Assembly (NCBI RefSeq): GCF_015773195.1
Contig: NZ_JADWYK010000002.1
Location: 248,001-312,000 of the forward strand
DNA: 64,000 nucleotides
Origin: Hymenobacter guriensis
Lineage (GTDB): Bacteria > Bacteroidota > Bacteroidia > Cytophagales > Hymenobacteraceae
Direction: 5' to 3'
Part shown: piece by piece, positions 1-64,000 of the stretch
Layout: each line of letters opens with the position of its first letter
How positions within the stretch are numbered: the stretch's first letter is position 1
Position numbers and translations under genes: made by a program
The notes under the pieces: generated by a model
The model's input: the letters and a program-made list of their open reading frames with translations, nothing else
What the model was told of the DNA's origin: nothing
The model's database searches: none

Positions 1-2
1 AG

Positions 3-194
3 GTAGTGGCCGACATCGGCGACGCACTGAGCTTGCTGCAGGCCCGGGCCGACGACAAAATACCGTCTATGTTTTCGCTTACCACCGGTCCCAGCCGCAC
101 GGCCGACATTGAAAAAACGCTGGTTCTGGGGGCCCACGGTCCCCGGGCCATTGCGCTGTTTTTGCTTGATGATACCCCCTCCCCGACTGCCTGA
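3..194 (+). CDS. LUD-domain protein (LutC/YkgG-like), C-terminal end only
   Basis: This is the tail of a gene that enters from the left edge; the frame is open from base 3 to the TGA at 192-194. The visible residues carry the motif GPSRTADIEKTLVLGAHGP, which is typical of the C-terminus of LUD-domain (DUF162) proteins such as LutC, involved in L-lactate utilisation. The last codons overlap the start of the next gene by 26 bases, so the two are probably translationally coupled. The N-terminal part is outside the window, so whether it is LutC proper or another LUD protein cannot be decided. Confidence 0.75.
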   Translation, partial: VVADIGDALSLLQARADDKIPSMFSLTTGPSRTADIEKTLVLGAHGPRAIALFLLDDTPSPTA

Positions 195-960
195 TCTGGC
201 GCTGCCGCCCGGCCGCCGGGTGTATTTCGCCTCCGACTTCCACCTCGGTGCGCCTACCGCCGCGCACTCCCTGGAGCGGGAGCGGAAAATTGTGCGCTGG
301 CTGGATCAGGCCGCCCAGGATGCGGTGGCCATTTACCTGCTGGGCGACATCTTCGACTTCTGGTTTGAGTACCGGCACGCCATTCCGCGCGGCTTTATCC
401 GCCTGCAGGGCAAGCTGGCCGAGCTCACCGATGCCGGCCTGCCCGTGACGTTCTTCACCGGCAACCACGATATGTGGATGTTCGACTACTTCACCCAGGA
501 GTTGGGTATACCCATTCTGCGCCAGCCCGTCAGTCAGCGCATCGGCACGCAGGAGTTTCACATCGGCCACGGCGACGGGCTAGGCCCCGGGGACCATACC
601 TACAAGGTACTGAAGCGGGTTTTTGCCTCGTCGGTGGCGCAGTGGCTGTTTGCGCGCCTGCACCCTAACCTGGGCATTGGCATTGCCAACCGCTGGAGCC
701 AGCACAGCCGCCTGCAGAACGGCGCAGCCGACGAGCGGTATTTCGGTGAGGATGAATGGCTGCTGGTGTATTGCCGGGAGCTGGAAAATCGCTACCACCA
801 CGACTACTACGTGTTTGGCCACCGCCACCTGCCCCTCGATGTGGAAGTGCAGCCCGGCAGCCGCTACCTGAACCTGGGCGAGTGGGTCAATTATTGCTCC
901 TACGCCGTGTACGATGGCACACAGCTGAACCTGCAGCACTTCGAGGCCCGGCAACCGTAA
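169..960 (+). CDS. lpxH: UDP-2,3-diacylglucosamine diphosphatase (LpxH-like)
   Basis: This is a 263-residue calcineurin-like metallophosphoesterase. In order it shows DFHLG near residue 22, LLGDIFDFW, a GNHD motif, GHGD and a final GHRH, the five metal-binding blocks of the family. LpxH removes UMP from UDP-2,3-diacylglucosamine to give lipid X, the fourth step of lipid A synthesis, at the cytoplasmic face of the inner membrane. The ATG at 169 is preferred over the earlier in-frame ATG at 109 because the extra residues look unrelated to the family. It overlaps the upstream LUD gene and is followed 10 bases later by an exported protein gene. A related phosphoesterase of other specificity is possible but less likely. 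Confidence 0.85.
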   Translation: MIPPPRLPDLALPPGRRVYFASDFHLGAPTAAHSLERERKIVRWLDQAAQDAVAIYLLGDIFDFWFEYRHAIPRGFIRLQGKLAELTDAGLPVTFFTGNHDMWMFDYFTQELGIPILRQPVSQRIGTQEFHIGHGDGLGPGDHTYKVLKRVFASSVAQWLFARLHPNLGIGIANRWSQHSRLQNGAADERYFGEDEWLLVYCRELENRYHHDYYVFGHRHLPLDVEVQPGSRYLNLGEWVNYCSYAVYDGTQLNLQHFEARQP

Positions 961-970
961 CTTCCGCATC

Positions 971-1894
971 ATGAGTCAACTGCTACCAGCCGCATTTTCG
1001 GGTAACCGGCTCCGCTTCGTGCTGGGTGGCTTTGTGCTTGCGCTGCTGGTACCCGGCCGGGCGCTGGCTCAAACTACAGTACCGGCCGCAACCTCCGTGG
1101 CGCCCCCCGCCAAAACGGCCCCGGCTGCGGCAACTCCGGCCGCCTCCGCAGCCGCCTGGACGCTGGTTCGCAGCATTCCGCTGCCCAAGGCCGGGGCAGC
1201 TTCTCTCGACCGGCGCGGTACGCTTTACGTGGCCGATGCGCAAAACAACCTTCGCCAATACGCTGCCGACGGACAGGCGCTGAACACGTACTCGGCGCCG
1301 CTGCCGGGCCACGTGGCGCAGCTGGAAGCCTGGAACCTGACCAAGGTGCTGGCGTTCTACGATGACCGGCAGGAAGTGCTGTTGCTCGACCGGTTTCTGG
1401 CCCCGCTCACCCAGGTGCGCCTCACCGATTACCTCGATGGCCTCATCCGCGTAGCCACCCTGGCCCCCGACGACAAGCTGTGGCTGCTCAACGAGTCGGA
1501 CCTGACCCTGCGCCAGTTCGACTCCGGGGCGCAACGACTGGTAGCCAGCACCCCGCTAGACCTGCTGGTGGGCCGCACCCGCCCCGATTTCCGGTTTCTG
1601 CGCCAGTACCAGAATAATCTGTACCTCGTCGACTTCACCAGCGGCATCTACGTGTTCGACAACCTGGGCACATACCGCAAGAAGCTGCCTTTCGCGGGCC
1701 TTAATCAGATTGGGTTTCGGGGAGATGAGTTGTATTTCCTGCGGGATGGGGCGCTGCATTTCTTTCAGCTCTACACGCTCACCGAGCGCACGGTGCCTTT
1801 GCCGTCCGAAGCCGCTGCCAGCCGACTGGTGCTGCTGGGCGAGAAGTTCGCCTATCTGTTTACGGACGAGGGCATTCTGGTGTACCATTTGTAG
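971..1894 (+). CDS. exported propeller-like protein, unknown function
   Basis: This 307-residue protein starts with a signal peptide (hydrophobic stretch about residues 17-30, ending RALAQ), followed by an Ala/Pro/Thr-rich linker to about residue 60. The rest has repeating short blocks such as LDRRGTLYVADAQNNL and VDFTSGIYVFDNLG, which look like blades of an NHL- or WD-like beta propeller. There is no Cys lipobox, so it is probably periplasmic or secreted. It lies 10 bases after lpxH on the same strand and is probably co-transcribed. I recognise no named family, and a link to lipid A biology is only suggested by position. Confidence 0.7.
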   Translation: MSQLLPAAFSGNRLRFVLGGFVLALLVPGRALAQTTVPAATSVAPPAKTAPAAATPAASAAAWTLVRSIPLPKAGAASLDRRGTLYVADAQNNLRQYAADGQALNTYSAPLPGHVAQLEAWNLTKVLAFYDDRQEVLLLDRFLAPLTQVRLTDYLDGLIRVATLAPDDKLWLLNESDLTLRQFDSGAQRLVASTPLDLLVGRTRPDFRFLRQYQNNLYLVDFTSGIYVFDNLGTYRKKLPFAGLNQIGFRGDELYFLRDGALHFFQLYTLTERTVPLPSEAAASRLVLLGEKFAYLFTDEGILVYHL

Positions 1895-2098
1895 CCGTCA
1901 ATAACCACTGGCTGAAGCGCTTATATAATTTCGGCTTTACGCAGGCACAACTGTTTATCTATCAAACACATGACTTTTTATTCAATAGCTATCTGATAAC
2001 TACGCTCCGATGGGGCTCGTTTGGTTTCAGGAAGAGAAGGCAGCGCAAGCCAAGGCCTCTTTCACTTTCCTATTTCCCAACCAAACACCCTGTCCCGC

Positions 2099-3262
2099 AT
2101 GAAGGCTCTTGTATTCCACGGTATGAAAGACGTCCGCGTTGATACCGTCGATGATCCGAAAATCGAAGATTCCCGCGACGCTATTATCCGGGTGACCAGC
2201 ACGGCCATCTGCGGCTCCGATCTGCACATCTACAACGGCAGCATTCCGCAGCCCCGGCCCATGGTGCTGGGCCACGAGTTTATGGGCATTGTGGAGGAAG
2301 TGGGTAAAGGCGTGGGCAACAAGCTGAAAGTGGGCGACCGGGTGGTAGTGCCCTTCCCGGTTGCCTGCGGCACCTGCTACTTCTGCAACCACCAGCTGCC
2401 GGGCCACTGCGAAAACTCCAACCCCGACCACTATGGCCCGGAGGGCGGCCTGCTGACGGAAAAAGGCGGTGCCCTCTTCGGCTACACCGATATCTACGGC
2501 GGCTACAACGGCGGCCAGGCTGAGTACGTGCGCGTGCCCTACGCCGACTTCGGCCCCCGCGTCATTCCTGATTCGCTGACGGATGAGCAGGCGCTGTTTC
2601 TGACCGATATATTTCCTACCGGCTACTCAGGCGTGGACTGGGGCGAGGTGAAAGGCGGCGAGTTCGTGGCCATTTTCGGCTCGGGCCCCGTGGGCATCAT
2701 GGCAGCTAAGTCGGCGTGGCTGCGGGGGGCCGCCCGGGTGGTCATCGTGGATACCCAGCAGTACCGCCTCGACAAAGCCAAGCGCACTACGTACTGCGAA
2801 ACCATTCTGTGGGAAAACCGCAAGGATGTGGTGGAGCAGATCCGGGCCATGAGCAACGGCCGCGGGGCCGATGTGTGCATCGAGGCCGTAGGCTTCGAGC
2901 CCGACCGGGACCTGATTGACCGCGCCAAGGCCGTTATCAACTTCGAAAAAGGCTCCCCCAAAGTGCTGGAAACCTGCATGAGTGCCGTGCGGCGGGGCGG
3001 TATCGTGTCGGTGCTGGGCGTGTACTCGGCACCGTTCGACAACTTCCCCATTCATCAGTTTTTCGACAAAGGCATCAAGATTGTGGGCGGCCAGGCCCCG
3101 GCCCACAAGCACATCGACAAGCTGCTGCAGTACGTTATCGATGGCAAAGTGGTGCTCGACGACATCATCACGCACCGCCTACCGCTCGCTGAGGCTGCGC
3201 ACGGCTACGACATCTTCCGCAACAAGAAAGACAACTGCGTGAAAGTGGTGCTGAAACCCTAA
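2099..3262 (+). CDS. zinc-dependent alcohol dehydrogenase (formaldehyde dehydrogenase-like)
   Basis: This is a medium-chain dehydrogenase/reductase of 387 residues. The catalytic zinc site is visible as AICGSDLH (Cys near residue 38) and GHEFMG. A structural-zinc type Cys cluster follows (ACGTCYFCNHQLPGHC, residues about 92-107). The NAD(P)-binding motif is GSGPVGIMAA near residue 186. The long insertions and overall layout resemble the glutathione-independent formaldehyde dehydrogenase branch, but the substrate cannot be told from sequence alone. The ATG at 2099 gives a standard N-terminus; an in-frame upstream start at 2021 would add an unrelated leader. The gene stands alone with a strong terminator after it. 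Confidence 0.85.
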   Translation: MKALVFHGMKDVRVDTVDDPKIEDSRDAIIRVTSTAICGSDLHIYNGSIPQPRPMVLGHEFMGIVEEVGKGVGNKLKVGDRVVVPFPVACGTCYFCNHQLPGHCENSNPDHYGPEGGLLTEKGGALFGYTDIYGGYNGGQAEYVRVPYADFGPRVIPDSLTDEQALFLTDIFPTGYSGVDWGEVKGGEFVAIFGSGPVGIMAAKSAWLRGAARVVIVDTQQYRLDKAKRTTYCETILWENRKDVVEQIRAMSNGRGADVCIEAVGFEPDRDLIDRAKAVINFEKGSPKVLETCMSAVRRGGIVSVLGVYSAPFDNFPIHQFFDKGIKIVGGQAPAHKHIDKLLQYVIDGKVVLDDIITHRLPLAEAAHGYDIFRNKKDNCVKVVLKP

Positions 3263-3293
3263 ATCGGCATCACGCCTGGCTGCTGAACCTTGT

Positions 3294-3320
3294 AAGACCC
3301 GCCCCGTTTGGCGGGTCTTT
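3294..3320 (+). terminator. rho-independent terminator after the alcohol dehydrogenase
   Basis: A perfect 10-bp stem (AAGACCCGCC with GGCGGGTCTT) closes a 6-base loop and ends in a short T run. It starts 31 bases after the dehydrogenase stop codon. Confidence 0.85.
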
Positions 3321-3433
3321 CTGCTTGCGACAGCCGGCCGTTTTGACCTGGTAGTCCGGGTTCAACACGGCCGGATTACGTACCTTGAGCTTCCTCTCTT
3401 GTCTTATCTGCGCACCTCCACCCCACCGTCCGC

Positions 3434-6058
3434 ATGATGCGTGTTTTCTCATTTACCTACGGCAGCCTCGGCTGGCTGCTGGGCCTGCTATTGCCCTTGG
3501 CTGGCCTGGCTCAGCAAGCCCGAACAACGCCCTCCCGCCTGGCTTTGCCGTTGCAGCACGCCCCTGCCGGTTCGTATCAGCAAGTGCGGGTGCTGGTTTC
3601 TTTTCCTGCTGAATTTGCCGGCTGGCTACGGCGGGAGCTGCCCAACGTGCGCAGCGCCGCCGATAAAAATCAGCCCAACTTTTTGCTGCTGGACCGCCTA
3701 GAGGCCTTCCAGCTTTCCCGGCTGGCTGCCTGCCCCTGGGTGCGCTTCGTGGATGTAGCCAAGCGCCCGGTTCACGAAGAAACCAGTATCCCTTCCTCTG
3801 ATATGACGCTGAATACGCTGGCGGCCGTGTGGTATCAGTTTCCCACCCTGACCGGCGAGGGACTGACGGCTTCTATCAAGGAGCAGGCTTTCGACTCGAC
3901 GGATATTGATTTGCGCGGCCGCGTGGTACCTTTTTCCCTGGCCGGCCGCAACGAAACCTCCCACGCCACAGAAATGGCCACGTTTATTGCCGGGGCCGGC
4001 AACACGGGGCCGCTGGGCCGGGGAGCCGCTTCGCACGCGCGGGTGGTTTCCGCTGATTTCAACAATCTGTCAGCTGATGCTACCGACGAGCTAGCCTCAG
4101 CCGGAGTATCCGTCCAGAACCACTCCTACGGCGTAGCCATTGAGAATTACTACGGCCTGGATGCGGTGGCTTACGATGAGCAGACCCGGCAGCTCCCGGC
4201 CCTGCTGCACGTGTTTTCCTCCGGCAACAGCGGCGACCAGGCCAGCCCCGATGGCCCTTACGCTGGCCTTCCGGGCGTGGCCAACCTCACCGGCCAGTTC
4301 AAGCACTCGAAAAATACGTTGAGCGTAGGCGCTACCAATGCCATCAAAGAGCTTACACCGCGCAGCTCCCGCGGCCCCGCCTACGACGGCCGCCTGAAGC
4401 CGGAGTTGGTTGCCTATGGCGCCGGGGGCTCCTCCGATGCGGCCGCGCTGGTATCGGGGGCCGCGCTGCTGGTGCAGCATGCCTACCGCAACCAGCACGC
4501 CGGTGCGCTGCCTTCGTCGGCTCTGATGAAAGCCATTCTGCTCAACGCTACTGATGACGTAGGCGCTGCCGGCCCGGATTTCAAGACGGGGTTTGGCCAG
4601 CTGGATGCGCTGGGAGCCGTGCAAACGGTAGCCGACAGCCGCTTTTTCACCGGCTCCGTGGCGAATCAGGAGCAGAAAACCTTTTCCATCAGCGTGCCGG
4701 CTGGGACCCAGCTTTTCAAGCTCACCCTGGCCTGGAACGACCCCACTGCGGAACCCAACGCGGATAAAGCCTTGGTAAATGACCTAGATATGGAGCTGGT
4801 AGAAGTGGCTACCGGCCGGCGCTTCCGACCCTGGGTGCTCAGTACCGCTCCTCACCTCGACTCCCTTGCCCTGCCCGCCCGCCGCCGCGCCGACCACCTC
4901 AACAACGTGGAGCAGATTACGCTGGCTTCTCCCCCGGCCGGCCAGTATCAGGTAGAGGTGCGCGGCTACGCTGTTTTGCAGGGCGCGCAGGAGTTTCACC
5001 TGGCTTACGAAACCGCTCAGGGTCTGCAGTGGACCTGGCCTATGGCAGGCAGCGCCATAGAAGCCAGGCAGCCTCACTACGTGCGTTGGCAGTGGGCCGG
5101 AGCGGCGGCTACGGCCGCGCTGCAATACCGTTTCGCGGGCACAGTTGAGTGGCAGACCATTGCTACCGATGTGCCAGTCGAAGCCGGGTATTACGCCTGG
5201 TTTCCGCCCGACACCGCGGCGCGGGTGCAGCTGCGGCTGCAGGGCAGCAGCCTCCGCGCCGAATCCGAGGAATTTACTATCAGCCCCGACCCTAAGCTAC
5301 GTGTGGCGTACTACTGCCAGCCCCAAGCCCTGCTGACCTGGCAACAGGAGCCCGGCACCACGCAGTACCAGGTTTACACCCTCCGCGGCCGGTACCTGGA
5401 GCCGGGCCCCACCGTCACGGATACGACTCTGCTACTAACCGACGCGGAAACTAATAGCCGATACTACGCCGTGGCCCCGCTTGTGCAGGGCCAACCCGGG
5501 TATCGGAGCCTCACCGTCAACTACCAGCAGGGAGCCGCGTGCTACATCGTGAGCTTCCTGCCCAGCGGGCTTGTCAACAGCACGGTGTCGTTCGACGTGG
5601 AGCTGGCCAGCACCTACCAGCTGGTTTCGGCTACGCTGGAGCGGCAGGACGCCAGCGGGTTCGTGGCGGTTCAAACCCAGAGCCCGATCAGCTCCACTAC
5701 CCTGCAATTTGCCGATATGGATCCGCCCCAGGGTAGTAGCCTGTACCGAGTACGCCTAACCACCGCTTCCGGTGCCAGTTTCTACAGCCAGGCAGAACGG
5801 GTGTTTTATTTGCCCGAAAACGAGCTGGCCGTATTCCCGAACCCGTTGCGCGCCGGTGAGTTTGTCCGAGTGGCCGTAACAGGTGGCCCTGCCCTGCGCC
5901 TGCGCCTGTTTGACAGCGTAGGGCGCCTGTGCCGCGAGACTACGGCCGACGGCGTGCTGAACGAGCTCAGCACCCAGGGCCTGAAACCCGGCAGCTACCT
6001 GCTCCGGGCCGAAACCGAAGACGGCCGCCGCTGGTCCCGCCACGTGCTGGTGTATTAG
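3434..6058 (+). CDS. secreted S8 (subtilisin-family) protease with T9SS sorting domain
   Basis: This 874-residue protein has a signal peptide (residues 1-26, cleaved near GLAQ), an N-terminal propeptide-like region and a subtilase domain. The likely catalytic residues are Asp154 (QAFDSTD), His177 (HATEMATFIAG instead of the usual HGTHVAG) and Ser334 (GGSSDAAALVSG instead of GTSMA). The oxyanion Asn lies in SSGNSG. After beta-rich domains comes a C-terminal block, VFPNPLRAG, ending with GLKPGSYLLRAE and RHVLVY. This is a type A sorting domain used by the type IX secretion system, so the protein should be exported across the outer membrane and anchored or released there. All three triad residues are present despite the unusual surroundings. 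Two ATGs start the frame (3434, 3437); the choice does not matter for function. Confidence 0.85.
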   Translation: MMRVFSFTYGSLGWLLGLLLPLAGLAQQARTTPSRLALPLQHAPAGSYQQVRVLVSFPAEFAGWLRRELPNVRSAADKNQPNFLLLDRLEAFQLSRLAACPWVRFVDVAKRPVHEETSIPSSDMTLNTLAAVWYQFPTLTGEGLTASIKEQAFDSTDIDLRGRVVPFSLAGRNETSHATEMATFIAGAGNTGPLGRGAASHARVVSADFNNLSADATDELASAGVSVQNHSYGVAIENYYGLDAVAYDEQTRQLPALLHVFSSGNSGDQASPDGPYAGLPGVANLTGQFKHSKNTLSVGATNAIKELTPRSSRGPAYDGRLKPELVAYGAGGSSDAAALVSGAALLVQHAYRNQHAGALPSSALMKAILLNATDDVGAAGPDFKTGFGQLDALGAVQTVADSRFFTGSVANQEQKTFSISVPAGTQLFKLTLAWNDPTAEPNADKALVNDLDMELVEVATGRRFRPWVLSTAPHLDSLALPARRRADHLNNVEQITLASPPAGQYQVEVRGYAVLQGAQEFHLAYETAQGLQWTWPMAGSAIEARQPHYVRWQWAGAAATAALQYRFAGTVEWQTIATDVPVEAGYYAWFPPDTAARVQLRLQGSSLRAESEEFTISPDPKLRVAYYCQPQALLTWQQEPGTTQYQVYTLRGRYLEPGPTVTDTTLLLTDAETNSRYYAVAPLVQGQPGYRSLTVNYQQGAACYIVSFLPSGLVNSTVSFDVELASTYQLVSATLERQDASGFVAVQTQSPISSTTLQFADMDPPQGSSLYRVRLTTASGASFYSQAERVFYLPENELAVFPNPLRAGEFVRVAVTGGPALRLRLFDSVGRLCRETTADGVLNELSTQGLKPGSYLLRAETEDGRRWSRHVLVY

Positions 6059-6073
6059 CGGCCCCTTCTACAA

Positions 6074-6107
6074 AAAAGAGCCCCGACCATCCGGCCGGGG
6101 CTCTTTT
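6074..6107. terminator. bidirectional terminator between protease genes
   Basis: A 12-bp perfect stem (AAAAGAGCCCCG with CGGGGCTCTTTT) lies between the convergent S8 protease and M57 metalloprotease genes. It has A and T runs on both sides, so it can serve both strands. Confidence 0.85.
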
Positions 6108-6138
6108 GCCTTTCAGACTAAGCGAGAAACTGTCCCGA

Positions 6139-6936
6139 TTAATACAGGTAGTTCAGTGCCGTTCTGTCGTTGGCGTTGAAGTAGCGGTTCTGGCCGCTAC
6201 CGATGCAAGCCAGCATCCAGGAGTTCGGGTCAGCCGCAGCAGGCGTGCCGGGAACCAGGATGGCGCCTACCGTGCTGGCCCCCTCGTTGGAAGTAGAGCC
6301 GCCGCAGCTATACGAGCGGTCCATGTAGTCGGTGTGGCGGAAGCCGATGCAGTGGCCTACTTCGTGGGCAATGATGGTAGCCGCGTAGTTCACGTTGGGG
6401 TTGGTGCCAATGGCGCGGGTGTTTACGTTCACCTGGTTGTAGGGAGCACCAGCCGACGTGGGGAAGCCCGCCGAAGCCAGGTAGCTGCCGTTGGCCGTAG
6501 TCAGCACGATGTTGCCGCCCGAGGCTACCCGCGAGAACGTCAGCGTGAGGTTTTCCGCGTTGTAGCGCCGCACTACCTCGTCAACAACCGCAGCGTAGGA
6601 AGCGGGCATTTTGTTTGACAGGCTGATGGTAACCACACGCGGAGCCTTTACCAGGTTAGTGGTGCGGTACTGCTCCTCACTGCCTACGCGCAGCAGTTTG
6701 CCATTGCTGTAGGCGGCAGCCAGGTCACGGTCCGTGAGGCGAATGTCGCCTTCCACGATGTAGGCGTCACCATCGCGCTGCACGTTGGCCGAGCTGAAGC
6801 CCAGGGCCTGAATTTTGGCAATAGCCTCCGGGGTTATCTGGTCTTTGGCAATTTCGGTTTTCTCGGCGCAGGAGGCGAGCAGCGAACCAGCCAGGGCCAG
6901 CATGCCCAGCTTAGAAGAGAAAGAAGTAAACTTCAT
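6139..6936 (-). CDS. M57-type zinc metalloprotease lipoprotein
   Basis: This 265-residue protein begins with a lipoprotein signal (lipobox LLASC, Cys near residue 23). Near residue 190 it carries HEVGHCIGFRH, a perfect HExxHxxGxxH zinc-binding motif of the metzincin type. The surrounding sequence fits the HEIGH (peptidase M57) family common in Bacteroidota. It is expected to be anchored in the envelope, possibly surface-exposed. The ATG at 6936 is chosen because it places the lipobox correctly; the longer frame to 7053 has no signal at its start. It is convergent with the T9SS subtilase, so the two proteases are neighbours but separately transcribed. Confidence 0.82.
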   Translation of the reverse strand: MKFTSFSSKLGMLALAGSLLASCAEKTEIAKDQITPEAIAKIQALGFSSANVQRDGDAYIVEGDIRLTDRDLAAAYSNGKLLRVGSEEQYRTTNLVKAPRVVTISLSNKMPASYAAVVDEVVRRYNAENLTLTFSRVASGGNIVLTTANGSYLASAGFPTSAGAPYNQVNVNTRAIGTNPNVNYAATIIAHEVGHCIGFRHTDYMDRSYSCGGSTSNEGASTVGAILVPGTPAAADPNSWMLACIGSGQNRYFNANDRTALNYLY

Positions 6937-7197
6937 AAATGTGGGGTGGTGTGAAAGAAATGAATTGAAAAGAGTGCTGAAAATGTAAGGAGTTTTTGCG
7001 AGGATAGAAATAAAAACTAAGTCAAATCGGGATAAGTGCAATATTATGTACATTCAATTGCTGAGTTTATCAAATCCATAACCAGTAGCTGTGGCAGGAA
7101 CCTGTACCTTGTCTGGAACCAGGAACCCACACGCAGCGGTACCTGGTTACTTGCTCACGTGGCTTACTGGCTCCCTCAGCGGCCCTGCCGAAATGTG
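6937..7197. other. AT-richer divergent intergenic region
   Basis: The gap between the divergent M57 protease and RicT-like genes runs from 6937 to 7264. It is richer in A and T than its neighbours and must hold both promoters. Only the rightward TATCTTTG box (7198-7205) is convincing. A near match, TAATATTG, lies on the minus strand around 7040-7050. I see no gene here. Confidence 0.5.
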
Positions 7198-7205
7198 TAT
7201 CTTTG
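7198..7205 (+). promoter_or_regulatory. TAnnTTTG -7 box for the RicT-like gene
   Basis: TATCTTTG matches the Bacteroidota -7 consensus TAnnTTTG exactly and lies about 60 bases before the start codon. No clear -33 TTTG is seen. Confidence 0.6.
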
Positions 7206-7264
7206 TTTGAAACCGTTTTTCAGCAGCTTTCGGGCTGCTTCACTATATATAGATCTTCCAAGCC

Positions 7265-8728
7265 GTGGCTTGTTCTTCTTGTTCCTCTGGTGGAGGCTGC
7301 TCTACAACTGCCCAGGGCTGCGGCTCCAAAGGCAGCTGTAGCACGGGTGGCTGCAACCGCCTCAATGTATTCGACTGGCTGCAGGACCTCGATCTGCCCA
7401 GTGATTTTAAAGGCTTCAACCTCGTGGAAATCCGCTTTAAAGGCGGCCGCAAGGAATTCTTTCGCAACGAGCAGCACCTGCCCCTCGTCACCGGCGACGC
7501 CGTGGTGGTGGAAGCAGCCGGCAACGGCTGGCACCTCGGCCACGTGTCCCTGAAGGGCGAGCTGGTGCGCCTGCAGATGCGGAAGAAGAAAGTGCCGACC
7601 GACTCCAAGGAAATCCGCCCGATTCTGCGCGTGGCCACTCCCCAGGATGTGGAACGCTGGGAAGCCGTGCGCGACCTGGAAACCGGCACCATGTTCCGGG
7701 CCCGCTCGGTAGTGGATGAGCTGCGCCTGAAAATGAAGCTTTCCGACGTGGAGTATCAGGCCGACCGCAGCCGCGCCACGTTCTTCTACTCCGCCGACGA
7801 CCGGGTGGACTTCCGGGACCTGATCAAGCGCCTGGCTGAGGAGTTTCGGGTTCGGGTAGAGATGCGCCAGATTTCCCTGCGCCACGAGGCCGGCCGCTTG
7901 GGCGGTATTGGCTCCTGCGGGCGCGAGCTGTGCTGCTCTACTTGGCTCACCGAGTTTAAGAGCGTGAGCACCACTGCCGCCCGCTACCAGAACCTGAGCT
8001 TGAATCCGGCCAAGCTCTCGGGCCAGTGCGGGCGCCTCAAGTGCTGCCTCAACTATGAGCTCGACACCTACCTGGTAGCCCTCAAGGACATTCCGCAGGT
8101 GCAGCGCCCTTTGCAAACCGAGAAAGGCGAAGCCTTCCTGCAGAAGACTGACATTTTCAAGAAGAAGATGTGGTTTGCCTTCCGGGGCGACAACAACTGG
8201 GTGGTTCTGCCGACGGAGCGTGTGCGCGAAATCCTGGATATGAACAAGCGCGGCGAAAAGCCGGAGTCCCTGCTGCCCCCCATGCGTGAGGAAGAGCGTG
8301 AGCCCGAGGTTTCGGCAATTGTAGAAGGCAACCTCGACCGCCTCGACGACAAAATAAAAGCCGGTAAGCGCAGCAAGCGCAAAAAGAAGAAGGAGCCCGG
8401 GGCGGTTACGGCCTCCGTTGCGCCCCGCGAAACCGACGCGCCTGCGCGGAGTACGGTAGCAGCGCCGCCGGCTACGGCAACGCCCCGCGGCGCCGATGGC
8501 CGACCCCGCGGCGCCGCTGCCAAGCCTGCCAACCGCCGCCACCGTCCGCCCCGCCCCAGCGGCGACGGCACGGCTAAACCCGAGGGGCGCGGCCCGGAGC
8601 GCCCGGCCGGTGACGCCGGTGCCAGCGGCACTGCTGAGCCCCGCTCCGGTGCCGGCCGGGGTGGCCGCCGCGGGGGCCGCCGAAGCGGAGGTAGCGGTGC
8701 TGCCGGTTCAACGCCTTCTCAAGCCTGA
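7265..8728 (+). CDS. PSP1-domain protein (RicT/YaaT-like) with Cys-rich N-terminus and basic tail
   Basis: This 487-residue protein has a PSP1 C-terminal-type domain at about residues 40-270, including GSCGRELCCSTWL and SGQCGRLKCCLNYE, the conserved cysteines of the RicT/YaaT family. In Bacillus the RicT complex carries iron-sulfur clusters and affects RNA processing. The first 30 residues hold six cysteines (residues 3, 6, 12, 19, 25 and 30) spaced by Gly/Ser. From about residue 360 the sequence becomes Lys/Arg/Ala/Pro/Gly-rich and looks disordered, possibly RNA-binding. The next gene, gldH, starts 7 bases after the stop, so they form an operon. The exact role in Bacteroidota is not known to me. 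Confidence 0.82.
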   Translation: MACSSCSSGGGCSTTAQGCGSKGSCSTGGCNRLNVFDWLQDLDLPSDFKGFNLVEIRFKGGRKEFFRNEQHLPLVTGDAVVVEAAGNGWHLGHVSLKGELVRLQMRKKKVPTDSKEIRPILRVATPQDVERWEAVRDLETGTMFRARSVVDELRLKMKLSDVEYQADRSRATFFYSADDRVDFRDLIKRLAEEFRVRVEMRQISLRHEAGRLGGIGSCGRELCCSTWLTEFKSVSTTAARYQNLSLNPAKLSGQCGRLKCCLNYELDTYLVALKDIPQVQRPLQTEKGEAFLQKTDIFKKKMWFAFRGDNNWVVLPTERVREILDMNKRGEKPESLLPPMREEEREPEVSAIVEGNLDRLDDKIKAGKRSKRKKKKEPGAVTASVAPRETDAPARSTVAAPPATATPRGADGRPRGAAAKPANRRHRPPRPSGDGTAKPEGRGPERPAGDAGASGTAEPRSGAGRGGRRGGRRSGGSGAAGSTPSQA

Positions 8729-8735
8729 TTTACTT

Positions 8736-9245
8736 ATGCCTTTTTGTTTGTTTCCGATGCGCGGGTGGTTAGCGGCGCTGAGTTTGCTGCTCTTGGCTTC
8801 TTGCGACACCAGTGAGCTGTACGAGCAGAACGTAGACCTGAAGGACGCCGGTGGGCAGCCCTACGTGTGGGTCGTGCAGGAAAAACCATCCTTCACGTTT
8901 ACCATCACCGATACTACGCAGCTCTATGACGTGTACTTCAATATTCGCAACGCTGCGGATTACGGGTACTACAACCTATATGTGAAGCATACGCTCACTG
9001 CCCCGGATGGCCGGCCAGTTTCAATGCTGCTGCACGAAATGCGGCTGCTGGATGCCAAGACCGGTGAGCCCCTGGGCAGTGGTAGCGGCGACATTTTCGA
9101 CCACCGCATTCTGGCTTTGCCGCAGCAGCGCTTCCGGCAGCCGGGCGAGTACCGGCTCACACTGGAACAATACATGCGCCAGGATGCTCTGCCTGGTATT
9201 ATGGCCGTGGGCGTGCGCGTAGCCCGGCATACCACCGAGCCATAG
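8736..9245 (+). CDS. gldH: gliding motility lipoprotein GldH
   Basis: This lipoprotein of about 169 residues has its lipobox LLASC just after a hydrophobic stretch. The block reading from YVWVVQEKPSF through DTTQLYDVYFNIRN to YYNLYVK matches GldH, one of the lipoproteins needed for gliding motility in Bacteroidota. GldH acts in the envelope with the gliding and type IX secretion machinery. An alternative ATG at 8757 would give a shorter and more typical signal peptide. The gene follows the RicT-like gene in one operon, an arrangement I recall as common in this phylum. It agrees with the presence of a T9SS cargo protease in the window. Confidence 0.85.
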   Translation: MPFCLFPMRGWLAALSLLLLASCDTSELYEQNVDLKDAGGQPYVWVVQEKPSFTFTITDTTQLYDVYFNIRNAADYGYYNLYVKHTLTAPDGRPVSMLLHEMRLLDAKTGEPLGSGSGDIFDHRILALPQQRFRQPGEYRLTLEQYMRQDALPGIMAVGVRVARHTTEP

Positions 9246-9271
9246 CCTGGCCCGGTTTCCTGCCTTTTCCG

Positions 9272-9310
9272 AACTCCTTTCTGGCTCTGGCCGGAAAGGA
9301 GTTTTCGTTT
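9272..9310 (+). terminator. terminator after gldH
   Basis: AACTCCTTTC pairs with GAAAGGAGTT around a 12-base loop, followed by TTTTCGTTTT. It lies 27 bases after the gldH stop. Confidence 0.75.
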
Positions 9311-9324
9311 TCGACCAAGCTGAA

Positions 9325-9362
9325 CACAAAACTTCCAGCTTGATTTCGAACCAAGCTGGAAG
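9325..9362 (-). terminator. terminator after the cold-shock gene
   Basis: Read on the minus strand, an 11-bp perfect stem (CTTCCAGCTTG with CAAGCTGGAAG, 9332-9362, 9-base loop) is followed by TTTTGTG. It sits 34 bases beyond the cold-shock stop codon. Confidence 0.75.
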
Positions 9363-9395
9363 CTGAGGTGGCGCTAGGGTACCGCTGGCGTAAAG

Positions 9396-9587
9396 CTAGA
9401 TGCGCTCCACTTTCACGGCATTCAGGCCTTTTTTGCCATCAATGACCTCGAAAGCTACCCGGTCATTTTCCCGGATTTCATGTACTAGTCCGGTCTGGTG
9501 CACGAAGATTTCCTGCGCTTGCTCGTCGTCTATTATAAACCCGAAGCCCTTGGTTTCATTAAAGAATTTGACTTTGCCCGTTTTCAT
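9396..9587 (-). CDS. cold-shock domain protein (CspA family)
   Basis: This 63-residue single cold-shock domain begins MKTGKVKFFNETKGFGFI. It carries RNP1 (KGFGFI) and RNP2 (EIFVHQT), the aromatic nucleic-acid-binding motifs. Its length and ending (GLNAVKVERI) are typical of CspA-family RNA chaperones acting in the cytoplasm. It is monocistronic with its own terminator. The long leader upstream (9588 onward) is AT-richer, as often seen for cold-shock genes, but I cannot define a thermosensor there. Confidence 0.93.
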   Translation of the reverse strand: MKTGKVKFFNETKGFGFIIDDEQAQEIFVHQTGLVHEIRENDRVAFEVIDGKKGLNAVKVERI

Positions 9588-9862
9588 GCTGGGTACTTGG
9601 TTGTGGTAAAGGTTAAAAAGAGAAACAGATTACGGCGGTAAATCTACAGGTTATTCTGCGCATAGTGCAATAGGGGAATTACGCAATATTCAGCGTTTCC
9701 CGCCTTAGCAGAGCAGTATAGCGCTGAAGAGTAGTGCCCAAGCCAAAACTGCAGCAACAAGATGTTACACGCCATTCGGGCCGACAGATGTGGCCGGGGC
9801 TGAACAGCTTGCGTATAAAATCGGCGTTGCATCTTTCTTTTTCACGCCTAACCACCCACCTT

Positions 9863-11398
9863 ATGGACAATCAGCAAAAGAATCAGACCAACTCCCCTGG
9901 CACTTCCGCAACCACTTCCGATAGTAACTCCCCCACGGCACAAAACCCGGGCATAGGGGGCTCCAACAACCCGTCTGCCAGCCTCAATAACGTTGGTACC
10001 ACTTCCAGCCAGTCGCTGGCCTCTTCGGAGATGAGTGCCGGTCAGGGCGGCCTCGGCAACACGAGCCAGAGCACCCAGGCCAACAAAGAGGTGAAGCCTT
10101 CGGCGCTGAAGACTGACAGCAAAAAATCCAGTGGCAGCACCGGGAAAACCGGTGGCTCCGCTCCTACGGCCAAAAAATCAACCAGCGCAGCTTCTTCGGG
10201 CAGCGGCAAGAAGGCTTCTGACCAGAAAAGCCAGCCAGCCAGTCAGAACGACCAGCACAGCCGGCAGGACAACTATGGCGGCAACTTTGGCAACAGCATG
10301 GAAGGCAGCTACCAGGACCGTGACCGAGGTGAGAATATGAGCAGCGGTGCCGGTCGGGGCGAGTTTGGCACGCACGGCGTTGGCAACACCCAGGGCGGAT
10401 ACGGCAATCAGTACCGCGACAACGACTACAACCAGCACGACAACCGAAGCGGCTACTACGGCAGCAACCAGCCAGCCGGCGGCTACAGCACCCATCAGAA
10501 CTCCTACCGCGACTATGACGGGCGGGGCGACTACAGCCAGGGCGACCAGTACCGCGGTGGCAACGACTACGGCCGGAGCAACCAGGGCAACTATGGTGGC
10601 CCAAACAGCTGGGGCAACCAGCACCCCTCAAACAACTACGGCCAGCAGGGGCGCGGCTACCAAGACAACAACGGCCGCAATTCGGGCGGTAATATGTACA
10701 ACCGCGACAACCAGGGCAACTCCGGCCAGTACGGCAACCAACGCTACGATGACCAGCAGCGCTGGAACGAAAACAGCCGCTACCAAAACGACAACGGCTC
10801 CCGCGAAGGCCGTGACCGGGGCTACAGCAACGACTATGGCTCTTCTTCGATGGGCGGTAACCCCTATGGCCGCCGCGACCAGAACCAGTATGGATCCAAC
10901 CAGGGCTACGACCAGAATCGTGGCTCGCACGGCAGCCAGCAACGCAACCAAGACAACGACTACCGGCCTTCGCAGGGCCAGGATGGCCAGGGCCAGCGTG
11001 GTGGCATGAACAGCCAGCAGGACTACGGCCAGCAGGGCGGCTACTACCGCGACGAGAACAACCATTACAGTGGCCAGGGCGGCTACGGCGGCAACAGCCG
11101 CTCTGACCGCGACCAGTACGGCTCCCGCAGCGGCTACAATCAGGGTTCGGGCAACTATGGAGGCAACGCCCGCGAAGGATTCGGCTCCCGCGGTGGCTCC
11201 TACAACGACGAGTACACTTCCGGCAACGGTAATATGCGCGGCGGCTCCCCTTCCCGCGGTGACTACGACTCGCAGGATAGAAACCGGAACTACGGTGGCG
11301 ACCGGCGCGGCCAGTACCGTAACCAGGACAACGATTCTGATGACTATGGCCCCATGCCCCGCCGCAACCGCGGCCGCGACGAGGACGACCAGCGTTAA
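9863..11398 (+). CDS. low-complexity Gly/Asn/Gln/Tyr/Arg/Asp-rich disordered protein
   Basis: This is a 511-residue protein with almost no hydrophobic residues. Residues 1-120 are Ser/Thr/Asn/Gly/Lys-rich. From about residue 130 to the end it is built from irregular short blocks such as DNYGGN, GGYGNQYRDND and QDNDYRP, rich in G, N, Q, Y, R, S and D. There is no signal peptide, membrane segment or Cys. Its composition resembles prion-like RNA-binding or condensate-forming regions with Tyr/Arg stickers, but no folded domain is seen. The ATG at 9863 is preceded by a 275-base gap; the longer frame from 9734 has an implausible start. The antisense frame is an artefact of the biased codons. Function is unknown; stress or desiccation protection is one possibility. 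Confidence 0.8.
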   Translation: MDNQQKNQTNSPGTSATTSDSNSPTAQNPGIGGSNNPSASLNNVGTTSSQSLASSEMSAGQGGLGNTSQSTQANKEVKPSALKTDSKKSSGSTGKTGGSAPTAKKSTSAASSGSGKKASDQKSQPASQNDQHSRQDNYGGNFGNSMEGSYQDRDRGENMSSGAGRGEFGTHGVGNTQGGYGNQYRDNDYNQHDNRSGYYGSNQPAGGYSTHQNSYRDYDGRGDYSQGDQYRGGNDYGRSNQGNYGGPNSWGNQHPSNNYGQQGRGYQDNNGRNSGGNMYNRDNQGNSGQYGNQRYDDQQRWNENSRYQNDNGSREGRDRGYSNDYGSSSMGGNPYGRRDQNQYGSNQGYDQNRGSHGSQQRNQDNDYRPSQGQDGQGQRGGMNSQQDYGQQGGYYRDENNHYSGQGGYGGNSRSDRDQYGSRSGYNQGSGNYGGNAREGFGSRGGSYNDEYTSGNGNMRGGSPSRGDYDSQDRNRNYGGDRRGQYRNQDNDSDDYGPMPRRNRGRDEDDQR

Positions 11399-11416
11399 AC
11401 CATAGGTAATAGCCAT

Positions 11417-11451
11417 AAAAAAGCCTTCCCGCAGTGCAGGAAGGCTTTTTT
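11417..11451. terminator. bidirectional terminator
   Basis: A 13-bp stem (AAAAAAGCCTTCC with GGAAGGCTTTTTT) closes a 9-base loop between the disordered-protein gene and the convergent lipoprotein gene. It has A and T runs on both sides. Confidence 0.9.
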
Positions 11452-11503
11452 TATGCTTCATAACTTTCAAACCTGCCCGGAGTTGAGCGGCTACGGGTGC
11501 AGG

Positions 11504-12376
11504 CTAATGATGGGTGGCCCGGTACAGCTTGCCTTTTTCGTTGCTGACAATGAAGTCCCGCTCACTTACAAACACCAGCCCTTCGGCCTGGCCCGATTTG
11601 GCGAGCGGCAGACAGCTTTTTCGGCCGTCGAACAGCTTGTGTCCTGGCTGCCGCTCAATCAGGTAAGCGTGGCCGTAGCCGAGCAGCGCCACCAGTTGGC
11701 CATTGGGGCTAATGTCGGCCCCGGTTATCCAGGTATTGATGCGGATGCTGTCGGCCAGCACGGCTACGTGGTTGCCGGGCCGCGCGGGCACTTTGTAGTA
11801 CTTCACCGAGCCACCTTTGCCCCGGTTTTTGGTGAAAAGGTGCAGCGAGTCATCGGCGTAGAAAAAGGCTTCGCAGTCGAAGTTACGCTCGGCTTTGCGC
11901 GGCGGAAAAACCCGCTGATCGGGGTAGCGGAAGGCAATAGTATCTACCTGCCTGAGTTCGGGCTCCTTGAGGCGGTAGATGCGCAGGTCGTGGCGCTTGT
12001 TGCCGTTGTTGCCGAAGTCGCCGATGAACAGGTAGCCATGCTGGCGGTCCTGGGCCAGGTCTTCCCAGTCGATGTTGTTGGCATCGGGTACGCGGTGCTT
12101 GCTCAGCAGGTCGCCCTGGGTTGTTACTTTATAGAGTATCGACGTATTGCCCCCGTCTCCGTGGGTCCACAGGTCGCCGTGGGCATTGGCCAGCGCCAGG
12201 CCGGAGCTTTCCACTACATCCTCGCGGCGCATCCGGCCAACCTGCTGCACGGTATACTCGGAATTGATTTTCTCGAAGCTGCCCCGGTCGCCCTCCTTGG
12301 TGCAGCCGCACAGCAGAGCGTGCAGGAAAAACGCTATAGGAGCCAGCCGGTCGCGCAGCAGTAGCAATACATTCAT
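11504..12376 (-). CDS. propeller-like lipoprotein, unknown function
   Basis: This 290-residue protein has a lipoprotein signal (hydrophobic stretch followed by LLCGC, Cys near residue 24). It contains repeated blade-like segments, with the markers NNIDWEDLAQD and LFIGDFGNNG near residues 100-125. These occur in a family of Bacteroidota exported beta-propeller proteins, often annotated as SdiA-regulated-like or esterase-like. It should sit in the cell envelope. The ATG at 12376 puts the signal peptide at the N-terminus; longer frames do not. No enzymatic residues can be named. Confidence 0.7.
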   Translation of the reverse strand: MNVLLLLRDRLAPIAFFLHALLCGCTKEGDRGSFEKINSEYTVQQVGRMRREDVVESSGLALANAHGDLWTHGDGGNTSILYKVTTQGDLLSKHRVPDANNIDWEDLAQDRQHGYLFIGDFGNNGNKRHDLRIYRLKEPELRQVDTIAFRYPDQRVFPPRKAERNFDCEAFFYADDSLHLFTKNRGKGGSVKYYKVPARPGNHVAVLADSIRINTWITGADISPNGQLVALLGYGHAYLIERQPGHKLFDGRKSCLPLAKSGQAEGLVFVSERDFIVSNEKGKLYRATHH

Positions 12377-12555
12377 GCTCTCAGGTTCAGGATATCGGCC
12401 AGCCCCTACGGCCGGCCGGATGCCTTCCCTTACGCAGGGCCGGCAATTTTGTCGCGGCAAAATACAGTTGCTGCGCATAATTACCCTGCTGTGTTTCCCT
12501 GCCACCTGCTTCAGTTGTTCATCAGCACATCTGCATATGCGGAAAACGAGCCTGG

Positions 12556-13566
12556 CTACGGCACCGCAAACCCCAGATACGGCCGAAGCTTTTCCAGCTC
12601 GGCCGGCTCCAGTATCCGAATCTGGCGCAGGTCCTCGGGCTGCTGAAACGCCCCGTGCTGCTCCCGAAAGGCCACCAGTACCCGCGCCAGCCGGGGCCCT
12701 ACGTACGGGTGCGCCTTCAGTTCCCCAAAGCTTGCCCGATTCACGTGGAGCGGGGTCGGTACGTAGCCCTCGCGCACAAAGGTGTACTTGCGCAGGCTAT
12801 CAGCCAGGTCGGGCGGCAGGCCAAACACTTCCTGCAGCTGCTCCTCTTTGACGAAGCCACCCAGCCGCTCCCGATAAGCCACCAACCGCAGGGCCGTTTT
12901 CCGACCAATGCCTCGTATCAGCTGAAACTGCGCCGTATCGGCCGCATTCAAGTCAAACGGCTGCAGGTTCGTCGGCTTACGTTTAAAGCGTGGCGCATTA
13001 GCGGTAAAGGCTGGTCGCCGGGTGCCTGCGTAAGCCGTGGAGTCGTGGCGGTTCCAGGCTGGCTTGGTGCGCGGCGGCAGATGCTCGGGCAGCTCAATAA
13101 ACGGGTCCAGTCGCGCATATACAGCTGGTTCCAGCCCATAGGCTTTCCGAATCTGGTCTTTGGCCTGGAAGCCTTTTATGGCCTGGCCATAGCGGACGAG
13201 GCGGGCAGCCACGTAGCGCGGCACGCCCCGGGCTTCCCAGTCCTGGGCCGTCAGCGCGTTGGGATTGAAGGGCGCCAGCGCCACCTGCTCCACGGAGCTG
13301 CGGCTGTATTTCGACGGATACCGGGACTTGCGGCCCGCGTACTGGCGGTTTGGAGCCCGGCGGGCAGCCAGCTCATCGGCAAATCTGTCGAGTTCCTCTT
13401 GATCAGCTGCCGGATTATAGTGAGACAGGGCGGGGAGCAGCAGCGTGGGTACCAGCAGGAGCAGGCTCATAAGCACCAGCAGCACCACAAACCCGTTGGT
13501 TTCGACCCGCGAAAAGCGAAAGGAACGGTGTACCCGCAGATAAAAGGATAGCAGAAAGCGCTTCAT
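12556..13566 (-). CDS. helix-hairpin-helix (ComEA-like) protein with N-terminal membrane segment
   Basis: This 336-residue protein has one membrane helix near residues 25-48 (VLLVLMSLLLLVPTLLLP) and then several helix-hairpin-helix units. Visible ones are FDLNAADTAQFQLIRGIGRK with a following RLGGF block, and a terminal unit VNRASFGELKAHPYVG. HhH units of the ComEA type bind DNA backbone non-specifically. Here the protein is membrane-tethered with its domains probably periplasmic, as for ComEA in DNA uptake, but three or more HhH units make it longer than ComEA. Such proteins are common in Bacteroidota without a proven role. The ATG at 13566 is chosen to begin just before the basic stretch and membrane helix. 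Confidence 0.8.
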   Translation of the reverse strand: MKRFLLSFYLRVHRSFRFSRVETNGFVVLLVLMSLLLLVPTLLLPALSHYNPAADQEELDRFADELAARRAPNRQYAGRKSRYPSKYSRSSVEQVALAPFNPNALTAQDWEARGVPRYVAARLVRYGQAIKGFQAKDQIRKAYGLEPAVYARLDPFIELPEHLPPRTKPAWNRHDSTAYAGTRRPAFTANAPRFKRKPTNLQPFDLNAADTAQFQLIRGIGRKTALRLVAYRERLGGFVKEEQLQEVFGLPPDLADSLRKYTFVREGYVPTPLHVNRASFGELKAHPYVGPRLARVLVAFREQHGAFQQPEDLRQIRILEPAELEKLRPYLGFAVP

Positions 13567-13752
13567 GCTCGCACCGGGCTGAATAAAAATTCCCAATAAG
13601 AAATACAGCGCCGCCGGACAGGTGTGCAAGTCAGGGGCATATTATAGATAGCGCACTGTCAATATAGGAACCCTGGTCAAAAAATCAACAAGCGGTTCCT
13701 GACATACTACACTCTGAAGCGCCAGTACATCTTCCTAAGCAGTAAATGTCCG

Positions 13753-14652
13753 CTACTCGGTTTGCCGGGCCAGTAGAGCAATTCCTTCCTCGAAGGTATG
13801 GGGTGCGTACCCCAGCTCCCGGCGCGCCTTATCGATGATAAAACCCGTGCGCAGCGGGCGGCGGGCGGGCTGAGTAAACGTTGCGGCATCAACAGGGGTA
13901 AGCATACCGGCATCCAGCCCAAAATACGCCGCTACGCGCAGGGCCATTTGGTAGGGAGTGAACACCTCCGCCCCACTGATGTGGTAGATGCCGGTGGCAT
14001 TTTGGCGGGCGGCCAGCCAGCAGCCCTCGGCCAGATCCTCAGCCAGCGTGGGCGTGCGAAGCTGGTCGTTGACTACCTGGAGGTGTTTGCCGGCCCGCAG
14101 TGAGTCGCGCACCCACAGCACCAGATTAGTGCGGCCATACTCATAGACCGTGCCATATACCAGTACCGTGCGCAGAATAGTCCAAGGACCTTGGCTTGCC
14201 TGCACCGCATGCTCCGCGGCCAGCTTGCTTTCCCCGTAAAAGTTAATAGGCGCGGGCACCGCGTCTTCGGTCAGCGGGCCGGTGTCTCCATTGAATACGA
14301 AATCGGTGCTGAGGTGCAGCAGGTGAATGCGCTGCTGCTCGCAGGCCGCCACTAGGTTTTCCACCGCCGTCACGTTTTGCCGCCAGCAGTCCTCGCGGTT
14401 CAGCTCGCACTCGTCGGCGTTGGTCATGGCGGCCGTGTGGATGAGGTGTGTGGGCTGCTCCTCAGCCAGCACGCGCAGCACCTGGGCGCGGTCCGTGACG
14501 TCGAGCGGCACAAACCGCACAGCCGGATACAAGCCAGCCAGCTTGTTAGCGCCCCGGGACGTGGCAATCAGCTCAACGCCCGGCTCCTGGTGCAGGCGGG
14601 CTACCAGTTGCTGGCCCAGCAGGCCGTTGGAACCCGTTATCAGCAGACGCAT
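13753..14652 (-). CDS. SDR-family sugar-nucleotide reductase (RmlD-like)
   Basis: This 299-residue extended SDR has the nucleotide-binding motif GSNGLLGQQL at residues 7-16. It has the HTAAMTNADECE block typical of RmlD/dTDP-4-dehydrorhamnose reductase, and the catalytic YGESK (YxxxK) with the upstream LSTDFVF. RmlD makes dTDP-L-rhamnose, but no other rhamnose genes are nearby. A related NAD(P)-dependent epimerase or reductase of unknown substrate is therefore equally possible. It is cytosolic and lies alone between the HhH gene and the cyclophilin gene, all on the minus strand. Confidence 0.82.
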   Translation of the reverse strand: MRLLITGSNGLLGQQLVARLHQEPGVELIATSRGANKLAGLYPAVRFVPLDVTDRAQVLRVLAEEQPTHLIHTAAMTNADECELNREDCWRQNVTAVENLVAACEQQRIHLLHLSTDFVFNGDTGPLTEDAVPAPINFYGESKLAAEHAVQASQGPWTILRTVLVYGTVYEYGRTNLVLWVRDSLRAGKHLQVVNDQLRTPTLAEDLAEGCWLAARQNATGIYHISGAEVFTPYQMALRVAAYFGLDAGMLTPVDAATFTQPARRPLRTGFIIDKARRELGYAPHTFEEGIALLARQTE

Positions 14653-14705
14653 AAAATGGCAGGCTAAGAGAGAACAAAAGGCAAAAACGGCCTAAACTGG
14701 CGCGC

Positions 14706-15347
14706 TCAGGGATACTGGTAGCCGTAGAGCTCGGTAATTTTCTTCTTCTTTAGCTTTTCCACTTTCACCGTCATTTTGAGGTCGGTAGTGGGACGGTCAC
14801 GCTCGTCGCGGGGCTGCTGAGCAATCTTGTCCACTACCTCCAGCCCGCTGATGACTTGGCCGAAAACCGTATAAGCGCCGTCGAGGTGCGTGGTGCCGTT
14901 ATGGTTTTGCACGATGTAGAACTGGGAGCCACTGCTGGCCCGCTGCGGGTTCACGTAGTCGCCCTGGCGGGCGGCGGCCACCGCCCCGTACTTGTGGCGC
15001 AGGGCCGGCAGGATTTCGGCCGGAATGGTTTTCTCGTTGGGCGGGCCCATGCCGTCGTTGCCGGGGTCCGAGTCTTTGGTGTTCGGGTCGCCGCCCTGCA
15101 CCATGAAATTGGGAATCACGCGGTGAAACGTGGTACCGTTGTAGAAGCCGTCTTTGGCCAGCTTCAGGAAGTTGGCCTTGTGCTGGGGCGTGAGGTCCGA
15201 CAGCACCAGCCGAATGTCGCCCAGGGACGTGCTGATGGTTACAACTTCGTCCTTCTTGCTAGTGCGCGGTTTTTTGGCGGCCGTGGCAGCTTGGCCAAAT
15301 GCCAACATAATCAGGAGGGCGGCCGCCAGCCGGAACAGTAGTTTCAT
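14706..15347 (-). CDS. exported peptidyl-prolyl isomerase, cyclophilin type
   Basis: This 213-residue protein has a signal peptide (residues 1-23, ATAA) and a Lys-rich linker. The cyclophilin core shows FHRVIPNFMVQGGDP and SSGSQFYIV, which supply the active-site Arg, Phe, Met and Gln of the family. A C-terminal KKKKITELYGYQYP tail follows. It should catalyse cis-trans proline isomerisation in the periplasm. A TAAGTTTG promoter box lies just upstream. The gene is single and its fold assignment is secure. Confidence 0.9.
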   Translation of the reverse strand: MKLLFRLAAALLIMLAFGQAATAAKKPRTSKKDEVVTISTSLGDIRLVLSDLTPQHKANFLKLAKDGFYNGTTFHRVIPNFMVQGGDPNTKDSDPGNDGMGPPNEKTIPAEILPALRHKYGAVAAARQGDYVNPQRASSGSQFYIVQNHNGTTHLDGAYTVFGQVISGLEVVDKIAQQPRDERDRPTTDLKMTVKVEKLKKKKITELYGYQYP

Positions 15348-15370
15348 AACAGTGGGGTAAAAGAGCAGCT

Positions 15371-15378
15371 CAAACTTA
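15371..15378 (-). promoter_or_regulatory. TAAGTTTG -7 box for the cyclophilin gene
   Basis: On the minus strand TAAGTTTG matches TAnnTTTG and lies 24 bases before the start codon. Confidence 0.5.
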
Positions 15379-15490
15379 CGCGCTTTCTGCGGAGGCGGCT
15401 ACATTCGGGGGCGCCGGTTGCGCCAAAAACCGGCCGTACGCCGCGCCTTTTGCGTATGCACCGCCATTCGTCTTTCCAGCTCTTCGCTTT

Positions 15491-16126
15491 ATGCCCGATT
15501 CTACGCCCGTTGCGGCCACGCCGCGCCCTCATTGGTTTCCCAAACTGCTACTGGTACTCTCCCTCGTCGAGTTTGTGGCGCTGGGTTTCAGCCCCGCTGA
15601 CCGCGGTACTTGGTGGGCTGAGAACCTGCCCATTCTGCTGATTGTGGGCGGGCTGGTGCTGCTGTACGGGCGCGGCGTACGGTTTTCCAACACGGCGTAC
15701 CTGCTGATGAGCGTGCTGATTTTCATGCACACCGTGGGCGGGCACTACACCTTCGAAAAAGTACCGTTCGACTGGTTCAACAACCTGTTTGGCTTCAAGC
15801 GCAATATGTACGACCGGGTGGCGCACTTTTCCGTCGGTTTCTACGCCTACCCTATCATCGAGCTAACGGACCGCTACGGTACCATCCGCAACCGCTTTAT
15901 CAGCTACCTGTTCCCGCTCTGCGTCATCGGCACCATTGCTATGGCGTATGAGCTTATCGAGTGGGTGTACGCCGAAGTAGCCGGGGGCAGCGCCGGAGCC
16001 GCCTTTCTCGGCAGCCAGGGCGACATCTGGGACGCGCAAAAAGATATGCTGGCCGATACCAGCGGGGCCGTGCTGGCTTTGATTGTGTATGCGCTGAGCG
16101 GCAGAAGGGCAACTACAACTACGTGA
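15491..16126 (+). CDS. DUF2238 (YjdF-like) membrane protein
   Basis: This 211-residue integral membrane protein has about five or six helices. Conserved blocks are HTVGGHYTFEKVPF, NMYDRVAHFSVGF, AYELIEWVYAEV and GDIWDAQKDMLADTSGA. These polar residues inside or next to helices mark the DUF2238/YjdF family, whose function is not known. It is transcribed alone. Its stop codon is four bases from the left arm of a long inverted repeat that separates it from hemC. Confidence 0.85.
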   Translation: MPDSTPVAATPRPHWFPKLLLVLSLVEFVALGFSPADRGTWWAENLPILLIVGGLVLLYGRGVRFSNTAYLLMSVLIFMHTVGGHYTFEKVPFDWFNNLFGFKRNMYDRVAHFSVGFYAYPIIELTDRYGTIRNRFISYLFPLCVIGTIAMAYELIEWVYAEVAGGSAGAAFLGSQGDIWDAQKDMLADTSGAVLALIVYALSGRRATTTT

Positions 16127-16129
16127 GTG

Positions 16130-16286
16130 GTCATTGCGAGCGGAGCGAAGCAATCCGTCCTGTACAATACCAGACCCGTTCTTCTACCAGAAAGCCCCTA
16201 ACGTCAGCGTGGACGTCAAGGGCATTTCACATTTCAGGGCTCTGCACGTTGCCCAGGACGGATTGCTTCGCGCTGCTCGCAATGAC
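16130..16286. repeat. inverted-repeat element between DUF2238 and hemC
   Basis: Two 33-base arms (16130-16162 and 16254-16286) are inverted copies with two mismatches and enclose 91 bases. The left arm begins GTCATTGCGAGC and contains GAAGCAATCCGTCC. The element exactly fills the space between two convergent genes: it starts 4 bases after the DUF2238 stop and ends 5 bases before the hemC stop codon. The sequence resembles a short interspersed palindrome I recall from Cytophagales genomes. No target-site duplication is evident. It may act as a transcript-end hairpin. Confidence 0.85.
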
Positions 16287-16291
16287 AGAGG

Positions 16292-17251
16292 CTACATTCC
16301 CTCAGCTTCTCGCTGCTGCCGGATATCGTCCAGAATCTGGCGGCCACCGCGGCTGAGCACGTTTTCGGCTACCTGTACGCCTAGCATCTCCACCGCTTCT
16401 ACCGGCGCCGACTGGGTTTCTTCGATAAACTGCTGCCCGTCGAGGCTGATGAGGCCACCATGAAGTTGCACGTGGGCGCCATCGGCGGAAAGCGTGGCCA
16501 GCGCGAAGGACGGGATGCTGCAGCCGCCTTCCATCGTGCGCAGGAACGCCCGCTCCGCTGTCAGGCACAGGTGCGTAGCGGGGTGGTCCAGCACGCGGCG
16601 TATTTCCGCTTTCAGCGTGGGCTCCAGGTTGCGGGCGCACTCAATAGCTACGCTGCCCTGGCCGGTAGCGGGTATGTACTGGGTTTCGGGCAGCACCTGG
16701 CGGATGAGGTGGTCGTACTCCATACGGTGCACACCGGCGTAGGCCAGCACCAAAGCATCGTATTGGCCTTCATCAAGCTTGCGCAGGCGCGTCTGGAGGT
16801 TGCCGCGGGCCTCGGCGGTAGTGGCGTGGGGCAGGAAGCGCCGGAGCATGGCCTTGCGGCGGGTGCTGCTGGTGCCCAGCACGAGGCCGGGGCGCTGCAA
16901 ATCCAGCTTAGGGTTATAGCTGACAATTACGTCGTTTACTTGCTCCCGCTCCATAAAGGCCAGCAGCTCCAGGTCGGCGGGGAGGCTGCTTTGCACATCC
17001 TTGGCGCTGTGCACCGCAATATCCGTGTGGCCGGAACGCAGACTTTCTTCCAACTCCTCCGTGAACACGCCCTTGGCCCCGATCTTATCGAGAGAGCGGT
17101 CCAGCACTACGTCGCCTTTCGTGGTGATGATGACGATTTCGGGCTCAAAACCCGCTGCGCGCAGGCAGTCGGCTACGTGGTGGGCCTGCCACAGCGCCAG
17201 CTTGCTGCCACGGGTGCCAATGCGGATGGTCGTTTTCAGGGAAGAAGCCAT
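16292..17251 (-). CDS. hemC: hydroxymethylbilane synthase (porphobilinogen deaminase)
   Basis: This 319-residue enzyme polymerises four porphobilinogen molecules to hydroxymethylbilane in haem synthesis, in the cytosol. Clear family blocks are RIGTRGSKLALWQA, GVFTEELEESL, IAVHSAKDV and the C-terminal MEGGCSIPS, whose Cys binds the dipyrromethane cofactor. Length is normal. It is a single gene with a TATCTTTG promoter box upstream. Other haem genes are not nearby. Confidence 0.95.
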   Translation of the reverse strand: MASSLKTTIRIGTRGSKLALWQAHHVADCLRAAGFEPEIVIITTKGDVVLDRSLDKIGAKGVFTEELEESLRSGHTDIAVHSAKDVQSSLPADLELLAFMEREQVNDVIVSYNPKLDLQRPGLVLGTSSTRRKAMLRRFLPHATTAEARGNLQTRLRKLDEGQYDALVLAYAGVHRMEYDHLIRQVLPETQYIPATGQGSVAIECARNLEPTLKAEIRRVLDHPATHLCLTAERAFLRTMEGGCSIPSFALATLSADGAHVQLHGGLISLDGQQFIEETQSAPVEAVEMLGVQVAENVLSRGGRQILDDIRQQREAEGM

Positions 17252-17303
17252 AGTTGGACGTTTGCCGCCGAAAGCAGTTATTTGCCAGCCAGCGGCGCTC
17301 CGG

Positions 17304-17311
17304 CAAAGATA
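17304..17311 (-). promoter_or_regulatory. TATCTTTG -7 box for hemC
   Basis: The minus strand reads TATCTTTG, an exact TAnnTTTG match, 52 bases before the hemC start codon. Confidence 0.55.
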
Positions 17312-17410
17312 CTGCCCAGGATTGTTCCTGCCGGCTATAGCAGTTTTAACGCCGGCTATAACAAGTTAGCAAGCTATACTTTCTGCGTTCCCAGTCAGAT
17401 TAACGCGTTT

Positions 17411-18547
17411 TTAGCTCTGCCGCAGCAGCTCCGCCACGCGCAAAGAGGTATCCACGAACACCATGCGCGGGTTGGCGTTGCGCTCCACGTGATAATGGGC
17501 TTCGTTGAGCTGCCGGGTGAGCGGCTCGGCGTTGCGGGGCGTCACGAAGCGGCTGAAGCCCTGCACGAAGGGCTGCTCGGCGGCCGACAAATGCGGCACC
17601 AGCTGCGGGTCGAGGCCGAACAGTAGCACCTTGCGCAGCTCCGTGAGGGCGTAGTGTAGAAACTCCTTCTGGTTTTCGCGGCCCAGCTTCTGAAACTCGT
17701 CGCTCTTTTCCAGCATCTCGCTTACTTTGTTGCCATAGCAGGTGCGCATCCACTTCGCAAACAGCTCAAAATAATCGTGGTCGGTGGCGGCGGTGCTCTG
17801 CGTGGCGAGGGCACTGCCGATGTTGCCTTCAGCCATTTGAGCCAGCTGCCGGGCCTTCACCTCGGGCACCTGCCGCGCCTCGTGCAGCCACTGCGTCAGC
17901 TCTTCCTCCGTTAGCGGGCGCACTACCACGGGCTGCACCCGGCTGATAATGGTAGGCAGCAGCTGCTCGGGCGCGTTGCTCACCAGCAGAAAAACCGTGG
18001 CAGGTGGCGGCTCTTCCAGCAGCTTCAGCACGGCGTTGGCGGCGGCCGGGTGCATCAGTTCGGGCAGCCAGATGATGACGATTTTAAACTGCGCCTCAAA
18101 CGCTTTAAGCGACACCAGCCGCAGCAGCTGCAGACTTTCTTCCTTCGAGATGCTGCCCTGCTTGTTGTCGGCCCCGATATACTGCATCCAGTCGTTAAGG
18201 CCCTGATAGGGATTTTCCAGGACGAACGTACGCCACTCCGCCGCAAACTTGCTGCTCACGGCATCCTTGACTACAGCTTTGGTGGTAGTAACGGGCAGGA
18301 TGAAGTTGAGGTCGGGATGCACCAGCTTGTCGATTTTCTGGCAGCTGGGACACTGGCCGCAGGAATCAGCGGCCTCGGCAGGGCGGTTTTCGCAGTTCAG
18401 GAAGGCCGCATACGCCAGGGCCAGCGCCAGGGCCGCCGAGCCCTCGGCCCCGCGAAACAGCTGGGCGTGGGCCACGTGGCTTTGGCGTACGCTCTGCCGC
18501 AGCACCTGCTTTACGTTCTGTTGCCCCGGAATGTCAGAAAAGCGCAT
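17411..18547 (-). CDS. DNA polymerase III delta prime subunit (HolB-like)
   Basis: This 378-residue clamp-loader subunit begins FSDIPGQQNVKQVL and has the zinc-type cluster CGQCPSC near residue 63. The SAHLL-like region appears as MHPAAANAVLKLLEEPP, followed by SRVQPVVVRPL. The P-loop is degenerate (RGAEGSAAL in place of GPxGxGKT), as expected for delta prime, which does not hydrolyse ATP. It would take part in loading the beta clamp. The product could also be named an AAA-type ATPase domain protein; delta prime is the most specific call. Confidence 0.87.
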   Translation of the reverse strand: MRFSDIPGQQNVKQVLRQSVRQSHVAHAQLFRGAEGSAALALALAYAAFLNCENRPAEAADSCGQCPSCQKIDKLVHPDLNFILPVTTTKAVVKDAVSSKFAAEWRTFVLENPYQGLNDWMQYIGADNKQGSISKEESLQLLRLVSLKAFEAQFKIVIIWLPELMHPAAANAVLKLLEEPPPATVFLLVSNAPEQLLPTIISRVQPVVVRPLTEEELTQWLHEARQVPEVKARQLAQMAEGNIGSALATQSTAATDHDYFELFAKWMRTCYGNKVSEMLEKSDEFQKLGRENQKEFLHYALTELRKVLLFGLDPQLVPHLSAAEQPFVQGFSRFVTPRNAEPLTRQLNEAHYHVERNANPRMVFVDTSLRVAELLRQS

Positions 18548-18600
18548 TTCAAGCCGAGTATACTTCCCAATGAATCAATAAATACAGCATTGCTTAACAG

Positions 18601-18987
18601 TTATTTTTCCTCAGAAGAATCAAAAAATTCATCATGGAGAAAATCATAATGTCCTCTTCCTTCTTCTTCATCCACAAGCATCACGCCCGTCCAGCCGGTT
18701 GAAGAATTTGGATCAGATACACCATCAATCAGGCAGAATAAGTCAAATATCACCCCGGCAGCATTGGAAACAAATACTTTTTGCAGGGCAGATGTTAATG
18801 TCTGATCAACCTTCAGTTTTTTTAATGCAATAATCTCTTCTCTGGTTAAACCACCATCTAAAGGATATTGAATTAGATCTTTAGCATCCGTTAATACTAT
18901 ATCTCTAGTGGTCTGTGCTGCATGAGTATCGATAATAGCACGCAATTCTTTTAATAGAATTCGCATGTTCTGTTCTGAGAGCTTCAT
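18601..18987 (-). CDS. AT-rich orphan gene, 128 residues
   Basis: This is a small acidic cytosolic protein with no signal peptide. Notable segments are GVIFDLFCLIDGVSDP near residues 78-93 and a very acidic C-terminus (DEEEGRGHYDFLHDEFFDSSEE). The gene is visibly much richer in A and T than holB and the GlmU-like gene on either side, and its codon use differs, which suggests recent acquisition. It lies between the two on the same strand. I do not recognise the family. Single acidic proteins like this can be immunity proteins, but nothing here proves that. Confidence 0.65.
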   Translation of the reverse strand: MKLSEQNMRILLKELRAIIDTHAAQTTRDIVLTDAKDLIQYPLDGGLTREEIIALKKLKVDQTLTSALQKVFVSNAAGVIFDLFCLIDGVSDPNSSTGWTGVMLVDEEEGRGHYDFLHDEFFDSSEEK

Positions 18988-19016
18988 GATTCCAGAAGGC
19001 TTTTTTGCAGAAGAAT

Positions 19017-20255
19017 CTACAGTTCCACGCTCCGCTCAGAAGCAGCCGGGCCCGTTCGTTCCCACACCCGGTCCTTCACCGTCAGTTCGTACACGTGGCG
19101 TAGTAGATCCTGCTCCGTCTGGTCGAACTCCAGCTGACGGCGGGCCATAACGCGCTCCGCCACTTCGGCCGCTTTTGGCAGCTTAAAGGTTTCGAAGCCT
19201 GCGGCCCCACCCCAGCTGAAGCTCGGGATGAACGTGCGCGGAAAGCCCGCGCCGAAGATGTTGGCCGCCACGCCTACCACCGTGCCGGTGTTGAACATGG
19301 TGTTGATGCTGCACTTGCTATGGTCGCCCATCATCAGCCCGCAGAACTGCTGGCCGGTATTTACGAAGCGCCCCTCGGCGTGGCTCCATACTTTGACGGG
19401 CGCGTAGTTGTTTTTCAGGTTGGAGGTATTGGTGTCGGCGCCCAGGTTGCACCACTCCCCTACCACGGAGTTGCCGAGGTAGCCTTCGTGGCCCTTGTTG
19501 GAATAGCCCAGCACGATGCTGTTAGCCACTTCGCCGCCTATCTTACAGAACGGCCCCACCGTGTTGTCGCCGCGCATTTTGGCCCCGGCGTTGATGTGGC
19601 TGCCCTCGCACAGGGCCATAGGTCCGCTGATGATGGCGCCCTCATGCACCTGAGAATCCTTGCCGAGGTAAATGGGGCCTCGCTCGGCATTGAGGATGGC
19701 CGCCCGGATTTTCACGCCCGGCTCAATGAAGATATTTTCCGGGGCATACACGATGGTATGCACGTCGCCCACCGGTTCCGACTGCCGTCCTTTGGTCAAC
19801 AGCTCAAAGTCCCGGCGGATTTCCACTCCGTTGCGCAGGAACAGGTGCCAGGGCTGCCGAATGACCGTCACCGGCTCGGCTACCTCGCGGGTGCGCTGGA
19901 AACCATCCTGAATCAGCTCGGCCACCTGCGTAGTATCGGACAGATGCGCAGCGACCAACAGTTCGTCGCAAAACAGGGCCTCGCCGGGCTGCAGGGCCTG
20001 CACCTGCTGGGTGAGCACCTCATCGGGGCACACGGCGCCGTTGATGACCAGGGCCGGGCCCTGGGTGTTGCCGGCCGGAAACTTGGCCTGCAGGTAGGGC
20101 TCCGTGAGGTAGCCTACCGAGGCGGCACCCAGCCGGTGCTGCCACTTTTCGGCCAGCGTGAGGATACCGCAGCGCAGCGCCGCCACCGGGCGCGTGAAGG
20201 TAAACGGAAGCAGATGCGGCCGGATGGCCGGGTCGTCAAAAAGCAGAACGTGCAT
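19017..20255 (-). CDS. GlmU-family putative sugar nucleotidyltransferase
   Basis: This 412-residue protein has a nucleotidyltransferase-like N-terminal part (RPHLLPFTFTRPVAALRCGI, a typical opening of this Bacteroidota family). A long left-handed beta-helix part follows, with hexapeptide repeats from about residue 165 to 330 (IFIEPGVKIRAAIL, SQVHEGAIISGP, NSIVLGYSNKGHEGYLG). It resembles GlmU, which makes UDP-GlcNAc, but lacks the classic GlmU N-terminal loop, so the substrate is uncertain. It lies downstream of rpmE2 with a terminator between them. Confidence 0.82.
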   Translation of the reverse strand: MHVLLFDDPAIRPHLLPFTFTRPVAALRCGILTLAEKWQHRLGAASVGYLTEPYLQAKFPAGNTQGPALVINGAVCPDEVLTQQVQALQPGEALFCDELLVAAHLSDTTQVAELIQDGFQRTREVAEPVTVIRQPWHLFLRNGVEIRRDFELLTKGRQSEPVGDVHTIVYAPENIFIEPGVKIRAAILNAERGPIYLGKDSQVHEGAIISGPMALCEGSHINAGAKMRGDNTVGPFCKIGGEVANSIVLGYSNKGHEGYLGNSVVGEWCNLGADTNTSNLKNNYAPVKVWSHAEGRFVNTGQQFCGLMMGDHSKCSINTMFNTGTVVGVAANIFGAGFPRTFIPSFSWGGAAGFETFKLPKAAEVAERVMARRQLEFDQTEQDLLRHVYELTVKDRVWERTGPAASERSVEL

Positions 20256-20340
20256 TGGGGAAGGCGTTTAGCTGTGGGCCGGCAGCCAACAGCAACACAA
20301 AGGCAAGGGGAATGAGTGGGGACTCGGGGTCAAATTTGGC

Positions 20341-20374
20341 AAATAAAAAACTCCCCCCGGCTGTCGGAGGGAGT
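20341..20374 (-). terminator. terminator after the L31 gene
   Basis: On the minus strand a 10-bp stem (20350-20359 with 20365-20374, one mismatch) is followed by TTTTTATTT. It separates rpmE2 from the GlmU-like gene. Confidence 0.75.
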
Positions 20375-20425
20375 CTGTTATCAAACCAAGAGCCCGCGGC
20401 CAATGGCCGACGGCTCCATAAAGGC

Positions 20426-20671
20426 TTACTTCTTCTGGTAGCGGTTGCGGAATTTCTCCACGCGGCCGGCGGTGTCGATAAACACGTTTTTGCCGGTGTA
20501 GAAGGGGTGCGAGGCCGAGCTAACTTCCACCTTGATAACGGGGTAGGTTTTGCCGTCTTCCATCGTGATAGTCTCGTTCGAACCCATCGTCGAACGGGTG
20601 ATGAATTTGAAGTCGCTCGAAGTGTCCTGAAACACCACTTCGCGATACTGGGGGTGGATGTCTTTTTTCAT
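20426..20671 (-). CDS. rpmE2: 50S ribosomal protein L31 type B
   Basis: This 81-residue protein begins [16 protein letters not shown] and contains [24 protein letters not shown], the hallmark of type B L31. It has no Cys, so it is the zinc-free form, often used when zinc is scarce. The ATG at 20671 gives the standard N-terminus. A good promoter lies upstream at 20726-20755. Confidence 0.95.
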
Positions 20672-20725
20672 GGTCGGGGTTCCCGTTAAAACCTTGTCTG
20701 CCTGCCGATTTTGCGGAAGGGAGTG

Positions 20726-20755
20726 CAAAGGTACAGTGTAACGGCATAATTCAAA
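20726..20755 (-). promoter_or_regulatory. promoter of rpmE2
   Basis: The minus strand carries TTTG (20752-20755), an 18-base spacer and TACCTTTG (20726-20733). This is one of the best matches in the window to the Bacteroidota -33/-7 promoter. Confidence 0.7.
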
Positions 20756-20796
20756 AGACTTTGCCGGCTTTTTCCGGTTTTAACGTATTCTTAACC

Positions 20797-20824
20797 TTGC
20801 CTCAGCGAAAGCCGTCTATATTTG
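20797..20824 (+). promoter_or_regulatory. promoter of the small exported protein gene
   Basis: TTG (20797-20799), a 17-base spacer and TATATTTG (20817-20824) fit the Bacteroidota promoter. It diverges from the rpmE2 promoter. Confidence 0.6.
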
Positions 20825-20877
20825 AGGCTGCCTGTTGGCCAACTGCGTGGGCGGTTATGTCTGTTTATCTCAACCGT

Positions 20878-21102
20878 ATGCCGCTTAAAAAGACCGTTTT
20901 CTGCACCCTAGCCCTGTTGATCTGCAGTCCGCTGCTATGGTCGCAGCCGGTGGGCGGCAACGGCCCGGCCTGGCGGGGCACTGCCGCGGCCTCGCCGGTG
21001 GTGCAGATGTTGCAGCCCAGCCTAGTAGCGGGCGAGGTTCCCGCAACACCGCTGACGGCCGTGCAGCATTCCTGGCAAAGCGTAAAAACGATGTTCCGCT
21101 AA
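20878..21102 (+). CDS. small exported protein, unknown
   Basis: This 74-residue protein has a signal peptide (basic PLKK, then a hydrophobic stretch, cleavage near LLWSQ). Only about 50 mature residues remain, rich in Ala, Pro and Val. A start at 20857 would add seven residues. It is framed by a good promoter and a terminator, which supports a real gene. No family is recognised. Confidence 0.55.
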   Translation: MPLKKTVFCTLALLICSPLLWSQPVGGNGPAWRGTAAASPVVQMLQPSLVAGEVPATPLTAVQHSWQSVKTMFR

Positions 21103-21131
21103 GCTGATTTCTGTCTTTATGATTCTTCTAC

Positions 21132-21154
21132 AACCGGCTTTCGCCGGTTTTTTT
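21132..21154 (+). terminator. terminator after the small exported protein gene
   Basis: A 7-bp stem (AACCGGC with GCCGGTT) and a 4-base loop are followed by seven T residues, 30 bases after the stop. Confidence 0.8.
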
Positions 21155-21204
21155 GTTGGTTTACCGCTGGCTTTTTTGCGTTTACTTTCAACCTGCTATC
21201 TGCC

Positions 21205-21795
21205 ATGCGCCTTTGCTTTGCTTCCAATAATGCCCATAAGCTCGATGAAATCCGGCCTTTGCTTCCGGCGGGTACCGAGCTACTGAGTCTGACCGACATC
21301 GGCTGCCGCGACGAGCTGCCCGAAACCCAGGATACCCTCGAAGGCAATGCCCGCCAAAAAGCCGAATACGTGTGGGAGCATTACGGCGTAGCCTGCTTTG
21401 CCGACGACACTGGCTTGGAAGTAACTGCGCTGGACGGCGCGCCGGGCGTGTACTCGGCCCGCTATGCCGGCCCCCAGCGCCTGGCCGCCGACAACGTGCA
21501 GAAGCTGCTGCAGGAGCTGCACGGCCACCCCGACCGCTCGGCCCGCTTCCGCACGGTGGTAGCCTTGGTAGGCCTCACGCCGGAGCCGCAGCTGTTTGCG
21601 GGCGAGGTAGTGGGCCATATCACCGAAACTCCGCAGGGCCAGGGCGGCTTTGGCTACGACCCGGTATTCCAGCCAGCTGAGGGCGACGGCCGAACCTTTG
21701 CGGAAATGGGGCTGAGCGAAAAAAATCAGATCAGCCACCGGGCCCGCGCCGTAGCCGGTCTGGTTCAGTGGCTCAGCGGGGAAATGGTGAAATAG
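21205..21795 (+). CDS. rdgB: non-canonical purine NTP pyrophosphatase (RdgB/HAM1)
   Basis: This 196-residue enzyme hydrolyses dITP, XTP and ITP to the monophosphates, keeping damaged purines out of DNA and RNA. Conserved blocks are FASNNAHKLDEI at the N-terminus, FADDTGLEV, GAPGVYSARYAG, GGFGYDPVF and the C-terminal SHRARA. Length is standard. Its stop codon lies inside the left arm of a 28-bp perfect inverted repeat. Confidence 0.95.
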   Translation: MRLCFASNNAHKLDEIRPLLPAGTELLSLTDIGCRDELPETQDTLEGNARQKAEYVWEHYGVACFADDTGLEVTALDGAPGVYSARYAGPQRLAADNVQKLLQELHGHPDRSARFRTVVALVGLTPEPQLFAGEVVGHITETPQGQGGFGYDPVFQPAEGDGRTFAEMGLSEKNQISHRARAVAGLVQWLSGEMVK

Positions 21796-21886
21796 TGAGA
21801 TGGTGAGTTTGACCTTCTGATGGCGCCACTTGAGCAGATTGCGCAGCCAGAACAGCATACTCACCATCTCACTATTTCACCATTTC
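21781..21886. repeat. 28-bp perfect inverted repeat overlapping the rdgB stop
   Basis: The left arm (21781-21808) and right arm (21859-21886) are exact inverted copies around a 50-base loop. Each arm is itself internally repetitive, with ATGGTGA units alternating with ATAGTGA. The left arm contains the last five codons of rdgB including its TAG at 21793-21795. No T run follows, so it is not a standard terminator. Confidence 0.85.
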
Positions 21887-21909
21887 ACTATTAGTCCCCG
21901 CCGTTGTAT

Positions 21910-21917
21910 TACTTTTG
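21910..21917 (+). promoter_or_regulatory. TACTTTTG -7 box for udk
   Basis: TACTTTTG matches TAnnTTTG and lies 39 bases before the udk start and 23 bases after the inverted repeat. Confidence 0.55.
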
Positions 21918-21956
21918 CAGGGTTGGCCCCACTGCAACGGGCCGCACTCCCACCCC

Positions 21957-22583
21957 ATGCAAAAACCTTTTCTGGTCGGTATTACGGGCGGCAGCGCCTC
22001 CGGCAAAACCACTTTCCTGCGCCGCTTGCTGGCATCCTTGCCCGAGCAGGATGTCTGCCTGATTTCGCAGGACAACTACTACCACCCGCGCGAAACCCAG
22101 CAGGTCGACAGCAACGGCGTCACGAACTTTGATCTGCCCGGCAGCATCGACTCGGCCGCGTACGCCAATGATGTGCGGCGCATCAGCCAGGGCCTGGAGG
22201 TGCGGCGGCCGGAGTATACGTTCAACAACCCCAACGCCCCGGTCAAGGAGCTGGTGTTTAAGCCCGCGCCAATTGTAGTGGTAGAGGGCATTTTCGTATT
22301 CTATTTTGAAGAGGTAGCCCGGCTGCTGGACCTGAAAGTGTACATCGATGCCCGGGAACACGTGAAGGTGCTGCGCCGCATTGTGCGCGACCGGGACGAG
22401 CGGGGCTACGACCTGGAAGACGTGCTTTACCGCTACACCAACCACGTAGCGCCTACCTACGAAAAATATATCAAGCCCTTCAAGCAGGACGCCGACTTGA
22501 TTATTCCTAACAACCACCATTTCGACAAAGGACTGGAAGTGCTGGTGTCGTTTCTGAAAAGCAAGATACCGGCCAACGTATAG
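21957..22583 (+). CDS. udk: uridine kinase
   Basis: This 208-residue P-loop kinase phosphorylates uridine and cytidine in pyrimidine salvage. It has Walker A GGSASGKTT near residue 10, SQDNYY, NFDLPGSID and VVEGIFVF, followed by the RRIVRDRDERG block. All are typical of the Udk family. The ATG at 21957 is chosen because it gives the usual short lead to the P-loop. It is a single-gene unit with its own promoter and terminator. Confidence 0.93.
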   Translation: MQKPFLVGITGGSASGKTTFLRRLLASLPEQDVCLISQDNYYHPRETQQVDSNGVTNFDLPGSIDSAAYANDVRRISQGLEVRRPEYTFNNPNAPVKELVFKPAPIVVVEGIFVFYFEEVARLLDLKVYIDAREHVKVLRRIVRDRDERGYDLEDVLYRYTNHVAPTYEKYIKPFKQDADLIIPNNHHFDKGLEVLVSFLKSKIPANV

Positions 22584-22609
22584 GCCCGCACTGGCTGGTA
22601 CCGCTGCTA

Positions 22610-22654
22610 AAAACGAGCAATGCCGTTCCTGATTTGGGCGGCATTGCTCGTTTT
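22610..22654 (+). terminator. terminator after udk
   Basis: A 16-bp perfect stem (22610-22625 with 22639-22654) closes a 13-base loop and ends in TTTT. Confidence 0.9.
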
Positions 22655-22713
22655 CGGTGGCTATACCCAGCAAAAAGGCCGGAATTGCGCTTTCCCTGCC
22701 CGCTGGTTTTGGT

Positions 22714-22721
22714 TATATTTG
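22714..22721 (+). promoter_or_regulatory. TATATTTG -7 box
   Basis: TATATTTG matches TAnnTTTG and lies 16 bases before the start codon at 22738. Confidence 0.5.
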
Positions 22722-22737
22722 CACTTCGAATTTCGCA

Positions 22738-23115
22738 ATGACCCTGACCCTCAACCCGTTTCTTACTCGCTTACGGCTGATACTACTCCAACTCACCTTG
22801 CTGTGGGTGTTGGGGCTGAACCACCAGGCCGTGGCTATGTACCGGGTTGTGACTACAGCTCCCGGGCACGCTACCCGTGTAGGAGCCGCCCCGAAGGGAG
22901 CCGTTGTCAAGCAAAAAGTAACCCTGGAAGCTACGGCCCCGCTGGGCCTCTGGGTTTCGCCAGCTTCTGATGTGTGGCTGCCGCCGATGCGGCCGCTGCT
23001 GGACTGGCCTTTGGTGGCCCGGGCGGCCTCGGTAGGCACGCCCCGCCCCTGCGCTGTGCCCGATGCCTTCCGCACCCGGCTCCTGGCGACTTCGTTGTCG
23101 CCGCACGCTCCTTAG
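22738..23115 (+). CDS. hypothetical protein with N-terminal membrane or signal segment
   Basis: This 125-residue protein has one hydrophobic segment near residues 15-32 (LILLQLTLLWVLGL), either an uncleaved anchor or a signal peptide. The remainder is rich in Ala, Pro and Val, with a conserved-looking block GLWVSPASDVWLPP. A TATATTTG box just upstream supports transcription. I recognise no family and see no catalytic motif. Confidence 0.5.
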   Translation: MTLTLNPFLTRLRLILLQLTLLWVLGLNHQAVAMYRVVTTAPGHATRVGAAPKGAVVKQKVTLEATAPLGLWVSPASDVWLPPMRPLLDWPLVARAASVGTPRPCAVPDAFRTRLLATSLSPHAP

Positions 23116-23227
23116 CGGAGAATGACCCAGGAGGAATGAGAGGTGAAGAGTTGCTGCGCAGTTCTTTAGTCTTAGTAACTCATTCCCCTTCTTCATTCTT
23201 GCTTCTCCATTGCCATTTTCCTAGTAC

Positions 23228-26209
23228 ATGCGTAATAAAAACCTCATTATCACCCTCACGGTCATCGTTACCGCGTTGTGTGCCTACTTCCTCACGCTCA
23301 CGTTCATCTCCCGGGGCGTGCAGCAAAAGGCCGTCAACTACGCCACCCGCAGTGGCCGCGTCGACCAGAACCTACGCCAGCACTACCTCGACTCGGTATG
23401 GCGCGCCCCCGTATTCGGCCCCCTCACCTACCGCGACGTGCGGGAGAAAGAGCTCGGCCTGGGCCTTGACCTGAAAGGCGGCATGCACGTGACCCTGGAA
23501 ATTTCGCCAGTGGAGATTGTGCGGGCCATGGCCAACAACTCCAAGGACCCCAAGTTCGTGCAGGCCATGCAAAAGGCCCAGGAGCTGCAGAAAACCAACC
23601 CCACTACCCAGTTCACGGCCCTGTTTGCCCAGAGCTTCCGCGAAGTGGCCCCCGGCGACAAGCTGGCCCGCATCTTCGCCAACACCACCAACAAGAGCCG
23701 CGGCCTGACCTACAACTCGACTAACGAGCAGGTAATTGCTGCCATCGACAAGGAGGAGGAAGAAGCCATTGACCGCTCCTTCAACATCCTGCGCACCCGC
23801 GTCGACAAGTTTGGCGTGAACCAGCCCACTATCCAGCGCGTGAAAGGCACTGGCCGCATCCAGATTGAGCTGCCCGGCGTGGACAACCCCGAGCGGGTGC
23901 GCAAGCTGCTGCAGGGTCAGGCCAAGCTGGAGTTCTGGGAAGTGTGGCGCACCGACGAGTTTGCTCCCTATTTCAACCAGCTGAATGAAGTGCTGACGGC
24001 CCAGGAAGCCGCCGGCAAAGCGACCGGCACCGCCGCCGCTACCACCGATACTGCTGCCACGGCCACCGCCGCTGGCGACTCTACCTCCCTGGCCGCCCAA
24101 CTCGCCAAGAAGAAGGATGCGGCTAAAGCTGATTCCGCTAACCCTGCCCAAAGCAGCCAGTTGGCCCGTCTGTTCACCATGCCTGGTGGCCTGGGTGCCA
24201 ACCTGCGCGACACGGCCCGCGTGAATGCCCTGCTGCATAGCCCGGAAGTACGCGCCGTACTGCCTCCCAACCTGACGCTGCTGTGGGACGTGAAGCCCAC
24301 TACCATCGACGGCCAGGAATACCTGCAGCTGAACGCCATCCGCAAAACCCGCGAAGGCGTGGCCCCCATGGGTGGCGACGTGGTATCGGATGCCCGCCAG
24401 GACTACGACCAGGGCGGCCGCCCCGAGGTATCCATGCAGATGAACCCGGCCGGCGCCCGCAAGTGGCAGCGCCTCACGGCCAGCAACATTGGCCGCCAGG
24501 TAGCCATTGTGCTTGACGATTATGTGTACTCCGCGCCGGTGGTGCAGTCGGAAATTGCCGGCGGCAACTCCAGCATTTCGGGCAACTTCAGCATTGAAGA
24601 AGCGCAGGATCTGGCCAACGTACTGAAAGCTGGTAAGCTGCCCGCACCTACGCGCATCGTGGAAGAAGCCGTAGTTGGTCCTTCGCTCGGCCAGGAAGCC
24701 ATCAACCAAGGTCTGTACTCTACACTGGCTGGCCTGGTTATCATCATGATCTTCATGGCCGTGTACTACGGTCGTGCCGGTCTGGTAGCCGATGCCTCGC
24801 TGCTTTTCAACATGTTCCTGGTAATGGGCGTACTGGCGCAGTTTGGCACGGCCCTCACGCTGCCCGGTATTGCTGGTCTGCTGCTGGTTATTGCCGCCTC
24901 GGTGGATGCCAACGTGCTGATCTTCGAGCGGATCCGGGAAGAGTTGAACCACGGTCTGCAGCTTAAGGATGCCATCAACAAAGGCTACTCGCGCGCTTTC
25001 TCGGCCATTTTCGACTCCAACGTTACCACGCTCATTATTGCCATCATCCTGGGCTTCTTCGGTACGGGCCCGGTGCAGAACTTCGCCATCACGCTGGGCA
25101 TCGGGGTGTTTACCTCCTTCCTGTCGGCGGTGTACGTATCGCGCCTGATCATCGAGTTCCTGACCAAAGACAAGGAAAACAGCAAGATTCAGTTCTCCAC
25201 GGCGCTGTCGCGCAACCTGTTCCAGAACCTGAACTTCGACATCGTGGGCAAGCGCAAGCTGGCTTACATCGGCTCCACTATTTTCATCGTCATTGGCTTT
25301 GTGCTGATGGCCGTGCAGGGTGGCCCCAACCTGGGCGTTGACTTCCGCGGCGGCCGCTCCTACGTGGTCGACTTCAGCAAGAACGTGGCCGCCGACGAAG
25401 TACGCACGGCCCTACTCGAAAACTTTAGCGGTGCAGGTACGGAAGTAAAAACCTACGGCGCCAACAACCGCCTGCGCATCACCACCGGCTACCTGGCCGA
25501 TGACGAAAGCCTGGTAGCTGACCAGAAAGTACGCACCGCCCTCGACCAGGGTCTGCAAAAGTTCAGCGCGGCCACGCCGGAAGTAAAGAGCACCTCCAAA
25601 GTAGGTGCTACCATTGCCGACGATATCAAGAAAACCTCGGTGCTGAGCCTGGGCCTGACGCTGCTGGGCATCTTCGTATACGTGCTGCTGCGCTTCGAGA
25701 AGTGGCAGTACTCGATGGCCGCCGTAATTGCCCTGTTCCACGATGCGCTGCTGGTTATTGCCGCCTACCCCATTGCCCGTCTGTTCGGCCTGAACTACGA
25801 AATGGACCAGATCTTCGTGGCGGCCGTGCTCACCATCATTGGCTTCTCCATGAACGATACGGTGGTTATCTACGACCGAATCCGGGAATACCTGCGCGAA
25901 AACAAGCACCTCACCTTCGCCCAGGTAGCCAACCCGGCCCTGAACAGCACGTTCTCCCGCACCATGATTACGTTTACCACAGTGTTCCTGGTAGTGGCGG
26001 TGCTGTTCTTCTTCGGCGGCGAAACCCTGCGTTCCTTCTCCTTCGCCATGATGATTGGCATGGTGTTTGGCACGTACTCGTCGCTGTTCATTGCTACGCC
26101 CATCATCCTGGATACCTACGGCCGCAAGGAGGCCCGTGAGCGGGGCGTGGACCATACTACTACCATCACCGATACCGATGCTCCCAAGCTGAACACGACG
26201 CACGCGTAA
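23228..26209 (+). CDS. secDF: protein translocase SecDF fusion
   Basis: This 993-residue protein fuses SecD and SecF, as is usual in Bacteroidota. The SecD part has one N-terminal helix, the LGLDLKGGMHVTLE motif near residue 80, a large periplasmic region and five helices around residues 495-640 with SVDANVLIFERIREE. The SecF part starts near residue 680 with its own first helix, has GVDFRGGRSYVVDF, and ends with helices containing GFSMNDTVVIYDRIRE. The complex uses the proton gradient to pull exported proteins through SecYEG. An Ala/Thr-rich, apparently disordered insert lies at about residues 255-310. It is monocistronic with a terminator. Confidence 0.96.
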   Translation: MRNKNLIITLTVIVTALCAYFLTLTFISRGVQQKAVNYATRSGRVDQNLRQHYLDSVWRAPVFGPLTYRDVREKELGLGLDLKGGMHVTLEISPVEIVRAMANNSKDPKFVQAMQKAQELQKTNPTTQFTALFAQSFREVAPGDKLARIFANTTNKSRGLTYNSTNEQVIAAIDKEEEEAIDRSFNILRTRVDKFGVNQPTIQRVKGTGRIQIELPGVDNPERVRKLLQGQAKLEFWEVWRTDEFAPYFNQLNEVLTAQEAAGKATGTAAATTDTAATATAAGDSTSLAAQLAKKKDAAKADSANPAQSSQLARLFTMPGGLGANLRDTARVNALLHSPEVRAVLPPNLTLLWDVKPTTIDGQEYLQLNAIRKTREGVAPMGGDVVSDARQDYDQGGRPEVSMQMNPAGARKWQRLTASNIGRQVAIVLDDYVYSAPVVQSEIAGGNSSISGNFSIEEAQDLANVLKAGKLPAPTRIVEEAVVGPSLGQEAINQGLYSTLAGLVIIMIFMAVYYGRAGLVADASLLFNMFLVMGVLAQFGTALTLPGIAGLLLVIAASVDANVLIFERIREELNHGLQLKDAINKGYSRAFSAIFDSNVTTLIIAIILGFFGTGPVQNFAITLGIGVFTSFLSAVYVSRLIIEFLTKDKENSKIQFSTALSRNLFQNLNFDIVGKRKLAYIGSTIFIVIGFVLMAVQGGPNLGVDFRGGRSYVVDFSKNVAADEVRTALLENFSGAGTEVKTYGANNRLRITTGYLADDESLVADQKVRTALDQGLQKFSAATPEVKSTSKVGATIADDIKKTSVLSLGLTLLGIFVYVLLRFEKWQYSMAAVIALFHDALLVIAAYPIARLFGLNYEMDQIFVAAVLTIIGFSMNDTVVIYDRIREYLRENKHLTFAQVANPALNSTFSRTMITFTTVFLVVAVLFFFGGETLRSFSFAMMIGMVFGTYSSLFIATPIILDTYGRKEARERGVDHTTTITDTDAPKLNTTHA

Positions 26210-26231
26210 GCGGCCCTCAGCGCTTATCGTC

Positions 26232-26263
26232 AAAGCCCCGGCTACCTGGCCGGGGCTTTTTCT
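26232..26263 (+). terminator. terminator after secDF
   Basis: AAAGCCCCGG pairs with CCGGGGCTTT around an 8-base loop, followed by further T residues, 22 bases after the stop. Confidence 0.85.
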
Positions 26264-26400
26264 GTGTCTTTGCACAAACGCTGCATGTATTTCTGGCGCT
26301 TTATCAGCCTCTTAGCTAATTTAAGCATCTTTTTTATGGGCGTAAGGCAACCCGGCTCTACCCCACCGCCGAGTAGGCTATACACAACAACCCTGCGCCC

Positions 26401-26997
26401 GTGCCGCCCCAACCCGAACATGACTCTGCGCTGCTGCTGGCTTTGCTGGCCGGGTGCCGCCGCATGGACCGGGAATGCCAGCGGCGGGTGTACCTGCTCT
26501 ACTACAGCTACGCCCTGAGCGTGTGCCTGCGCTATGCCCGCCACCGCGAAGAGGCTCTGGAGGTAGTAAACGACGGGTTTCTGAAAGTGTACCGTGACGT
26601 AGTGCGCTTCGACCCAGCCCGCCAGGAAATCAACACCTCGTTTCGGGCGTGGCTGCGCAAAATCATGGTGCATACGGCCATCGACCATTACCGCGCCCAG
26701 CTCCGCCACCAGACACAGGAGCTGCCGGAACACGCTTACGAACACGCCGATGGCAGCGCCGGAGCCCTGGATACACTGGCCTACGAGGAGCTGGTGGCTT
26801 TAATTCAACGCTTGTCGCCGGCGTACCGCACCGTCTTCAACCTGTATGTGCTGGATGGCTTCACGCACGAGGAAATTGCCGGGCAACTGGGTATTTCGGT
26901 AGGCGCGTCAAAGTCGAACCTCTCGAAGGCGCGGGGTCATTTAAAGGAAATGCTAAAGAAAATCAACCACCATGCCTACGCCGAATCTGTCAGATGA
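26401..26997 (+). CDS. ECF-type RNA polymerase sigma factor
   Basis: This protein of about 198 residues contains sigma region 2 (EALEVVNDGFLKVY through RAWLRKIMVHTAIDHYR) and region 4 with a helix-turn-helix (GFTHEEIAGQLGISVGASK). It is a typical extracytoplasmic-function sigma factor directing RNA polymerase to a small regulon. The start is uncertain: GTG at 26401 is used here, and a downstream ATG at 26464 would still keep region 2. Its end overlaps the next gene by 26 bases, so that partner is probably its regulator. Confidence 0.88.
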   Translation: MPPQPEHDSALLLALLAGCRRMDRECQRRVYLLYYSYALSVCLRYARHREEALEVVNDGFLKVYRDVVRFDPARQEINTSFRAWLRKIMVHTAIDHYRAQLRHQTQELPEHAYEHADGSAGALDTLAYEELVALIQRLSPAYRTVFNLYVLDGFTHEEIAGQLGISVGASKSNLSKARGHLKEMLKKINHHAYAESVR

Positions 26998-28522
26998 GGA
27001 GCTAGATGCTCTGTTTCGGCGCGCTACCGAGGCTTTTCCCGAAGAGGATGGCACGGCGACGTGGCAGGGCATGGAGCGCCACCTCGACACGCTGGCCCAG
27101 CAACACGGCGCTTACCGCCAGGTACTGCGGTGGTTTGCCGCCGAAATTGCGACAGTGGCCGTGCTGTTGCTGCTGTGGTTTACGTATGCGCCCGCGCTCC
27201 TGGGTTCCGCCCCATCGGTGGCCGCTCCGTCCCGGGCCCGCGCCGCAACGCCGGGTTCCGGTCACCAGTTGGCTTCCGGCCCGGCTTCTGCGTCTCATTC
27301 AACGAAAGCCAGCCAGCATCCTGCCTCCGATGCTTTAGGGCCTAAAGCCAGAGTTCCAGCCGCTATAGCCTCCGCCACAGCGGCAGAGGCAACGGCCCAG
27401 AAGGGCCAGCAGCAGCCGGGCCGTCTTGCTCGGGTGCGGCTGGCCTGGGTACCGTCACCGCCAAACCGCCAGCGGCCTTCTATTTCCAACTCGGATCCGG
27501 GCCTTGTTGGCGTTGCTGCTTCAGATGGGGAAACCGTGGTTCCAGGGGCCGTTCTGGTGGCTGTGGCCGAAAAGGGAAATGAGCTGCCCAAAACCACAAC
27601 AGCCGAAAAATCCGCCGTTTCTGCGCCTGCCAGCCGGCTTGCCTCGGAGCTAACGATAATCAACCCTACCGCGCAAACCACCGAGAAGCAGGCTACGCCG
27701 CTCTCATTACCCAGCGCCCGGGCTGCCAATGCTGGCACTCCATTGGTTGCTACGCTGGCCGACTCTTCGGCTCATCTGAATACAACGCCGGAGCTGCTCT
27801 CACCACCTGATTCCGCCAGGGCTCCGGCTCCGGCTCCAGTGGCCCCGGAACCAGCAGTTGCCGCCGCCCCGGCCGACTCCTCGCAACCTAGGAAAAAGCA
27901 GCGCCCCGCGTACCGACTGGGAGTGTTGCTGCAGTATGCGCCGGAGGTAAGCACAGTGCGCTTTTCGCCCGTCACCAAAACCGGCAGCAACGTGGGCGGG
28001 CAGCTGGAGTACTTCTTCACCGAGCGCCTGAGCCTGAACGTGGGCATGCTGCGGGCCATGAAGCGCTACGAGGCCCGGGGCTCCGATTACCACGCCCGCC
28101 CGGCGTACCTGCCGTCATATGTGGCCATTGACGAGGTAGACGCCGCCTGCCGCATGGTAGACATTCCGCTGAATGTGCGCTATGCCCTGCGCGTACAGCC
28201 GCGCTATCAGCTGTTTGCCAGCGCGGGCTTGTCGTCGTTGCTGATGCGGGACGAACAGTACCTGTATTACTATAACTACTACAACCGTCCGGTGCAGCGC
28301 GAGTGGCGGGTGCAGAAAGGCAGCAACCACTGGCTAAGCGTCGTCAACCTCTCGGTGGGCTACGAGCGGCAGGTGGCAGCCCGCTGGGGACTGCGGGCCG
28401 AGCCTTTCGTAAAAATTCCCTTAGGCGGTGTAGGCGCCGGGCAGGTTCGCCTAAGTAGCGCGGGCGTATTTTTTGGGGCGCAGTACCGGCTGCTGAAACC
28501 AACCGCATTAGCCTCACATTAG
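26972..28522 (+). CDS. putative anti-sigma/outer-membrane barrel hybrid protein
   Basis: This 516-residue protein has a cytosolic-looking acidic N-terminus (residues 1-50, LSDEELDALFRRATEAF). One membrane helix follows at about 57-78, then a long Ala/Pro/Ser/Thr-rich linker, and from about residue 310 an outer-membrane beta-barrel-like domain (YRLGVLLQYAPE, YFFTERLSLNVGML, ending FFGAQYRLLKP). It overlaps the sigma gene by 26 bases. The layout suggests a transmembrane regulator linking the envelope to the sigma factor. No zinc-binding anti-sigma motif is seen. If the barrel is really in the outer membrane, the linker would have to span the periplasm. Confidence 0.7.
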   Translation: MPTPNLSDEELDALFRRATEAFPEEDGTATWQGMERHLDTLAQQHGAYRQVLRWFAAEIATVAVLLLLWFTYAPALLGSAPSVAAPSRARAATPGSGHQLASGPASASHSTKASQHPASDALGPKARVPAAIASATAAEATAQKGQQQPGRLARVRLAWVPSPPNRQRPSISNSDPGLVGVAASDGETVVPGAVLVAVAEKGNELPKTTTAEKSAVSAPASRLASELTIINPTAQTTEKQATPLSLPSARAANAGTPLVATLADSSAHLNTTPELLSPPDSARAPAPAPVAPEPAVAAAPADSSQPRKKQRPAYRLGVLLQYAPEVSTVRFSPVTKTGSNVGGQLEYFFTERLSLNVGMLRAMKRYEARGSDYHARPAYLPSYVAIDEVDAACRMVDIPLNVRYALRVQPRYQLFASAGLSSLLMRDEQYLYYYNYYNRPVQREWRVQKGSNHWLSVVNLSVGYERQVAARWGLRAEPFVKIPLGGVGAGQVRLSSAGVFFGAQYRLLKPTALASH

Positions 28523-28554
28523 TGCATTCTCTTCCGCCTTTCCTATTACCTACT

Positions 28555-28920
28555 ATGAAATTTCAGTTTCGGCCATACTGGCTAGCCCTAAGCTTGCTCC
28601 TGCCTGCCTGCGCTTATGAGAATGCTCAAGAGCTGCTGCCTCAGCCCGCCTGCGACGTTTCGGCTGTGACCTACCGATTAACCATACAGCCATTGCTCCA
28701 GGAGCATTGCTACTCCTGCCATAGCAGCACTCACACAGAAGGGAATACAGCCCTTGACAACCTGGCTGATGTACAGCATTATGCGGGGCATGGTGCCCTG
28801 CTGGGCGTGCTCACACCCGGGTCTGGATACCCGGCCATGCCCCAGAACGGGCCCGCTTTAGACCCCTGCGAGGTGGCTGCCATCAGGGCGTGGGTAGCGG
28901 CTGGTTCTCCTGATAATTAA
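28555..28920 (+). CDS. c-type cytochrome-like lipoprotein
   Basis: This 121-residue protein has a lipoprotein signal (LLPAC, Cys at 19) and one haem-binding motif CYSCH at residues 52-56. A later YPAMPQNGP can supply the distal Met ligand. It is a small mono-haem cytochrome c domain facing the periplasm, probably for electron transfer. It begins 32 bases after the barrel-protein stop; the ATG at 28555 is better than the GTG at 28522 because it starts the signal peptide. YceI and DUF5777 genes follow on the same strand. Confidence 0.78.
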   Translation: MKFQFRPYWLALSLLLPACAYENAQELLPQPACDVSAVTYRLTIQPLLQEHCYSCHSSTHTEGNTALDNLADVQHYAGHGALLGVLTPGSGYPAMPQNGPALDPCEVAAIRAWVAAGSPDN

Positions 28921-28940
28921 CCCTTGTGAGCTGCTTCCCG

Positions 28941-29498
28941 ATGAAACCTTTCTGGCTGCTTTTGAGCCTGCTCCTGAGTACTGCTTCCAGTGCTTTGGCT
29001 CAGGGCAAATACCTTACCCGCACGGGCCGCATAAGTTTCTTTTCCTCGGCTCCGCTGGAGGACATTGAAGCCCACAACGAGCAGGTGGCGGCCGTATTTG
29101 ATCTGCAAACCGGGCAGCTGGCCTTCACGGTACCGATGCGGGCGTTTGTGTTTCGCAACGGCCTGATGCAGGAGCACTTCAACGAAAACTACGTGGAGTC
29201 GGAAAAGTACCCGCGGGCCACGTTTGCCGGGCAGCTGGCCGGCTGGTCGGCTGCGGAAACCCTGGCCCCGGGCACTACTCGCAATGTGACGGTGGAGGGC
29301 GACCTGACGATTCATGGTGTGAAGCGCCGCGTGCGCGTGCCGGGCACCCTGGCGTTGCGCGGCAACGCACTGGCCGTCAACGCAAAGTTTGTGGTAGCGC
29401 CCGCCGATTATCAGATTGAGATTCCGCTGCTGGTGCGCGAGCATATTGCCAAAACAGTCACCATCACGGTTGCCCTCACCTGTCCGCCCCAACCTTAA
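28941..29498 (+). CDS. YceI-family exported protein
   Basis: This protein of about 185 residues has a signal peptide (ending SSALAQ). Its lipocalin-like core includes TGRISFFSSAPLEDIEA near the N-terminus, the central HFNENYVESEKYPRATFAG and VEGDLTIHGVKR. YceI proteins bind isoprenoid or similar hydrophobic molecules in the periplasm; in some cases a link to respiratory quinones is discussed. It lies 20 bases after the cytochrome gene and two bases or a short gap before DUF5777, so the three are probably co-transcribed. Confidence 0.85.
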   Translation: MKPFWLLLSLLLSTASSALAQGKYLTRTGRISFFSSAPLEDIEAHNEQVAAVFDLQTGQLAFTVPMRAFVFRNGLMQEHFNENYVESEKYPRATFAGQLAGWSAAETLAPGTTRNVTVEGDLTIHGVKRRVRVPGTLALRGNALAVNAKFVVAPADYQIEIPLLVREHIAKTVTITVALTCPPQP

Positions 29499-29512
29499 CC
29501 TTGCTGCCAGTC

Positions 29513-30403
29513 ATGCTCTTCAGGCATTCTATTTTTCGCCGGCTGCTCGCCGCGGCCGGCTTCCTGCTACTGACCTTCCCGGCCCTGGCCCAAGACGACC
29601 TGCTGCAGCAGCTCAGCGCCGCCCAGGACAGCGCCCGGGTGCCCGAGCCCGTTGCGGCCACTTTCAAAGGAGTGCGCGTAAGTAACGGCCACTCCATCGA
29701 AACGCCGGGGCAGGGTGTGCTGCTGTTTTTGATTTCGCACCGCTTTGGTACGCTCAACAGCGGCGCGTATAATTTCTTTGGGCTCGATCAGGCCACCATC
29801 CGGCTGGGGCTGGAGTACGGCCTCAACGACCGGCTGGCCGTGGGCATCGGGCGCAGCTCCCTGGAGAAAACCTACGACGGCTTTGTGAAATACCGCCTGC
29901 TCCGCCAAGCACCAGCCCACATGCCGGTTTCGGTTACGCTGCTTGGAACTACGGCGCTTACGACGTTGCGCTTTGGCAATGAGCGGCCTTTCCGCACCCG
30001 CCTCACCTATACCTACCAAGCTTTGCTGGCCCGCAAATTCAGTCCTGGCCTTTCCCTGCAGCTCATGCCCACGCTGGTACACCGCAACTTCGTAGCCACG
30101 GAGCGCGACGACAATGACGTACTGGCCCTGGGCGTGGCTGGCCGCCAGAAGCTCAGCAAGCGCGTGGCCCTCACCCTGGAGTACTACTACCTGCTGCCCG
30201 GCCCCACTGCCGACGACTTTCGTAACTCCCTGGCCGTGGGCTTCGACATCGAAACCGGCGGCCACGTGTTTCAACTGCACTTCACCAACTCGCAGGGCAT
30301 GATCGAAAAATTCTTTGTGACCGAAACTCGAGGGAATTTCTTTGACGGTGACATTTATTTCGGCTTCAACGTTTCCCGGGCCTTCAGTGTAAAAAGGAAG
30401 TAA
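29513..30403 (+). CDS. DUF5777 outer-membrane beta-barrel protein
   Basis: This 296-residue protein has a signal peptide (ending ALAQ) and the family block VRVSNGHSIETPGQGVL, then LISHRFGTLNSGAYNFFGLD and LNDRLAVGIGRSSLEKTYDGF. These identify the DUF5777 barrel family of Bacteroidota. Alternating beta strands and the final aromatic-rich strands suit an outer-membrane barrel. In this cluster it sits after a c-type cytochrome and YceI, which suggests a joint envelope redox or transport function, but the function is unknown. A TTG at 29501 is an alternative start. Confidence 0.85.
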   Translation: MLFRHSIFRRLLAAAGFLLLTFPALAQDDLLQQLSAAQDSARVPEPVAATFKGVRVSNGHSIETPGQGVLLFLISHRFGTLNSGAYNFFGLDQATIRLGLEYGLNDRLAVGIGRSSLEKTYDGFVKYRLLRQAPAHMPVSVTLLGTTALTTLRFGNERPFRTRLTYTYQALLARKFSPGLSLQLMPTLVHRNFVATERDDNDVLALGVAGRQKLSKRVALTLEYYYLLPGPTADDFRNSLAVGFDIETGGHVFQLHFTNSQGMIEKFFVTETRGNFFDGDIYFGFNVSRAFSVKRK

Positions 30404-30445
30404 CCGATTGGTGTCCTGCCAACGGCAGAGCAACCGAGAAGCCAT

Positions 30446-30489
30446 AAAACAAGCAAGCCCGATTCGCAGGAACCGGGCTTGCTTGTTTT
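30446..30489. terminator. strong bidirectional terminator
   Basis: A perfect 16-bp stem (30446-30461 with 30474-30489) closes a 12-base loop and has A and T tracts. It ends both the DUF5777 cluster and the convergent nifU-like gene. Confidence 0.92.
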
Positions 30490-30502
30490 AGAACAGCAGG
30501 CA

Positions 30503-31105
30503 TTACACCGTAATGCCTTCGGCTACTACTTCGGTTACTTCAGGCACCATGCGCTTGAGCAGGTTTTCGATGCCGGATTTCAGCGTGACGGTGGCCGAAG
30601 GGCAGCCCGAGCACGAGCCTTGCAGGTTTACCGTTACCACACCGGCGTTGTAGCTTTTGAACGTGATGTTGCCCCCGTCCTGCTCCACGGCGGGGCGCAC
30701 GTAGTTGTCAAGCAGGTCAATGATTTTCTGGCTGGTTTGCTGGTCCTGTTCCGAGGCGTTGCCGGTGGCGGCGGCCGTTTGGGCGGCTTTCTGCTCAGCG
30801 GCGGGGTCTACAGTGAAGATGGGGCCGCCCGCTTCTACGTACGACTTCAGGAACGTGCGGATTTCAGGAATCAGCTGCGTCCACTGGTGGTCGGTGGTTT
30901 TGGTGACGGTCACGAAGTTCTGGGCAATAAACACCCGGCCTACGTAATCGAAGTTGAACAACTCCTGGGCCAGCGGCGAGTTGGCGGCGGCCTCCAGGTT
31001 GGGGTAATCCACGCTCACGCCATCGGTGAGCAGCTGCTGATTCAGCACGAACTTCATGCTCTCCGGGTTGGGCGAAGCTTCGGCGTAGATGGAAATGGTA
31101 GACAT
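30503..31105 (-). CDS. NifU-family Fe-S scaffold protein (Nfu)
   Basis: This 200-residue protein has an Nfu N-terminal domain (ISIYAEASPNPESMKFVLN, then GRVFIAQNFVTVTK). A linker leads to the NifU C-terminal domain, with VRPAVEQDGGNITF and GSCSGCPSA, whose CxxC binds an iron-sulfur cluster for transfer to target proteins. The fold order is that of Nfu scaffold/carrier proteins in the cytosol. The ATG at 31105 matches the family start. A TACCTTTG box lies about 100 bases upstream. Confidence 0.93.
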   Translation of the reverse strand: MSTISIYAEASPNPESMKFVLNQQLLTDGVSVDYPNLEAAANSPLAQELFNFDYVGRVFIAQNFVTVTKTTDHQWTQLIPEIRTFLKSYVEAGGPIFTVDPAAEQKAAQTAAATGNASEQDQQTSQKIIDLLDNYVRPAVEQDGGNITFKSYNAGVVTVNLQGSCSGCPSATVTLKSGIENLLKRMVPEVTEVVAEGITV

Positions 31106-31206
31106 ATCGGGCAAAAGAAAATGACGGAGAAAGCAAAAACTTCGGGGCAGCCAAGTGCTAACCGGCCGCTGCTGCCCACACAACAGCGCAGGCCCCCGAT
31201 AGGTTA

Positions 31207-31214
31207 CAAAGGTA
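31207..31214 (-). promoter_or_regulatory. TACCTTTG -7 box for the nifU-like gene
   Basis: The minus strand reads TACCTTTG, an exact TAnnTTTG match, about 100 bases before the start codon. Confidence 0.5.
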
Positions 31215-31282
31215 GCAGAATGTGGTCAGCCTGTAGACGGAAATACGGGTTGGCGGGTATAGGGCGACGCAGGCAGTGCCGG

Positions 31283-31290
31283 TAGCTTTG
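31283..31290 (+). promoter_or_regulatory. TAGCTTTG -7 box for the OmpA-like gene
   Basis: TAGCTTTG matches TAnnTTTG and lies 25 bases before the start at 31316. Confidence 0.5.
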
Positions 31291-31315
31291 CTACCTCACC
31301 ATCGGTCGGTTTTCC

Positions 31316-32377
31316 ATGTTTTCCCGCTTGTTTCTGCTGCTAGCGTGCGGTTGGTTTGCCCATCTGGCGCCCGCCCAAACGTTGGTGCCCCGCCTGATCC
31401 TGGAGGAAGATTTTCAGGACAACCATCGTAACTGGCCCACCGGCCTCATCAACAACGCCGAGTATAAGGTGCGGCGTGGGGAGTATGTGGCCAAGGCGCG
31501 CGGCAACGAAAACAACACCAGCGTGGCCCTGCTGTTTATCCCGGAACTGGAAAAAAGCCAGAACTTCATCATTGAGGCCGAGCTGAGCACTACCTCGGCA
31601 GGCTGCCTGGCCTGGGGTTCCGGCAGCCGCGACAACATGCGCCTGTTCGGTACCATGAGCGAGCATCGGTTTGCCGTGTGCGGCTGGCGCGGGGGGAAAT
31701 TCTTCTCCACGAACGGCGACAATGCTTATTCGGCCGCCGTGGGTCGTCAAACCAGCTGGCACACCATGCGGATAGAATGCCGCGGCCCGCAGGTGCAGTA
31801 CTTCGTGAACGGGACGCGGGTATGGGAGCAGCAACTCACGCGGATGCTGGGGCATGGCCTGGGGCTGGAAACCAACCTGGGCGCCGAAGCCAGCCTGCGC
31901 CACCTGCGCGTTTGGCTGCTGGAACCGGAGCCAGAGCCCGTCGCAGCGCCCGTCACGCCGGAACCCAAACCAACTCCGGTAGCTTCTTCCGAAGCCACCG
32001 ACGCAGCCGCAGCCCTGGCCACTCCCCTGCGTGCGGGGCAGCGGCTGGCCCTTCGCAACGTATTTTTTGTGCAGGGAAAACCCGAGTTGCTAGGCACTTC
32101 TAAACCCGAGCTGGCGCGACTGGCCAAAGCCCTCAACGACCAGCCCGCGCTGCGCATCCGGCTGGAAGGACACACCGACAACCAAGGCCCCGAGGAGAAA
32201 AATCAGCTGCTGAGTGAGCAGCGGGCGCAAGCCATTCAAGCCTTTTTGGTGAAGTACGGGGTGGCCGCCACCCGGCTGGAAACCACTGGCTACGGCTCCT
32301 CCCGCCCGGTAGCGGCCAACGACACTGAAACTAACCGCCGGCGCAACCGGCGTGTCGAGTTCGTAATTCTGGATTAG
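31316..32377 (+). CDS. OmpA-family protein with N-terminal lectin/LamG-like domain
   Basis: This 353-residue exported protein has a signal peptide (ending LAPAQ). A jelly-roll-like domain follows at about residues 25-205, with motifs such as EEDFQDNHRNW and WHTMRIECRGPQVQYFVNG that resemble concanavalin A-like/LamG folds. A Pro/Glu linker leads to a C-terminal OmpA peptidoglycan-binding domain (LEGHTDNQGPEEKN, LSEQRAQAIQAFLV, GYGSSRPV, NRRRNRRVEF). It probably links the outer membrane or a surface ligand to peptidoglycan. The gene is alone on its strand. Confidence 0.85.
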   Translation: MFSRLFLLLACGWFAHLAPAQTLVPRLILEEDFQDNHRNWPTGLINNAEYKVRRGEYVAKARGNENNTSVALLFIPELEKSQNFIIEAELSTTSAGCLAWGSGSRDNMRLFGTMSEHRFAVCGWRGGKFFSTNGDNAYSAAVGRQTSWHTMRIECRGPQVQYFVNGTRVWEQQLTRMLGHGLGLETNLGAEASLRHLRVWLLEPEPEPVAAPVTPEPKPTPVASSEATDAAAALATPLRAGQRLALRNVFFVQGKPELLGTSKPELARLAKALNDQPALRIRLEGHTDNQGPEEKNQLLSEQRAQAIQAFLVKYGVAATRLETTGYGSSRPVAANDTETNRRRNRRVEFVILD

Positions 32378-32389
32378 ACTTAAGGTGAG

Positions 32390-33469
32390 CTACACCCGGT
32401 TGGCGCGGGCGCGTAGCAGCATGTCCGCCAGCACCAGGTTGGCCATGGCATCCACGATGGGCACGGCGCGGGGCAGTACGCAGGGGTCGTGGCGGCCCTT
32501 GCCGGCCAGGGCAATGGCCTCGCCTTGGTCATTGATGGTGGCCTGACTTTGCAGAATGGTCGCCACGGGCTTGAAGGCCACGCGGAAGTAAATATCCTGG
32601 CCGTTGCTGATGCCGCCCTGAATGCCCCCCGAGTGGTTGGTACGGGTGCGCACCTGGCCGGCCTCGTCGGTATAGAAGGCATCGTTGTGCTCCGAGCCAA
32701 ACAGCAGCGTGCCCTCGAAGCCCGAGCCGTACTCGAAGCCCTTCACGGCGTTGATGCTCAGCATGGCTTTGCCCAACTCGGCGTGCAGTTTATCAAACAC
32801 CGGCTCGCCCAGGCCGGCGGGCACCCCGCGCACTACGCCCGTTACCACGCCGCCCACGGTGTCGTGCCGGTCGCGGGTCTGGCGGATAAGGTCGGCCATA
32901 CGCTCGGCGGTTTCGGGGTGGGGGCAGCGCACCATGTTCGAGTCGATAAGGCTCATATCCAGCTCCTCGTAGCCTACGGGCACTTTCACGGCCCCTACCT
33001 GCGACACGTAGCTCTGCACCTGAATGCCGTGCTGGCGCAGGAAGGCCGCAGCCACGGCGCCAGCGGCTACGCGGGCCGCCGTTTCACGGGCCGAGCTACG
33101 CCCGCCGCCCCGGTAGTCGCGCCGGCCGTACTTCTGGTCGTAGGTGTAGTCGGCGTGGGAGGGGCGGTAGGCGTGCTGGATGTGGGTGTAGTCGTGGCTG
33201 CGCTGGTCCTGGTTGCGAATGAGCAAGCTCAACGGTGTACCCGTGGTGTAACCCTCAAACCAACCCGCCAGCACTTCTACCTGGTCGGCTTCCTGGCGTG
33301 GGGTGGTCAGCTCGCTCTGGCCGGGCCGCCGCCGGTCCAGGGCCAACTGAATTTCCGAAGCTTCTACTGCCAGTCCTGCAGGGCAGCCATCAATGATAAC
33401 GCCGATACCCGGCCCATGCGACTCTCCAAACGTGGTGATGCGGAACAGCCGCCCAAACGTGTTGCTCAT
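32390..33469 (-). CDS. aroC: chorismate synthase
   Basis: This 359-residue enzyme uses reduced FMN to convert EPSP to chorismate, the last step of the shikimate pathway. Signature blocks are [15 protein letters not shown] at the N-terminus, [22 protein letters not shown] cut by the usual loop, and [12 protein letters not shown] near residue 265. Length is normal. It stands alone with no other aro genes. Confidence 0.96.
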
Positions 33470-33544
33470 TTCCCAAAACGGCCTTCCCGGCCCCGGCTTA
33501 GTTGAAACGGAGCTACGCTGGCAGCCCGGGCCGCAAGCTACGGC

Positions 33545-35035
33545 TTACGCGCCGGTATTGCCACGCCACCACCCAAAAGCCGCCAGCGCCAGCAGCCCCA
33601 CCAGCAGATAGTTGGCGTAGCGGCGCACATCAACCGGGGCCGTAATCGGCTGCAACTGGTTGTCGGAGTTGAAAAGGCGGCTCTGGTAGTAGGGGTCGGT
33701 GGTGCGGGCGCTGATGGCAGTCGGGCGGGCAGCGCCTTTCACGTCTACCGTCAGGCTGGAGCGCAGCACCTGGTACCGGCGGGTGGCGGGGTCGAATACG
33801 GCTACGGAAAACAAGCTGTCCAGCGGCAGCCGGCCAGGTTTCTGAGCCACCACGCGGTAGCGGAAGGTTTTGTAGCCGCCCACCCGCCCGCTGGCGCGCG
33901 TCACCTCCTGGTGCACTTCCGGCCCGTACACCTCCACACCGGCCCGCACCGGTGCGGGCGGCGGATTCACGGCCGATAAATTGCCTTCGCCTTCCAGCCG
34001 CAGCGTGTAGGTAAAGGCCTGCCCCGTCCGGAAGCTGGTACGGTCGATTGATTCCAGCAGCCGGTAAGAGCCCACCACGGCCAGGTCACGCAGCGGATGC
34101 GGGGGCAGGGGCCGCACGGCTACCGTGCGGGGCAGCGAAACGAAGGTTTTCAGCCCGGTCATCCGGTTGTCGAGGGTGGGGTCGGACTTTTTCGGGAGCT
34201 TGTACTTAATCATCTGCAGATCCACGGCCGGCCACTCCAGGGCGCGGGGTGTAAGCGGGTAGTATACGGCCTCGTACAAGTGGTACCGCAGATACGGCTT
34301 ACCACCCACGGTGGTAGACTCCGGCAGCACTTCCTGCTCATCGGAAGGCTCTACCCACACGGCTGGCTGCTGCAGGCGGCGCAGAATACGCGGCAGCTGC
34401 CCCCCGAAATCGTAGAAATCCAGCAGGCCCTGGTCGGCGGGGGTGAGGTAGAAATAGAGCCCCATGTGCACCGGCTCCCCCACAAATACACTGCTTTTAT
34501 CGGGCACCACGGCCAGAAAAGCATTGTCGCGAGGCTCCACAAACTCCTGGGGCTTCTGCTTGCCAAACAGCTGGTCGAGCAGGCCGATGCCGGGCGCCGC
34601 CGTGGGTGGGGCAGTGGTGGCGGCCACCTGAGGCAGCACCTTCAGCGTGGCTCCGGCCAGGCGGGCCTGCTGCCCGTTCACCGTCATCGTAACGACGGGC
34701 AGCACAAACTCACCCTCTTTGTAGGCGGCGTAGCGCTGGGTAATGGTCAGTTCGGTGGAAGACTTGCCCTCCACGATGCGCGTGGTAGTCGTGCTGGACT
34801 TACCGCTTTTCTTGAAGCCTTCGATATCCGGGAAAGCCGAGTAGCGTTCTAGCGGCGCCCCGGTCAGCTGAAAGCTCAGCGTAAAGTACTCGTTAACCGG
34901 AAACGTGGCCGGGCCCATCAGTAGCCTGACCTGGCCCTGCTGCGCGGGAACGGTAACAGTTGGCTGAGCCTGAGCACTTAGCAGCAGCCCCTGCAACAAG
35001 CCAAGCCACATTACCCAACGAAAAAAAAAGTGCAT
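33545..35035 (-). CDS. BatD-family protein
   Basis: This 496-residue protein has a signal peptide (ending SAQAQ). Large beta-rich repeats follow (YFTLSFQLTG, GEFVLPVVTMTVNGQQ, FTYTLRLEGEGNL), and a C-terminal membrane helix near residues 470-490 (LLVGLLALAAFGWWRG). The order matches BatD, a periplasm-facing component of the Bacteroides aerotolerance (bat) group. Other bat genes are not present in this window. Poly-A in the fifth codon region is only the run of Phe codons at the start. Confidence 0.85.
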   Translation of the reverse strand: MHFFFRWVMWLGLLQGLLLSAQAQPTVTVPAQQGQVRLLMGPATFPVNEYFTLSFQLTGAPLERYSAFPDIEGFKKSGKSSTTTTRIVEGKSSTELTITQRYAAYKEGEFVLPVVTMTVNGQQARLAGATLKVLPQVAATTAPPTAAPGIGLLDQLFGKQKPQEFVEPRDNAFLAVVPDKSSVFVGEPVHMGLYFYLTPADQGLLDFYDFGGQLPRILRRLQQPAVWVEPSDEQEVLPESTTVGGKPYLRYHLYEAVYYPLTPRALEWPAVDLQMIKYKLPKKSDPTLDNRMTGLKTFVSLPRTVAVRPLPPHPLRDLAVVGSYRLLESIDRTSFRTGQAFTYTLRLEGEGNLSAVNPPPAPVRAGVEVYGPEVHQEVTRASGRVGGYKTFRYRVVAQKPGRLPLDSLFSVAVFDPATRRYQVLRSSLTVDVKGAARPTAISARTTDPYYQSRLFNSDNQLQPITAPVDVRRYANYLLVGLLALAAFGWWRGNTGA

Positions 35036-35315
35036 GCGCCGAGGAAAACAGTGCGGTTGTTTAAAGCTACGTAAAAACCTGCCATCATGCGAAAAGCAAG
35101 CTTTGCGGGTAGCTCAACTGTATATCGGATAAGTTATATACAATCTAGTAACGACAAAATATTATAGCCATAGCAATCTACTTTTCCAAACACGCCGTAT
35201 GTGAGGTCAGATTCGGCTTTTTCCGGGTTTTTATTAGCCGTTTCCCAGCTTTTGGGGCTTGGCTGGCTCGGTGTTGCCCAGACTCTCCATTCCCTCACTC
35301 AACTTTTTTTATTCC

Positions 35316-36032
35316 ATGTCCAACCTCCTCAAAAAAGAAGGCGAAGAAGCGGATCTGAGCACGCCGCTGCTAGTGCCCATCAAGCGCCGTTCGTTTTTTA
35401 TGTACGCCGGTGCTACGGCGGGTGCTACGGCTCTGCTGCTCTCGGGCTGCGACGATGACAACGAAGATGATAAAACCCCAGCCGCCGGCACAGTAAGCTT
35501 AGGTATGGGTGATATTGGCGTACTTAACTACGCTTATGCTCTTGAACAGCTGGAAGCTGCTTTCTACGCCCAGGTAATCGCCACGCCTTACGCTAACATG
35601 TCGGCGGATGAAAAGACAGCCCTGACGGCTATTGCCAAGCACGAGGCCATTCACCGCGACTTTTTCAAGGCCGCTATCCCTGAAGCGTCGCGTATTCCGG
35701 GCCTCAACCCCGATTTCTCGTCTATCACCTTCACCAGCCGCGACTCGGTGCTGGGGGCCGCCAAAACATTTGAGGATCTGGGCGTGGCCGCCTACAACGG
35801 AGCCGGCCGTCTGATCCAGGATCCGAAGTACCTGCTGCTGGCAGGCAAAATTGTCTCGGTGGAAGCTCGCCACGCGGCTTATATCCGCGACCTGATTACC
35901 CCCGGCAGCTTCTCGGGCAGTGATGTGGTAGACGCCAATGGTCTGGACCAGGCGCTGCCGGTTTCCACCGTACTGGCTGCTGCCCAGAAATACATCAAAG
36001 AAACCATCAACGGCGACAACGTAGGTAAGTAG
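35316..36032 (+). CDS. Tat-type lipoprotein with ferritin-like domain, pair 1 first gene
   Basis: This 238-residue protein has a twin-arginine-type signal (KRRSFFMYAGAT) combined with a lipobox (LLLSGC), so it is probably exported folded and lipid-anchored. The ferritin-like core keeps a diiron pattern: LEQLEAAFY, HEAIH, FEDLGVAAY and SVEARHAAY, that is E, ExxH, E and ExxH. It belongs to the Ferritin_2/desiccation-related group. The ATG at 35316 precedes the twin Arg. The second ferritin-like gene starts 29 bases after the stop. Two paralogues of this pair follow at 37091 and 37813. Confidence 0.83.
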   Translation: MSNLLKKEGEEADLSTPLLVPIKRRSFFMYAGATAGATALLLSGCDDDNEDDKTPAAGTVSLGMGDIGVLNYAYALEQLEAAFYAQVIATPYANMSADEKTALTAIAKHEAIHRDFFKAAIPEASRIPGLNPDFSSITFTSRDSVLGAAKTFEDLGVAAYNGAGRLIQDPKYLLLAGKIVSVEARHAAYIRDLITPGSFSGSDVVDANGLDQALPVSTVLAAAQKYIKETINGDNVGK

Positions 36033-36061
36033 CCTTCTCCCACTCTCAATTTCCTTTTGAT

Positions 36062-36931
36062 ATGAATTTGTTCAATATAATCTCGGAGCTGGAGAAGGTC
36101 GACCCTGAAATCATGGACCGCCTCTCCCACCGTCGTAGCGCCCTCTCGGCGCTTGGCTCGCTGGGCAAGAAAATGGCGCTGGCCGCCGCACCAATTGCTA
36201 TCGGCTCGGCTTTCAACAAGGTTCTTGGTCAGAACAACTTGGCTGACACAACGGCGGTGCTGAACTACGCGCTACTGCTGGAGCGGCTGGAGTACAGCTT
36301 CTACGATCAGGCCCTGAAAGCTGCCACGCTCACCCCTACCCTCACGGGCGCTGCCCGCACGGCCATCGAAACCATCCGTGGCCACGAGCAGGCCCACGTG
36401 AACCTGCTGAAGACTGCCCTGGGTGCTGCGGCGGCCCCTGAGCCCGCCAACGGCTTCGACTTCGGCGGCGCATTTGCTACCTACCCCACGTTCCTCACGT
36501 TCGCGCAGGCGTTTGAAGACACCGGCGTGCGGGCCTACAAAGGTCAGGCCGGCAACATTCCGCGCGACTTTAGCCCGACCGTGGGCGGAGCTACCGTAAA
36601 CGTGCTAACCGTAGCCCTGCAGATTCACTCGGTGGAGGCTCGGCACGCAGCTCACATCCGCTACATGCGTCGGGGCGCAGCTGCCGGGGCGCAGGCCAAC
36701 ATCATGCCTTGGATTGTAGGCAAGGAGTCGAATGGGGCACCGGCCGCGGTATATGGCGCCGGCAACCCGGTAGCTACTTTCCCGGCTGAAGACAACATCA
36801 TGCAGGCTACCCTGACGCTGACTACCGGCCTGGGTGCTACCTACTCGGCCGAAGATGTCAGCGCGGCTTTCGACGAAGCCCTGGACAACACCACGGTTAC
36901 CAACATTGCCAAATCGGTGGTAACGTTCTAG
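36062..36931 (+). CDS. ferritin-like protein, pair 1 second gene
   Basis: This 289-residue partner has a twin-arginine-like start (SHRRSALSALGSLGKKMALA) but no lipobox, so it may be periplasmic. Its diiron pattern is LERLEYSFY, HEQAH, FEDTGVRAYKGQ and SVEARHAAH. Compared with the first gene it has an extra C-terminal region of about 70 residues. It follows the first gene closely and ends with a terminator, so the pair is one transcription unit. Iron-binding ferroxidase activity is an inference from the residue pattern. Confidence 0.83.
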   Translation: MNLFNIISELEKVDPEIMDRLSHRRSALSALGSLGKKMALAAAPIAIGSAFNKVLGQNNLADTTAVLNYALLLERLEYSFYDQALKAATLTPTLTGAARTAIETIRGHEQAHVNLLKTALGAAAAPEPANGFDFGGAFATYPTFLTFAQAFEDTGVRAYKGQAGNIPRDFSPTVGGATVNVLTVALQIHSVEARHAAHIRYMRRGAAAGAQANIMPWIVGKESNGAPAAVYGAGNPVATFPAEDNIMQATLTLTTGLGATYSAEDVSAAFDEALDNTTVTNIAKSVVTF

Positions 36932-36960
36932 CTGACTGCTGAATCGTTGTTGAATTATGT

Positions 36961-36992
36961 AAAGGCGCCTCCTGTTGCAGGGGGCGCCTTTT
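36961..36992 (+). terminator. terminator after ferritin-like pair 1
   Basis: AAAGGCGCCTCC pairs with GGGGGCGCCTTT (one G-T pair) around a 7-base loop, then TT. It separates the two ferritin-like pairs. Confidence 0.82.
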
Positions 36993-37037
36993 GCATGCAA
37001 CCCTACCGTGCCTTTCGTGCATCCCGACATAAGAGCC

Positions 37038-37045
37038 TATCTTTG
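37038..37045 (+). promoter_or_regulatory. TATCTTTG -7 box for ferritin-like pair 2
   Basis: An exact TAnnTTTG match lies 45 bases before the start at 37091 and after the pair 1 terminator, showing that pair 2 has its own promoter. Confidence 0.6.
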
Positions 37046-37090
37046 TTTGACAACCGGCCTCACGCCTGCGCGCCCAGGCCTACTTTTCTT

Positions 37091-37795
37091 ATGCCGAATT
37101 CTTTCTCAGCTTTTGACCGTCCTTTGCGGCGGCGTTCGTTTTTCCGGGTGGCAGGTGCTGCCGCCGCGGCTTCCACCTTGCTTTTAAGCGGCTGCGACGA
37201 CTCAGGCACTACCACCTCCAACCCCGACCCGGTACTGACCCTGGGCAGCGCCGATGCCGGCCTGCTCAACTATGCCTACGTGCTGGAACAGCTGGAAACC
37301 GCTTTTTACAAGCGGGTGCTGGACACGCCGCCCGCTGACCTGAGCGCCGAAGACAAGGACCTGCTCACCCAGATCTACCAGCACGAAATAGTACACCGGG
37401 AGTTCTTGCTCAAGGCCCTGCAAACGGCGAGTGCCACGCCGCTCAACACGGTGGAATTCTCTTTCACGTCACTTACTCTGACCACGCGGGCCGGCGTGCT
37501 GACCGCGGCGCGTATGTTCGAAGACTTGGTTGTAGCCGCCTACAACGGTGCGGCCAAGCTGTTTGCCGACGCCACGTACCTGCTGCTGCTGGGCAAGATT
37601 GTGTCCGTAGAAGCACGGCACGCGGCGCTGCTGCACGACCTGCTGCAGCCCGGCTCATTTGCCGACGCTACGGTGGTGGATGCGTCGGGTGCTTTTGCGG
37701 GCCTGGAGCGCAGTCTTACTGTGTCTGAGGTCATTACGGAGGTCAATAAATTCCTGGTTATCAAGATTTCAGCCGCTGGCCTGCCCACTTCCTGA
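37091..37795 (+). CDS. Tat-type lipoprotein with ferritin-like domain, pair 2 first gene
   Basis: This 234-residue paralogue of the gene at 35316 has a strong twin-arginine motif (RRRSFFRVAG) and lipobox (LLLSGC). Its diiron pattern is LEQLETAFY, HEIVH, FEDLVVAAY and SVEARHAAL. The two proteins align along their length with shared blocks (LNYAYxLEQLE, AYNGAxxL, KIVSVEARHAA). The next gene starts 17 bases after the stop, repeating the pair 1 layout. The ATG at 37091 is preferred because it directly precedes the twin-Arg region. Confidence 0.83.
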   Translation: MPNSFSAFDRPLRRRSFFRVAGAAAAASTLLLSGCDDSGTTTSNPDPVLTLGSADAGLLNYAYVLEQLETAFYKRVLDTPPADLSAEDKDLLTQIYQHEIVHREFLLKALQTASATPLNTVEFSFTSLTLTTRAGVLTAARMFEDLVVAAYNGAAKLFADATYLLLLGKIVSVEARHAALLHDLLQPGSFADATVVDASGAFAGLERSLTVSEVITEVNKFLVIKISAAGLPTS

Positions 37796-37812
37796 TTCGG
37801 AGCTTCTTCTTT

Positions 37813-38712
37813 ATGAATTTTCTTCAGCTTCTGGCCGACCTGGCCCAGACAAACCCTGCAGTCTATACCCAAGCCAGCCAGCGCCGCGCTATGCTTCGGC
37901 AGCTCAGCCAAGCCGGGGTGCGCGTAGCGGCCACGGCGCTGCCTTTAGCTGGCCTGCTAGCCAGTCCGGCCAAGGCCGGTATTCACGAAAACCTGCTCGA
38001 CTCCCTCACGCTGGCCCTTACGCTCGAGTACCTCGAAAGTGACTTTTACCGCACGGCCCTGGGCTTGCTGGCTCAGCCCGACGGCAGCCTGGTTTCTGCT
38101 GGCTTTGTGCCGGCCGATGTACGCGCCGACATTGAAACCCTGCAGCAGCACGAAGAGCAGCACGTGCAGTTTCTGACGACTGCCCTGCAAAACTCCGGCG
38201 TAGCCGTGCCCGCCCGCCCGCGCTTCGATTTCACGGGCAGCCACAACGGTACTACTCCGGCCCTGTTCCCGGATGTTTTCAGCAACTTCGACACGTTCTT
38301 GCGGGTAGCGCAAACGCTCGAAGATGCCGGCGTTCGGGCCTACAAAGGCCAGGCTATATTTCTCAGCGGCGACAACGCGCTGCTGGAGGCCGCCTTCCGC
38401 ATTCATTCCGTGGAAGCCCGCCATGCCTCACACATCCGGCGGCTGCGGCGCCTCCGCCAGTCGGGCACGGGCGAGGCCATCCGCAACTGGGTAGGCCCCG
38501 GCCTGAGCGGCAGCCCGGCTGCCCCGGCTACCGATGCCGCTTACGTGGATGAAGGAGCCATTACGCAGCCGCTTCCCACGGCCATCATCCGGCTCGATGA
38601 GCTGGCCATCGGCTCCGACACCGACCGCGCCCTGCGCTCAGCCCAGGAAGCTTTCGACGAGCCTCTGAGCACGGCCCAAAGCACGGCGCTGGCCAACCTG
38701 TTCATCTATTAA
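37813..38712 (+). CDS. ferritin-like protein, pair 2 second gene
   Basis: This 299-residue paralogue of the gene at 36062 has a twin-arginine-like start (SQRRAMLRQLSQAG) and an Ala-rich hydrophobic stretch ending SPAKAG, a probable cleavage site. The diiron pattern is LEYLESDFY, HEEQH, LEDAGVRAYKGQ and SVEARHASH. Its C-terminal half carries an Arg-rich segment (HIRRLRRLRQ) after the last ligand. It ends 35 bases before a strong terminator. Confidence 0.83.
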   Translation: MNFLQLLADLAQTNPAVYTQASQRRAMLRQLSQAGVRVAATALPLAGLLASPAKAGIHENLLDSLTLALTLEYLESDFYRTALGLLAQPDGSLVSAGFVPADVRADIETLQQHEEQHVQFLTTALQNSGVAVPARPRFDFTGSHNGTTPALFPDVFSNFDTFLRVAQTLEDAGVRAYKGQAIFLSGDNALLEAAFRIHSVEARHASHIRRLRRLRQSGTGEAIRNWVGPGLSGSPAAPATDAAYVDEGAITQPLPTAIIRLDELAIGSDTDRALRSAQEAFDEPLSTAQSTALANLFIY

Positions 38713-38747
38713 TCGAGAACAGCAATCATCAGCTAACCCACCTCAAT

Positions 38748-38795
38748 TGGCCGCCAACGAAAGCAGAATCTGCCCGTTGGCGGCCATTATTTTTC
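38748..38795 (+). terminator. terminator after ferritin-like pair 2
   Basis: A perfect 12-bp stem (TGGCCGCCAACG with CGTTGGCGGCCA) is followed by TTATTTTT. The remaining gap to 38992 is AT-rich leader sequence with no gene visible. Confidence 0.88.
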
Positions 38796-38992
38796 GGTAC
38801 TGGAAGAGGCTTTATCCGCATCGGAACCCGCTCATGTACAAGACTATGGCAGTACTTGTATTTGTCTATACATAGTCAGTATATTTCCCTATCGGCGCTG
38901 CAAACAAGCCGACAGGTTAGCTTTTTTCGAAGGCCTGCGTATACCTCGCCGGTTCCCCTTTTTTCACTCCGCACTACTAATCCCCGAACACC

Positions 38993-39187
38993 ATGCTGGA
39001 GTACGCCAAAACCATTCTGGTTAAAGTTAGCTTCGATAAAATTCTATTTGAAAAAGAGCTGCGCAAAGCCCTGCGCATGCTGGTTCCCGACGAGCTGCGG
39101 GAGCTGCGCGCCTGGTGCTACCAGCAGTTTGCCCGTGTATACCGCACCATCCTCAACCGCGTGTTTGGTCAGGCGGCCACCGCCTAA
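38993..39187 (+). CDS. small conserved-looking protein, 64 residues
   Basis: The protein is charged and helical ([23 protein letters not shown]) with no signal peptide or membrane helix. It resembles a short hypothetical protein I recall from Cytophagales, but no function is known. Its last four bases overlap the 3' end of the convergent queG. The compact ATG start after a 280-base AT-rich leader supports a real gene. Confidence 0.6.
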
Positions 39188-40149
39188 CTTCCCTCTTCTT
39201 CGGGCCAGATAACCGGTGCGGCGTCTGTTACGAAACGGATGTTGCGCTGTAGCCCTGCGTACCCCGTGCGCTTCACCGCCGACTGCTTGAACAGCTCCGA
39301 GAATAGCTCGTGGGTTATTTCCTGCCAGTCGCCGCGCGTGAGGTCTTTGAGGGCGGGATGAGCGGTAAACTGCGGCTCCTGGTGCGGCCGCGCAAAGCGG
39401 TTCCAGGGGCACACGTCCTGGCAGATGTCGCAGCCGAAAACCCAGTTGCCGAACTGCCCGCTTACTTCCCGCGGAATCTGGTCTTTCAGCTCGATGGTGA
39501 AGTAGCTGATGCACTTGCTGCCATCCACCACGTAGGGCTCGGTAATGGCTTGGGTGGGACAAGCATCCACGCATTTGGTACAAGTGCCGCAGTAGTCCTT
39601 GATGGGGCCGTCGTAGTCCAGCGCTACGTCCACAATCAGCTCGGCAATGAAGTAAAACGAGCCTACACCGGGCGTAATCAGGTTGGAGTTTTTACCCACC
39701 CAACCCAGGCCGCTTTTTTTGGCCCAGGCCTTGTCCAGAACCGGCGCGGAGTCGACAAAACAGCGGCCGCCTACCTCCCCTATTTCCTCCTGCATATCCT
39801 GCAGCAGCGTCTTCAGCTTGTCTTTGATGACGAAGTGATAGTCGCGGCCGTAGGCGTATTTGCTGACTTTGAACGTATCGTCGGGCTGCTGCTCTTCTTT
39901 GGGCGGGTAGTAGTTAAGCAGCAGGGAAATGACCGATTTAGCACCGTCGACAAGCAGGCGCGGGTCGAGGCGCTTATCGAAGTGGTTGGCCATGTAGGCC
40001 ATCTGGCCGTTCATATTGCGGTTGAGCCAAGACTCGAGGCGCGGAGCTTCTTCTTCCAGAAACCCAGCCTGGGAAATGCCGCAGTACATAAAGCCTAGCT
40101 CCGCCGCCCGGCGTTTGATGAAAGCAGTATAGTGGGCGGTTGGGAGCAT
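39184..40149 (-). CDS. queG: epoxyqueuosine reductase
   Basis: This 321-residue enzyme reduces epoxyqueuosine to queuosine in tRNA, using cobalamin and two 4Fe-4S clusters. The clusters are seen as [15 protein letters not shown] and [14 protein letters not shown] near residues 185-245. The N-terminal block is [18 protein letters not shown]. Length is within the family range, lacking the C-terminal HEAT repeats found in longer members. It has a TACTTTTG promoter box upstream. Confidence 0.95.
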
Positions 40150-40170
40150 CGTTGTTGAAGGGGCTAACTA

Positions 40171-40178
40171 CAAAAGTA
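40171..40178 (-). promoter_or_regulatory. TACTTTTG -7 box for queG
   Basis: The minus strand reads TACTTTTG, an exact TAnnTTTG match, 22 bases before the start codon. Confidence 0.5.
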
Positions 40179-40291
40179 TCGTATTGCGTTCCAACCTAAT
40201 CCATACTAGCTAGAGCCGGGGCATACATTCAGATAATTCTTGCTAACCAATATGGCAGTGAGGAACCAAGGCTTAGATATATTTCAGCATT

Positions 40292-40870
40292 TTACAAGCT
40301 GGCAATATCACGCCCACTTACTCTAAGATCGAAAAGAATTTTTCGCGTAATGTCTATTTTGGCCTCCCAATAATAACCGCACCCTCCTATAATGAATCCT
40401 TGTGCATTTTTCTTCCATGCAGTGTCTGCCGGTTCTCGATAAAATACCTGATCTACGAAATCATTTATATTTCTTCTAGGCCAATAGCATATAGTCAGAA
40501 TAATCTTATTCCCCCTTTTATCTGTATAACCAAAATACTGCCTTCTATACTTTTTGAGGTTATGGTAGATATTAGGCCCACAATCGTAAATAGTATGGGT
40601 ACGCACGTATGCTTTTTTCAGATTCTGGGATAGTATTTGTTCAGCTTCTTCTATATCACCTATAACAGGGGTAAAGCCTCTTTGAAGACTATCATCAATA
40701 ATAACAAGGTATTCCTTACTGAAGAAAACACCTTCTACTTTACCTTTTTTAAGGTATGTAACTGTATAATTATCAGCCTGCATTGTATAGGTTTTACGTA
40801 ATTGATTACTACTTGAGCAGGCTACTAACATACTAATTACACTTGCTGTAAGAATATATTTGAGATGCAT
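40292..40870 (-). CDS. AT-rich lipoprotein, unknown
   Basis: This 192-residue protein has a lipoprotein signal (residues 1-18, MLVAC) and a mature part with a conserved-looking TICYWPRRNINDFVDQVFY segment. It has three later Cys. The gene is far richer in A and T than ruvB and queG on either side and uses different codons, which suggests recent transfer. It has its own position between a ruvB terminator and queG. I do not recognise the family. Confidence 0.65.
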   Translation of the reverse strand: MHLKYILTASVISMLVACSSSNQLRKTYTMQADNYTVTYLKKGKVEGVFFSKEYLVIIDDSLQRGFTPVIGDIEEAEQILSQNLKKAYVRTHTIYDCGPNIYHNLKKYRRQYFGYTDKRGNKIILTICYWPRRNINDFVDQVFYREPADTAWKKNAQGFIIGGCGYYWEAKIDITRKILFDLRVSGRDIASL

Positions 40871-40883
40871 ATAGCGTAAATGA

Positions 40884-40922
40884 AAAGCGGGAAACAGTAT
40901 CGAAGATACTATTTCCCGCTTT
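40884..40922 (-). terminator. terminator after ruvB
   Basis: On the minus strand a 17-bp stem with one mismatch (40884-40900 with 40906-40922, 5-base loop) is followed by TTTTCATTT. It lies 22 bases beyond the ruvB stop. Confidence 0.82.
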
Positions 40923-40943
40923 GTTTCTTACCATTCCATATTC

Positions 40944-41993
40944 TTAACTGAACAGCTCCCCCGTAGTGCCGCTGTTGCCGCGCAGGTGCTGGGGCATGAG
41001 GCGGCCCAGGTGCTGGTAGGCGTGCTCGGTGGCTTCGCGGCCCCGACTGGTGCGCTTGATGTAGCCTTCCTGGATCAGGAACGGCTCGTACACTTCCTCA
41101 ATGGTTTCGGCTTCCTCGCCGCAGGCCGTGGCAATAGTGCTCAGGCCCACCGGCCCACCCTTGAACTTGTCGATGATAGTACTCAGGATGCGCTTGTCCA
41201 TATCGTCGAGGCCGCGGGCATCCACGTCGAGGGCCGAAAGGGCAAACTGGGCAATTTCCTGGGTGATGGTGCCGGTGCCTTTGATCTGGGCGAAGTCGCG
41301 GGTACGGCGCAGCAGGTTGTTGGCAATACGTGGGGTACCGCGCGAGCGGCGGGCAATTTCAAAGGCTGCATCCTCGTGAATGGGCGTGCCCAGGATTTCG
41401 GCCGAGCGGTTTACAATGCTGGTCAGCAGCGCGGCGTCGTAGTACTCCAGGCGGGCCGAGATGCCGAAGCGCGCCCGCAGCGGCGAGGTGAGCATACCGG
41501 AGCGCGTGGTGGCCCCAATGAGCGTGAACGGAGACAGGGAAATCTGCACGGAGCGGGCGTTGGGGCCCGAGTCGAGCATGATGTCGATGCGGTAATCCTC
41601 CATGGCCGAGTAGAGGTACTCCTCCACCACCGGGTTCAGGCGGTGTATTTCGTCGATGAACAGCACGTCGTGCGGCTCCAGGTTGGTGAGCAAGCCCGCC
41701 AGGTCGGAGGGCTTGTCGAGCACCGGGCCGGAGGTCATCTTGATGCCGGCCTGCAGCTCGTTGGCAATGATGTGCGAAAGGGTGGTTTTGCCCAGACCGG
41801 GCGGGCCGTGCAGCAGCACGTGGTCGAGGGCCTCGCCGCGCTGCCGGGCGGCGCCCACAAACACTTTCAGGTTTTCGACCACCTTATCCTGGCCCGCGAA
41901 ATCGGAAAAGCTTAGGGGCCGCAGGGCCTTGTCGATGTCTTTGTCGGTGGCGTCCATATGCGTGTTGCCGCCGGTGAGGTATTGTTCGCGCAT
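40944..41993 (-). CDS. ruvB: Holliday junction branch-migration helicase RuvB
   Basis: This 349-residue AAA+ protein has a Walker A motif GPPGLGKTT, Walker B DEIH and the sensor block [16 protein letters not shown]. It ends with the winged-helix domain typical of RuvB ([17 protein letters not shown]). It drives branch migration with RuvA. The ATG at 41993 gives the usual MREQYLTGG start; the frame upstream to 42023 is a leader artefact. RuvA and RuvC are not in the window. Confidence 0.96.
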
Positions 41994-42175
41994 GTGCAAA
42001 AGAAGCGGAAAGTTGAGTAGCAAGGTAACACCGACGCGGCAGGTTTCGTCCCCGGAGCACGCAATTTTATTAGCAAAATAACTGAAAGACCATCCGGTAT
42101 ACTAATAAATTTAGCACATGATAACGTTAGGCATTCTGGTTTGGCTATGTACCTTGCGGGCCCCAACTGCCTACT

Positions 42176-43141
42176 ATGTCCTCTGCCTCTGCTTCCTGGC
42201 TTGATGCCCTGCCGGCCGATTTCTACGATCAGCTGGCTCACTGCCTGAGTTTGCACGGCATGGCCTGCGCCGAGCTGCTGAGTTATCCAACCGCCCAGCC
42301 GCTCGCCGTCCTCACGCACCTGAACCTGGCGCAGGTGCAGGGCCTGAATGGCATCCAGACGCACGCAGCCCTGCTGCAAACCCTACGCGCGGAGCCGCTG
42401 GCGCTGTATCATCTGCTGCTGCTGGGGCGCCTCACGCTCGATACCTCGTTGGCCGAGCCGGTACTGGCCTATGTGCAGCAGCAGATGCATATTTCGCCGG
42501 AGCAGCTGGAGCAGCTGCGCACCTACTGCCTGGAACTGAGCGGAGCCTTCCTCGCTACCCTGGAAGAGCACGTGCCCGCCCCGGAAGGAGCGGCTTCCCT
42601 AGGGCTGCACCGGTTGGGCGTGGAAGAGGCTTTCGAGTTGCTGCTGCGGGCCCAGCCCACGCCGCCCGTGCCGGCGGCCAACCTGCGCCTGGCCGAGCCG
42701 CAGCTGCAGATGCTCCGGCTGGCCCTGCTGCTGGTGCATAGCCTGCCCGAAGCCGCCGACCACCCCTTTCTGCGGGCCGTGGGCCGGCTGCCCCAGCTGC
42801 ACCGCACCGCCCTAGAGCCCCTGATTGAGCGCCTGGGCCGCATTCACGCCCAGGAGCAGCTGCAGCTTACTATGCCCGAGCTGGTGCAGCTCTACCAGGG
42901 CATGCAGGTGTGCGGGATGGTGTTCGTGTCGGACGTGATGAGCCGGATTGGACTGGAAGACGTGTTTCCGGTGCTGCCGGCCGAGGAAAGCGCGGCCAGC
43001 GAAACGGCCCCGGCCAGCAACCGTCAGGCCGTGGGCGAGATGGTGAGCGGCTTCACGCGCTGGGTGCAGCACACCTTCCCCGACGACCCCGCCATTCAGC
43101 AGGCCCGCGGGGAAGTACTGGCCTTAGCCGATTTTCTCTAG
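42176..43141 (+). CDS. Leu-rich helical protein, unknown
   Basis: This 321-residue, strongly helical cytosolic protein is very rich in Leu, Ala and Gln. It has no signal peptide or membrane helix. Segments such as LALYHLLLLGRLTLD and LGVEEAFELLLRAQP look like helical repeats. No catalytic motif is seen and I recognise no named family. It has a TACCTTG near-promoter just upstream and no close partner; it is followed by the convergent HIRAN gene. Confidence 0.7.
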   Translation: MSSASASWLDALPADFYDQLAHCLSLHGMACAELLSYPTAQPLAVLTHLNLAQVQGLNGIQTHAALLQTLRAEPLALYHLLLLGRLTLDTSLAEPVLAYVQQQMHISPEQLEQLRTYCLELSGAFLATLEEHVPAPEGAASLGLHRLGVEEAFELLLRAQPTPPVPAANLRLAEPQLQMLRLALLLVHSLPEAADHPFLRAVGRLPQLHRTALEPLIERLGRIHAQEQLQLTMPELVQLYQGMQVCGMVFVSDVMSRIGLEDVFPVLPAEESAASETAPASNRQAVGEMVSGFTRWVQHTFPDDPAIQQARGEVLALADFL

Positions 43142-43182
43142 TATCGGGAGCCCGTGCATGGTCCGTTATAAAAGCACTGCTC

Positions 43183-43527
43183 TTACCGCGCCGGCAACAG
43201 CACTTCTATTTCCAGGTGCAGCCAGTCGTCTTCCCAGGCTTTGTGGGTAAGGCGGGCCGTGAGCGGAAAGCCGGCGTCGAGCAGCCGGGCCACGGTTTCG
43301 TTGCGGCCCTCGGGCAGGTAGCCCAGCCAGAAGGCATCCGGGCCGGTGGTGAGTACGCGCACGGCCCAGTCGTCGAAGGTGCTGTCGGCCTCACGCTCCA
43401 CCGCCAGGGCCTGCCCGGGCTGCAGCTTGGGCTCAAACTCGCGCAGGCCCGCGCGGTGGGTGGTGCCGGCCACGAGGCATTCAAGCAAAACCAACTCCAG
43501 GCCGGTGGGGGAAACAGCAATAGCCAT
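43183..43527 (-). CDS. stand-alone HIRAN-domain protein
   Basis: This 114-residue protein is almost entirely one HIRAN domain, with LVAGTTHRAG near residue 18, a central DDWAVRVLTT, LGYLPEGRNETVARLLDAGFPL and a beta-rich end. HIRAN domains bind DNA ends or stalled-fork structures in larger helicases such as HLTF. Stand-alone bacterial versions occur and are suspected to sense DNA damage. It is separate from any helicase gene and is convergent with the upstream orphan gene. Confidence 0.8.
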   Translation of the reverse strand: MAIAVSPTGLELVLLECLVAGTTHRAGLREFEPKLQPGQALAVEREADSTFDDWAVRVLTTGPDAFWLGYLPEGRNETVARLLDAGFPLTARLTHKAWEDDWLHLEIEVLLPAR

Positions 43528-43666
43528 AGGGCGACAAGATGTGGATGAAGCCGTAAGTATAACACCAACACCCTCAGTGCGCCAGGGCTGCCTGCCGGAA
43601 TATATAGTATTTCAGGCCCGGCGTGGTCGGATGCACCACTTACAGGCCCTAATTTCGCCATACACG

Positions 43667-44128
43667 ATGTACAGCAAAACCGAAGTAGCGCAGCTGCGCC
43701 AAGCCTTCTGGACCACGTTTGGTCAGTATATGCAGCCCGTACCCGGCGCCGAGGGCGAGCGGGTGAACTGGGTCAACTACAAAACCGGCCTTAAGCACGT
43801 CTACTTCCGCCTGCACGCCGACGCCCGCCACGCCACCATCAGCATCGAACTTACGCACCCCGATGCCGGCCTGCGGGAGCTGTTTTTCGAGCAGTTCCGG
43901 GAGGTGCGGCCGCTGCTGGAAGAAGCCACCGGCGAAGCCTGGCGCTGGGAGCCTGAAGCCGTGAACGAAAGCGGCCAGCCCGTAGCCCGCATCTACCAGG
44001 AGTTGCGCCCCGCCAACCTGTTCAGCCGCGACGACTGGCCCCAGCTGATTTCCTTTTTCAAGCCCCGCATCATGGCCCTGGATGCCTTCTGGAGCACGGG
44101 ACAGTACGCGTTTGACGAGCTGCGGTAG
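43667..44128 (+). CDS. DUF4268-domain protein
   Basis: This 153-residue protein has the DUF4268 signature (LRQAFWTTFGQYM at the start, VNYKTGLKHVYFRL, then RPANLFSRDDW). The family has no known function; in other genomes it can occur fused to nuclease or methylase modules. Here it is a single short protein. The ATG at 43667 gives the usual N-terminus; the upstream frame overlaps the divergent HIRAN gene. It is divergent from the HIRAN gene with a 139-base spacer. Confidence 0.8.
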   Translation: MYSKTEVAQLRQAFWTTFGQYMQPVPGAEGERVNWVNYKTGLKHVYFRLHADARHATISIELTHPDAGLRELFFEQFREVRPLLEEATGEAWRWEPEAVNESGQPVARIYQELRPANLFSRDDWPQLISFFKPRIMALDAFWSTGQYAFDELR

Positions 44129-44203
44129 AGCATATACCACTCGCGGAGCGGTATAAATTCTCCAGGTTGTTCCTTCTTACTTCTCTTCTTCTATTTCGCT
44201 TGT

Positions 44204-44569
44204 ATGAAAAAAGCACTTTCTTTCATGGCCTTAGCGCTGGTATCGATTGGCACGTGGGCGTTTTACCCAAAATCGGCCGCTGATGAGGCAACAGGCTACA
44301 TGCTACTAACGCTCCGAAATGGAGCCGGCCGCCCCATGTTGGTACTGACACCCCCTACCGGCGAGCCCGAAGAAATTACCCTCAGCAAGCAGGACAAAAG
44401 CGCCTACCGCTACGAAAGTCAGTTGGTGAAAAAGCTCAACGAGCTGCGGGCTCAAGGTTGGGTGGTGGTCCAGATGCAATCCTCAGACGCCCTCATGCCG
44501 GGTACCACCTACCCAGCTGTAAGCACGGATATCGTGTCTACCAAGACGTTTTTGCTGGAAAAGCGCTAA
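44204..44569 (+). CDS. small exported protein, unknown
   Basis: This 121-residue protein starts with a signal peptide (KKALSFMALALVSIGTWAF). The rest contains a repeated-looking hydrophilic core (GRPMLVLTPPTGEPEEI, LNELRAQGWVVVQMQ). The second of these resembles a fold found in small periplasmic proteins, but no family is named. It ends about 95 bases before a bidirectional terminator. Confidence 0.6.
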   Translation: MKKALSFMALALVSIGTWAFYPKSAADEATGYMLLTLRNGAGRPMLVLTPPTGEPEEITLSKQDKSAYRYESQLVKKLNELRAQGWVVVQMQSSDALMPGTTYPAVSTDIVSTKTFLLEKR

Positions 44570-44665
44570 TAACCTTCTAAGCGCTTGATTAATTTACTCA
44601 GACAGCTAAGTTCCGAAACTTCTCTCACCGTCGGGCCTGGCGCTTTCTGACTTTGACAATAGCAA

Positions 44666-44697
44666 AAACGGCCGTTCTCTTTCCAGAACGGCCGTTT
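44666..44697. terminator. bidirectional terminator
   Basis: A perfect 13-bp stem (AAACGGCCGTTCT with AGAACGGCCGTTT) closes a 6-base loop and has A and T runs. It lies between the small exported gene and the convergent acyl-CoA dehydrogenase. Confidence 0.85.
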
Positions 44698-44718
44698 GCT
44701 GATAGTACGTATGGCAGC

Positions 44719-45951
44719 TTACTTAAACGCCTGGATACCCGTAATATCGGCGCCGGTGATGAGCAGGTGGATGTCGTGGGTGCCTTCGTAGGTGATGACG
44801 GACTCCAGGTTCATCATGTGGCGCATGATGGGGTACTCACCCGTGATGCCCATGCCGCCGTGAATCTGGCGGGCTTCACGGGCTACGTGCAGGGCCATAT
44901 CCACGGAGTTGCGCTTGGCCATTGAAATCTGGGCGGAAGTGGCTTTACCGGCATTCTTGAGCATGCCCAGACGCCACACCATCAGCTGGGCCTTGGTGAT
45001 TTCGGTAATCATTTCGGCCAGTTTCTTCTGCTGAAGCTGGAAGGAAGCAATGGGCTTGCCGAACTGCTCCCGCTCCAGCGAGTACTTCAGCGCCGACTCG
45101 TAGCAGTCGATAGCCACACCGATGGCGCCCCAGGCAATGCCGTAGCGGGCCGAATCGAGACAGCCGAGCGGGCCCTTGAGGCCGTCGATGTTGGGGAGCA
45201 GGTTTTCCTTGGGCACCTTCACGTTGTCGAACACCAGCTCGCCGGTGATGCTGGCGCGCAGGCTCCACTTGTTGTGGATTTCAGGAGCGGTGAAGCCTTC
45301 CATACCCTTCTCCACGATGACGCCGCGGATGCGGCCGACTTCGTCCTTGGCCCACACCACGGCCACCTGGCTTTCGGGCGAGTTGCTGATCCACAGCTTG
45401 GCACCGTTCAGCAGGTAGTAGTCGCCCATGTCCTTGATGGTGGTGACCATACCGCCGGGGTTCGAGCCGTGGTCAGGCTCGGTGAGGCCGAAGCAGCCCA
45501 GCCACTCGCCTGAAGCCAGCTTGGGCAGGTACTTGCGGCGCTGCTCCTCGGAGCCATACTGGTAGATGGGAAACATCACCAAAGACCCCTGCACCGAGGC
45601 AGTGGAGCGCATGCCGGAGTCGCCGCGCTCAATTTCCTGCATAATCAGGCCGTAGCTGATGTAGTCGAGCCCGCCGCCGCCGTACTCGGTGGGGATGGTG
45701 GGGCCGAACGCACCCACGTCGCCGAACTTGCGCACGATTTCGGAAGGGAAGTGCGCCTGCTGGGCCCACTTCTCGATGTTGGGCGAAATTTCCTTTTTGA
45801 CGAAGTCGCGGATGCTCTGGCGGATGAGCTTGTGCTCCTCCGTGAGCAGGTCGTCGATGTCGTAGTAATCGGTGAAGCCGGCGGCATTCAGGGAGCCTTT
45901 GTTGCGCTGGACCTGGGCCTTGGGCGAAAGAACGTCGGTTTCTGAAGACAT
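44719..45951 (-). CDS. acyl-CoA dehydrogenase, glutaryl-CoA dehydrogenase-like
   Basis: This 410-residue flavoprotein has the GCDH-type blocks GMRSTASVQGSLVMFPIYQ, CFGLTEPDHGSNPGG and the C-terminal TYEGTHDIHLLITG, whose Glu is the catalytic base position in glutaryl-CoA dehydrogenase. The Arg-Ser pair in GMRST corresponds to the residues that bind the glutaryl carboxylate. Specific dehydrogenation and decarboxylation of glutaryl-CoA to crotonyl-CoA in lysine and tryptophan breakdown is therefore likely, but not proven. The ATG at 45951 gives the standard start. A TATCTTTG box lies 27 bases upstream. Confidence 0.88.
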   Translation of the reverse strand: MSSETDVLSPKAQVQRNKGSLNAAGFTDYYDIDDLLTEEHKLIRQSIRDFVKKEISPNIEKWAQQAHFPSEIVRKFGDVGAFGPTIPTEYGGGGLDYISYGLIMQEIERGDSGMRSTASVQGSLVMFPIYQYGSEEQRRKYLPKLASGEWLGCFGLTEPDHGSNPGGMVTTIKDMGDYYLLNGAKLWISNSPESQVAVVWAKDEVGRIRGVIVEKGMEGFTAPEIHNKWSLRASITGELVFDNVKVPKENLLPNIDGLKGPLGCLDSARYGIAWGAIGVAIDCYESALKYSLEREQFGKPIASFQLQQKKLAEMITEITKAQLMVWRLGMLKNAGKATSAQISMAKRNSVDMALHVAREARQIHGGMGITGEYPIMRHMMNLESVITYEGTHDIHLLITGADITGIQAFK

Positions 45952-45977
45952 AGTAGTGGGTGGGTGGGAATCAGCTC

Positions 45978-45985
45978 CAAAGATA
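45978..45985 (-). promoter_or_regulatory. TATCTTTG -7 box for the acyl-CoA dehydrogenase gene
   Basis: The minus strand reads TATCTTTG, an exact TAnnTTTG match, 27 bases before the start codon. Confidence 0.55.
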
Positions 45986-46147
45986 GAAGTTTCGGGCACG
46001 CAACCGTGTTTCGGCGGAGCTGATTGCCCGGCAGGTCCACCGGGGCTTTCGCATTTTCGGGCTGGCACAGAGCATTTGTTTGGGCTTGAATACCGTTTCC
46101 ATCGTAGTGCGTATATTCTCCTCCTTTCCCGTCTTCTCCACCCCCTC

Positions 46148-47887
46148 ATGAGTCACGAAAAAAAGCTGAACGAGCTGGAAGCCACTGCCATCTGCGGCAA
46201 CGACATTTCCTCGTCCTGCCTCTACGTTTCGGCCCTGGCCATTGCCTACGCCGGGCAGTATGCCTGGATTGCGCTGCTGCTGGTGGGGGCAGTGCTGTTT
46301 CTGTTTCGCAAAATCTACGGCGAAGTGGTGGGCGCGCTGCCCCTCAATGGCGGCGCCTACAACGTGCTGCTGAACACCACCAGCAAGCGGAACGCGGCAC
46401 TGGCGGCCTGCCTCACCATTCTGTCGTACATGGCCACGGCGGTTATTTCGGCCTCCGAGGCCATGCACTACCTGCACACGCTCTGGCACGGGCTGCCCAT
46501 CATTGGGGCCACACTGGGGCTGCTGGGGCTATTTCTGGTGCTTACCATCCTGGGTATTTCGGAGTCGGCGAAGGTAGCGGTAGGCATTTTTCTGGTACAC
46601 CTGGCTTCCCTCACCATTCTGGTCGCCTGTGCTATCTGGTACCTGGCTACTCAAGGGCTCGACAATCTAACGCTCAACTTTCAGCTGCCGGTGAAAGGCG
46701 GCAGCATTGTGGGGGCGCTGTTTTTCGGCTTCAGCGCGGCCATGCTGGGCATTTCGGGGTTTGAGAGTTCGGCCAACTTTGTGGAGGAACAGGCCCGGGG
46801 CGTGTTTCAGAAAACGCTGCGCAACATGTGGGTGGTGGTGAGCTTCTTCAACCCCGTAATTGCCTTTCTGGCCATAGCCGTGCTGCCCATGGTGGAGGTG
46901 GGCGAGCATACCGAAACCCTGCTTTCGCACCTGGGCAATACCACCGGGGGCCGCTGGCTGGGCACGCTGATTTCCATCGACGCCGTGGCGGTACTCAGTG
47001 GGGCCGTGCTTACCTCGTTTGTGGGCGTGAGCGGGCTGATGAAGCGCATGACCCTGGACCGGATTCTGCCACAGTTTTTTCTGAAAGAGAACAAAGCCGG
47101 CAGCAACTACCTCATTCTTATCATCTTTTTCGTGCTCTGCGTGTCGGTGCTGCTGATTACCAACGGGCAGCTGGGGCCACTGTCGGGCGTGTACACCATA
47201 TCGTTTTTGTCGGTTATGGCCTTCTTCGCGCTGGGCAACTTCCTGCTCAAAAGCAAGCGGCCCAAGCTGCCCCGCCCGGTGTACGCGGGCATCTTCACGG
47301 TGACGCTGGCGCTGCTGGGCATTCTGGTGGCTTTGTACGGCAACATCAAAATTCACCCCGACTACCTGATTGTCTTTCTGCAGTACTTCCTGCCGGCCAT
47401 GCTGGTGGTATACGTGATGCTGAACCGCACCGCCATTCTTAACCTAGTGCTGGCGGCGGCCAACTCGTTTGCCACGCACTCGCCACGCGTTTCGCGCCTG
47501 AGCCGCCTGAAGGTGCTGCACATGCTACGGGAGCTGCACAAGCAGGAATTCGTGTTTTTCACGAAAGGCGACAACGTGTCGAACCTCAATAAAGTCATGG
47601 CCTACGTGGTGGAAAACGAGTTTACCACCCGGCTCAAAATCGTGACGTTGCTCAAGCCCGGCGAGCTTTATCCACAGGACCTGCTCACCGACATTCGGGT
47701 GCTGGACCGCGCCTACGACCAGATTGAGGTGGATTTCGTGACGCTGGAAGGCAAGTTCGGTCCAGAGCTTATTGACCAGCTTTCGAAGGAATGGGGCATC
47801 CCGAAAAACTTCATGTTCATTGGCTCGCCCGGCAACCAGTTTCCCTACCACATTTCCGAGCTGGGCGGCGTGCGGCTGATTATCTGA
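46148..47887 (+). CDS. APC-family amino-acid permease with C-terminal cytosolic domain
   Basis: This 579-residue membrane protein has about 12 transmembrane helices to residue 440, with the APC-type start KLNELEATAICGNDISSSC and YGEVVGALPLNGGAYNVL, and a GISGFESSANFVEEQ segment. The last 130 residues are cytosolic and include VVENEFTTRLKIVTLLKPG, resembling a universal-stress- or regulatory-type domain. The substrate is probably an amino acid. The ATG at 46148 is the first with the correct start; the longer frame overlaps the divergent dehydrogenase. The stop is 10 bases from a long inverted repeat. Confidence 0.86.
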   Translation: MSHEKKLNELEATAICGNDISSSCLYVSALAIAYAGQYAWIALLLVGAVLFLFRKIYGEVVGALPLNGGAYNVLLNTTSKRNAALAACLTILSYMATAVISASEAMHYLHTLWHGLPIIGATLGLLGLFLVLTILGISESAKVAVGIFLVHLASLTILVACAIWYLATQGLDNLTLNFQLPVKGGSIVGALFFGFSAAMLGISGFESSANFVEEQARGVFQKTLRNMWVVVSFFNPVIAFLAIAVLPMVEVGEHTETLLSHLGNTTGGRWLGTLISIDAVAVLSGAVLTSFVGVSGLMKRMTLDRILPQFFLKENKAGSNYLILIIFFVLCVSVLLITNGQLGPLSGVYTISFLSVMAFFALGNFLLKSKRPKLPRPVYAGIFTVTLALLGILVALYGNIKIHPDYLIVFLQYFLPAMLVVYVMLNRTAILNLVLAAANSFATHSPRVSRLSRLKVLHMLRELHKQEFVFFTKGDNVSNLNKVMAYVVENEFTTRLKIVTLLKPGELYPQDLLTDIRVLDRAYDQIEVDFVTLEGKFGPELIDQLSKEWGIPKNFMFIGSPGNQFPYHISELGGVRLII

Positions 47888-47897
47888 ACCACCGCAG

Positions 47898-48055
47898 GAA
47901 CCACGGATTCGCGCGGATTTTTCGGATTTCACAGATTTTGTGGACAATTAAAAAGGGGTTGCCAGAAGGCAACCCCTTTTATGTTCTGGTCCAAGCGGAA
48001 TTTCGCCATCCACAAAATCTGTGAAATCCGAAAAATCCGCGCGAATCCGTGGTTC
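47898..48055. repeat. 47-bp perfect inverted repeat between permease and TonB receptor
   Basis: The arms 47898-47944 and 48009-48055 are exact inverted copies. The left arm begins GAACCACGGATTCGCGCG and ends ACAGATTTTGTGGA. The 64-base loop contains a complete terminator hairpin. The left arm starts 10 bases after the permease stop. The right arm overlaps two bases of the TonB-receptor stop codon (48054-48056). The ACGGATT and ATTTTTCGGATTTC pattern resembles an interspersed bacterial repeat I recall. No transposase is linked. Confidence 0.92.
47951..47980. terminator. terminator nested in the 47-bp palindrome
   Basis: A 13-bp perfect stem (AAAAGGGGTTGCC with GGCAACCCCTTTT) closes a 4-base loop. 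It is a bidirectional terminator for the convergent permease and TonB-receptor genes. Confidence 0.9.
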
Positions 48056-50534
48056 AGAATTTCACCCCTACGGAAGCCAGGAAGTTGCGCGTGGCCTGGG
48101 GGTAATAGAAGTTGAAGGTAAGCTGCTGACCTTCGGCGTTGGGGTAGCCGTAGGTGTAGCCGTTGGCCACGTACTCGCGGTTCAGGAGGTTATTTACCAG
48201 CAAGCCCAGCTCCAGCTCCCGCATGAAGGTCGGCCGTAGGGTGTAGCGCAGGCGCAGGTCCAGCACCTGGTAGGCGGCAATGGCTTTGTTGGCGCTGGCG
48301 GTGTTGTCGAGGAACTGGCGGCTCACGGTTTTGTAGAGCAGCGCGGCCCGCAGGTTTTTCACGGGCACTACCTCCAGCGTGTGCGCCGATACCACGGCCG
48401 GCGAGTAGGAAATAATGGTATTGCGGCCTACCTCAGCCACTACCGGGTTGTAGTCCTTATCATACGTCACAGCGCGGTAATCCTGAATGCGGTTGCGGCT
48501 GAGGGTGAGCGTGCTGTTTAGGTTCAGCCAGGCCAGCGGCTGGTAAGTCCCCGTCAGCTCCACGCCGGTGCGGTAGCTGCGCGGGGCATTGGTGCGCAGA
48601 GCCGTACCTACGTCGTTGAGTTGGCCGGTATTCACTAGTTGGTTGCGGTAGCGCATATAAAAGCCGTTAACCTCGGCGCGCAGGATTCGTCCATTCACGC
48701 TGCGGTTTAGGCGGTAGCCGCCCTCTATATCGTGTAGTTCTTCGGTCTGGGGGCCGGCGTCGCCCAGGGGGCGGTCCGTAAAGTCGGAGCGCACTGGCTC
48801 CCGGTGGGCCACGGCGTAACTGGCGTAGAGCGTTTGCAGGTCCGTCAGCTGCCAGGTAAGGCCCGCTTTGGGGTTGAAGAAGGTGTACTCAGCTTTGGCG
48901 GAAACGGGCACCTGCTTGTCTTCGATGCCGCCAAGGTGGTAGCCGATGCGGCGCACCTGCACGTCGGCGTAGAAGCTCAGGCGGTCCAGGGCCTGCCAGG
49001 TGGCGCGGGCATAAGCGTTGTAGTCAGTTTTGGTGGCGTCGTTGAAGTAGGACCGGTGACCGATGCTGCCGCTGGAAGCGTAGCGCGCCCAGATAACCTC
49101 ACCGTAGTGGTCGTTGAGGAAGCGGTTCCAGCCCCCGCCCAGTGTAGCCTGCACCTTGCCGGCGGCGGGCTGGTAGTTGAGCGCGAAGATGCCCCCATAG
49201 AAATAGTTATCCAGCCACTTCTGGTCTACCAGGTCGGTGCGCTTGATGGTTTCCGTGCCCACCACCACGTCGGGCAGGTTGTAGTCGGCCAGCTTGCGGT
49301 TGAGGCGCAGGCTCTCGTAGTACCCGAAGCCGCGGGTGAGGTGCAGGGCGGCGGCCACGCTCCAGTCGGGGCTCAGGACCTGGGTGAGGTGGAGCTGGTA
49401 GTGGTTTTGCTGGTAGTTATCGGTCTGGTTGTCGTAGGTGTAGTAGGCGTAGCGACGGCCTTCACGCAGGGCGCGGGCAGCGTCTTCGGGCGTCAGCTCG
49501 TAGTTATCCACGTACTGCTGCAGGCCGGCGGCGTTGCGCGTCAGGGCTGGTTCGGGCACCCCGTTCCAGGCCTGGTAGGTTTTCTCGCGCCCCGAGAAAG
49601 TAATGAACTTCAGCAAGGTGTTCTTGCCCTGGTAGCCAGCCGCCAGGTAATAGGATTTCAGATCGGAAGCCCCGCGCAACATGTAGCCATCCGAGGAAAT
49701 GCGCGACAGGCGGCCATCCACGGTAAAGCCCGGTCCCAGCCGCCCGGTGCCAAACTGCACGGTGTTTTTCCAGGTGTTGTAGGAGCCGAAGGAGTTCTGG
49801 CTTTCGGCGTAGGCCTGCTGCCGGCTTTCCAGCGTACTCAGGTTAAGGCTGGCCCCAAAGGCCGCGCTGCCGTTCTGGCTGGTGCCCACTCCGCGCTGCA
49901 CCTGCACCGACGATGCCGACGAAGCCAGATCCGGCAGATTCACGAAGAAGGCCCCGTGGCTTTCCGCGTCGTTCAGCGGCACCCCGTTCACCGTCACGTT
50001 GATGCCCTCGATGCCCGTGCCCCGCACCCGGATGCCAGTGTAGCCCACGCCGTTGCCCGCATCGGAATTCACCACTACGGAGGGCGTCTGATCCAGCAAA
50101 TAGGGAATATCCTGCCCGAAGTTGCGCTTCTCCAGATCTTCCTTGCTCAGGTTGGTGTAGGCCGTGGCCGTGCGTTCATTGGCGCGGGAGGCAGTTACCA
50201 AGGCCTCGCCGGTGAGCTGCACCTCACCTTCTAGTACGAAATGCAACTTTTGTAGAGCGGGTTGCCCAGAAATACTGGCTTCCAGCGGTTTGTGTCCAAT
50301 AGATGTAATGCGCAACTGGTGGCTACCAGCTGGTACAGCAGGTACATTAAATTGTCCGAAGTCGTCCGTTTGGCCGATGGCTACACCATCTAAGTAAACA
50401 GTAGCCCCCGGCAAGGACGTTGCTTCTGCACTCATGGGTATAAACGAACTAACCGAGCCAGACACAGGCCCTTGGGCCCATGCCGCGCAAGGCAGCGCCA
50501 GCAGCGCCGCCCCGGAAACCAGAAAATTTTTCAA
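48054..50534 (-). CDS. TonB-dependent receptor, probably for thiamine
   Basis: This 826-residue outer-membrane receptor has a signal peptide (ending AAWAQ), an N-terminal carboxypeptidase-like beta domain (GATVYLDGVAIGQTDDFG, residues about 43-100), a plug domain (VRVRGTGIEGINVTVNGVPL) and a 22-strand-type barrel to the end (RNFLASVGVKF). TonB receptors import scarce large nutrients with energy from the inner membrane. Because a thiamine pyrophosphate riboswitch lies directly upstream, the substrate is probably thiamine or a thiamine phosphate. The start is a TTG at 50534; no in-frame ATG lies between the riboswitch and this codon. The stop overlaps the long inverted repeat. Confidence 0.9.
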   Translation of the reverse strand: MKNFLVSGAALLALPCAAWAQGPVSGSVSSFIPMSAEATSLPGATVYLDGVAIGQTDDFGQFNVPAVPAGSHQLRITSIGHKPLEASISGQPALQKLHFVLEGEVQLTGEALVTASRANERTATAYTNLSKEDLEKRNFGQDIPYLLDQTPSVVVNSDAGNGVGYTGIRVRGTGIEGINVTVNGVPLNDAESHGAFFVNLPDLASSASSVQVQRGVGTSQNGSAAFGASLNLSTLESRQQAYAESQNSFGSYNTWKNTVQFGTGRLGPGFTVDGRLSRISSDGYMLRGASDLKSYYLAAGYQGKNTLLKFITFSGREKTYQAWNGVPEPALTRNAAGLQQYVDNYELTPEDAARALREGRRYAYYTYDNQTDNYQQNHYQLHLTQVLSPDWSVAAALHLTRGFGYYESLRLNRKLADYNLPDVVVGTETIKRTDLVDQKWLDNYFYGGIFALNYQPAAGKVQATLGGGWNRFLNDHYGEVIWARYASSGSIGHRSYFNDATKTDYNAYARATWQALDRLSFYADVQVRRIGYHLGGIEDKQVPVSAKAEYTFFNPKAGLTWQLTDLQTLYASYAVAHREPVRSDFTDRPLGDAGPQTEELHDIEGGYRLNRSVNGRILRAEVNGFYMRYRNQLVNTGQLNDVGTALRTNAPRSYRTGVELTGTYQPLAWLNLNSTLTLSRNRIQDYRAVTYDKDYNPVVAEVGRNTIISYSPAVVSAHTLEVVPVKNLRAALLYKTVSRQFLDNTASANKAIAAYQVLDLRLRYTLRPTFMRELELGLLVNNLLNREYVANGYTYGYPNAEGQQLTFNFYYPQATRNFLASVGVKF

Positions 50535-50566
50535 GAAATGGGTAAAAGAAAAAGTGGAACGGACCC

Positions 50567-50585
50567 GGTGCCAGGGGTCGGCACC
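50567..50585 (-). promoter_or_regulatory. hairpin between TPP riboswitch and start codon (possible expression platform)
   Basis: On the minus strand GGTGCC pairs with GGCACC around a 7-base loop. The loop bases ACCCCT can also pair with AGGGGT at the 5' side of the riboswitch, and GACCC can pair with the following GGGTC. Such exclusive pairings suit a switch, but no clear terminator T run follows directly, so translational control is likelier. This is inference. Confidence 0.4.
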
Positions 50586-50611
50586 TATAGGTTTTTCGTT
50601 CGCGGATCGTT

Positions 50612-50696
50612 TGTTCCCTTCGCCGGCATTACCCGGGCAGGTTCAATGGGTATGATCTCAGCCTCTAACGCCACTCCCGACGCGGGGCACCCCTAA
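50612..50696 (-). promoter_or_regulatory. thiamine pyrophosphate (TPP) riboswitch
   Basis: On the minus strand the THI-box core is nearly complete: AGGGGTGCC at the 5' end (50688-50696), GGCTGAGATCATACCCATTG in the middle, GAACCTGCCCGGGTAATGCC next, and GGCGAAGGGAAC at the 3' end. These are the conserved J2-3, P3a-proximal and P4/P5 elements that bind TPP. It begins just after a TAGCTTTG promoter and ends about 78 bases before the TonB-receptor start codon. TPP binding is expected to reduce expression of the receptor. Confidence 0.95.
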
Positions 50697-50709
50697 ACAG
50701 TTTGTGGCG

Positions 50710-50741
50710 CAAAGCTAGGGCCTGCAAGCTGCCGGTACAAG
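50710..50741 (-). promoter_or_regulatory. promoter of the riboswitch-TonB receptor unit
   Basis: On the minus strand CTTG (50738-50741), a 20-base spacer and TAGCTTTG (50710-50717) resemble the Bacteroidota promoter. Transcription would start a few bases before the riboswitch. Confidence 0.6.
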
Positions 50742-50906
50742 CAAGCCCGAATTTGCGTTGATTTTCCTGCCCAAATCCGGTAACTTAAACCCAGGGTGAA
50801 TTCGTACACACGTTGCTAGCCCGAAGGCATAACGCCGCTTGCAGCCAACCCGTTAGCCAGTTATCCGTTTCGCCCCCGCACGCGGTGTTTCCTACGCTTT
50901 TTTGCC

Positions 50907-51152
50907 ATGATTAGCCTCGTCTACACGCTTCTGGTGCTGGCTATTTTAGCTTACTTCCTCCTGATGCCGCGCCACCGCTACCCGCACCCACCATCCTCCG
51001 ACAGCGACGACGAGGGCGGTGAGCCCCTGGACGACGGCCTGCCCGACCTAGATCTGCCCCCCGGCATCACGCGCCCCATCAACGACTGGGAGCCCGACTA
51101 TAACCGCCGCCCCCGCGTGCCCGTTCGCCCGCCGGAGCCGGTGCTGCTGTGA
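50907..51152 (+). CDS. small membrane-anchored acidic protein
   Basis: This 81-residue protein has one N-terminal membrane helix (SLVYTLLVLAILAYFLLM) and a hydrophilic tail with an acidic cluster (SDSDDEGGEPLDDG) and many Pro. A strong terminator follows the stop. It has no known family. Its small size and single anchor suggest a structural or regulatory envelope role, but that is a guess. Confidence 0.6.
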   Translation: MISLVYTLLVLAILAYFLLMPRHRYPHPPSSDSDDEGGEPLDDGLPDLDLPPGITRPINDWEPDYNRRPRVPVRPPEPVLL

Positions 51153-51176
51153 GCTTCGCCGCTTACGTCTACTGAT

Positions 51177-51225
51177 AAACAGGCCGCGCCGCCCCGATGC
51201 TTACGGGGCGGCGCGGCCTGTTTTT
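51177..51225. terminator. strong bidirectional terminator
   Basis: A perfect 20-bp stem (51177-51196 with 51204-51223) closes a 7-base loop and ends in TTTTT. It lies between the small anchored gene and the convergent GNAT gene. Confidence 0.92.
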
Positions 51226-51240
51226 GCCTGACTTAGCTGC

Positions 51241-51657
51241 CTACAAGTCCTTACCCATGCGCAGGTAGGGCATGGTACCGCGGTACGTGATACCACTTTC
51301 TGGCTCCAGGCCAAAAGCGCGGTAGAAGGCCCGGTTTTCGGCGCGGGCGTCGCACCAGATACGCTGGGCACCCTGCTCGCGGGCCACGTTCAGCACGTGG
51401 CGCAGCAGCTTCGAGCCGATGCCCTTGCGCTGCTGGTCGGGGCGGGTGGCAAACTTGCGGAAACGGGCCGTGTTGCCCTCCGTGAACAGGGAAATAACCG
51501 AAACCAGGTGACTGCCATCGAAGGCACCAAAATGCTGGCCCTCGTGGTCGTTGAGCAGGCGCACGTAGCTGGGTGACTCCTGGGGCCAGAGAACCTGGTG
51601 CCGCAGTGCATAGGTGTCGGCGGCGGTGATAGGGCGAATGTGTACTTCAGCGGACAT
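51241..51657 (-). CDS. GNAT-family acetyltransferase
   Basis: This 138-residue protein has the GNAT acetyl-CoA-binding motif RPDQQRKGIGSKLLRHVL near residues 73-90 and the following AREQGAQRIWCDAR. The N-terminal half (RHQVLWPQESPSY) matches a Bacteroidota GNAT group. The substrate is unknown. It lies 22 bases after the aldose epimerase-like gene and may be co-transcribed with it. Confidence 0.88.
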   Translation of the reverse strand: MSAEVHIRPITAADTYALRHQVLWPQESPSYVRLLNDHEGQHFGAFDGSHLVSVISLFTEGNTARFRKFATRPDQQRKGIGSKLLRHVLNVAREQGAQRIWCDARAENRAFYRAFGLEPESGITYRGTMPYLRMGKDL

Positions 51658-51679
51658 GTGGGGTAGCCCTCACTCGGGG

Positions 51680-52552
51680 CTATTCAATGGTGATACTATA
51701 AGAGGTAGCGTGTTCCTGGCCGGGCCCGAGAATCCGGATGCCTTCTTTGTCGATGAGCGCGCCCGAATCGGTTACGGAGCTGGCCACGCCCTGCCAGGGC
51801 TCAATGCACACAAACGGCGCACCGGGTGCTTTCGTCCAAAGGCCCAGGTACGGAAACCCGTCGAAGCGCACGCGCACGGCCCGGCCGCTACGGCGGCTGC
51901 GCAGGGTGAGGTGGTTGAAGTGCACGTCTTTCAGCACCAGCGCATCGTTCTCAAACAACGCATAGGAAAGCGGCAGTTGCGTTTCCTGGTCGAGCACCAA
52001 CTCCGTTTCGCCCGTGAGCAGTCCGTTCTGCAGCAGGTAACGGTGCAGGGTCACGGGCTCATCAAACTCAAAGGCATAGTCCTCAAAAGTCTCGCCGGGC
52101 AGCAGCGGGCAGCGGAACGCCGGGTGCGCCCCAATGCTGAAGGGCAACTCTTCGGCGCCGGAGTTTTCTACCTCCCAGCCCACGGTAAGCATCGGCCCGG
52201 CCAGCCGGTAGCTGATGCGCAGGCGAAAGGCAAAGGGAAATGCGGCACGGGTCTGCTCATTGTCTCGTAGCTCGAGCACCAGCTCGGCGGGCGTGTGGCG
52301 CACCAACACAAATGGCTGGTCACGAGCAAAACCGTGCTGCGGCAACGAATACGTGCGGCCAGCGTGCTGATATTGGTCCTGCGGCAGGCGGCCCACTATC
52401 GGAAACAGCACCGGCGCGTGCCGGGCCCACACGGCGGGGTCGGCCGGCCAGATGTATTCCAGGTTGTCGAGGTCTTTGCGCAGAAAGCTGCTCAGCTCCG
52501 CGCCCAGCGGCTGCACGGTAGCCCGGGCCAGCTCATTTTCCAGTACGTACAT
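51680..52552 (-). CDS. aldose 1-epimerase-family protein
   Basis: This 290-residue mutarotase-like protein begins with NELARATVQPLGAELSSF and has HAPVLFPIVGRLPQD near residue 47. Later come a probable catalytic His in IGAHPAFRCPL and a C-terminal FVCIEPWQGVASS with the Glu general-base position. The closest style is the LACX/YeaD-like branch, whose sugar or sugar-phosphate substrate is not certain. It starts three bases downstream of the kinase-like gene stop, so they are in one operon. Confidence 0.87.
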   Translation of the reverse strand: MYVLENELARATVQPLGAELSSFLRKDLDNLEYIWPADPAVWARHAPVLFPIVGRLPQDQYQHAGRTYSLPQHGFARDQPFVLVRHTPAELVLELRDNEQTRAAFPFAFRLRISYRLAGPMLTVGWEVENSGAEELPFSIGAHPAFRCPLLPGETFEDYAFEFDEPVTLHRYLLQNGLLTGETELVLDQETQLPLSYALFENDALVLKDVHFNHLTLRSRRSGRAVRVRFDGFPYLGLWTKAPGAPFVCIEPWQGVASSVTDSGALIDKEGIRILGPGQEHATSYSITIE

Positions 52553-52555
52553 AAG

Positions 52556-53098
52556 TCAGGAAATACGGCCGGCGGGTCCATACGTTGCGGCCAGCAGCTC
52601 ATCTACCAGAAAGCAGGCCTGCTCGAAGCGCCTCACCGGCTCCCCGTTGATATCGGCAAAGGGAGAGGGGCCATCTTCCAGCTCGCTGCGGTACAGGTCG
52701 TGGAAATGCTGACGCAGGTTGGGATGCTCCCGCAACGGGTCGGGGTACCAGGGCAGGTCTACGTCCAGCAACAGCACCAGGTCGTAGCGGCGGCGCTCCA
52801 TTTCCCGCAAAATCCACTCGGGGCAGTAGCCAAAGGCATGCTCACTCCAGATCTTGATTACCAGCAGGTCGGTGTCGCAGAAGACCACGCGGTGAGCCCG
52901 GGCCGCGGCGGCGTCTTCGGCGGCCATCTGCCCCCGCGCAATGGCTTCCAGGTCGTCGAGGGTGTAGTGCGCGCCCTGGCGCTCCAGGTATTCGCGGGCA
53001 AACTCCGGCGCCCACACCGTACCGTAGTGGTCGGCCAGCTGCTGGCTAAGCGTGGTTTTGCCCGTCGATTCGGGGCCGGTAAGCGAAATACGCAGCAT
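52556..53098 (-). CDS. NadR-like P-loop kinase (ribosylnicotinamide kinase-type)
   Basis: This 180-residue P-loop protein has Walker A GPESTGKTTLSQQL at residues 8-21 and PEFAREYLERQG, FCDTDLLVIKIWSEHAFG and LLLDVDLPWYPDPLREHP, matching the C-terminal kinase domain of NadR. That domain phosphorylates ribosylnicotinamide to NMN. The gene follows a Pnu-type transporter gene, which fits uptake plus phosphorylation. Because a TPP riboswitch receptor is close by, a thiamine kinase function is an alternative. Confidence 0.82.
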   Translation of the reverse strand: MLRISLTGPESTGKTTLSQQLADHYGTVWAPEFAREYLERQGAHYTLDDLEAIARGQMAAEDAAAARAHRVVFCDTDLLVIKIWSEHAFGYCPEWILREMERRRYDLVLLLDVDLPWYPDPLREHPNLRQHFHDLYRSELEDGPSPFADINGEPVRRFEQACFLVDELLAATYGPAGRIS

Positions 53099-53151
53099 TC
53101 TTTTATGAATGAATAATCAAGATTGAGAAATGAAGAATTCAGGTAGACGGC

Positions 53152-53790
53152 TTATAACTTCATGGGTAATTCCTCCTTCTTCATTGATTTTCGCCACTGC
53201 CAGTAGCCGTACGAAGCCAGCACGAGGTACAGAGCGTACAGGGCGCTGGTGGGGTACAGCTCCTTATACCACAGGATGGGCACGTAGATAATATCGACTA
53301 CAATCCAGAGCCACCAGTTTTCCAGGCGCTTGCGCATCAGCAGGTACTGCGCAGCCAGGCTGGTGGCGGTAGTAAAACTGTCCCAATGCGGCAGGGCAGC
53401 ATCGGTGTGGCGCTGCAGGTAGTAACCAAAGCCCAGCGTGAAAGCGGCCACAAACAGCCCGCAGACCAGCCACTCTATCGGCCGCGTGCGCGTCACGACC
53501 AGCGGCGTCTTGCTTCGGCCGCCGTAGAGCCACTCGTACCAGCCGTACACGCTCAGCCCGATAAACAGGGTTTGCAGCAGCGAATCGGAATACAGCTGGG
53601 CGCGGTAGTACACCACCACGTAGAGGGCGCAGCTGAAAATGGCAATGGGAAAGTTCCAGAGCGACTCGCGGGCCGCCAGCCACACGCAGGCAAACCCTGT
53701 GAGCACAGCCGCCCATTCCAGGGGGCTCTGGCCCACGGCGGCAGTCAGGAACTCGAAGAAGGAAGACGGCACAGCAGACTGATTAAACAC
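53152..53790 (-). CDS. Pnu-family vitamin transporter (PnuC or PnuT)
   Basis: This protein of about 212 residues has seven membrane helices. Visible motifs are LAARESLWNFPIAIFSCALYV cut by the helix pattern, GLSVYGWYEWLYGG and RKRLENWWLWIVVDIIYVP, all typical of the PnuC family. PnuC members take up nicotinamide riboside; PnuT members take up thiamine. The start is the GTG at 53790, because the promoter box at 53823-53830 lies just upstream and would be inside any longer frame. The NadR-like kinase gene follows 53 bases later. Confidence 0.87.
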   Translation of the reverse strand: MFNQSAVPSSFFEFLTAAVGQSPLEWAAVLTGFACVWLAARESLWNFPIAIFSCALYVVVYYRAQLYSDSLLQTLFIGLSVYGWYEWLYGGRSKTPLVVTRTRPIEWLVCGLFVAAFTLGFGYYLQRHTDAALPHWDSFTTATSLAAQYLLMRKRLENWWLWIVVDIIYVPILWYKELYPTSALYALYLVLASYGYWQWRKSMKKEELPMKL

Positions 53791-53822
53791 GGAAACCCAA
53801 CCGGCTACCGCCAACGGCCGGT

Positions 53823-53830
53823 CAAAGCTA
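53823..53830 (-). promoter_or_regulatory. TAGCTTTG -7 box for the Pnu operon
   Basis: The minus strand reads TAGCTTTG, an exact TAnnTTTG match, 32 bases before the GTG start. It supports that start and diverges from the rhodanese promoter. No riboswitch is seen here. Confidence 0.6.
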
Positions 53831-53843
53831 ACGAGCAATGCGG

Positions 53844-53851
53844 TATTTTTG
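53844..53851 (+). promoter_or_regulatory. TATTTTTG -7 box for the rhodanese gene
   Basis: TATTTTTG matches TAnnTTTG and lies 42 bases before the start at 53894. Confidence 0.55.
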
Positions 53852-53893
53852 CGGAGGGCACTCCTGTTTTTTATCCTGTTCCGGCCCGTTTCC

Positions 53894-54217
53894 ATGCTTC
53901 CCGAACTCTCTCCTGCCGACCTGCACGCCCGCCTGCAGCGCGGCGACGCCCTCCAGCTCATCGACGTGCGCCAGCCCGACGAGTACGCCTACTGCCGCAT
54001 CGAGGGCAGCCGCCTGATTCCGCTGGGCGAGCTGCCCGGCCGCGCCCAAGAAATCGACCCGGAGGTGCCCGCCGTGCTCATCTGCCACCACGGTGTGCGC
54101 TCCATGCAGGCCCTGGCCTACCTGCAGCACCGCCACGAGCTGACGAATCTGCTGAACCTGCGCGGCGGCATCCACGCCTGGAGCACGCAGGTCGATTCGT
54201 CGGTGGCTATTTATTAA
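53894..54217 (+). CDS. rhodanese-like sulfurtransferase
   Basis: This 107-residue single rhodanese domain has LIDVRQPDEYAYCRIEGS and the active-site loop CHHGVRSM, with the catalytic Cys and the Arg expected for persulfide chemistry. The fold ends with LRGGIHAWS. The physiological acceptor is unknown. The ATG at 53894 begins the domain directly; the longer frame has an unlikely leader containing the promoter box. Confidence 0.93.
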   Translation: MLPELSPADLHARLQRGDALQLIDVRQPDEYAYCRIEGSRLIPLGELPGRAQEIDPEVPAVLICHHGVRSMQALAYLQHRHELTNLLNLRGGIHAWSTQVDSSVAIY

Positions 54218-54316
54218 GGCCCATTGTTTTTAGCCCGCAGAAGACGCTGAAGGATGCGCAGAGGCCGCGGTGCTGTTCAACGGATGCTGCGAGATAATAC
54301 GTACTGAACCAAGCCC

Positions 54317-56845
54317 ATGCGCCTCCCTGACCTCCCTATTCAAGAAGCCCTGCCGGAGCTGCTGGCCACGCTGCAAACCCACTGCACGGCCGTGCTGCAG
54401 GCCCCACCGGGTGCCGGCAAAACCACCATCGTACCACTGGCGCTGCTGGCGGCTGATTGGCGGCAGGACGGGCGCATCATCGTGCTGGAGCCGCGCCGGC
54501 TAGCCGCCCGCGCCGCCGCTACCCGCATGGCTCAGCTGCTGGACGAGCCAGTAGGCCACACCGTGGGCTACCGGATGCGTCTGGAAAGCAAGGTTTCCAA
54601 GCACACGCGCATTGAGGTCGTTACGGAAGTTCTGCTGACGCGCCAGCTGCAGGACGACCCTTCGCTGGAAGGCGTAGCCGCGGTGCTCTTCGATGAGTTC
54701 CACGAACGTAGTCTGCAGGCCGACCTGGGCCTGGCGCTGGCCCTGGACGCGCAAAGCGTGCTGCGGCCCGACCTGCGCATTCTGGTGATGTCGGCCACGC
54801 TGGACGCCGACCGGCTGGGCGCCTGGCTGAGGGCACCGGTGGTGCGCAGCCAGGGCCGCATGTTTCCCGTCGAAACCCACTACCTGAGTCCGCAGCGGGC
54901 CGCCACGGTTTCGCGCCGCCCCCACGAAAAGCTGCAGGACCTCGCCCCCGCCATCATCCGCGAGGCCCTGGCTCAGCACCCCACCGGCGACGTGTTGGTG
55001 TTTCTGCCCGGCCTGGCCGACCAGCGCCGCGTGGCCGAAAAGCTAACGACTTTGCCCGCTTCGGTCGATGTGCACACCCTGCACGGCGAGCTGCCGGCCG
55101 AGCAGCAGGACGCCGCCCTGCGCCCCGCCCCGGCCGGCCGCCGCAAAGTGGTGCTGGCCACCAGCATTGCCGAAACCAGCCTCACTATTGAGGGCGTCAC
55201 GATGGTAGTGGATGGGGGCTATGCCCGCGTGCCCCGGTTCGAGCTACGCTCCGGCCTCACCACGCTGGGTACCGAGCCCGTCAGCCAAGCCGCCGCCGAC
55301 CAGCGCCGGGGCCGCGCCGGCCGCCTTGGCCCCGGCACCTGCTACCGCCTCTGGACGGAGGCCGAGTTCCGGGAACTGCCCCACCATCTGGCCCCCGAAA
55401 TCCTCACCGCCGACCTCAGCTCCCTGGCCCTGGAGCTGGCCCTCTGGGGCACTCGCGACGCGTCTACCCTGCGCTGGCTCGATACTCCGCCCGCCCCTGC
55501 CCTGGCCCAGGCCCGCGACCTGCTGGTGCGCCTGCAGGCCCTCACGCCCGAAGTATTGCCCACCGCCCACGGCCGGGCACTGGCCGGGCTAGGGCTGGCC
55601 CCGCGGTTGGCCCACCTAGTGGTGCGGGGGCAGGAAATCGGGCACGGCGCCACGGCCTGCGCCCTGGCCGCTCTGCTCACGGAGCGCGACATTCTGCGCC
55701 CCGCCGACGGGTCGTTCGGGCCGCCCGATTTGCGGTTGCGCCTCGAAGCCCTGCACACCGGCCGGGCCCCTTTGCCGGGGCTGCTGCCCGACGCCGGGGC
55801 CGTGCGCCGGGTGCGCGAAGCCGCCGCGGTGTTGCGTACCCGGGTGCAGGCCAAGGGGACTATCGAGCCCGATGCGGCCGGCCTGCTGGCAGCCCTAGCT
55901 TACCCCGACCGGCTGGCTCAGCGCGAAACCCCGGAGCGCGTGCGCCTCGTGACGGGGCAGCGGGCTACGCTGCCAGCCGAATTCTTTGGACAGCAGGACG
56001 TGTTTTTTGCCGTGGCCGCGCTGGAAGGCCTGGCCGCGCAGCCCCGTGCCGGGCTGGCTGCGCCCCTTTCCCGCGCTGAGCTCGAAGAGTATTTCACCCA
56101 GCAAATCGAAACCCGGGACGAAGTGCGCTGGGATGAGACCCTCGGCCGTGTCACGGCCCGCCGCCTGCGCCGCCTGGGGGCCTTGGTGCTGTCGGATGCC
56201 CATCTGCCCAACCCCGACCCAGACGCCATTTCGGCTGCTTTACTGGAGGCGCTGCAAGCCGGCGGCACCGCCCGCCTGCCCTGGCCGGAAACGGCGGTGC
56301 GTTTGCGGGAACGACTAGGGTTTCTGCATCAGCTGCAGCCCGAAAGCTGGCCCGACGTGTCGGATGCGGCCCTGCTGGCGGAGCTGGAAGAGTGGCTGGG
56401 CCCGCACCTGACCGGTGTAAAGTCATTGGCGGAGCTAAGCCGCGTGGACTTTGCGGAAGCCCTGCTCAGCCGGTTGCCGGGCGGCTGGAGCCAACGCCAG
56501 GAGCTGGACCGTCTGGCTCCCGCTCACCTCGAAGTGCCCACCGGCTCCCGCATCCGCCTCGACTACTCCGACCCGAACGCGCCGGTGCTGGCCGTGCGGC
56601 TGCAGGAAATATTCGGGCTGCTGGATACACCCAGCGTGGGTGGCGGCCGGGTGCCGCTCACCCTGCACCTGCTTTCCCCCGGCTACCGCCCCGCCCAGGT
56701 CACGCGCGACCTGCGCAGCTTCTGGACCAGCAGCTACTTTGATGTGCGCAAGGAGCTGCGCGGGCGCTACCCCAAGCACTACTGGCCCGAAAACCCGCTG
56801 GAAGCCCAGGCCATCCGGGGCACCAAAAAGCAGAACGGGCTGTAA
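54317..56845 (+). CDS. hrpB: ATP-dependent helicase HrpB
   Basis: This 842-residue DEAH-type helicase has Walker A PPGAGKTT near residue 30, the Walker B-type LFDEFHERSL (DEFH) near residue 120, SATLDADRL, and motif VI region QRRGRAGRLGPGTCYRL. It ends with the HrpB C-terminal domain (YFDVRKELRGRYPKHYWPENP). The substrate is thought to be RNA, but the physiological role is unclear in most bacteria. It is monocistronic. The region just upstream (54218-54316) carries a GCAGAAGACGCTGAAGG repeat-like remnant. Confidence 0.93.
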   Translation: MRLPDLPIQEALPELLATLQTHCTAVLQAPPGAGKTTIVPLALLAADWRQDGRIIVLEPRRLAARAAATRMAQLLDEPVGHTVGYRMRLESKVSKHTRIEVVTEVLLTRQLQDDPSLEGVAAVLFDEFHERSLQADLGLALALDAQSVLRPDLRILVMSATLDADRLGAWLRAPVVRSQGRMFPVETHYLSPQRAATVSRRPHEKLQDLAPAIIREALAQHPTGDVLVFLPGLADQRRVAEKLTTLPASVDVHTLHGELPAEQQDAALRPAPAGRRKVVLATSIAETSLTIEGVTMVVDGGYARVPRFELRSGLTTLGTEPVSQAAADQRRGRAGRLGPGTCYRLWTEAEFRELPHHLAPEILTADLSSLALELALWGTRDASTLRWLDTPPAPALAQARDLLVRLQALTPEVLPTAHGRALAGLGLAPRLAHLVVRGQEIGHGATACALAALLTERDILRPADGSFGPPDLRLRLEALHTGRAPLPGLLPDAGAVRRVREAAAVLRTRVQAKGTIEPDAAGLLAALAYPDRLAQRETPERVRLVTGQRATLPAEFFGQQDVFFAVAALEGLAAQPRAGLAAPLSRAELEEYFTQQIETRDEVRWDETLGRVTARRLRRLGALVLSDAHLPNPDPDAISAALLEALQAGGTARLPWPETAVRLRERLGFLHQLQPESWPDVSDAALLAELEEWLGPHLTGVKSLAELSRVDFAEALLSRLPGGWSQRQELDRLAPAHLEVPTGSRIRLDYSDPNAPVLAVRLQEIFGLLDTPSVGGGRVPLTLHLLSPGYRPAQVTRDLRSFWTSSYFDVRKELRGRYPKHYWPENPLEAQAIRGTKKQNGL

Positions 56846-56961
56846 GGCAGCCGCGTCTGATGCCGGAAGCTTAAGCGGCAACAGGGAATCACCCGCTATG
56901 CCCTTATTACCTTCTTTTGCAGCCGAAGTATAAGGCGGGGACGATCTGCTTTCTACCAGCT

Positions 56962-57801
56962 CTAGCCCGATAAAGAGTCGATGTCGGGAGGGTTCTGGCT
57001 CTGCTTGGACGTGGGGGTGTAGTGGCGGTGCAGCCAGCGGCTGAGGCCGCCCAGCCCGGGGAACAGCACCCGCTCCGTAATGCCGGCCTGATCGAGCTTG
57101 TCGCGCACTTCCCACTTCAGCCGGGCCGGGATAAGAATGCGGAAAAACAGCTCGGGGTGCTGCTCCAGCCACTCATGCAGCGTGGCCTGGGCCGAGTTCA
57201 TCAACGAAAACAACGCATACTGGTGCACAATGCGGGCGTCGAGCGACGGGGGCTCCAGAAACAGCAGAAACGGCTCCTGCTGCAGCATTTCCAGGTCGCG
57301 CAGGTTGGTGCAGAGGGGTTCCAGCAGCTCGGGCGTAAACACGTTGGAGCCTTCGGTGCGCAGGGCCGCGCGCAGACCGGCAGGCAGAAACTCAGCCGCT
57401 TTCACATAGTCGATGGCCCAGATGACCCCATCCTGGTCGTAGGCCTCAAGGTCATCGGTGGCGAAGTGCAGGGCCACGTAGGGCGAGTACGTCCAGTCGA
57501 GCATGCGGGTGGGCAGGCCGTGGTGCTGGGCCAGGGCCAGCCAGTTCCACACGGAAGTGCCGGGCTGGCTGAAGTCGCGGGCGTACTTGCGGAAGTTGCG
57601 CAGCAAGTGGTTTTCCAGCTGCCCGTACTCGCCGCCCAGCCGTTGCAGGCTGGTGGTGAGGGCCCATTCCTTGGAGCGCAGCCCCCGGTATACAAACGGG
57701 GAGCGGTAGCGGCCGATGCGCCCGTCCCAGGTGTCGCGGAACAGGGCCTGCTGCAGATCAGCCCAGGAAGTTACTACGAGGTCGTTGAGGGTGGGAAGCA
57801 C
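56962..57801 (-). CDS. FRG-domain protein
   Basis: This protein of about 279 residues contains the FRG domain: FVYRGLRSKEWALTTSLQRLG at the N-terminus and WNWLALAQHHGLPTRMLDWT near residue 90, with the Arg/Gly and His residues after which the domain is named. FRG proteins are widespread in accessory DNA and are often linked to phage defence, but the mechanism is not settled. A GTG at 57801 is used because the family usually starts near it and a TATCTTG-like box is just upstream. An ATG at 57897 would add 32 residues. It is divergent from the AT-rich orphan at 57976. Confidence 0.8.
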   Translation of the reverse strand: MLPTLNDLVVTSWADLQQALFRDTWDGRIGRYRSPFVYRGLRSKEWALTTSLQRLGGEYGQLENHLLRNFRKYARDFSQPGTSVWNWLALAQHHGLPTRMLDWTYSPYVALHFATDDLEAYDQDGVIWAIDYVKAAEFLPAGLRAALRTEGSNVFTPELLEPLCTNLRDLEMLQQEPFLLFLEPPSLDARIVHQYALFSLMNSAQATLHEWLEQHPELFFRILIPARLKWEVRDKLDQAGITERVLFPGLGGLSRWLHRHYTPTSKQSQNPPDIDSLSG

Positions 57802-57975
57802 GGAGAAGAAGTTAGGGCCGGCAAGATACGTGCAGAAGTATAGCGGCTCCGACGCTAGTTGGTTATTGTGGAGCCGCCGGTTTGCAAAGCCGGGCAAACA
57901 CAGTGCAGTGGAATAGTTGTCTTACTTTGTTGCTGTTCCCGCTCCTAATTTTAAATCTATTTTGCCCCACATCTT

Positions 57976-58584
57976 ATGCATAAACTATCTTTCAAATTGC
58001 CGATGATTGATGACAAGCTATTAAGCTTTGAAATACTTACTGGCCATAGGTGGACGAGCAGCATTGAAAGTGCAACGCCTTGCGAAGTACTAGAAGATGC
58101 AGATGGAGAGAACCTGACCCTTTACTTATCAGATGAGGGCATATGTTACGGGCAGCTTAACTCGTTCAACTCGTTTGATTTTGACGAGTCAGAACCAGAC
58201 TGGGACGAAGGCTTTGACCAAAAGAGACAGTTGTCGCCTGTAACAAGATATGGGTATGCTTTTCACTCCGTTGACGATGCACATAATTTCTGGGAACACA
58301 TTCGGAATACGTGGCATGATCAATCCACAGCTTATGGTTTTGTCCGCTTAAACCCATCAGAGCAAAAGCAATTGCTCCAAGGCAAATCAGCCGCGAAAAT
58401 CACTGAGCAATACAACATAGAAGGCTGGGAAAGCTTGCAACTGACTGATGGCCGAGTATTGCTTAAAAATTCGCACCGGACAGATAAAGCGCACGCCAGC
58501 CTTTTCAATACGTTGGCTGATTATCTAATAGACAAAAAGGCCAACGACGATTTTCTCGATTTTATAAATCGGCAAAAGGATTAG
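57976..58584 (+). CDS. AT-rich orphan gene, 202 residues
   Basis: This cytosolic, acidic protein without signal peptide contains many aromatic residues and a charged segment FDFDESEPDWDEGFD near residues 65-79. It has two Cys and a long helical tail (LADYLIDKKANDDFLDFINR). The gene is clearly AT-richer than hrpB, FRG and the SDR gene around it and may be recently acquired. No family is recognised. It is divergent from the FRG gene, 174 bases away. Confidence 0.65.
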   Translation: MHKLSFKLPMIDDKLLSFEILTGHRWTSSIESATPCEVLEDADGENLTLYLSDEGICYGQLNSFNSFDFDESEPDWDEGFDQKRQLSPVTRYGYAFHSVDDAHNFWEHIRNTWHDQSTAYGFVRLNPSEQKQLLQGKSAAKITEQYNIEGWESLQLTDGRVLLKNSHRTDKAHASLFNTLADYLIDKKANDDFLDFINRQKD

Positions 58585-58607
58585 AACAACCTTACAAACA
58601 CGCAAAA

Positions 58608-58634
58608 AGCCCCGCAGCACGCGGCTACGGGGCT
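58608..58634. terminator. terminator between AT-rich orphan and SDR gene
   Basis: AGCCCCG pairs with CGGGGCT, with an inner AGC/GCT extension, and on the minus strand TTTTTGCG follows. It best serves the SDR gene. Confidence 0.7.
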
Positions 58635-58656
58635 GTTCCTGGAGTTGCAAACGAGG

Positions 58657-59502
58657 CTACTCCCCCGCTGGGTAATCGGCGGAGTCGCCGAGGTCGGCCA
58701 CGCTGGCCAGCTCCTGCACCAGGGCGGTGAACTTGTCGCGGGCACCTTTCACGGCGGCTTTGCCCAGGGGCAGATGCAGGGGCGGATTTTCCTGGTGCAC
58801 CACCTCAAACATGATGCGGGCGGCGCGCTGCGGGTCGCCGGGCTGGCGGCCGCTGTAGCCTTGGATGCCTTTCAGGTTTTCGCCCACGGTAGCGCGGTAG
58901 TCCTCAATGGCCGTATCCACGTAGGTGGCCGAGGAGCCGGCCCACTCCGTGCGGAAGCCGCTGGGCTCGATGTTGGTGACTTTGATGCCGAGCGGGGCTA
59001 CCTGCTGGGCCAGGCTTTCCCCAATGGCTTCCAGGGCAAACTTGCTGGCGTTGTAGACGCCCACGCCGGGAAACGTTTTGAGGCCACCAATGCTGGTGAT
59101 GTTGAGCACATGCCCGCTGCGCCGCTCGCGCAGGTGAGGCAGCACGGCCCGCAGCACCCGCAGCGGCCCGAACACGTTCACGTCGAACTGGCGCTGCACC
59201 TCTGCCTCACCGATTTCCTCGATGCTGCCCAGGGAGCCGTAGCCGGCGTTGTTGACGACCACATCAAGGTGGCCGAAAAACTGGATAGCGTCCTGCACGG
59301 CCTGCTGCACCTGCTGCTCATTCACCACATCGCACACGAAGCCACGGGCGCGGGTGTTGTCTTTCTGGGAGAATTCCTCAGCCTGGGCCGGCTGGCGGAA
59401 GGTAGCGGCCACGGAGTCGCCCTGGCTGAGGCAGTATTCGGCCAGCTCTTTGCCGAAACCGGTGCTGACGCCGGTAATAAACCAGGTTTTAGGAGTTGCC
59501 AT
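58657..59502 (-). CDS. short-chain dehydrogenase/reductase (SDR)
   Basis: This 281-residue classical SDR has the NAD(P)-binding TGVSTGFGKELAE near residue 10, NNAGYGSLG, the catalytic Ser and YNASKFALEA (YxxxK). The length and the GSIEEI loop suit a group of reductases acting on unknown carbonyl substrates. The ATG at 59502 gives the usual N-terminus. It stands alone next to a repeat-containing intergenic region. Confidence 0.9.
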   Translation of the reverse strand: MATPKTWFITGVSTGFGKELAEYCLSQGDSVAATFRQPAQAEEFSQKDNTRARGFVCDVVNEQQVQQAVQDAIQFFGHLDVVVNNAGYGSLGSIEEIGEAEVQRQFDVNVFGPLRVLRAVLPHLRERRSGHVLNITSIGGLKTFPGVGVYNASKFALEAIGESLAQQVAPLGIKVTNIEPSGFRTEWAGSSATYVDTAIEDYRATVGENLKGIQGYSGRQPGDPQRAARIMFEVVHQENPPLHLPLGKAAVKGARDKFTALVQELASVADLGDSADYPAGE

Positions 59503-59653
59503 ATCGAAAGGGTACGGTGAAGTCGAAAAGGGGAAAAAGAGAAGAAGCCGCCCGTTTCCGGGGCGACTGAGTTCTTTAACCGCCAAACCGCCCCGGCGGT
59601 TTTCCGGCAGGAGGCGCCAAGGCTGCTCAGCCGTTGCCCGGCAACTACTTCAT

Positions 59654-59870
59654 AAATACCCCCGCCCGAACGCAAAACACTCCCGCCCAGATACGAAACA
59701 CTTCCGCCCGAACGCAAAACACCTCCGCCCGAACACAAAATACCTCCGTCTAAACACGAAACCCCTCCGCTCTAACATAAAACACCTGTGCCCGGATGCG
59801 TAACACCTGCGTCCAGAAGCGCAACACCTCCGCCCAAGTCGAAAACACTTCCGCCCGAATCCAAAACACG
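59654..59870. repeat. 21-bp tandem repeat array upstream of guaB
   Basis: About ten imperfect units of 21 bases follow the approximate consensus AAAACACCTCCGCCCGAAC plus two variable bases. Units differ at several positions, so the array is old or diverging. It occupies the gap between the SDR gene (ending its leader at 59503) and the guaB promoter, and all frames remain open because the period is seven codons. It is probably a non-coding minisatellite. The rest of 59503-60021 shows nothing else but the guaB promoter. Confidence 0.85.
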
Positions 59871-59978
59871 CTTGATGCCAGGCGTAACCCCGTAGCAAAC
59901 GGCCGGCGCAGGCACCGCTTAGGCCCGGCTGCCGGTATTTCGCCACCGTTTGATAACACGGAAGCCGATTATTCGCCG

Positions 59979-59986
59979 TAGCTTTG
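59979..59986 (+). promoter_or_regulatory. TAGCTTTG -7 box for guaB
   Basis: TAGCTTTG matches TAnnTTTG and lies 35 bases before the guaB start and about 108 bases after the tandem array. Confidence 0.6.
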
Positions 59987-59997
59987 CCCGGCAATAA

Positions 59998-61494
<1,497 letters not shown>

Positions 61495-61527
61495 AAATTA
61501 GTTGGCTCAGTTTCTGAGGACTGCCCG

Positions 61528-61567
61528 CGGAGGCGGCTCGTACAGCGGGCTGCCTCCGTATTTTTTT
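61528..61567 (+). terminator. terminator after guaB
   Basis: CGGAGGC pairs with GCCTCCG, with partial inner pairing, followed by TATTTTTTT. It lies 33 bases after the guaB stop. Confidence 0.8.
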
Positions 61568-61697
61568 ATAAATCCGGGAACCTCTCCGACCGGAATACAA
61601 TTTGCTAGCGGCTGCGGCATAAACCCGGCTACTGTTTTATCTTGCTCCCTCATTGCCCGCCGCTCGTTCCCGCGGGCATGGCTTCTTCACCGTTTTC

Positions 61698-63782
61698 ATG
61701 CAGCAATTTTTACGCAGAGTCAAACAGATAGCCTTGCCCATTGCCATCAGCAGCTGGCTGTTGCTTCTGTTTATGATGCTGATGCGTACTGGCGGCATCC
61801 CTCTGCAGCTCTCCATCCCCAACTGGGCGCTGCTGCTGACCCAGGGCGTGTTTGCCGCCGCGGTATTTATGCACCGCCGCTACCAGCCCGACCCGTTGCG
61901 CGGTACCGATTTCGTCGGGCTGCTACGGCGGCTGTTGCTGGGCCCCGGCCTGCTGGCTACCATCTGCGTGGGCCTGCACCTGGTGCAGCGCCTCACGGCG
62001 GCCCAGCCTTCCAACCCGGTTTTCTTCACGATTGTCTATGGCCTGAACCTGGGTTTGTTCATCGTGTTTCTGGCGTACACCTGCTACACCTGGCGGGCAC
62101 TGGTGCTGTTTCGGGCGCCGCAGCTGGTGCATAAGCAGTGGCTGTGGTTTGAGCTGATTCTGGGCGCCACCCTCTTGCTGCGCCTGCTCTATATCGATAT
62201 CCCAGCTATGCTGGCCGGTATCATTCTGGGCGGTGTTGCGGCGTTTGGCGTGTACCTGAGCACGCACCAGCGCTGGGTGGCTTATCTCAACCGCCGCCAG
62301 AAGTTCGTGGTGATTATGCTGCAGCTGGCGCTGCTGCTTTCCCTGGGCATTTTCTGCGTGTATTTCCTGCGCATTCAGTTCGACCCGCTGCTGGTAGCGC
62401 CGGAGCCCCAGCACGCATTCCTGATGCTTACGGTATTCTTCGCCGCGTTTTATGCGCTCATGGGCATGCTCGTCACGCTGTTCAACCTGCCCACGGCGGG
62501 CGTGTTTGAGCAGAAGCGCGAGGAAATGCTGAACATGCAGCGCCTCACCCAGGAAATCCAGCGCGGCCAGACGGAAGCCGAAATCTATCAGACCCTGCTG
62601 GACGCTGCCGTGCAAACCCTCGATGCCGATGCCGCCTGGTTGCGCATAGACGGCTCGCCTGGTTACCTGGGCCAGCTGCACAATATTGAAGCTGAGCAGG
62701 CCGAATCCGTGCGCGCGCTGCTGGACTCGTACAGCATCACCGAAATCGACTACCTCAACAATGACCTGGGCGGCAGCACCGGCTTCCAGCAGCTGAATCT
62801 GCCGTTCAACTCCCTGCTCATGATGCCGCTTCGCTCGCAGAAGCACCTGTATGGGGCCTTGTTTCTGTTCCGGGAGCCACGTCAGGGCTTCGAGCGCGAA
62901 AACCTGAGCGTACTGCAAACCTTCGTTAGCCAGACGATGCTCAGCGTGGAAAACCTCCAGCTCACGCAGGCTGCCATCCAGAACGAACGGTACAAGGAGG
63001 AGCTGAAGCTAGCCAGCTCGGTGCAGGACAGCCTTATTCCGAAGACCCTGCCGACCGACAACTGGTTTGAAATCAGCTCCCACGCCCAGGCGGCCCGGGA
63101 AGTAGGCGGCGACTTCTACGACTTTCTGCACCTGCCGGGCCGCCGCCTAGCCATTCTCATCGGCGACGTATCAGGCAAGGGCGTGACAGCAGCCTTCCAC
63201 ATGGCCCAGATGAAAGGCATTTTCCACGCTTTGATGCAGGAAAACCCGCTGGCCAAGGACGATAAGGACCGGTTCCCGCTGCCCAGCAAGTTTATGGCTA
63301 TGGCCAACCGGGCGCTGGTTCACTGCCTCGAAGCCTCCTCATTTATCACCGCCTCGCTCTACATCGTCGACTATGAGAACGGGGGCTTTGTGTTTGCGCG
63401 GGCCGGCCACTGCCATACGCTCTATTATCACTCTCTGAAGGAAGAAGTGTCGTACTTCCGCTCTACCGGCCTGGGCCTGGGCATCATTCGGACCGACGGC
63501 TACGAGAAACACATCAAAAACCAGTTCTACGACTACAACCCCGGCGACGTGATGGTGATTTACACCGACGGCATCGTGGAAGCCCGCGACGGGAACAAGG
63601 AAGAGTACGGGGAGGAGCGCCTGCTGGCCATGCTGGAAAAAACGTATTACCTGGAAGCCGACCAGATCAAGCAGGCTATTCTCGACGACCTCAACGAGTT
63701 CAGCTACGGCCAGCCTATCCACGACGACCAGACCCTGCTGGTTATTAAGTTCAAAACGTCCCAACCCACTAGTCCAGCTTAA
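61698..63782 (+). CDS. RsbU-like PP2C phosphatase with membrane and GAF domains
   Basis: This 694-residue protein has seven or eight membrane helices in residues 10-275, a GAF-like sensor domain at about 290-430 and a SpoIIE-type PP2C phosphatase domain from about 450. The phosphatase motifs are AREVGGDFYDF, LIGDVSGKGVTAAFHMA, FARAGHCHTLYY and YTDGIVEARD, giving the acidic metal-binding residues. It would dephosphorylate an RsbV-like antagonist, whose gene starts only 14 bases downstream. The ATG at 61698 directly precedes the first basic stretch. Confidence 0.9.
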   Translation: MQQFLRRVKQIALPIAISSWLLLLFMMLMRTGGIPLQLSIPNWALLLTQGVFAAAVFMHRRYQPDPLRGTDFVGLLRRLLLGPGLLATICVGLHLVQRLTAAQPSNPVFFTIVYGLNLGLFIVFLAYTCYTWRALVLFRAPQLVHKQWLWFELILGATLLLRLLYIDIPAMLAGIILGGVAAFGVYLSTHQRWVAYLNRRQKFVVIMLQLALLLSLGIFCVYFLRIQFDPLLVAPEPQHAFLMLTVFFAAFYALMGMLVTLFNLPTAGVFEQKREEMLNMQRLTQEIQRGQTEAEIYQTLLDAAVQTLDADAAWLRIDGSPGYLGQLHNIEAEQAESVRALLDSYSITEIDYLNNDLGGSTGFQQLNLPFNSLLMMPLRSQKHLYGALFLFREPRQGFERENLSVLQTFVSQTMLSVENLQLTQAAIQNERYKEELKLASSVQDSLIPKTLPTDNWFEISSHAQAAREVGGDFYDFLHLPGRRLAILIGDVSGKGVTAAFHMAQMKGIFHALMQENPLAKDDKDRFPLPSKFMAMANRALVHCLEASSFITASLYIVDYENGGFVFARAGHCHTLYYHSLKEEVSYFRSTGLGLGIIRTDGYEKHIKNQFYDYNPGDVMVIYTDGIVEARDGNKEEYGEERLLAMLEKTYYLEADQIKQAILDDLNEFSYGQPIHDDQTLLVIKFKTSQPTSPA

Positions 63783-63796
63783 CGTAAGCAAGCGCT

Positions 63797-64000
63797 ATGA
63801 AAATAACTCAAACCCCTTCGGACACCACGCTTACGCTAGTGCTTGATGGTGAGCTAGATGCCAGCTCGTCGGTTTTGCTCGATACGGAGCTTTCCAACCC
63901 GGCGGTGCTGAAATACCAGAAAGTCCTCATCGACTGCCAGCGGCTCAACTACATTTCTTCGGCCGGGTTAGGCGTTTTTATTTCGCATCTGCAGCGCTTT
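63797..64000 (+). CDS. STAS-domain anti-anti-sigma factor (RsbV-like), cut by window end
   Basis: The 68 visible residues begin MKITQTPSDTTLTLVLDGELD and contain the motif YISSAGLGVFI, in which one Ser is the phosphorylation site of RsbV/SpoIIAA-type antagonists. It starts 14 bases after the phosphatase gene and runs off the right edge. The pair looks like a partner-switching module. A kinase partner would be expected downstream but is not visible. Confidence 0.9.
   Translation, partial: MKITQTPSDTTLTLVLDGELDASSSVLLDTELSNPAVLKYQKVLIDCQRLNYISSAGLGVFISHLQRF

Follow-up and report, generated by a model that had tools for sequence, protein, structure and literature searches.

The 511-residue reading frame studied here, which lies in a 64,000-nucleotide stretch of the Hymenobacter guriensis genome (the window), raises two questions: whether so hydrophilic a frame is a gene at all and, if so, whether its product is a eukaryote-type RNA-binding condensate protein, as the initial annotation had proposed. 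The frame runs from an ATG at 9863 to a stop codon ending at 11398 (Table 1). Comparison of the window with G003 showed 13, 10 and 42 changes at codon positions 1, 2 and 3, respectively, with the third position the most variable; 41 changes were synonymous and 24 non-synonymous over approximately 325 and 1208 sites, giving a dN/dS of 0.145, and the value against G093 was 0.18. Since homologues occur genus-wide, the changes are biased to third positions and dN/dS is low, the frame is, on the evidence of sequence comparison, a real gene under purifying selection. An antisense or artefactual frame was ruled out by the dN/dS values together with the homologues, and a GTG start (554 residues) is unlikely, as relatives start at the 9863 ATG in the alignment. 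The terminator that had been assigned to the gene was borne out by folding, and hairpins followed by T runs were also seen by eye downstream of the relatives' genes. A sigma-70 scan gave no site on the gene's strand; the same tool also failed to detect the terminator, the loop of which exceeds its limit. The Rfam search for structured RNA in the region gave three sub-threshold matches only. Elsewhere in the window, positions 59654-59869 hold an imperfect tandem repeat of period 63 (21-base sub-unit, 3.4 copies).

Table 1. Positions of the features discussed, numbered along the window.
Feature	Positions	Strand	Basis
PSP1-domain protein, conserved upstream neighbour, basis of the locus tree	7265..8728	+	Pfam PSP1 2e-29; synteny
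Cold-shock domain protein, divergent upstream neighbour	9396..9587	-	Pfam CSD 4.9e-17
GGCC in place of the relatives' -35-like AAC	9792..9795	+	-35 apparently lost or changed in window, G003 and G093
GCGTATA, -10-like box kept across the family	9811..9817	+	Invariant GCGTAT in relatives
Disordered low-complexity protein, 511 aa (gene of interest)	9863..11398	+	ORF, composition, dN/dS, AlphaFold2
Conserved block 1 (about residues 48-63, SSQSLASSEMSAGQGG)	10004..10051	+	Alignments
Conserved block 2 (about residues 138-185, YGGNFGNS ... RGEFG ... TQGGYGNQYR)	10274..10417	+	Alignments
Conserved block 3 (about residues 308-331, QNDNGS ... GYSNDYG)	10784..10855	+	Alignments
Conserved block 4 (about residues 432-511, GSRGGSYNDEY ... 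NYG ... DYG ... RRNRGRD)	11156..11395	+	Alignments
Intrinsic terminator	11414..11455	+	Fold -20.5 kcal/mol, z -6.15

The composition of the protein was as first described, nearly free of hydrophobic residues (ILVFMWC 4.3 %) and rich in Gly (18.8 %), Ser (13.5 %), Asn (12.5 %), Gln (10.6 %), Asp (8.6 %), Arg (8.4 %) and Tyr (7.8 %). Its 55 Lys and Arg residues balance 55 Asp and Glu residues exactly (net charge 0), and the charges are mixed more evenly than in all 300 shuffles. The statement that such a size and composition are unusual stood within the sample of its own genome (464 kb of 5.3 Mb, made up of the window and 20 further stretches of 20 kb each). Among the 383 non-overlapping ORFs of 100 residues or more in this sample the protein ranked first in hydrophilicity, the gene being read there from an upstream ATG (536 residues), and it was the sole one with less than 10 % hydrophobics among 224 ORFs of at least 250 residues. 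A prion-like, Q/N-rich composition was likewise recovered, with a maximum of 30 Gln and Asn per 80 residues, exactly at the cut-off of 30/80, and a PLAAC-style core score of 34. The proposed disorder check was carried out with AlphaFold2 on nine sequences, and gave the window protein a mean pLDDT of 39.6 with no residue at 70 or above. A Pfam search of the window protein with E values up to 1 returned no family.

A profile built from 38 relatives (A1) found the family in 127 of the 204 genomes of the bacterial family, comprising 119 of 120 Hymenobacter genomes (all except G096) and all eight genomes of one sister genus; four other genera of the bacterial family gave no match. In an order-wide sample a second profile (A2) matched 51 of 390 genomes, belonging to 2 of 129 genera, and the other 127 genera sampled gave no match. 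No fitting Pfam or NCBIfam family was found when the 38 members were searched against each: the sole weak Pfam match was to DUF4687 (E 0.056, one member), the LEA and dehydrin models of both collections were not matched, and neither were the Pfam models for CsbD and YtxH. Among the papers found on Hymenobacter together with intrinsic disorder or prions, no title or abstract opening concerned this family.

Two compositions were found among the first copies. The neutral, prion-like class comprised 14 of 119 Hymenobacter and 8 of 8 sister-genus proteins, with net charge from -4 to +5, Tyr 6-9 %, Arg 6-11 %, Gln plus Asn 16-26 % and Ala plus Pro 2-11 %. The remaining first copies (105/119 Hymenobacter), which we labelled acidic, had a median net charge of -29 (range -38 to -6), a median Ala plus Pro content of 21 % and Tyr of 2-6 %; both classes were assigned with automatic start placement, and some acidic rows are broken or cut by contig ends. 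Prion-like core scores of the same PLAAC style ranged from 22 to 44 in 24 neutral relatives and from 1 to 20 in 107 acidic rows. The conservation in relatives that had been raised at the outset was therefore found for the family but not for its prion-like composition, which at 22 of 127 first copies is not a family-wide trait. The standard deviation of net charge was 2.5 in 25 neutral proteins (three second copies included) versus approximately 10.8 expected for random signs, the sequences being related and not independent.

These values bear on whether the protein forms a condensate or gel, with the Tyr and Arg residues of the neutral class acting as stickers that drive phase separation, perhaps together with RNA, the cold-shock protein or a DEAD-box helicase. 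The Tyr, Arg and Gln plus Asn contents of the neutral class agree with such a role, as do the core scores of the window protein and its neutral relatives when set against those of the acidic rows. However, this composition is missing in 105 of 119 Hymenobacter first copies, no RNA-binding domain was found with Pfam, and the charges are well mixed and sum to about zero. Condensate formation is possible, but as the explanation of the gene we consider it rather unlikely. The likeness to eukaryotic RNA-binding condensate proteins drawn in the initial annotation was not sustained, given the missing Pfam domain, the zero net charge, an RGG count of four and the absence of the composition from most of the genus.

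The conserved features of the family are four blocks in fixed order (Table 1). In the 38-row alignment G179, D310, N311, Y325 and G326 were invariant, four of the five lying in block 3. A profile built from acidic proteins only (85 proteins) gave the window protein 203 bits (E 4e-61), whereas 300 shuffles reached a maximum of -57 and 300 block shuffles (15 residues) a maximum of 42.5; the eight sister-genus proteins scored 90-158. Because the acidic-only profile finds the window protein far above the shuffles, the ordered motifs have been kept through the change of filler, and likeness by composition only was ruled out by the same comparison. A protein of this design could be a scaffold or regulator whose motifs dock specific partners (proteins of RNA decay, the cell envelope or the stress response) and whose filler acts as a neutral linker. 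The persistence of motif order beyond the filler and the five invariant residues argue for a scaffold, but AlphaFold2 gave no confident structure for any motif and the neighbours vary between loci, and we regard this explanation as improbable. In four genomes (G010, G112, G113 and G130) a 78-residue frame holding the N-terminal block alone lies just 5' of the main copy, so that block 1 is split off or separately encoded there, and the promoter stands 337-341 nt 5' of the main copy.

The two compositions were placed on a tree of the neighbouring PSP1 protein. This was a quick tree of 78 rows (loci holding PSP1) with modest support and 32 of 72 inner branches open, on which both the outgroup and the clade of the window had the neutral state; the composition labels need at least five changes, and well supported branches require two of these.

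Upstream of the gene, GCGTAT was invariant in 14 of 14 aligned neutral rows including the window, in surroundings that drift, and it was present in 25 of 25 neutral-class upstream regions. Within 350 nt it occurred in 99 of 129 distinct upstream regions, versus approximately 0.076 expected per region. The extended form, AAC-N15..18-CGTA, is similar to a promoter of the ECF sigma type, such as that of sigma-W in B. subtilis. When the profile was used to place the starts, 112 of 127 first copies had this form no more than 120 nt before the start, and with cruder starts and a 300-nt range the count was 109 of 128; the stricter AAC-N15..18-CGTANA was found within 300 nt in 62 of 128, and letter shuffles averaged 2.4. 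Fifteen first copies lacked the site in the profile-placed count: L052 is without upstream DNA, L151 and L155 have no site within 350 nt, and five (L038, L090, L096, L101 and L133) have the site if another start is taken. Four more (L036, L141, L144 and L145) have it 337-341 nt upstream, and in three of these genomes a short frame of its own, ahead of the main copy, also encodes block 1. In the last three (the window, G003 and G093) GCC replaces AAC and the -10 box GCGTATA is kept.

The same promoter preceded genes of recognized stress families, whose Pfam names were taken from G000 proteins. Among the best 30 loci in each case, it was found before CsbD in 28 (150 nt; 40 of 41 genomes with a match), before a YtxH-CsbD fusion in 30 (200 nt; 41 of 41 genomes) and before DUF4142 in 27 (200 nt; 35 of 41 genomes), and letter shuffles of the YtxH-CsbD and DUF4142 upstream regions gave means of 1.2 and 1.4 of 30. 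Four control genes showed it rarely within 150 nt: the cold-shock gene in 2/94, PSP1 in 1/78, ORF 11504 in 1/54 and a presumably comEA-like gene in 5/60. GCGTAT alone, without AAC, preceded ORF 11504 in 16 of 54. Genome-wide, the exact promoter occurred 10 times versus 18 for the backward control in G000, 8 versus 10 in G093 and 4 versus 17 in G015; since there is no excess over this control, site counts alone do not define a regulon, and what counts as evidence is the identity of the genes that have the site before them.

In G000, AAC-N15..16-GCGTATA occurred 13 times, eight times on contig C1, and three of the other five sites precede YtxH-CsbD, CsbD and DUF4142; GAAC-N15..16-GCGTATA had no site in this genome. 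In G015 the exact reverse-strand form CTATACG-N16..17-GTT occurred four times, before DUF4142, YtxH-CsbD, a small disordered protein and the window-family gene. Other exact sites precede unrelated genes or none. The eight sites on G000 contig C1 (186,679 bp; L258, L259 and L260) are all on one strand and seven of them stand 24-46 nt before an ORF; this contig, which carries what we take to be a ParB-like gene, looks like a plasmid that may rely on this promoter or on a mimic of it. In G015 (L267:2102-2677) the stress promoter stands before two small disordered proteins of 101 and 80 residues, and a near-identical AAC...CGTATAG site at G000:C29:145425-145451 and G093:C1:4194795-4194821 precedes a gene that is a further regulon candidate.

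With the promoter in 112 of 127 first copies versus 1 to 5 of 54 to 94 in the four controls, the family appears, as judged from its upstream DNA, to belong to a general-stress regulon. However, the window's own copy does not have the full promoter: the -35 AAC is missing, and a GAAC that stands only 5 nt upstream of the -10 box is wrongly spaced. The window genome keeps AAC before CsbD, YtxH-CsbD and DUF4142. In the window clade the gene may be expressed weakly or under other control, or else may lie outside the regulon. A literature search found nothing that links CsbD with a sigma factor in Hymenobacter, or with a sigma factor and the general stress response in Bacteroidetes.

The adjoining cold-shock gene, which had been pointed out from the first, was confirmed by its Pfam domain; the ORF preceding it is presumably gldH. 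The divergent adjacency was found in 92 of 119 Hymenobacter and in 0 of 8 sister-genus genomes, which keep PSP1 and other flanking genes. The two genes would form one cold-response unit if this adjacency, so common in Hymenobacter, reflected shared function, but the absence from all eight sister-genus genomes in spite of their conserved flanks, and a stress-type promoter before the cold-shock gene in 2 of 94 cases, make such a unit very improbable. For these two reasons the link looks incidental, and the cold-shock neighbour is probably functionally unlinked to the disordered-protein gene. The promoter evidence fits the early suggestion of a response to drying or radiation better than it fits the cold-shock link.

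Among the 120 Hymenobacter genomes, seven (G013, G009, G069, G027, G016, G004 and G104) have a separate second copy, and a hidden neutral-type copy in every genome was thereby rejected. The three second copies measured (L027, L028 and L044) were all neutral in composition. All three of these loci (3/3), examined with 15 kb and so with enough flank, have a cold-shock gene nearby as well as a DEAD-box helicase whose tail is rich in Gly and Arg, and a divergent DUF2383 gene (named by Pfam from G009 proteins) adjoined the second copy in all four loci examined. The AAC/CGTA site was kept before three translocated second copies examined, and was found before the DUF2383 neighbour in none of three. 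The second copies near a cold-shock gene and a helicase keep the RNA-condensate idea alive; set against it are the sister genus, where no cold-shock adjacency was seen, and the rarity of the shared promoter before the cold-shock gene.

The explanation we favour, in which our confidence is about evenly balanced, is that the protein is a lineage-specific, hydrophilin-like stress or desiccation protectant of the general-stress regulon, and we hold this to be likelier than a eukaryote-like RNA-condensate protein. The hydrophilin thresholds of Gly > 6 % and GRAVY < -1, described in PMC4190154 as insufficient for a definition, were passed by the window protein (Gly 18.8 %, GRAVY -1.89), by the 24 neutral relatives (GRAVY -2.11 to -1.50) and by the 107 acidic rows, among which duplicate loci were counted (GRAVY from -1.62 to -1.03; Gly 12.8 % or more). 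The protectant is favoured because both composition classes pass these thresholds and because bacterial hydrophilins with a supporting role in desiccation tolerance are known (PMC13232832).

An alternative (ECF-type) sigma factor would turn the gene on together with the CsbD, YtxH and DUF4142 proteins, with water loss or a related stress as the putative trigger. CsbD and YtxH have stress roles, described mostly in Bacillus, and it is from such roles of the co-carrying families that we infer the trigger. The protein would then accumulate in the cytoplasm, where its order-conserved Tyr, Gly, Arg and Asp motifs could serve as weak contact points between stretches of very hydrophilic filler, and the chain may surround cellular components with a hydrated shield or a loose network while the cell dries and takes up water again. 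A protectant that acts by bulk composition would need no ordered motifs, and the motifs may point to specific partners. A more elaborate version, which we put forward only tentatively, is a stress-regulon protectant with a fixed motif skeleton whose filler has repeatedly switched in place between neutral prion-like and acidic Ala/Pro compositions, a natural experiment in retuning material properties (gel or condensate versus soluble shield).

Several known systems invite comparison. FUS has a Gly/Asn/Gln/Tyr/Arg-type composition, and the window protein resembles FUS-type RNA-binding proteins and the clostridial Rho prion domain in this composition and in having no predicted fold; unlike them it has no RNA-binding or enzymatic domain, its net charge is about zero, and the composition is not family-wide. 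With the general-stress proteins CsbD and YtxH the relatives share the AAC-N15..18-CGTA promoter, but the sequences are unrelated, with no Pfam match in 38 members. The likeness to LEA proteins and dehydrins is one of working principle only, a hydrophilic disordered chain with short conserved segments; no Pfam match was found in the 38 members, and inspection of the sequence by eye showed no K-segment, a dehydrin motif. A further parallel, by description, is with DtpA and DtpB of Acinetobacter baumannii, which are very hydrophilic, Gly-rich, disordered and stress-linked. The dtpA and dtpB genes are described in PMC13232832 as encoding hydrophilins that support desiccation tolerance. The window family differs in its 500-residue members, its own motif skeleton and its switch of filler composition, and its protective role is putative.

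Hymenobacter is repeatedly named in descriptions of sun- and drought-exposed solar-panel communities (PMC7533311, PMC4932501). The family bears on the question of what evolution preserves in a disordered protein: one orthologous locus holds prion-like and acidic versions of one skeleton, so that composition and motifs would be separable in tests. The candidate stress regulon has a promoter defined by sequence, and its sigma factor can be sought.
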